This document shows positions 1 to 24,042 of a DNA stretch of 24,042 nt, piece by piece. A program made the position numbers and the translations under genes. Numbering within the stretch: the first letter of the stretch is position 1; each line of letters opens with the position of its first letter. The stretch covers positions 1 to 24,042 of IMG/VR virus record IMGVR_UViG_3300042892_001604; one strand, given 5' to 3'. The notes below the pieces were generated by a model. It was not told where the DNA came from. It saw only the letters and a program-made list of their open reading frames with translations, and ran no database searches. This stretch comes from a virus.

Positions 1-468
1 CACTTTTGTTTCTGCAAGATCTTGTTTGTCTGTATGGAATTCAGCGATTTCTTGTGCTAGAGCTTCTACTACAAACTGCTCAAGTTTAATAAACTTGTCA
101 GCCATTTGTTTTTGATCTTCATGTAAATCTTTTACTTCACTAGCTAGTTGTTGCACAACAAATTCTTTCATTGTTTTTGCATCTTTCTTAGCTTGTACCA
201 TTACTTTAGCCTTAGCTTCAGCAAGGTGATTACGATCTTCTACAAATTGAGCAATTTCCTCTCTTAATTGATCGCCTAACATGCGATCAATTGCTTCAAC
301 CATAACTTGTTTGTCATGCTCGTAGCGTTGAGCAAATTCTTCACGTAGTTGTTGAGTAACTTGTGTACGATTCTCGACGATGCGAGATTCCCAAGCCTGC
401 TCAATTTCTGCTTTTACATCTTCAGAAACCACATTGTTTTCGAACAGAGATTTTAGTGCTTCCAACAT
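1..468 (-). CDS. 22: Prohead core scaffolding protein gp22 (partial, C-terminus off the left edge)
   Basis: Main scaffold of the prohead inner core, on which the major capsid protein assembles and which gp21 later degrades. The first 156 codons are present, from the ATG at 468-466, and the frame stays open to base 1. GAGGAG lies about 6 nt before the ATG. The product is very hydrophilic, rich in Glu/Lys/Gln and almost free of Gly/Pro, so it should be mostly long alpha-helix/coiled coil, as known for T4 gp22 (about 270 aa). It begins MLEALKSLFENNVVSEDVKAE, a typical gp22-family start. It follows gp21 on the same strand, matching the T4 order 20-67-68-21-22-23, so the major capsid gene is expected just beyond the left edge (inference). 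It was too short of a stop to be an ordinary complete ORF here. Confidence 0.88.
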   Translation of the reverse strand, partial: MLEALKSLFENNVVSEDVKAEIEQAWESRIVENRTQVTQQLREEFAQRYEHDKQVMVEAIDRMLGDQLREEIAQFVEDRNHLAEAKAKVMVQAKKDAKTMKEFVVQQLASEVKDLHEDQKQMADKFIKLEQFVVEALAQEIAEFHTDKQDLAETKV

Positions 469-481
469 GTGTTTCTCCTCT

Positions 482-1108
482 TTATTGGAGTCCGCTTATT
501 AATCTTAATAAGCTCTCTTTGAGATATTTCTGCGCCTTAGGATCGCCTTGCACTTCCTTCGCTATACGAAGGCTACTATAACCTCCCCTATTATTCATAA
601 GGTGTTCATAGATTGGTGTAGGATACGCTCCCGGAGCACTTGGTTGAGCTACCACATCTACTGTGATAATCTCAAACTCTGACACTTCACCGGAACCGTC
701 TTCTTTGACGTTGCCGGATCCGCGTGAACTAACTCCTAACTTCACTCCACTTTCTAACATAGCTTTCACTAGTTGTCCCATTGGAGTTGGTAGGATTTTT
801 AATTTTCCGTAACCGTTTGGGCCATCCATCCACATTTCTGTAATCATATGGCTCACACGATCAAGGTTAATTCTTAGGTCATCTGGATGATCTACTTCGC
901 CTAAAACTGAGTATCCACCAGTGATTTGATCGTTCAGGGTCTTGACAGCCCTGCCGATTTCATTAACAGGATAAACACGCTGATTTTGATTCCGGACGCC
1001 GCCTTGAATGCAAATACCTTTCATATAAAGGTTCTTGCCGTCTTGGCCGTCGGACTCAACGACCATTCTCGCTTGATCAAAACTCAGGTTTTCACGAAGA
1101 TAATTCAT
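482..1108 (-). CDS. 21: Prohead core maturation protease gp21
   Basis: Serine protease that matures the T4-type prohead by cutting core and capsid proteins, usually after (L/I)-X-E. The product is 208 aa, near the T4 size. Visible catalytic elements are His74 in the GEVDHPDD motif, the Ser pair 127-128 in GVSSRGSG, and an acidic residue around Asp151 in ITVDVVAQPSAPGA. These give the His/Ser arrangement known for the gp21 (herpesvirus-protease-like) family. The early segment with GVRNQNQRVYP is typical of the family. The start is the ATG at 1108, with only a weak AAGG upstream. It lies 10 nt after the gp67-like stop and 13 nt before gp22, so it is probably co-translated with the late head operon. 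Confidence 0.93.
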   Translation of the reverse strand: MNYLRENLSFDQARMVVESDGQDGKNLYMKGICIQGGVRNQNQRVYPVNEIGRAVKTLNDQITGGYSVLGEVDHPDDLRINLDRVSHMITEMWMDGPNGYGKLKILPTPMGQLVKAMLESGVKLGVSSRGSGNVKEDGSGEVSEFEIITVDVVAQPSAPGAYPTPIYEHLMNNRGGYSSLRIAKEVQGDPKAQKYLKESLLRLISGLQ

Positions 1109-1118
1109 CTACTTAACC

Positions 1119-2030
1119 TTATTTGGCTCTGCTTCTGACACCGTTGATTGGAGAGCCTGCGCCCTTGTCACCGTTGTCGCCTGAGCCTTTCTTTTCAGCA
1201 CCGTGGCCAGGTTCTTTCTTCTTGAACGCTGTCTTACCAGCATTTCCGCCTGGTACATTAATGTTGCCAAAATTTTCTTCTTTAGTGTTTGGCTTTAGTA
1301 AACCGCTTTGTACGCCTTTACCACCAGCTTCTCCACCCTTAGCAATATTTGCGGTTGTGCCGCCCATATCATTCTTACCAGCTATTGGACTACGGACGTT
1401 GTCGCCGTTATCTCCGCTGCTTTTCTTTTCTGCGCCGTGGCCGCCAGTTACTTTTTCAATATACTCGCGCATGAAGTTATCGCTGATGTTAAAACTATCT
1501 TTTAACTCATCTTCTTCATCATCAGCAGGTTCTTCGTCGCCCATGTCATCACCGCCCATGTCGTCGCTTGCATCATCACCGCCTTCGTCGCCCATCATTT
1601 TTTCAAATTCAGCTTTAAGGTCGTCAAGTGCGTCTTCTAGGTCAACTACACGATCTTCAATATCGCCGTCGCCGCCCATGTCGTCGCCTTCTTCATCACC
1701 AGCTTCGATGTCACCCATGAAGTCATCAGTAGCATCGCCACCAATTTCGTCACCGCTCATTGCGTCCATGTCGTCCATGCCTTCCATGCCGCCCATGTCT
1801 TCTTCGTCGTCGGTTTCGCTGAAGGTAACTTCCATTCCTTCATCTACTTCTTCGTCGTCTTCATCTTTGTCGTCTTCATCTTTTGCTTCATTGAAGTCTT
1901 CACTAAGAATTTCTTCGTAGATTTCGCGAGATTTCTCAACTACTAGTTGATGGAATAATTCTTTTGCTTTATCTTGTTCTTCAGAAATTAGATACTCGAG
2001 CATCTGCTCGAACTTTGATCGATCAGTCAT
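1119..2030 (-). CDS. 67: gp67-like prohead core protein, enlarged and highly acidic
   Basis: Candidate prohead core protein in the gp67/gp68 position between portal and protease. Residues 1-48 (MTDRSKFEQMLEYLISEEQ...) resemble the helical N-terminus of T4 gp67, followed as in T4 by an acidic stretch. Here the protein is 303 aa rather than about 80. Residues 50-177 are mostly Asp/Glu/Gly/Met; a short helix at about 127-146 interrupts them. The C-terminal 110 residues are Gly/Lys/Asn-rich and carry a duplicated motif GHGAEKKxSGDNGD at 197 and 275. A strong ribosome site (AAGGAGA) precedes the ATG. The gp67 identification rests on position, the N-terminal pattern and acidity, all judged by eye. 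It may also stand in for gp68, which is otherwise missing. Confidence 0.7.
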   Translation of the reverse strand: MTDRSKFEQMLEYLISEEQDKAKELFHQLVVEKSREIYEEILSEDFNEAKDEDDKDEDDEEVDEGMEVTFSETDDEEDMGGMEGMDDMDAMSGDEIGGDATDDFMGDIEAGDEEGDDMGGDGDIEDRVVDLEDALDDLKAEFEKMMGDEGGDDASDDMGGDDMGDEEPADDEEDELKDSFNISDNFMREYIEKVTGGHGAEKKSSGDNGDNVRSPIAGKNDMGGTTANIAKGGEAGGKGVQSGLLKPNTKEENFGNINVPGGNAGKTAFKKKEPGHGAEKKGSGDNGDKGAGSPINGVRSRAK

Positions 2031-2067
2031 TGTTGTCTCCTTAAATTATATGCAAGGCTGTCAAGTA

Positions 2068-2075
2068 TATTTACA
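2068..2075 (-). promoter_or_regulatory. Weak late-promoter-like octamer TGTAAATA
   Basis: Two mismatches to the T4 late consensus TATAAATA, on the minus strand 38 nt before the gp67-like ATG. It lies in the 95-nt gap 2031-2125, where I see no convincing terminator. A nearby TTGACA and TATAAT are only 8 nt apart, so they do not form a sigma70 promoter. Confidence 0.25.
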
Positions 2076-2125
2076 TCAAACTGTAAAATATATGCTTAAA
2101 TGGTGTGTTTTTTAGGAATTTTGCC

Positions 2126-2365
2126 TTAGACGGCAGGTGCTTCAGGTGCTTTATACATTTGTTCCACGAATTCAAGTTCTTTTTCTTGTTCAAGGATGTG
2201 TTGTTCACTGGCTTTTCTCAACTCGTTAATTTGTTTTAACGTAAGTCTAGTCTTGCGAGTATCACCTTTGGCCATAGAGGTGCTGTCACGATCGCCGTCA
2301 TAACGTAGATCGTTTGACACGGATTTGATATCATTATCAATATAAAATAATTCTCTAAGTATCAT
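2126..2365 (-). CDS. Small conserved protein between gp20 and gp67 (unknown function)
   Basis: 79-aa protein just after the portal gene; its ATG is 9 nt past the gp20 stop. The sequence begins MILRELFYIDNDIKSV and has a charged centre with GDTRKTRLTLKQINELRKA, then a probable helix rich in Glu/Gln. I recall similar small proteins with an RKTRLTLxQINxLRK core after gp20 in other marine T4-like phages, but know no function. The position suggests a head or core component, perhaps the gp68 counterpart (inference). No Shine-Dalgarno is visible; instead a TATAAATA-like octamer lies only 5 nt upstream. Translation may depend on coupling to gp20 or on a nearly leaderless transcript. Confidence 0.75.
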   Translation of the reverse strand: MILRELFYIDNDIKSVSNDLRYDGDRDSTSMAKGDTRKTRLTLKQINELRKASEQHILEQEKELEFVEQMYKAPEAPAV

Positions 2366-2370
2366 GATTA

Positions 2371-2378
2371 TATTTATG
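2371..2378 (-). promoter_or_regulatory. Late-promoter-like octamer CATAAATA
   Basis: One mismatch to TATAAATA, overlapping the end of gp20 and ending 5 nt before the ATG of the 79-aa gene. T4 late promoters start transcription about 6 nt past the octamer, so a start here would fall at or beside the ATG. Sequence-only evidence; it could be chance in AT-rich DNA. Confidence 0.3.
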
Positions 2379-4113
2379 CAGGAGGAGCAGATGCGGCTGG
2401 TGGTGCAGCCGCGCCCGGAGTTGCAGATGCGGCTGCTTCGCCTGGTACTCCTGCTGCCATACCGTCAGGTGCTTCAGTGTCAGTCATTGCTGCTGTATCA
2501 GATTCAATACCAGCTTGACTTACCCCAACTCCGCGAAGCTCTCCAGAGCTATCTGTAGACACAGCTGAACCTTTGCCGTTTTCTTCTGCCCATAGACGTT
2601 CGTTTTCTGCCATTTCTTCTTCGCTTAATCCTAAGAATCGTTTCATAGCAAATCGTTTTGACATATAGGGTTGTTGACTAATGGTGCCAAATGTGTTGAT
2701 TCGTTGATTATCTAATTCTGCTTGTCTATATGTTGCAAAGTTTTGCGGAGGTTGAAATTGAACTTCAAATAGCGACGAGTCAATATTAATGCCTCGGTCA
2801 TACAAATACATTTTAAATTCTGTATCAAACTCATCCTGCATTAAACTTTGTAAGCGCATACAGTAGTTGTTAAACCGTAGTTCTTGAATATATGCTGTGC
2901 CAACGCGACCGTCATTATATGATGCTTGACTGTCATCTGCGCCCGTTGGCAGATAGCTTGATGGGATTCGCAAACCACGGAATAACTTGTTAGTAAAGTA
3001 CTTTAAGTCGTCAATCTCACCTAGGTTAGTTCCGCCTGGTAGTGTTTCAACTTTACTTCCACGACCTTCTGCGGTAGTTGGAAAGAAGTAATCTTCGTTA
3101 ATACTCAACGGATTGTATGCTGAGTCTACAACATTTTGTCCACCGCCTGTGGCACTAGGAATTCGTCTTTGATGGATTTCATTTTTAACACGTTCAACAA
3201 AGCCCATGGCCAAGTGACTTGGCATGTTACCTACGTCAATATAGAAAATTCTACGTTCAGGAGCACGTTGAATACGGTATATTAGGATAGCATCTTCCAA
3301 CAATTCTTTCTGTTTAAACACCTTAAAAACGTTTTCTAATAGACTATTTCCAAAAGGAAAGTTGTTGTCTAGGCCTTCACTTAGACTTAGATGAATAACA
3401 TGTTTAGCATCAATTGCCAACTCATTTTGCTGAATATCAAACCTATTAGACGAAGTTCCGCCTTGTGGATATGACCCAGTCATACCTCTTGCGGCTGCTC
3501 CTTGTGGTCCGGCAAAGTTAGTTCCTCGACCGTTAGTATTAGCGTTACTAGGATTAATAGCTGTAACAGCTAGTTCAACAAAATTAGGATTTAAGTCACG
3601 GATAACATACTGTTCTGGTTCTTTACCTTCTGATTCGTTGACAATGATCTTAACAATCTTAGCAGGATCTACGTAAAAGAATTTTTTAGTTTCAGGATCG
3701 CGAACAAAGAATGCATCGCCGTATTTGAATACGTTGCGTACAATTCTAAAAATTCTAGTTTCAAATTTTTGTAGTTTGCACCATTGTTGTAGGTACTCTC
3801 GAAGGATAGAAATTTCGCTGTTAGTGGCCTTGCTCTTGAAAAATAAATGGAATGGTGTTTGATTTTCTCTATTCTTTTGGCTACAGAATTCAGCAATAAT
3901 GTCTAAGGCAGCATTAACTTCTGAATCCATATCCATGGTATCGTATTGAAGATAACGTTCGATTCTGTTTGGCGCTCCTGTATATACGTCAGGAAGAAAA
4001 CTAGAATAGTTCTTTCTAGCTGGGCCCATGCTGCTACCAGTATTGCTCATAGGACTAACGGTGCCGCTAGAATTATTAACATTAACTGGGGTGAAGTACT
4101 TTTTCCAACTCAT
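2374..4113 (-). CDS. 20: Portal vertex protein gp20
   Basis: Forms the dodecameric portal at the capsid vertex through which DNA is packaged and ejected, and which initiates prohead assembly. The product is 579 aa, a little longer than T4 gp20 (524). Family signatures include the N-terminal YLQYDTMDMDSEVNAALDII, the segment KYGDAFFVRDPETKKFFYVDP, the YRIQRAPERRIFYIDVGNMP motif (one of the most conserved parts of the family) and the KYFTNKLFRGLRIPSSYLPTG region. The last 30-40 residues are a low-complexity Ala/Pro/Gly tail, probably disordered. It starts 2 nt after the tape measure stop on the same strand, so the two are very likely translated from one late message. Confidence 0.96.
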   Translation of the reverse strand: MSWKKYFTPVNVNNSSGTVSPMSNTGSSMGPARKNYSSFLPDVYTGAPNRIERYLQYDTMDMDSEVNAALDIIAEFCSQKNRENQTPFHLFFKSKATNSEISILREYLQQWCKLQKFETRIFRIVRNVFKYGDAFFVRDPETKKFFYVDPAKIVKIIVNESEGKEPEQYVIRDLNPNFVELAVTAINPSNANTNGRGTNFAGPQGAAARGMTGSYPQGGTSSNRFDIQQNELAIDAKHVIHLSLSEGLDNNFPFGNSLLENVFKVFKQKELLEDAILIYRIQRAPERRIFYIDVGNMPSHLAMGFVERVKNEIHQRRIPSATGGGQNVVDSAYNPLSINEDYFFPTTAEGRGSKVETLPGGTNLGEIDDLKYFTNKLFRGLRIPSSYLPTGADDSQASYNDGRVGTAYIQELRFNNYCMRLQSLMQDEFDTEFKMYLYDRGINIDSSLFEVQFQPPQNFATYRQAELDNQRINTFGTISQQPYMSKRFAMKRFLGLSEEEMAENERLWAEENGKGSAVSTDSSGELRGVGVSQAGIESDTAAMTDTEAPDGMAAGVPGEAAASATPGAAAPPAASAPPA

Positions 4114-4115
4114 TA

Positions 4116-6890
4116 TTATGCCTTATATAAATTGCCAGATCCAGCGTTCTTAGTTGCTCTAACCTGTTTATTACTCAAATCTTCTTGTTGAGCTATTAGC
4201 CGACCCATCTGCATATTTAACGAATCTAAACTTTTTACTACATCGTTTAGAGTAGACTCTTTGCCAGATGCACTGCCTGGTGGTTTAGCTGCGGCTGTCG
4301 GTGTTGGTGGATTTTTACTATCAGCTGCAGGTTGACTTTCTGGTTTAGGTACTGCTACATTAGCTGCTTTGGCTTTAATACCAGGACCAAATCCCGGTAA
4401 ATTAATTGCATTAAGATCCATAGCAGGTAATCTAGGAGTTGCTGTTGCAGCTCCAGCTGGTGACTTTATACCTAATGCTTTATCAAAATCAGCATTTAAT
4501 TTGTCGAGATTTCTTTTATTTCCTTCAGCAGCAAATTTTTCTGCAAACTCGCGTTCGCCTACTCGATGCGCTTTACCGCCGTCGTTAATATTTGGATCAA
4601 ACTTACCAGCAGATGCTTTTTTAGCAGCAAGTTCTTCAGTTGACAATTTTTTAGTAACTGCTAATTGTTCTTCTTTCTTAGTTGTTTCGTATGTAATACC
4701 TGCATCAATCTTCTTTTGTATTTCAGTTTGTTTAGCTTGATATTCTTCTTTAAGTTTTACTGCAACTTCGTCAGCCTTCATAGCTTTCTGCACATTAGAA
4801 TATTTTCTATCTTCTACTGCCATGCCGTCAACTAATACTTTTTTACGTGCTTCAAAGTCTTCGCGGAATTTTTTAGTCAATGCTGACATTTCTTGTTCAG
4901 CTGAACTAGATTCGGCACTTTGATTACGCTGTGTTGTAGTACTGCCGCCGCCACTAACTGAACTAAATGACGTAGCAATATCTTTAGAAATAGTGCTTAG
5001 ATCAAATCCATCCATCCCGCCTGTAGGATTGCCGCGCATGTTAGGATTAACTCCCACAGTCTGCATACCTTTTCTAATCGATTCTGCCATGTTTTCTGCA
5101 AATGATTTGTCTTCAGTACCAGGTTTAGGCAAGGAATTTTTAAGTGTGCCTATTACCGCACTTGCACTTTGTCCTTGGATTCCTTTAGCAAGATTCCCTA
5201 ACTGATCTTCTGTGATAACACCTTCTTTGCCGTGCAGCACAGCAAGTGTTCCTGCACCAAAGTCTTCCATAATCTTACCAACAGTACCTAGAGAACCAGT
5301 TGACTTTCCTGGAACAGCTTTACCATCTAGGAAAAAATTAGCTGTACCGGTAACAGCACTAACTGTTAAATCAGTTAATTTTGATAATGTCTCTGTCATT
5401 GCACCAACAACCCCGCCTTGCTCTCGACGTACTTGCGCTGCACTAACTGGATCTCGAGGTTGTCCGTCTGGACCTACTGTAGTTGTAACATCTTTATTTT
5501 TTACTCCCGCAATAGCCTGTGATTCTAACTTAGTTGCCATTCCTTGTTTATAATATAAATCAGCTAGTTCAGCTAGTTTATCTAGAGTCTTTTGAGTAAC
5601 AGCAGTTGCAGCTGCTGTTGCAGCTGCTGATTTAATATCTTGACCGGCTGCTTGTACCGCAACAGCTGCTCTTCCAGATTGTCCTACATCTTCATATTTA
5701 ATATTACCTTTAGCATCCATAACTGGCTTGCCTGTTTTCTCGTCTATTACGGGTCTATTGCCTTTTTGCGCTTGCTTAATGTCATCCATGGTTAGTTTCA
5801 ATGCTTTAGCATAGTCTTCTTGAGTACGTAATAATATGCCATTAGCTGCTGCAACTCTCATCACATTGTCATTCAACGTTTCGGTATTTTCAACAAACTT
5901 TTTTGTAATACCACTAACCGCGCCGCCTGCTTCGCCCATAGTAGCCATTGTTAAAATAGTTCTATCACGGCCATTCTTTACTGCTTCGGCATCTGCTCGC
6001 GCACTTGCTGCTTGCGCTCCAGTTATATCGCCCTTGGCTAATCTTGCGGCAGCTTCTTCAACTGCTCTTGATTGTTTTCCCATTACCGCTGCTTGTGTTC
6101 CAGCAGCTTGAGTCAAATATGTTCCGGAAGCAAATTGTTGCTTAAATAATTCTTCATCGCCTCGTTTTCTAGCTTCCAATGCTAATTTATTATATTCAGA
6201 ACGTAAAACAGCTTCCTTTTCAAGATCTCCATTAGCTAACAATCGTATTTTGGCTGTTACTTGGCCGTCGACTGCTGCCTTCTTCATTTCATCCATCTGA
6301 GCTTCACGACTCTTACCCGTGAGCTTGGCAACGGCATCCATTTGTTCCGCTAGTTCTTTAGCAGCCATATAGGATTTTCTACGGCCTTCTTCTGTATCTT
6401 TATATCCAGCTCGTTGTGTAGATGCTTGTATAGCTAGAATTTCGTTTAGGTCTTTACTAGTGTATCCTATATTTCTAAGTTCGTTAGCGGCACCGCTATC
6501 AAAAAATTCTTTACTTAGTTTTGCAAATGCTTCTGCGCCCCTAGTTACATTTCCTCCTAACCCAGAAATTCTTGCACCATTGTCTTTGATTAGATCAGAA
6601 AATTGGTCTAGGCTTAATCGACTATTGTAAGCCGATTTTGTCATGCCTATTAAGTCACCACTAAAACTAGCCCCTGATGAACTTAGTCGCTGGAACGTTT
6701 CAAGTGAGGTTAGAGCTCCATCGGCAAATGTTTTTGCTAATTTAACAGATTCCTGTCCGACAGATGAAAATCTGTCATTTAACGTCTTCACGTCGAGGTT
6801 AGCAGTTGATCCGCTGCTTGCGTTGGATCTAACCCATTTCATGTATTCCTTAAATTGTTCTTCTGACATTCCTGGTGGTGGACCGGCCAT
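4116..6890 (-). CDS. Tail tape measure protein (gp29 functional counterpart)
   Basis: 924-aa Ala/Lys/Gln-rich, mostly helical protein with long charged coiled-coil stretches. Near residue 550 it has the segment AVLHGKEGVITEDQLGN, matching the (V/I)LHGxExV(I/V) motif common in tape measure proteins. Tape measures set tail length by spanning the tube during assembly, at roughly 0.15 nm per residue. That rule would give a tail near 140 nm, longer than T4's (estimate only). AAGGAAA precedes the ATG. It is unusual in lying beside gp20 and head-to-head with gp26/gp51; in T4 the tape measure gene 29 follows 26-51-27-28 on one strand. No lysozyme or peptidase motif was recognised inside it. Identification rests on composition, length, motif and context. 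Confidence 0.78.
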   Translation of the reverse strand: MAGPPPGMSEEQFKEYMKWVRSNASSGSTANLDVKTLNDRFSSVGQESVKLAKTFADGALTSLETFQRLSSSGASFSGDLIGMTKSAYNSRLSLDQFSDLIKDNGARISGLGGNVTRGAEAFAKLSKEFFDSGAANELRNIGYTSKDLNEILAIQASTQRAGYKDTEEGRRKSYMAAKELAEQMDAVAKLTGKSREAQMDEMKKAAVDGQVTAKIRLLANGDLEKEAVLRSEYNKLALEARKRGDEELFKQQFASGTYLTQAAGTQAAVMGKQSRAVEEAAARLAKGDITGAQAASARADAEAVKNGRDRTILTMATMGEAGGAVSGITKKFVENTETLNDNVMRVAAANGILLRTQEDYAKALKLTMDDIKQAQKGNRPVIDEKTGKPVMDAKGNIKYEDVGQSGRAAVAVQAAGQDIKSAAATAAATAVTQKTLDKLAELADLYYKQGMATKLESQAIAGVKNKDVTTTVGPDGQPRDPVSAAQVRREQGGVVGAMTETLSKLTDLTVSAVTGTANFFLDGKAVPGKSTGSLGTVGKIMEDFGAGTLAVLHGKEGVITEDQLGNLAKGIQGQSASAVIGTLKNSLPKPGTEDKSFAENMAESIRKGMQTVGVNPNMRGNPTGGMDGFDLSTISKDIATSFSSVSGGGSTTTQRNQSAESSSAEQEMSALTKKFREDFEARKKVLVDGMAVEDRKYSNVQKAMKADEVAVKLKEEYQAKQTEIQKKIDAGITYETTKKEEQLAVTKKLSTEELAAKKASAGKFDPNINDGGKAHRVGEREFAEKFAAEGNKRNLDKLNADFDKALGIKSPAGAATATPRLPAMDLNAINLPGFGPGIKAKAANVAVPKPESQPAADSKNPPTPTAAAKPPGSASGKESTLNDVVKSLDSLNMQMGRLIAQQEDLSNKQVRATKNAGSGNLYKA

Positions 6891-6914
6891 AATATTTTTC
6901 CTTAAAACTACGTA

Positions 6915-6922
6915 TATAAATA
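6915..6922 (+). promoter_or_regulatory. Late promoter TATAAATA for gp26
   Basis: Exact match to the T4 gp55-dependent late promoter octamer, placed 29 nt before the gp26 ATG in the divergent intergenic region. The expected transcription start is near 6928. This is the only perfect octamer found in an intergenic region of the window. Confidence 0.7.
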
Positions 6923-6932
6923 CTTTATATTA

Positions 6933-6940
6933 TATTTATC
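6933..6940 (-). promoter_or_regulatory. Putative late promoter GATAAATA for tape measure-gp20-gp21-gp22
   Basis: One mismatch to TATAAATA, on the minus strand 42 nt before the tape measure ATG. It shares the longer string CGATAAATAT with the site before gp6, which supports a real element. It lies back-to-back with the gp26 late promoter in a 61-nt divergent intergenic region. Confidence 0.5.
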
Positions 6941-6951
6941 GGGATCAAAAA

Positions 6952-7791
6952 ATGTCAAATAATCCATTACAAAAGTATTTCAGACAACCAAAATTGTTTG
7001 TATCATTACCTAGCAAAGGGCTGTACTACGATGCTCAATCACTAAATTGCGATGCGTCTAACGTACCTATTTTTGCCATGACAGGCATGGATGAGATTAT
7101 TATGAAAACTCCCGATGCACTATTTAACGGGCAAGCAACTGTGAAACTAATTGAAAGTTGTTGTCCTGTTATTACGGATGCTAGTCAAGTACCTAGTCTT
7201 GATATTGACACACTTTTAATAGCAATTCGTACTGCAACCTATGGTGAAAAAATGACTGTAGGACATACTTGTAAAAATTGTGGCGCAGAAAACGACTTTG
7301 AAGTGGATCTTGCCACGGTAACTGATCATTATGCTAATCTAACATTTAGTAACGTGGTTAAGATTGATGATTATATTACTGTTACACTACGCCCGTTGTC
7401 TTATAAAGAAATTACAGAACAAAGTATTGAAAATTTTAAATTACAAAAAATGCTTTATCAGTTATCTACTGCAGACGATACACTAGAAGAAGGTACTAAG
7501 CAAAAATATATCGATGACATCTATGCTAAACTAGCCGAAGTACAAAGTAATTTAATTATTTCAAGTATTGAATCTATAAGATTACCTGATGTAGTTGTTG
7601 ACAATAGAGAATTTATCACGGAATGGGTAGTTAACACTAATAGAGAACACTATACATTAATTAAAAATAAGTTAGAAGAAAATAAAAATATGTGGGCCAT
7701 GCCAAAACATGATATAAAATGTACAGAGTGTGGCACAGATGACAAGATTGACATTATAATGGATCAATCAAGTTTTTTCGTCAAAGGCTAA
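6952..7791 (+). CDS. 26: gp26-like baseplate hub assembly protein / tail chaperone
   Basis: 279-aa protein of the T4 gp26 type, needed for baseplate hub and tail assembly. The start is the ATG at 6952; the frame is open further upstream but that part lies antisense to the tape measure gene. The N-terminal NPLQKYFRQPKLFVSLPSKG and FAMTGMDEIIMKTPDALFNG are the strongest family signatures. Two CxxC pairs, Cys107/110 (CKNC) and Cys257/260 (CTEC), could form one split zinc site (inference). The gene ends MDQSSFFVKG-stop. The codons for SSFF carry a T TTT TTC heptamer, from which a -1 slip would extend the protein by 77 residues (see the next entry). It is transcribed divergently from the tape measure gene behind an exact late promoter. 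The Shine-Dalgarno is weak. Confidence 0.88.
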   Translation: MSNNPLQKYFRQPKLFVSLPSKGLYYDAQSLNCDASNVPIFAMTGMDEIIMKTPDALFNGQATVKLIESCCPVITDASQVPSLDIDTLLIAIRTATYGEKMTVGHTCKNCGAENDFEVDLATVTDHYANLTFSNVVKIDDYITVTLRPLSYKEITEQSIENFKLQKMLYQLSTADDTLEEGTKQKYIDDIYAKLAEVQSNLIISSIESIRLPDVVVDNREFITEWVVNTNREHYTLIKNKLEENKNMWAMPKHDIKCTECGTDDKIDIIMDQSSFFVKG

Positions 7792-8012
7792 TTCACTTAT
7801 CAAACTCTGACATACAGGATCTTGTTAAGAAATTTGAATTAAACATCAAAGATATTAAAGATGAGATCTTCAGAATTAGCTGGTATATGAGAGGAGGAGT
7901 TAACTCTCATGATTTGTTCTTTATCTACTCTTACGAAGATCGACAGATCGTAAGTGAAATTATCAAAGATAATATAGAGTCAACTAAGAAATCAGGATTG
8001 CCGTTGATTTAA
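6952..8012 (+). CDS. 51: Predicted gp26-gp51 fusion made by -1 ribosomal frameshifting
   Basis: Proposed 353-aa product: 276 residues of gp26 read through base 7779, then 77 residues in the -1 frame from 7779, with stop TAA at 8010-8012. The -1 frame is protein-like to its end (e.g. FRISWYMRGG, IYSYEDRQIVSEII) and resembles what I recall as gp51 in marine T4-like phages. It has no usable start. Upstream the frame is closed by TGA at 7749, and there is no ATG, GTG or TTG until an ATG at 7887 that lacks a ribosome site. The slip site T TTT TTC at 7773-7779 lets tRNA-Phe re-pair perfectly in both P and A sites. The arrangement parallels lambda G/G-T, whose frameshifted tail chaperone acts on the tape measure. 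The frameshift is inferred, not demonstrated; no strong downstream hairpin is visible. Confidence 0.72.
7773..7779 (+). promoter_or_regulatory. Slippery heptamer T TTT TTC for -1 frameshift
   Basis: In the gp26 frame the codons are AGT TTT TTC, giving the canonical X XXY YYZ pattern five codons before the gp26 stop (counting the TTC). After slipping, both codons are still Phe. Only a weak 4-bp GTCA/TGAC pairing is seen downstream. Confidence 0.7.
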
Positions 8013-8013
8013 A

Positions 8014-9384
8014 TTATAGTGCAATGTTAGGGCTATAATTAACTTTAGGATCTTTAGGTATAGAATCAAACGGATTCGGAACACCAGCTTTTTTCGCTTC
8101 AACGCCTGTGTCTGCAATCATGCTGTCTAATCCAGGCAATAATTTACCATTGTTATCAGTAACTTTAATATTGTTAATATATTTGACGTTGCCCTGAGTA
8201 ATAACTCGGAGAAACCTCGGTACTTTTGAATTACTTGCTTGTTCTGCATCTGCAGCCGCTTTACCTGGATCTTGAGGCCCTCCGCCGGCTGCGGTTGTTG
8301 ATCCTAGTGCATCTCCTGCAGCATTTACTACAGCTGCTCCTGGTCCGTCATATTGCTTGGCCCAATCAGCCGCTTGATCAAAGAACTTTCTTGAAACAGT
8401 GCCTATCATTTGAGTAACTGATCCAATCATGCCATTTAACATGAAATTCTTACCTGCTTCAGTAGTATGAATCCATGTTAGTGCAGCGCCTAAACCAATA
8501 ACTCCATTTAGTTCCATCTGCTTGGCAGACATACCTGATTTTTTTGCCAGCATGGCAGTCGCTTGTCCAAGTATGCCCATTAGGCCACCTGCTACCCTAG
8601 CAGCACCTCCGACAACACCACCGATAATAGGAATAAATGACAGTAATGTTGGCAACGATTTAACTATTTTTAATAGCACGCCTGGCAATAATATTGCAGC
8701 TAATTCTACTTCTAATTGACCCAATGCTTGGTCAGAATCCGTTCTGTAATCTTGCCAAGCTGCTTCTTTAGTAGTAGGCTGGCCATCAAAACTTGCTTGA
8801 TAGTAAATGCCTTTAGGGTATTTCTTGTATTCTGCTTCGCAATATTTAATTCTTTGATAATACGCTGTAACTACCCCCACTACCCCTGCAAGCTGTAGTA
8901 ATCCAATTGTTTCTTTAGGTAATCCGGCAATCATACCAGATGCTGCATATTTGGCTTCTTTACTTGCTGCAGCGGCTTTTTTAATTGCTTCTGTTCGTTC
9001 TTTTCCAAATAATCCTTTACCGAGAGCATTTGTTGCTCCGGGCACAACACTAGACTTGGCATATATTTTTTCAGCACCTGCTACTACATCATCTAGCACT
9101 AACTTCAGCTCTTTGCCGGCTAATCCTGCTTTTTCTAAATCTTTCTGTAAGGTAGCATACACCAACGGGTCAGGACGTCCTTCTTTTCTAGCCACTACTA
9201 GTTCAGCAGCATATTTGTCTGTTAATTTTTCAACCAATGCTTTTCTAGCAACCATGGCTTTAGTACCACCTTGCATAATAATATTAATTGTATTAGTAAG
9301 CCAGCCTGAAGGAATAGGAACTCCAAATACGGATAATTCATTAAGAGTATTAGATTTCTGTGAGATTATTTCATAAACTTTCAT
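8014..9384 (-). CDS. Putative internal/virion protein with capsid-targeting-like N-terminus (unknown function)
   Basis: 456-aa protein I cannot assign to a named family. The N-terminus MKVYEIISQKSNTLNELS resembles the short capsid-targeting peptides of T4 internal proteins. Leu14-Asn15-Glu16 fits the (L/I)-X-E cleavage site of gp21, the protease encoded in this window. Residues 45-145 are charged and helical. There are two strongly hydrophobic stretches, at about 150-176 and 222-280 (Gly/Ile/Leu/Val-rich, including LLSFIPIIGGVVGG), which could insert in a membrane. The C-terminal 90 residues are soluble-looking and end in a Pro/Asn-rich tail. A packaged protein ejected with the DNA is one possibility; a structural tail protein is another. 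No Shine-Dalgarno is present. Its stop lies 1 nt from the stop of the convergent gp51 frame. Confidence 0.72.
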   Translation of the reverse strand: MKVYEIISQKSNTLNELSVFGVPIPSGWLTNTINIIMQGGTKAMVARKALVEKLTDKYAAELVVARKEGRPDPLVYATLQKDLEKAGLAGKELKLVLDDVVAGAEKIYAKSSVVPGATNALGKGLFGKERTEAIKKAAAASKEAKYAASGMIAGLPKETIGLLQLAGVVGVVTAYYQRIKYCEAEYKKYPKGIYYQASFDGQPTTKEAAWQDYRTDSDQALGQLEVELAAILLPGVLLKIVKSLPTLLSFIPIIGGVVGGAARVAGGLMGILGQATAMLAKKSGMSAKQMELNGVIGLGAALTWIHTTEAGKNFMLNGMIGSVTQMIGTVSRKFFDQAADWAKQYDGPGAAVVNAAGDALGSTTAAGGGPQDPGKAAADAEQASNSKVPRFLRVITQGNVKYINNIKVTDNNGKLLPGLDSMIADTGVEAKKAGVPNPFDSIPKDPKVNYSPNIAL

Positions 9385-9391
9385 AGTATCT

Positions 9392-9399
9392 TATTTATT
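9392..9399 (-). promoter_or_regulatory. Late-promoter-like octamer AATAAATA
   Basis: One mismatch to TATAAATA, ending 7 nt before the ATG at 9384. As with the 79-aa gene, transcription from it would begin almost at the start codon, and no Shine-Dalgarno is visible. The tract is a simple TTTA repeat, so chance is possible. Confidence 0.3.
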
Positions 9400-9401
9400 T
9401 A

Positions 9402-9420
9402 ATATGAGCTACGCTCATAT
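9402..9420. repeat. Perfect palindrome, 8-bp stem with 3-nt loop
   Basis: ATATGAGC, loop TAC, GCTCATAT. It lies just upstream of the 456-aa gene and is the first of several short hairpins between 9402 and 9530. It could act as an RNA hairpin on either strand or as a protein-binding site. Confidence 0.7.
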
Positions 9421-9447
9421 GTTCTTCGCTATCGCTCGAACTTTTTT
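9421..9447 (+). terminator. Possible weak rho-independent terminator (plus strand)
   Basis: An imperfect GTTC/GAAC hairpin (9421-9441) is followed directly by six T residues at 9442-9447. The stem is short and interrupted. It could stop plus-strand transcripts that run past gp26/gp51 antisense to the 456-aa gene. Weak evidence. Confidence 0.3.
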
Positions 9448-9457
9448 ACTTATTATT

Positions 9458-9470
9458 AATGCGAAGCATT
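9458..9470. repeat. Short palindrome AATGC-GAA-GCATT
   Basis: A 5-bp perfect stem with a GAA loop in AT-rich noncoding DNA, spaced along with the neighbouring hairpins. Function unknown. Confidence 0.5.
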
Positions 9471-9483
9471 TAAATATTATCTA

Positions 9484-9823
9484 GATTGTTCAGTCACACT
9501 TTGCCCTTGCGGGCAAAGAAAATTGAACATTATCTGAGTTGCACAATCCACTTAGCGTTACAGCATTGCAGAGGCGGTCATCCGGTACCTCGAGCTGTGT
9601 CTTTATATGACGGCGGTCTACTAACATACGCTAACATGCTAGCAAACGTGGGCTATTAACCCTCTTTTTGCCTTTAAATTCCTTAAAACAATCAAACCGC
9701 GGCAGCTTTGCGATCCTCGTCCTGTAAAGGATAGTGATTGAGTGCTCTTAACGGCTAGAGACTTTCCTCCCTGTGATCCGAGATCCAGGTTTCCGAGCGC
9801 ACGATGTTAGCCTGCGCTAGCTT
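9484..9823 (-). ncRNA. Candidate structured noncoding RNA (class unknown; strand inferred)
   Basis: About 340 nt without a plausible ORF, immediately after the GIY-YIG stop codon. By hand count 138 of 280 bases (49%) in 9541-9820 are G or C, against visibly AT-rich sequence on its left. Helices seen: 9796-9801 with 9813-9818; 9770-9789 (CCTG and GATC double stem with a 3-nt loop); 9720-9731; 9689-9694 with 9735-9740 enclosing it; 9630-9643; a nested three-part stem at 9560-9598; and a long hairpin at 9487-9529 containing CTTTGCCC-GCAA-GGGCAAAG with a GNRA loop on the minus strand. The box GGAGGAAAGTC (minus strand, 9770-9760) matches the J3/4-P4 box of bacterial RNase P RNA and follows a P3-like hairpin. 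The partner strand GGCTTA is absent, so I do not call RNase P. The minus strand is preferred for the GNRA loop and this box. Confidence 0.45.
9487..9529 (-). repeat. Nested hairpin with 8-bp stem and GCAA tetraloop
   Basis: Inner stem 9499-9506 with 9511-9518 is perfect (8 bp) and shows a GCAA tetraloop on the minus strand. Outer arms TGTTCA (9487-9492) and TGAACA (9524-9529) also pair. It may be the 3' end of the candidate RNA. No U-tract follows on either strand, so it is not a standard terminator. Confidence 0.65.
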
Positions 9824-10264
9824 TTATCCGTTTAACTGTTTGCCTTTGATGTGATTGCCGTGTACACGGACAGAGATTTGTCCGTTGTAGTAGTCATCTG
9901 ATTCTAATACTCGCCTTGAGAATTGCTCTCTTGCCTCGATATAACTACATTCAGCCTTTGATGTGCAGTAGTAAAGTATTTCTCTTGTGAAATTTTCTGC
10001 GCCTAGTTCTTGTACGTCTTTGTTTAATTGGTCGTTTGAGCCATAGTATTCCGGCCAGTCAGAATCAATTTTAGAACGAATCTTCTTTTTCTTCTTAGTG
10101 CCGTTTTTAAGTTTTATTGTTTTATAAGTTGTTTTAGAAAATTTTGCTAATTTCTTGCCTATATATTTGCGACCAGTGATGTTATTAGTAATGCAATAGA
10201 CGAACCCGATATATTCTTCGGAAATAGTTTCGACTAATGATTGTTGATAATACCATGACATCAA
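9824..10264 (-). CDS. SegE-like GIY-YIG endonuclease
   Basis: About 145-aa nuclease-family protein. The GIY-YIG elements are GFVYCI at 20-25 and KYIGKK at 33-38, followed by a basic Lys-rich stretch, then SDWPEYYGSN, a conserved Glu in SYIEAREQF and a late Asn in YYNGQ. This is the order seen in SegE-type GIY-YIG proteins of T4-like phages, which are homing-type or DNA-processing nucleases. No separate DNA-binding domain is visible, so the target is unknown. The frame opens with TTG at 10264 and then ATG at 10261; the ATG is the likelier start and would shorten the product by one residue. There is no clear Shine-Dalgarno. It lies 4 nt after the 81-aa gene and is followed directly by the candidate structured RNA. 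Confidence 0.82.
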   Translation of the reverse strand: MMSWYYQQSLVETISEEYIGFVYCITNNITGRKYIGKKLAKFSKTTYKTIKLKNGTKKKKKIRSKIDSDWPEYYGSNDQLNKDVQELGAENFTREILYYCTSKAECSYIEAREQFSRRVLESDDYYNGQISVRVHGNHIKGKQLNG

Positions 10265-10268
10265 CTAG

Positions 10269-10514
10269 TTAGTTGTTTTGGTCTTGCCTGTCCTTGAGAA
10301 TTGATTGCCTATATTTTGGTGATTTTATTTTGGGTTTTTCTGCCCTAATAGTCTGTATTTCTTCTCGACGCTCCGACGCAATGCTTCTAATCTCACTTAG
10401 CAGCTTACGTGCCTCCATGCCGGCTGTATGAGTTTGTTTGGCTTCCCAAGTCTGGTTAACCTTATAATACTCATGTATTTTTCTCATCAGCCGAAGGTGT
10501 GCGTCTTCATTCAT
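10269..10514 (-). CDS. Small conserved protein linked to gp46/47 (unknown function)
   Basis: 81-aa very basic, probably all-helical protein (MNEDAHLRLMRKIHEYYKVN..., then ARKLLSEIRSIASERREEI). Its ATG overlaps the gp46 stop by 4 nt (ATGA), so it should be translationally coupled to gp46. I recall similar short proteins beside gp46/gp47 in other marine T4-like phages but know no assigned function. Charge and context suggest a nucleic-acid- or nuclease-associated accessory protein; this is inference. Confidence 0.78.
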   Translation of the reverse strand: MNEDAHLRLMRKIHEYYKVNQTWEAKQTHTAGMEARKLLSEIRSIASERREEIQTIRAEKPKIKSPKYRQSILKDRQDQNN

Positions 10515-12289
10515 TCCATAATTTCTAAGTCGTTCGAGTAACTGGTAAATCCGTTTTCTTTAATAACTTTTAATACGTTGTTTACTCTGCCGATTAGTTC
10601 ATCCTTGTGACTGATTAGATAAATGTTTTTGTTTCGTTCACGTGCCATTTTCTTTAAGACGCCTAGCGCATTTTCAACACCCGATGCATCTAGCCCATTG
10701 TCAATCAACTCGTCAATAAACAACAAGTTAATATTTTGATATAGACTTTCCCACACATCACGGAATGACCATGACAAGCCAAGAATCAAACGATTACGTT
10801 CACCGCGGCTTAGATTATCAAAGTCTAAGTCTTGTCCTAGCTGGGTAATTTCTACAGTTAAGTCATTTTGAAATACTACAGTATGCGGTAGTCCCATACG
10901 ATCGAGGTAGTAGGTAAGGCGATTGTTTAGATATGCAAGATTTTGATCAATAATTTTCTTACGGATAAAACTATCTTTGTTAGTCAACAGTTTAAGCAAG
11001 AATTCTTGATGGTCCTTTAACGCAGTAACAGCATTTACATTATCCCAAGAAATTACCTGTAGTGCAGTATTGCGCAGATCGTCAATTTGTTCTTGATAGG
11101 GATCTGTTTCCTGTTGTCTTACGCTCAATGCTTGTTCTAAACTAATTAAATTGTTTTGATGCTTTAATGCTTCTTCAACGGTGTCGTAATAGGTCTTGGG
11201 TCTACCGTTAATTTCACCAATATTATCTAACTCTCCTACAACCTGTGCATAGTCGTTGCCTATCTTTGTTAGATACTCAATAGCATCATTTAAATTCTTT
11301 TCTACCGCAGCGGTCATTTCTTCGTGTTTATGAGTATGTAACTCTTGTTCACAGGCATGACACGTTTTATTTTTAAGTTGCTCTACTTCTCGTTCGTATT
11401 TTTTAACAGTTTTATCTGCCTGCATTATGGCAGTTTCTAAAGTGGCCTTTTCTTTATTTAGGCTTTTAATTTTAGCACTAAGTTCGTCGTAAGATTTTAA
11501 TTTGGCATGTTGATCTAATTCTTTTTCAATGTCAACTGATTGTAAATCTAGAATACTTCGAGCAATTTTATCACAGTCGGTTTCTTGTTGAGTATACCAA
11601 ACTTTTTGTCTAGTTTCTAGTCCGTCAATACTGACTTGAATCTTCTCATTAGACTTTTTAGCTGCTTCAATGTCTGCGTTTTCTTGATAGATAGATTCTT
11701 TACTAATACGGACTTGTTCTTTTAATAGATCCGCTTTCTCGCTCAACAGAGTAATACCCAACAGTTGTTCGATAATCTCTCGTTGTTCGTTAGCCTTCAT
11801 ACTCAAGAATGGCTCAGTGTAGGTATTAAGTGCAACAATATGTTTGAACATGTCATGCGTCATGCCCAACAGTTCGTGAATATCCTTCTGGGTCTCACGC
11901 ATATCACCTTGACTATCGTCGTTTTCAGCAGCAGCCTGTTCCTGATCGTTTACATAAAACTTCATTACAGTGGGTTTACGACCCCGCTCAACTTTATACT
12001 TGTTTCCGTCTTTTTCAAATGATAAAGTAACTAACATTCCTTTATTATTAATCTTGTTAATAAGATTATCTTTCTTAATGTTAGTGAGAGCAGTGCCGAA
12101 TAATGCAAAACTTAGGGCATTGACAATAGTAGTTTTACCAGTTCCGTTACGTGAGCCGCTGTCGTCCCCGCCTTGATCTAAGTTTTCACCTAATACTAAT
12201 GTAAGTTGTTCTTTGCAAAAGTCCACAGCCTGAGTCTGATTACCCACGCTCATGAAATTTTTCACAGTTAATTCTTTTATTTTAATCAT
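10511..12289 (-). CDS. 46: Recombination endonuclease subunit gp46 (SbcC/Rad50-like ATPase)
   Basis: ATPase subunit of the gp46/gp47 complex, which resects DNA ends for recombination-dependent replication and host DNA breakdown. The product is 592 aa (T4: 560). Motifs in order: Walker A GSRNGTGKTT at about 45-54; two coiled-coil arms; the zinc-hook CHAC at Cys310/313 between them; ABC signature LSRGE at 493-497; Walker B LLFIDE at 522-527 followed by a D-loop-like NGLDASG; and the switch His561 in LISHKDE. All key residues are present, so the enzyme should be active. The start ATG overlaps the gp47 stop by 4 nt (ATGA), consistent with equal co-expression. Confidence 0.97.
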   Translation of the reverse strand: MIKIKELTVKNFMSVGNQTQAVDFCKEQLTLVLGENLDQGGDDSGSRNGTGKTTIVNALSFALFGTALTNIKKDNLINKINNKGMLVTLSFEKDGNKYKVERGRKPTVMKFYVNDQEQAAAENDDSQGDMRETQKDIHELLGMTHDMFKHIVALNTYTEPFLSMKANEQREIIEQLLGITLLSEKADLLKEQVRISKESIYQENADIEAAKKSNEKIQVSIDGLETRQKVWYTQQETDCDKIARSILDLQSVDIEKELDQHAKLKSYDELSAKIKSLNKEKATLETAIMQADKTVKKYEREVEQLKNKTCHACEQELHTHKHEEMTAAVEKNLNDAIEYLTKIGNDYAQVVGELDNIGEINGRPKTYYDTVEEALKHQNNLISLEQALSVRQQETDPYQEQIDDLRNTALQVISWDNVNAVTALKDHQEFLLKLLTNKDSFIRKKIIDQNLAYLNNRLTYYLDRMGLPHTVVFQNDLTVEITQLGQDLDFDNLSRGERNRLILGLSWSFRDVWESLYQNINLLFIDELIDNGLDASGVENALGVLKKMARERNKNIYLISHKDELIGRVNNVLKVIKENGFTSYSNDLEIME

Positions 12290-13299
12290 AGGCTATTATA
12301 AATGGATAGCAGTACTTTATTATCGTACGTATCGCTTTGTATATTGACTAACTGGTTGCTGACAATTTGATCCACGCTTTCGAATGCTTGGATATCGATG
12401 TCAGTGTTCATCTCAACTTCTTTCTTTTCGGGAATTAAAGTAAGTTCTCTGATGTCGTAATCGGTCATGAATTTTTCTTTGATAAAGCTGGCTTCTTCGT
12501 AGCTAATATCAATATCTAACGCTACCCGCAAATGCATCTTACTAGTGAGTAATTGGTCCGCTTCGTCAATGAGCTGACTTAGTTTAACTGTTCTAAATTT
12601 AGGACATTGGTCCCAGTTGATATATGTAGGAGTACCGCCCCATTCGAGCACCATCATCCCACGCTCATCATCCCACGCATCGGCATAGTTATGGGGGAAT
12701 GCATTGCCAATATAGATCATGTTCTGCTGTTGCTGGCGCTTGTGAAAGTGTCCACTGAAGCCTAGTTCATAACCTTGGAAGCTATCTAGTTGGATCTCTC
12801 CGTGATCTGGCATCTGTACCATGGCGTTCATAAAGAAACTAGGCAACTCAAAGTGACCAAAGATATATTTGCCACCTTTCTTGCCCACTGACTTCCATTC
12901 TTCTCCAACGAGCCACGGACATAAAGTAACATCGCCTATAGTAGTAGGCTGATGAACAACAGTAATACCCGGAATATACTTGCCAAACTCTACAGAGTGG
13001 ATATCGCGTTTATCTTTATAGTAAAGATCATGATTACCAGGAAAGAAATAAAACTGATCAAAAGCCTGTCCGAGTTTTTCCAATGCTCGAAGTGAGTAGT
13101 CCATAGTAGTGATATTAAGACTATTGCGGTTGTGATGCCAGTCGCCCATAAAAATACCTGTGTCACATCCTTCCTCCTTGGCTTTGGCAATATACCAATC
13201 TACAAAATCTTCACAATCTTGATTATGTACGCTGCTGTTAGATTTTAATCCAAAGTGTATGTCTGTAAAGCAGGCAACTTTCTTAAATAAATTACTCAA
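12286..13299 (-). CDS. 47: Recombination endonuclease subunit gp47 (SbcD/Mre11-like nuclease)
   Basis: Metal-dependent nuclease partner of gp46. The product is 337 aa, the usual size. All five metallophosphoesterase motifs are visible: Asp13-x-His15 in FTDIHFG; GDWHH at 52-56; GNHD at 88-91; GHF at 148-150; and GHFH at 183-186. The rest forms the capping domain. The frame starts with TTG at 13299, with GGAG about 10 nt upstream; no in-frame ATG fits better. A 6-codon frame (ATG at 13313, stop TGA at 13298-13296) overlaps this TTG and may be chance or a leader peptide. Its own sigma70-type promoter lies at 13320-13348, overlapping the end of gp55. Confidence 0.96.
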   Translation of the reverse strand: MSNLFKKVACFTDIHFGLKSNSSVHNQDCEDFVDWYIAKAKEEGCDTGIFMGDWHHNRNSLNITTMDYSLRALEKLGQAFDQFYFFPGNHDLYYKDKRDIHSVEFGKYIPGITVVHQPTTIGDVTLCPWLVGEEWKSVGKKGGKYIFGHFELPSFFMNAMVQMPDHGEIQLDSFQGYELGFSGHFHKRQQQQNMIYIGNAFPHNYADAWDDERGMMVLEWGGTPTYINWDQCPKFRTVKLSQLIDEADQLLTSKMHLRVALDIDISYEEASFIKEKFMTDYDIRELTLIPEKKEVEMNTDIDIQAFESVDQIVSNQLVNIQSDTYDNKVLLSIYNSL

Positions 13300-13319
13300 T
13301 GTAAGGTCTCCATTGACAC

Positions 13320-13348
13320 ATTATAGTGGTTATAATACAACAAGTCAA
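13320..13348 (-). promoter_or_regulatory. Sigma70-type early promoter for gp47-gp46 operon
   Basis: On the minus strand, TTGACT (13348-13343), exactly 17 nt, then TATAAT (13325-13320): 11 of 12 consensus bases with ideal spacing. The expected start is near 13313, giving a leader of about 14 nt that contains GGAG before the TTG start of gp47. The -35 box overlaps the gp55 stop codon. Confidence 0.75.
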
Positions 13349-14166
13349 TCCTCAGAACCTTCAAACCGTTTGACAGCGTGTGCATGATCTCCTGCGCCCA
13401 TTCTAGTATAGCTAGGGTTCATTCCGTTCATTTCTAATAGATCGTCTCGAATATTTTGATTGCGTTTTTCTAAGTTAATGATTCGAACAAAACTATTAGT
13501 CACGGCCGCAGTAAAGTAGGCAAACGGATTATCACTCTTTGATTCGTCAAACTGTAGACCAATTTGTGTTAGCTGTAGAATAGCTTGCCCTTTCATTTCA
13601 TCATTATATGTGTAGCCGCGAACGTTGCCGCGAGTTGCGTATCTTTCACATAGTTTAATGTACATACGGGCCAGCGTATTGGTAATTTGCCCATGATCCT
13701 TATTAAACTTACCAGTATCCAACGGACCCTGCCAATGACTTTTGCCCACACATCCAATAATATCTTTATCGTCGAACTTCCAGTGTTGGAAAGGCGGAAA
13801 GTTAACTTTATCTCTATGGTCAGCAAGTGTTTTGGGATTCTTTTTACGGGTACCGTTTAGGGGAATATGATCGAATGTCATAATTCTAAACACAATATCT
13901 GTTTTGGCAATTTTTTTATAGTCTACTTCGCAGTCTGCTTGTTTAACCTTTTCCCCTGCTTCCTTACGTCTAGCATACTCTTCCTGCCCTAGACGTTTTG
14001 CCCTTGCTCTTTTTGCTTCTGCAACAGTTCTAATGTTAATTTTATCAACTGACGGCAATATCAAATCGTATCTATGATATTTTGGATCAGTAAACGAGCA
14101 AAATGTGTTTTTACTTTTGTGGATTTCGTCTAACAAATCCTTGTTATTCAAGTAGTTTACTTTCAT
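13345..14166 (-). CDS. 55: Late-transcription sigma factor gp55, with a large internal insertion
   Basis: Minimal sigma factor that directs host RNA polymerase to phage late promoters (TATAAATA) with the sliding clamp. The family core is at about residues 162-245: a helical stretch TLARMYIKLCERYATRGN, then YTYNDEMKGQAILQLTQIGLQFDESKSDNPFAYFTA and a basic LEKRNQNIRDDLL. The NNKDLLDEIHKSK at 7-19 resembles the family N-terminus. Between them lie about 130 residues not expected in gp55 (T4: 185 aa; here 273). These include a basic helix (AKRARAKRLGQEEYARRKEAG) and an HWKFDDKDIIGCVGKSHWQG segment. The C-terminus (AVKRFEGSED) is acidic with one Phe and is a possible clamp-binding tail. AGGA lies 9 nt before the ATG, and a perfect sigma70 promoter sits upstream. 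Confidence 0.88.
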   Translation of the reverse strand: MKVNYLNNKDLLDEIHKSKNTFCSFTDPKYHRYDLILPSVDKINIRTVAEAKRARAKRLGQEEYARRKEAGEKVKQADCEVDYKKIAKTDIVFRIMTFDHIPLNGTRKKNPKTLADHRDKVNFPPFQHWKFDDKDIIGCVGKSHWQGPLDTGKFNKDHGQITNTLARMYIKLCERYATRGNVRGYTYNDEMKGQAILQLTQIGLQFDESKSDNPFAYFTAAVTNSFVRIINLEKRNQNIRDDLLEMNGMNPSYTRMGAGDHAHAVKRFEGSED

Positions 14167-14188
14167 AAGATTCCTATGTTCTTCTACT

Positions 14189-14217
14189 ATTATAAACTAA
14201 GCACTTAATTTTGTCAA
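14189..14217 (-). promoter_or_regulatory. Perfect-consensus sigma70 promoter for gp55
   Basis: On the minus strand, TTGACA (14217-14212), exactly 17 nt, then TATAAT (14194-14189): all 12 consensus bases match with optimal spacing. The expected start is near 14182, about 15 nt before the gp55 ATG, and the leader carries AGGA. The host vegetative sigma factor should read it strongly, fitting early or middle expression of the late sigma factor. Confidence 0.85.
14191..14198 (+). promoter_or_regulatory. Weak late-promoter-like TATAAACT before the baseplate operon
   Basis: Six of eight matches to TATAAATA on the plus strand, 45 nt before the ATG at 14244. It overlaps the -10 region of the opposing gp55 promoter. 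No better late octamer is seen in the 77-nt intergenic region. Confidence 0.25.
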
Positions 14218-14243
14218 CTAAATAATATACCAAAGGAGATGAT

Positions 14244-15272
14244 ATGGCATTATTTGATGTAGGCCCGGGTTTAAATGTAGTTAATGGCGCACTAGGTGCC
14301 GCAAAAGGTGTTCTTAATACCGCTAGTAATCTCGCCGGTGCGCTTAATAATTTATCGAATCCCGCTGCCCTGATCAGCAAATTACGAAGCATTAATTTAC
14401 CATCCGGTGGCGAAGTAGGATCGTTTTTAACCAATGCCGCAGCAACCTTTGCCGGCGCTGATGCTAGCAATGATTGGCGAGTTAGACTAAGCGTTCCTAC
14501 AGCCTTTATGGGCAGCACAGTACTATCTCCACTAGTGCAAGCCGGTGGCCTAGTATTTCCCTACACTCCTGCTATCAGTATTAATAGTTCTGCCTCATAT
14601 GAAGATCAGCCGCTAACTCATCAAAATTATCAATTTACTTTTTATCAAAGCAGTAGAGTTGATAGGATACAAGTTGTCGGAGCGTTCAACGTAGAAGATG
14701 GAGCGCAGGCTCTTTATTGGTTAGCAGCTGTACACTTACTACGTAGTGCTACTAAGATGTTTACCGGCGATGGTGACTTATCAGGAAATCCGCCGCCTAT
14801 ATTGAAATTAAACGGTTATGGCGACTACGTTTTTAAAAATGTACCAGTAGTAGTAACTGGTTTTAGCGTGGATCTTCCTGCAGATGTAAATTATATCAAC
14901 ACCAGTGTTGCTGCCGCAGGCGTATTAGGGCTTGGTGGCGGCTCAGGACCATTAAGTTCTATTGCAGGACTTTCTAGTTCTGGAAGACAACTAGCAGGAC
15001 TGGCGGGCGCAATAGGCGCAAATAAAATTGCTGGCGCACTAGGTGCAGCTGCTACCATTGGCGGAGCTGTTGCTGGTGTTGGTAATTTGTTAGGTGGATT
15101 AAAAGGGTCAGTAGCCAACGGTGGATCTTTTGGAACAGCTGGCAATAGTTGGGTTCCGGTTAAGAGTACGTTGAATATTACTCTTCAGCCTATCTATAGT
15201 AGAACACTGGCTAGACAGTTTAGTTTACAGACCTTTGTTAATGGTGGATATGTCAATGGAGGTTATATCTAA
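14244..15272 (+). CDS. Baseplate tail-tube cap/junction protein (gp48/gp54-like)
   Basis: 342-aa tail-tube-fold candidate that would join the baseplate to the tail tube. Residues 75-215 carry the family pattern: DWRVRLSVP, a VFPYTPAI strand, a THQNYQFTFYQSS strand, the helix QALYWLAAVHLLRSATKMF, then GNPPPILKLNGYGDYVFKNVPVVVTGF and LPADVNYI. Strands plus one helix fit the gp19/gp48/gp54 tube fold. The flanks are Ala/Gly-rich: residues 1-65 and 225-300 are low complexity. I cannot tell gp48 from gp54 by eye, and only one such gene is in the window. A strong AAAGGAG ribosome site precedes the ATG. The stop overlaps the gp53 ATG (TAATG). Confidence 0.72.
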   Translation: MALFDVGPGLNVVNGALGAAKGVLNTASNLAGALNNLSNPAALISKLRSINLPSGGEVGSFLTNAAATFAGADASNDWRVRLSVPTAFMGSTVLSPLVQAGGLVFPYTPAISINSSASYEDQPLTHQNYQFTFYQSSRVDRIQVVGAFNVEDGAQALYWLAAVHLLRSATKMFTGDGDLSGNPPPILKLNGYGDYVFKNVPVVVTGFSVDLPADVNYINTSVAAAGVLGLGGGSGPLSSIAGLSSSGRQLAGLAGAIGANKIAGALGAAATIGGAVAGVGNLLGGLKGSVANGGSFGTAGNSWVPVKSTLNITLQPIYSRTLARQFSLQTFVNGGYVNGGYI

Positions 15273-15571
15273 TGGCCAAATATGCTAACACTAGCCCGTG
15301 GTACAATACTGGATCTGTACAAAACTATCTCGGTATCTTAAGTATTAGACCAGTAGCTGCAGAATCTGATGACTTTGTTTACAAAATAGAACCACAGTAT
15401 ACTCACAGGCCTGATCTACTTGCACACGATCTATACGGATCGTCTAAACTTTGGTGGGTGTTTATACAACGAAACTTAGATATTTTGCAAGATCCGATAT
15501 ACGATTTCGTTCCCGGCGTTGAAATACATATTCCTAAACGATCAGGTCTATTCAAAGTATTGGGAATATAA
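15272..15571 (+). CDS. 53: Baseplate wedge subunit gp53
   Basis: 99-aa protein of the gp53 baseplate wedge family, which completes the wedge and allows hub attachment. Signatures are SPWYNTGSVQNYLGIL near the start, YKIEPQYTHRPDLLAHDLYGSSKLWWVF in the middle, and NLDILQDPIYDFVPGVEIHIP near the end. It is shorter than T4 gp53 (196 aa) but the core is intact; I recall short versions in other marine T4-like phages. It starts within the previous stop codon (1-nt overlap) and ends 1 nt before the hub gene ATG. Confidence 0.87.
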   Translation: MAKYANTSPWYNTGSVQNYLGILSIRPVAAESDDFVYKIEPQYTHRPDLLAHDLYGSSKLWWVFIQRNLDILQDPIYDFVPGVEIHIPKRSGLFKVLGI

Positions 15572-15572
15572 T

Positions 15573-18005
15573 ATGCCTAGTTTTGATATCGGCTCGGCCG
15601 CTACAACCCTGACTAATACTGCTAAAAAAGTAGTTCAAGATACTGGTATAGCTACAGCATTAAGCACAGCATCTAGTGCCATTAACAGCGTTAAGTCTGC
15701 GGTAACTTCTGGCCTAAGTATTAATATTAGTAATATTACAAGTGCAATACCTGGCGCTGCAGAAATTCAATCAGCTATCGAACAGGCTAGAAGTAATGTT
15801 AATAAATTAGGAAACTTATTTGAAAATGCGGTCAAGGCAATTTCTACAGTTGCTTCAGGACTAAGCGGCCCTGTTCCTAATATATTGAATAATTATAGTT
15901 CTTTTAATTATATTTTTTCTTTAAGTGTACTAGATGATACACAAATTAATTTTCCAGACGAAACTTACCGATTGGGCATGATTGGACCGTTAATTTTAAA
16001 AAGTGGTAGCGGAAGTCCCAACAATAGAATTCCTACAGCATATAAGACATTATCAAATCCTAGCGGCATTTACGAATTCTTTATAGAAAATTTACAAATA
16101 AGCAGTAGTATCGGATTTAATCCAGGAACTGGCAATACTAATGCTACTGGTTTTAAGATAAAAATTGTTGAACCTTACAGCATGGGCATGTTTTTTGAAG
16201 TGCTACAGGCAGCGGCACTGACAGCAGGCCATACGAATTACACAGACATGCCATTGTTGTTATCATTAGAATTTAGAGGTCATATCGATGCCGGCCTACA
16301 AAATGTACAGATTGATGCTACTACTAAACATTTTCCTCTTAAACTAATGAACCTTTCAATGAAGGTTACAGGAAAGGGTTCCGAGTATGAAATTGAAGCA
16401 TATCCGTTTAATGAAAAAGCATACTCAACAGTATACTCACAACTTAAAACAGATGCGTCACCTATCGGTTCATCGGTAGTTGAAATGTTACAAAGTGGTG
16501 AAAGCAGTCTACAAGCTATTTTAAACAACAGATTACAAGAAGCAGTCAAACGTAAAGACGTTAACGTTGCAGATCAAATACTAATTAGTTTTCCTAAAGA
16601 TCTTAAAACAGGATTAGCAATCACTAAAGACGACGACGGCAATGATATGCCTGCTATAGTAGATCCGAGCAGCACCGGTGGCGGGTTTGGCTTGTTTTCT
16701 AAGTTGCGGGTCAAAACTAGCACACTAAACAAAACACAAGTGCAAGAAGAAGGTACAGTAAATGATATTGGATCAAGCACTATGGGATTTAGTCTGTACA
16801 ATAACGGTGGCACACCTTTTGCTAAAGATAATTTTGCCTATGACGAGACTACTGGAACGTATACCCGGGGCGATATAACAATAGATCCTAAACTTGGACA
16901 GTTTAAATTTTCACAAGGCACTGACATTGTCAATGCTATCAATCAAGTTATCTTAATGAGCGAATATGGTAGGACAGCCCTAAATCAAATTAGTTCAGAT
17001 GGTTCAGTTAAATGGTGGCGTGTAGAAACACAACTTTTTTACATACCAACTGATGAAAATATAGCCAAGAGTGGTGTAAAACCAAAACTGGTAGTATATC
17101 GAGTAGTACCTTATGATGTAGATGCTAGTATTTTTCAACCGCCGAACGCTGCCAGACCTGGTACAGAAGAAGCTAAATCACAAGTTATAAAAGAATATAA
17201 CTATATCTACACTGGTAAAAATACTGATATTATAGATTGGAATATTGAATTCATGGCTGGCTTTTATACAGCCATGCGATCAGACGGTGGTCAGAACAGT
17301 GGCGACAAAGATCTAGCAGAACAACAAAGCGGAGCTGCTAACGGCGAACCGAATCCGGGCGGCACACCTACAGGCCAAGCGCCTAAACCTGGACAAATTC
17401 CAACGGTTGTGTTGAAAGACGGTGTACTAACCAGTACAGCATACAAAGGCGGCGGCGGCCTAGATGATAATGCCAGTATTGCTGCAAGGCAGTTCCACGA
17501 TGCACTAGTATCAGGCAACGATATGGTAGCGTTAGATTTAACAATTTTAGGAGACCCTTACTATCTTGGCGATAGCGGCATGGGCAATTACACAGCTACG
17601 GCAACTGATAACAAGCACATTAATGCAGACGGTGCAATGAATTATCAAAGTTCTGAAGTTAGAGTTAATGTAAATTTTAGATCGCCGGCTGACATTAATC
17701 ATATTACTGGCATGTATGATTTCACTAGCACATCTGTATCACAGTTTAGCGGACTATATAGAGTGCAGACAGTTAATTCGAGCTTTCAACGAGGCAAGTT
17801 CACACAGATTTTAAAAATGTTTAGACTTAAAGGTCAAGAAGTTCAAAGTACCGGAAAACCAGTATTGGCTACTTCAGCTTCAGAATCAATTATTCCGTCA
17901 GATACTCAGACCTTTGATGACGGGTCGAGTATACAAACGTTTGATGACGGATCAACTTTAGTAACAGACTCCGAAGGCAATGTTACATCAACACCAGCAC
18001 CATAA
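15573..18005 (+). CDS. Putative baseplate hub protein before gp5 (gp27-type role)
   Basis: 810-aa virion protein. I chose the ATG at 15573, 1 nt after gp53, over the earlier in-frame ATG at 15519, which would overlap gp53 by 53 nt. Residues 1-110 are low-complexity Ser/Ala/Thr. A central part (FNYIFSLSVLDDTQINFPDE, then PYSMGMFFEVLQAAAL and LLLSLEFRGHID) looks like a beta-rich hub domain. A later part (WWRVETQLFYIPTDEN, VVYRVVPYDVDASIF, YTGKNTDIIDWNIEF) and a LDLTILGDPYYLGDSG segment resemble gp27/gpD-type hub proteins. The C-terminus carries a short duplication (QTFDDGS twice). Its place directly before gp5 and its size favour the hub that binds gp5. The gp27 assignment is inference; I see no clear sequence match to T4 gp27. 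Confidence 0.65.
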   Translation: MPSFDIGSAATTLTNTAKKVVQDTGIATALSTASSAINSVKSAVTSGLSINISNITSAIPGAAEIQSAIEQARSNVNKLGNLFENAVKAISTVASGLSGPVPNILNNYSSFNYIFSLSVLDDTQINFPDETYRLGMIGPLILKSGSGSPNNRIPTAYKTLSNPSGIYEFFIENLQISSSIGFNPGTGNTNATGFKIKIVEPYSMGMFFEVLQAAALTAGHTNYTDMPLLLSLEFRGHIDAGLQNVQIDATTKHFPLKLMNLSMKVTGKGSEYEIEAYPFNEKAYSTVYSQLKTDASPIGSSVVEMLQSGESSLQAILNNRLQEAVKRKDVNVADQILISFPKDLKTGLAITKDDDGNDMPAIVDPSSTGGGFGLFSKLRVKTSTLNKTQVQEEGTVNDIGSSTMGFSLYNNGGTPFAKDNFAYDETTGTYTRGDITIDPKLGQFKFSQGTDIVNAINQVILMSEYGRTALNQISSDGSVKWWRVETQLFYIPTDENIAKSGVKPKLVVYRVVPYDVDASIFQPPNAARPGTEEAKSQVIKEYNYIYTGKNTDIIDWNIEFMAGFYTAMRSDGGQNSGDKDLAEQQSGAANGEPNPGGTPTGQAPKPGQIPTVVLKDGVLTSTAYKGGGGLDDNASIAARQFHDALVSGNDMVALDLTILGDPYYLGDSGMGNYTATATDNKHINADGAMNYQSSEVRVNVNFRSPADINHITGMYDFTSTSVSQFSGLYRVQTVNSSFQRGKFTQILKMFRLKGQEVQSTGKPVLATSASESIIPSDTQTFDDGSSIQTFDDGSTLVTDSEGNVTSTPAP

Positions 18006-18020
18006 AAGAGATTATTAATC

Positions 18021-19385
18021 ATGGCAGAAGAAACAAGAGTAGCAACGGGTTCTGAAAAATCAAGTCCAGGCCCGTTCTTGGCAAAAATTGTTAGTCACTT
18101 AGATCCTACATATATGGGAACACTAGAAGTACAATTACTTCATGAAGTGGGCAACGACGATGATGAAGGTCAACTACATCAGGTAAAATATCTTAGTCCG
18201 TTTGCTGGACAAACTAGTGTTGATTTTGTTGGAGAAGAGCCCGACGACTATGACAACACTCAGAAAAGTTATGGCATGTGGATGATCCCACCTGATGTTG
18301 GCAATGTTGTAATGGTAATTTTTGTAGACGGTGATCCACGTAAGGGCTATTGGATAGGTTGTGTGCCTGACTTATCGATGAATTTTCAAGTTCCGGGACA
18401 TGCCGCTACATCATTTCATGTAGACGGTATAGAAGAACGAGTACCAGTAGCTGAATATAATAAAATAGCACAAGCATCAACTGTTGATCCTACACAAATT
18501 AAAAAACCTGCAAGCCCCCTACAAGACATATTAGAAGAACAGGGATTGTTAAAGGACGATACTCGAGGCATTACAACTAGCAGTGCTAGACGAGAAGTTC
18601 CCAGCGCTGTATTTGGAATTTCAACCCCCGGACCAATTGATAAACAACCAGGTGCAAAAAAGGGACGATTTGGAAAATCTGAACATAGAGTTGCGTCTGG
18701 GTTTGTCAGTAGACTAGGCGGAAGTAGTTTTGTAATGGATGACGGTGACGACAAGTTTGTCCGTAAGACTCCGGCAAGCGAAGGCCCACCGGAATATGCT
18801 GCCGTTGAACAAGGTGAAACTGATGGCGATCCGACTATTCCCCATAACGAATTAATTAGAATTCGAACTAGAACAGGTCATCAAATTTTATTACATAACA
18901 GTGAAGACTTAATCTACATCGGAAACGCCAAAGGAACTACTTGGATTGAATTAACTAGTAACGGTAAGATTGATATCTACGCAGAAGACAGCATCAGTAT
19001 GCATACAAAAGGCGATTTTAACGTAACAGCTGATAAAAACATTAACTTAACATCAACCGGCGGCGCCATTAATTTAAAAGCATCTGGCAATGTAAACACA
19101 ACTCCTGGCGGCAACTATAACGTTAAGCCTGGCGGCAGCGCAAACATTAACCCAGGCGGCAATTGTAACGTATTGGCTGCTAATACTAGTATTGATGGCG
19201 GTGAAATTCACCTTAACTCTGGCAAAGCTTCTGGCGCACAAGCTGCAATAGCAGCACCTCGTGTTCCAGAACACGAACCGTGGGACGGGCATGAAAACTT
19301 ACACAATACTGAGCTGAAATACTCGACAACAACTGATACGTTTGCAAAAATTAAACCGCCCGCTCAAGACGAACAAGAAGGTTAA
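18021..19385 (+). CDS. 5: Baseplate central spike protein gp5 (no lysozyme domain)
   Basis: 454-aa central spike. Residues 15-140 form the OB-fold domain (GPFLAKIVSHLDPTYMGTLEV, then YGMWMIPPDVGNVVMVIFVDGDPRKGYWIG), which binds the hub. Residues 140-275 are a variable linker. From about 280 (NELIRIRTRTGHQILLHNSEDL) the VgrG/gp5-type beta-helix begins, with IDIYAEDSISMHTKGDFNV and Gly-rich turns (PGG three times around 355-375). The C-terminal HEPWDGHENLH is common in marine gp5 proteins. T4 gp5 has a lysozyme domain between OB and helix; no lysozyme motif is present here, and the linker looks disordered. AAAGAGA precedes the ATG, 15 nt after the hub stop. Confidence 0.9.
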   Translation: MAEETRVATGSEKSSPGPFLAKIVSHLDPTYMGTLEVQLLHEVGNDDDEGQLHQVKYLSPFAGQTSVDFVGEEPDDYDNTQKSYGMWMIPPDVGNVVMVIFVDGDPRKGYWIGCVPDLSMNFQVPGHAATSFHVDGIEERVPVAEYNKIAQASTVDPTQIKKPASPLQDILEEQGLLKDDTRGITTSSARREVPSAVFGISTPGPIDKQPGAKKGRFGKSEHRVASGFVSRLGGSSFVMDDGDDKFVRKTPASEGPPEYAAVEQGETDGDPTIPHNELIRIRTRTGHQILLHNSEDLIYIGNAKGTTWIELTSNGKIDIYAEDSISMHTKGDFNVTADKNINLTSTGGAINLKASGNVNTTPGGNYNVKPGGSANINPGGNCNVLAANTSIDGGEIHLNSGKASGAQAAIAAPRVPEHEPWDGHENLHNTELKYSTTTDTFAKIKPPAQDEQEG

Positions 19386-19393
19386 ATACTAAT

Positions 19394-19840
19394 ATGACAG
19401 CTAATAACCGCTTATTTGACAAGGTAGTACTTAAAGGACCTGCTAAAAACAGTACATCAGCACCTGGTTCTAAAACTTATAAAGGTTTTAGCACAGTCAG
19501 CGGTGACAGTAAAAGCTATAGCCTCTACGATCTAGCACTTATAAAACAAGATATTATCAATCACTTCCATATCCGTCAAGGTGAAAGATTAGAAAATCCT
19601 ACATTTGGTACTATTATATGGGACTTATTATTTGAACCATTAACTGAAGATGTTAAGCAAATGATAACAAAAAATATTGAAGACATTATCAACTACGATC
19701 CCCGAGTCAGTGCAGATCAAATCATAGTAACAGCCTACGAAAGCGGGATTCAGATAGAATGTAAGCTAACATATCAGCCTTATAACATCCAAGAAGCAAT
19801 ACAATTTAGGTTTGATCAAGCTAACGGATTATTGAATTAA
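19394..19840 (+). CDS. 25: Baseplate wedge subunit gp25
   Basis: 148-aa protein of the GPW/gp25 family, which caps the wedge core and nucleates sheath assembly. Signatures: YSLYDLALIKQDIINHFHIRQGERLENPTFG, the conserved LLFEPLTED (Glu-Pro-Leu motif), then IINYDPRV and the closing strands. The first 35 residues are an extra Ser/Lys-rich lead. It lies 8 nt after gp5 and before gp6, the usual partner order in contractile tails. The ribosome site is weak, suggesting coupling to gp5. Confidence 0.95.
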   Translation: MTANNRLFDKVVLKGPAKNSTSAPGSKTYKGFSTVSGDSKSYSLYDLALIKQDIINHFHIRQGERLENPTFGTIIWDLLFEPLTEDVKQMITKNIEDIINYDPRVSADQIIVTAYESGIQIECKLTYQPYNIQEAIQFRFDQANGLLN

Positions 19841-19864
19841 TTAAGTGCCCACATAATAAAATCC

Positions 19865-19872
19865 GATAAATA
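19865..19872 (+). promoter_or_regulatory. Putative late promoter GATAAATA for gp6
   Basis: One mismatch to TATAAATA in the 53-nt gap between gp25 and gp6. Transcription would begin near 19879, leaving a 15-nt leader with the GGGAAG ribosome site. It shares CGATAAATAT with the tape measure promoter at 6933-6940. Confidence 0.55.
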
Positions 19873-19893
19873 TCTGTATAATGGGAAGCAGAT

Positions 19894-22800
19894 ATGTCAG
19901 CAACCGATAGACAAAATAGATTACTAGTAGCAGAAGACTGGAAACGAATATACCAGAGTTTCCGTAATGCGGACTTTCAAAGTTACGACTTTGAAAATTT
20001 ACGCCGTGTTATGATTGGGTATATCAGGGAAAATTACCCTGAAGACTTCAACGACTACATTGAAAGCAGCGAATACCTAGCTCTTATAGACCTTATTGCG
20101 TTTTTAGGTCAAAGTATTGCGTTCCGTGTTGATCTAAATGCTCGTGAAAACTTTTTAGAGCTAGCAGAACGTCGAGAATCTGTATTACGATTAGCTCGCC
20201 TACTAAGTTACAGATCTAAACGCAATATTTCAGCATCGGGAATGTTAAAGTTTACCACTGTAAGCACCACTCAAAATGTTTACGATAGCAACGGTCGCAA
20301 TTTATCAGGGCAAGTAGTTGCATGGAATGATCCTGCTAATGCCAACTGGTATGATCAATTTATTAAAGTTATAAATGCAGCATTGCCTGCTACACGACAA
20401 ATAGGCAATCCGGACCGCAGCGGCACAGTGTTTGGAATTCCAACTTCTCAGTATAGATTTCAAAGTGCCAACACTACAGTTCCTGTATACGAATTTACCA
20501 AGGGTGTTGATGGTAGGTCTATGAATTTTGAAGTTGTTTCGACAACATTTACTGATGGTGCAGATATATCAGAAGAACCGCCTTCAATTGGAAACCGCCT
20601 GGCTTTTTTATACAAAGACGACGGAAAAGGAAACGGATCAAGTAATACAGGATTCTTTTTACGATTTACACAAGGCACCTTAAGTCAAGGCTCGTTTACA
20701 CTGTCACAACCAGCTACAGATGAATCTGTAGACATCGATGCGGTTAACATCAACAACAGTGATGTATGGTTATACCGTTTAGATAATAATGGATCAGAAA
20801 GCGAATATTGGGCACAAGTACCTAGCTTTGAAGGCAACAACATTATCTATAATAGCCTTAATAAAAGTATTAGAAATATCTACGGTGTAGTTACTAGGGC
20901 CAACGATCGAGTTAGCCTAGTGTTTAGCGACGGTGTGTTCGGCAATTTACCCCAAGGTACTTTTAGAACCTACTATCGAACAGGTAATGGATTGAGTTAT
21001 ACAATTAATCCTAAAGACGTTAAGAATGTATCAATCAGCATACCGTATTTTAGCAATATAGGACAAGTAGAAACGCTGACACTTTCGTTGGGACTTCAGT
21101 CGTCTGTATCTAACTCATCACCGACTGAGTCAAACGACAGTATTAAAGCCAATGCACCGGCTACTTATTATACACAAAATCGTATGATAACTGGTGAAGA
21201 TTATAATATCAGTCCGTTAAGTGTTAATCAACAGATAGTCAAAGTCAAGGCAGTTAATCGAAGTTCAAGCGGCATTAGTCGATACTTCGATCTAGTTGAT
21301 CCGACTGGCAAGTATAGCAAAACAAATTTATTTGCTGATGACGGTGTGTTGTATAAACAGACGTACACTAGCTTTTTTAGATTTAAGTATAATACTAGAA
21401 CTGATATTGAAGCAATCATTTATAACGAATTGTCAGAAGTATTGCGTTCTTCTAATTTAAAGAATTTTTATTACAGCAGCTTTGATCGAGTACCTGCATC
21501 ACTCTTAGGGATAATTTGGAAAAACGTCACTACTGATACTAATCAAAGTACGGGATTTATTGAAGATATTATAACTAGTACAGCACAGCGGGTTGGTACT
21601 TATACTAGCACACTCTTAAGATTTTTTACAGTAGGATCATTGGTTAAGTTTAAATCGCCTACTGGATATTATTTTGATAGATCGAATAATAACAAATTAA
21701 TTTTATCATCTGCCAATGTGCAAAATTTAACAGATACAATATGGGCCAAAGTTGTAACAGTAGCTGGTGACGGCACTAACAACGGTATTGGAACACTGTC
21801 CACTGGATCTGGTACAATTATTTTAAACGAGATAATTCCTACACTGGCAACAATTGATGAAATTATTCCAGCATGGCGAGTGTCGTTAGAACCCGGTACG
21901 ATATCTTCTATGGTAGATTTAGTATTTTCCAACAAACAATTTGGTCTACGCTACGATACTGAAACACGGACTTGGAAAATTATTTTAGAAACTAACTTGA
22001 ACACTACTGATAATTTTAGTTTAGGCCGTCAAGGCGACACTAGTAATCAAAAGGTAGACTCTAGTTGGTTACTATTGTTTACAACTGATACAGAAAATTA
22101 TACAGTCACTTCGAGATTAAGTCGTTATATTTTTGAAAGCAAGCAGCAAGTGAGATTTTTCTTTGATGCGAGTGATAAAATTTACGACACTAGAACAAAT
22201 ACTGTAGTAAAGGATGTAATTAAGGTATTAAGTATTAATACTCAACCATCCACTACGGCATCGTTTACCTACGACAGAGATTGGGAAATTACCGAAGAAT
22301 TCGTTGGCCTTGATGGATATGTTGACACTAAGAAAATTCAAATAACATTCAACGATAGCGACGACGACGGTGTAGTAGATGATCCTACCCTATTTGAAAC
22401 TATTGTTGACCCTGTTAACAATGCTATTCCCTTGGCCAACCGATATGTTGTGTTAGAAAGATATATTATCGAGCAAGGTCAAGAAGACTATAGATATGTA
22501 CCTAATACAAATAACTTAGTTAAGGTAATGTTAAGTCAGCCAACTAATACAGCAGGCGAAATAACAGGGCAATATTTTTATTTTATAGATACTGATACTG
22601 TTGTTAAATTAAACCTTGCTGGCGAGTTCATACCTACATTAGATTATAGAGTGTATGCAGGAAGAGATAATCTTAAATTTCAATACATTCATAACGCAGA
22701 TTATGAATCAAGAATTGATCCAGGACTAACGAATTTAATTGACATCTTTGTGTTAACTAAACAGTACGACATTAATTACAGACAGTGGCTTTCTAATTCG

Positions 22801-23343
22801 ATAACCACAGAGCCGTTGCCACTTAGCAGCGATGCTCTATATAACTTACTATCGCCGGAATTGAATAAGATCAAATCTATAAGCGATGAAATTATATACC
22901 ACCCAGTAAAATATAAAGTATTATTTGGTAGCAAGGCTAGTCCTAATGTGCAGGCAACTTTTAAAGTAGTTAAAAATTCCGAAGTTGTTATAAGCGACAA
23001 CGATATTAAAACAAGAACACTAGTTGCAATATCAGAATTTTTTGCTTTAGAAAATTGGGACTTTGGTGATAATTTTTACTTTAGTGAATTATCTGCCTAC
23101 GTAATGAATAAGCTAAGTCCTAACATTGTTAACTTTGTTATAGTTCCAAAGAATTCGGGATTGAGCTTCGGTAGTCTTTACGAAATTAGATCAGAGAAAG
23201 ATCAAATTTTTATTAATAGTGCAACTATGGATGATATTGAAATTATCTCCACAATAACAGCGAGTCAAATTAAAAGCGCAATGATTTTACAAGATCAAAC
23301 AGCAGTCAGTCAACAGACTATAACAAGTTCTGGGAGTAATTAA
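19894..23343 (+). CDS. 6: Baseplate wedge subunit gp6 (long form)
   Basis: 1149-aa gp6-family protein; gp6 dimers form the inner iris ring that holds the baseplate together (T4: 660 aa). The N-terminal 110 residues are the clearest signature: DFQSYDFENLRRVMIGYIRENYPEDFNDYIESSEYLALIDLIAFLGQSIAFR, then DLNARENFLELAERRESVLRLA. About residues 340-480 (DGVFGNLPQGTFRTYYRTGNG, ATYYTQNRMITGEDYN) match the baseplate-J-like part. The long beta-rich region at about 560-900 is extra compared with T4. The C-terminus (TLVAISEFFALENWDFGDNFYFSELSAYV) is typical of the wedge dimerisation end. GGGAAG precedes the ATG. Its stop overlaps the next start by 1 nt (TAATG). Confidence 0.92.
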   Translation: MSATDRQNRLLVAEDWKRIYQSFRNADFQSYDFENLRRVMIGYIRENYPEDFNDYIESSEYLALIDLIAFLGQSIAFRVDLNARENFLELAERRESVLRLARLLSYRSKRNISASGMLKFTTVSTTQNVYDSNGRNLSGQVVAWNDPANANWYDQFIKVINAALPATRQIGNPDRSGTVFGIPTSQYRFQSANTTVPVYEFTKGVDGRSMNFEVVSTTFTDGADISEEPPSIGNRLAFLYKDDGKGNGSSNTGFFLRFTQGTLSQGSFTLSQPATDESVDIDAVNINNSDVWLYRLDNNGSESEYWAQVPSFEGNNIIYNSLNKSIRNIYGVVTRANDRVSLVFSDGVFGNLPQGTFRTYYRTGNGLSYTINPKDVKNVSISIPYFSNIGQVETLTLSLGLQSSVSNSSPTESNDSIKANAPATYYTQNRMITGEDYNISPLSVNQQIVKVKAVNRSSSGISRYFDLVDPTGKYSKTNLFADDGVLYKQTYTSFFRFKYNTRTDIEAIIYNELSEVLRSSNLKNFYYSSFDRVPASLLGIIWKNVTTDTNQSTGFIEDIITSTAQRVGTYTSTLLRFFTVGSLVKFKSPTGYYFDRSNNNKLILSSANVQNLTDTIWAKVVTVAGDGTNNGIGTLSTGSGTIILNEIIPTLATIDEIIPAWRVSLEPGTISSMVDLVFSNKQFGLRYDTETRTWKIILETNLNTTDNFSLGRQGDTSNQKVDSSWLLLFTTDTENYTVTSRLSRYIFESKQQVRFFFDASDKIYDTRTNTVVKDVIKVLSINTQPSTTASFTYDRDWEITEEFVGLDGYVDTKKIQITFNDSDDDGVVDDPTLFETIVDPVNNAIPLANRYVVLERYIIEQGQEDYRYVPNTNNLVKVMLSQPTNTAGEITGQYFYFIDTDTVVKLNLAGEFIPTLDYRVYAGRDNLKFQYIHNADYESRIDPGLTNLIDIFVLTKQYDINYRQWLSNSITTEPLPLSSDALYNLLSPELNKIKSISDEIIYHPVKYKVLFGSKASPNVQATFKVVKNSEVVISDNDIKTRTLVAISEFFALENWDFGDNFYFSELSAYVMNKLSPNIVNFVIVPKNSGLSFGSLYEIRSEKDQIFINSATMDDIEIISTITASQIKSAMILQDQTAVSQQTITSSGSN

Positions 23344-24042
23344 TGGCATACAGTAAAAATCAGAACGAACCTAAAGTTCCAATTTCTAATGTTGAAAAAA
23401 GAACGACTTCAGATTTACTACCAAGATTTTATAGAACAAATGGTAATAAAAAGTTTTTACAAGCTACCTTAGACCAACTAACTCAGCCCGGCACAGTTAA
23501 AAAATTAAATGGCTATATTGGTAGAGCATCTGCCAAAGCGGCAACTAGCAATGACATATTTTTACAAGCGCCGGATAAAACACGACAAGATTATCAACTT
23601 GAGCCGGCTGCAATTATTAAAGATTATCTTGGAAACACAACATTTTTTAAAGATTATATAGATCATATTAATCACATTGAAGTGTTTGATGGTAATATTA
23701 AAAATCACAGTAGACTAAACAAAGAAGAATTCTATAGTTGGAATCCGCATATCTGTTGGGATAAATTTGTTAACTATCAACAGTATTACTGGTTACCATT
23801 CGGTCCAACTCCGATCGAAGTATTAGGTAATCAGCTAGCAATTCAAAGTACGTACACCGTTCGAAGTGTTGATGAAGTTGATAATATTGCATACTTGTTT
23901 ACACCAAATGGTCTTACGCGAAACCCTACACTAAGATTATTCAGGGGGCAAACATATACATTTGATATCGATGCGCCTGGCCACCCTTTCAGTATTAAAA
24001 CACAGCGAGTATCTGGAAATCTAGAACGATATACACAGGGTG
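23343..24042 (+). CDS. Large baseplate/tail structural protein after gp6 (partial, gp7 position)
   Basis: The first 233 codons of a gene that runs off the right edge. It follows gp6 with a 1-nt overlap, the position of gp7 in T4. The N-terminus (RRTTSDLLPRFYRTNGNKKFLQATLDQLTQPG, QNYQLEPA-like DYQLEPAAIIKDY, and SWNPHICWDKFVNYQQYYWLPFGP) matches a pattern I recall from large wedge-region proteins of marine T4-like phages. Residues 195-230 (NPTLRLFRGQTYTFDIDAPGHPFSIKTQ) look like a cupredoxin-like beta segment, also found in such proteins. I do not see T4 gp7 similarity by eye, so the gp7 role is inferred from position only. Confidence 0.7.
   Translation, partial: MAYSKNQNEPKVPISNVEKRTTSDLLPRFYRTNGNKKFLQATLDQLTQPGTVKKLNGYIGRASAKAATSNDIFLQAPDKTRQDYQLEPAAIIKDYLGNTTFFKDYIDHINHIEVFDGNIKNHSRLNKEEFYSWNPHICWDKFVNYQQYYWLPFGPTPIEVLGNQLAIQSTYTVRSVDEVDNIAYLFTPNGLTRNPTLRLFRGQTYTFDIDAPGHPFSIKTQRVSGNLERYTQG

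Follow-up and report, generated by a model that had tools for sequence, protein, structure and literature searches.

Introduction

The closest described systems are the internal proteins (IPs) of phage T4, which are loaded into the head by means of a capsid targeting sequence (CTS). T4 IP propeptides are 10-19 residues long and are cleaved after L/I-x-E, and in the CTS targeting depends mainly on residues 4 and 7 and processing on residues 8 and 10 (PMC9026906). According to the same source, substrates of the gp21 protease have their L/I-x-E within an N-terminal propeptide range of 7-65 residues. IPI, which has 95 residues, is found as a mature form of 76 residues (PMC3012670). In addition, gp47 of the giant Salmonella phage SPN3US is a cleaved head protein with a predicted transmembrane domain, the ejection of which was inferred by the authors (PMC5694885). 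Our literature searches turned up papers on T4, SPN3US and other phages and no paper on a capsid targeting sequence in metagenomic jumbo phages, and the available parts of PMC5694885, PMC3012670, PMC7697877, PMC9026906 and PMC2864571 do not report the tag described here in such phages.

Results

The window, by which we mean the whole stretch of DNA that was analysed, is an IMG/VR virus record of 24,042 bases, and its source is an uncultivated giant T4-like phage. The portal is of the T4 type by PF07230, and the portal and the protease are closest to those of jumbo phages, e.g. Phosso, PA5oct, Atu_ph07 and GAP32, with identities to Phosso of 53.5% and 59.7%, respectively. The open reading frame (ORF) that the initial annotation had reported at 8014-9384 is present on the minus strand, begins with ATG and encodes 456 amino acids (aa) with the N-terminus MKVYEIISQKSNTLNELSVF (Table 1). 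The statement that the protein belongs to no known family also held at useful E-values: searches of Pfam and PHROGs gave nothing usable, a PDB sequence search returned two rows at chance level, and tblastn against cultured phages found no match to the protein or to two of its relatives. The gp22-type scaffold is complete in the near-identical contig G005 and is, by analogy with T4, the likely docking partner of the tag.

Table 1. Features of the window; residue numbers refer to the 456-aa protein
Feature	Position	Strand	Basis
Gene of the finding, 456-aa protein with T4-type targeting tag, gp26-side family	8014..9384	-	ORF
Predicted propeptide MKVYEIISQKSNTLNE, residues 1-16, T4-type capsid-targeting peptide	9337..9384	-	N-terminal profile, unrelated tagged proteins, likeness to T4 IPII/IPIII
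Predicted gp21 cleavage motif L14-N15-E16, cut after Glu16	9337..9345	-	L/I-x-E rule; inferred
Predicted mature protein, residues 17-456, mostly helical	8017..9336	-	AlphaFold, mean pLDDT 67.6
Weak hydrophobic segment, residues 158-176	8857..8913	-	KD19 1.27
Hydrophobic region, residues 220-265, peak 236-254	8590..8727	-	KD19 1.68-1.84; low model confidence at 246-269
C-terminal small domain with two short strands, residues ~385-456, best-predicted part	8017..8232	-	pLDDT and conserved family motifs
T4-type late promoter-like octamer AATAAATA, one mismatch to TATAAATA	9392..9399	-	
Conserved structured RNA just upstream; 5' part 9822-9686 is Rfam RF01718 Polynucleobacter-1	9470..9822	-	113.7 bits
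gp26-type baseplate hub gene, syntenic neighbour	6952..7791	+	PF12322, E 1.1e-18; start by eye
gp21-type prohead protease, predicted cutter of the propeptide	482..1108	-	PF03420 Peptidase_S77, E 8.3e-27
gp22-type scaffold, partial	1..468	-	Weak PHROG head-scaffolding match, E 0.0052

Adjoining the portal, the window encodes a 924-aa protein (4116-6890, minus strand) without a family match in Pfam or PHROGs, perhaps a tape measure, and mass spectrometry marks its positional counterpart in PA5oct, gp335, as structural. A tape-measure role for the 456-aa protein was dropped because the 924-aa ORF is, by eye, the likelier candidate and because of its structural counterpart in PA5oct. Directly after the portal lies a 79-aa ORF without the tag (2126-2365, minus strand); in PA5oct the matching position holds gp333, which is structural and tagged.

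When viral contigs were scanned with the window protein, no relative could be confirmed, and relatives were therefore gathered through the neighbours gp26 and portal. In most loci the ORF just past gp26, on the opposite strand, starts with nearly the same nine residues. Iterated HMM profile searches yielded 60 members at first and 125 after loci had been added (124 were listed in the final round, the stored family set being 125), and the window protein thus belongs to a previously unnamed family. Its nearest relative is 53% identical to it, the other 50 of the 52 members first aligned share 13-27%, and most family bodies are ~20% identical to the window protein.

Gp26 was found in 264 of 298 loci searched; 48 loci were too short beyond gp26, and removal of duplicates gave 132 distinct loci, in which the position beyond gp26 is held by a family member in 112, by another tagged ORF in 10 and by neither in 10. 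The family gene lies on the other side of gp26, with its strand relative to gp26 kept, in L138 (7105-8160), L387 (4735-5787) and L346 (4925-5908); the first two belong to the ten loci with neither and have the gene flanked by gp26 and the counterpart of the 924-aa ORF, and in L346, which is outside that count, only the adjacency to gp26 is seen. Several of the remaining eight loci begin tag-like by eye and were left out of the counts. A profile search of the whole Phosso record did not find the family, and by position no such gene adjoins gp26 in PA5oct and Atu_ph07. The preference for this place, the adjacency to gp26 even in the three loci in which the gene has moved, and the baseplate genes nearby would suit a component of the tail or of the baseplate hub. 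We consider this highly improbable, given that a tag with an LxE motif and its recurrence on unrelated proteins (see below) indicate the head and that position is a weak guide, since the far side holds an RNA and recombination genes.

Conservation within the family is concentrated at the N-terminus, with a mean relative entropy of 2.44 bits in the first ten alignment columns versus -0.35 to 1.50 in other ten-column blocks. The pattern M[KRN][VILAF]x[EQDK][IVLF][IVLTF] is matched by 100 of 111 distinct N-termini, and 82 of these have Glu9; the other 11 fail to match in part because of cut ORFs or other starts, three of them holding MKVY downstream. Among the dereplicated matching members (n=100; 106 in all) K2 occurs in 91, Y4 in 41, I6 in 81, I7 in 66 and E9 in 81. 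The apparent conservation of the tag is inflated because starts were picked by looking for it and because the pattern itself constrains residues 2, 3, 5, 6 and 7, leaving 4, 8 and 9 free. The N-terminus of T4 IPII and IPIII is MKTYQEFIAE, and the family tag is one residue shorter. With a one-residue shift the tag profile scores 12.4 against IPII versus -7.3 unshifted, and it scores 2.3 against IPI. CTS residues 4, 7, 8 and 10 of T4 then align with positions 4, 6, 7 and 9 of the family tag; in the window protein Y4, I6 and I7 align with T4 when one residue is skipped, and Gln stands at the equivalent of T4 residue 10. Only the 41 members counted above have Tyr at position 4, which serves targeting in T4.

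The usual site of the family, residues 7-9, is lost in the window protein (ISQ), and the LNE ending at residue 16 lies within the propeptide range of 7-65 residues and follows the L/I-x-E rule. Taken alone, LNE is weak evidence, since [LIF]xE occurs in ~15% of 26-residue stretches elsewhere in family proteins. Comparison with relatives lifts it above chance: among the 19 dereplicated members without Glu9, 13 have [LIFVM]xE at residues 8-20, the one of the window protein being LNE16, versus a background of 11.3% of 13-residue stretches elsewhere (binomial P ~7e-9 if members were independent, a value that ignores relatedness, some of the 19 being near copies). The other six have no replacement site. 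An additional site within residues 8-20 exists in 26 of the 81 members with Glu9, so that it is not always evident which one is used. The protein could be targeted and be cut at some other position or stay uncut, with the tag still docking and the propeptide either ending at another Glu or staying in place; in T4, Asp at CTS residue 10 inhibits processing and permits targeting (PMC9026906). Given that LNE followed by Leu obeys the rule and that members without Glu9 keep a site above background, we regard this as unlikely.

The same kind of phage has both a gp21-type protease and an LxE in its capsid protein. The capsid protein of G005 has LAE at residues 39-41, followed by SATAGATSAGN, and LxE just before the mature N-terminus is kept in 31 of 32 capsid-protein ORFs of the lineage, G005 included. 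It ends at residue 41 in 28 of the 32; in L110, L158 and Phosso it is in the same place under longer N-termini, and L048 is cut short. We infer that the capsid protein is cut at this LxE.

The tag also occurs outside the family. When the tag profile was run over ORF starts, G001 yielded 7 hits, G003 6, G002 (first 320 of 364.6 kb) 8 and Phosso 2, versus 0.25, 0.40, 0.40 and 0.85 expected from shuffled N-termini; in each of the first three, which are related genomes, one hit is the family member, and the Phosso count is not above background. Over all loci, 29 tagged non-family ORFs among 15,227 distinct ORFs fall into 16 clusters, a number that overstates the unrelated families, since the 10 ORFs of the two largest clusters may be remotely related or occupy corresponding positions. 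Among the tagged proteins are a DUF6321 protein and one of 752 aa that matches GNAT weakly. A tagged 607-aa protein (L244:15007-16830) combines an N-terminal phosphatase/kinase-like region with a GH19 endolysin-like region and is possibly a packaged cell-wall enzyme. In PA5oct, hits scoring at least 12 are gp333, gp246, gp213 and gp075. Of these, gp333 (21.1) and gp246 (15.1) are recorded as structural proteins by ESI-MS/MS, a mark that makes a weak test because it is also borne by enzymes such as ribonucleotide reductase and has no base rate behind it. Gp213 and gp075 bear no mass-spectrometry mark, and neither do gp082, gp080 and gp261, weaker rows that match only in shifted register.

The claim of a T4-type capsid-targeting peptide with a gp21-type site has gained from four comparisons: the N-terminus is conserved over divergent bodies and recurs on unrelated proteins, an LxE is maintained after loss of the usual site, and the capsid protein of the same kind of phage has an LxE. 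Capsid targeting of the family is, as a prediction from sequence, well supported.

A different peptide recurs at C-termini. The gp22 of the near-identical contig (L206:11475-12569) ends in a DIRRLAGL-like peptide, an observation that extends to L171, L187, L240 and L224, and such ends occur on 1-3 other proteins per genome in G001, G002, G003 and Phosso (2-4 hits per genome with gp22 included, versus 0.15-0.20 expected). Two proteins of L250 with gp22-like ends (334 and 636 aa) also carry the N-terminal tag. The C-terminal peptide is possibly a second address label.

The initial annotation had called the protein late, and the promoter data agree. Within 60 nt upstream, TATAAATA with at most one mismatch is found in 87 of 105 family members versus 13.4% of shuffled sequences; the same promoter precedes 20%, 20% and 24% of 332, 344 and 287 genes with products of 100 aa or more in three related genomes and only 10 of the 29 tagged non-family ORFs.

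The structured RNA further upstream is ~350 nt long and is present in 82 of 88 upstream regions. The RF01718 match covers only the 5' 137 nt; conservation and covariation extend ~200 nt past it. It contains a stretch like GAGGAAAG, a motif of RNase P; an identity as RNase P was rejected, as RF01718 was the sole Rfam family to match at E 1 or better. Across 40 sequences, 25 of 48 predicted pairs are changed on both sides, 17 of them past the RF01718 match, a count made with no shuffle control. Polynucleobacter-1 is tabulated for Burkholderiales and for fresh water/estuary (PMC2864571). In the present case the element belongs to a phage; a 24-base pattern taken out of the RNA matched one contig among 84,980 species genomes, a 4.5-kb contig in a Bacteroidetes bin. 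Two small hairpins, GTTCGAGCG..AGCGAAGAAC and a ATATGAGCGTAGCTCATAT-type palindrome, lie at 9402-9445 (minus strand); by eye both precede the late promoter in many relatives, and they possibly terminate this RNA. Upstream of the RNA, the ORF at 9824-10264 (minus strand) has, by eye, a GIY-YIG-like N-terminus (GFVYCITN...GRKYIGKK), and L138 and L387 have similar ORFs nearby.

Two hydrophobic segments and an action on the host membrane after ejection had been proposed for the protein. By the 19-residue Kyte-Doolittle maximum, with the usual cut-off of 1.6, the segment at 222-280 is clear (1.84 at 236-254), and the one at 150-176 falls below the cut-off (1.27 at 158-176). A segment above 1.6 is present in 63% of 106 family members versus 14%, 10% and 10% of size-matched ORFs from three related genomes (98, 109 and 89 ORFs), and the median best segment is 1.72 in the family versus 1.06-1.16 in these ORFs. 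The strongest segment lies at window-protein residues 220-299 in 40 of 52 members, at 20-39 in 8 and at 320-339 in 4. The proposed membrane action is plausible and supported only in part: the strong segment favours it, and the faint first segment, the 37% of the family that have no segment above 1.6 and the lack of a reliable fold match (see below) weaken it. Hydrophobic segments would also suit a late membrane protein outside the virion, acting e.g. in envelope change or phage exclusion, with an N-terminus conserved for another cause; this would leave the same N-terminus on unrelated proteins and the upkeep of LxE unexplained, and we think it very unlikely. Alternatively, the protein may be packaged and cleaved and yet not be membrane-active, serving in the head as a core or DNA-associated protein that oligomerises there through its hydrophobic helices. 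The tag evidence fits such a protein equally, most members carry a positive net charge (median +9, range -2 to +20), and the members without a strong segment are in keeping with it; the far lower hydrophobicity of size-matched ORFs argues against it. We hold this last alternative to be only a little short of an even chance.

Structure prediction had been proposed as a check. Two AlphaFold models (pLDDT 67.6 and 69.0) consist mostly of helices, with part of the hydrophobic region at low confidence, and the C-terminal part is better predicted (in the model of pLDDT 67.6, block means of 82-96 over residues 381-450 and 57 in the last six residues). A reliable fold match was not obtained: Foldseek with the two models gave none at E 0.001 or better. 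The VIA structure rows of one run reach a best Z of 7.2 and include ABC transporters, ClyA, 14-3-3 proteins and, at 5.9, a chain of the PhiM1 ejectosome; they were set aside because Z at this level is common for helical proteins. The other run stays lower, with a best Z of 4.1.

Discussion

Comparison with relatives establishes the gene with its family, the common N-terminal peptide, the upkeep of L/I-x-E, the presence of a late promoter and of the protease, and the LxE of the capsid protein. Combining these data, we suggest that the gene product is a late, tagged, head-internal protein, and we put the probability of this reading as a whole at roughly 0.7. In this model, (i) the first 16 residues would form a capsid-targeting propeptide of the T4 internal-protein type that docks on the prohead scaffold core, (ii) the phage gp21 protease would cut after Glu16, and (iii) the mature chain of ~440 residues would remain with the packaged DNA and be ejected together with it. 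As the tag resembles the head-loading label of T4, the protein is probably packaged alongside the DNA and passed into the host, and packaging, cutting at Glu16 and ejection, taken jointly, appear probable to us. The step at the membrane, in which the hydrophobic helices (~220-283) would most likely become associated with the inner membrane of the host as the genome enters, is speculative, and we judge the odds to be somewhat against it.

On the scale of the lineage, one N-terminal peptide may serve as an address label that loads many unrelated proteins, with possible enzymes (GH19 endolysin-like, weakly GNAT-like) among them, and the nearly universal, fast-evolving hydrophobic protein beside gp26 may form or line the genome path through the inner membrane; this wider scheme is tentative and, in our view, doubtful. 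We know of no well-established head protein of T4-type phages for lining the genome path across the inner membrane. The tag provides a sequence rule to spot packaged cargo in giant T4-like phages that are known only from metagenomes and in which most genes are unnamed, and one conserved protein is flagged as a candidate helper of giant genomes in crossing the host envelope.

The SPN3US gp47 protein is likened to the window protein by description and differs in having a propeptide of ~79-111 residues and in belonging to a phiKZ-related phage. PA5oct gp333 and gp246 have the same N-terminal tag and are structural proteins by ESI-MS/MS; they differ in size (73 and 104 aa) and in their bodies, and the PA5oct record is silent on cleavage. 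The likeness to T4 IPI, IPII and IPIII includes the N-terminal MK-x-x-acidic-hydrophobic pair-x-E peptide, a site that either closes the tag or lies beyond it, as in IPI, a peptide common to otherwise unrelated proteins, and a gp21-type protease in the same phage. With one skip, F7-I8 of T4 correspond to I6-I7 of the family and E10 to E9, and IPI offers a parallel to the window protein in that it has no site at residue 10 and has ITE at 17-19. The window protein differs from the T4 IPs in its length (456 aa versus 95, 100 and 193), its hydrophobicity and its conserved gene position, and no sequence relation was found between the T4 internal proteins and the family body. By analogy, the protein most likely works like the T4 internal proteins.
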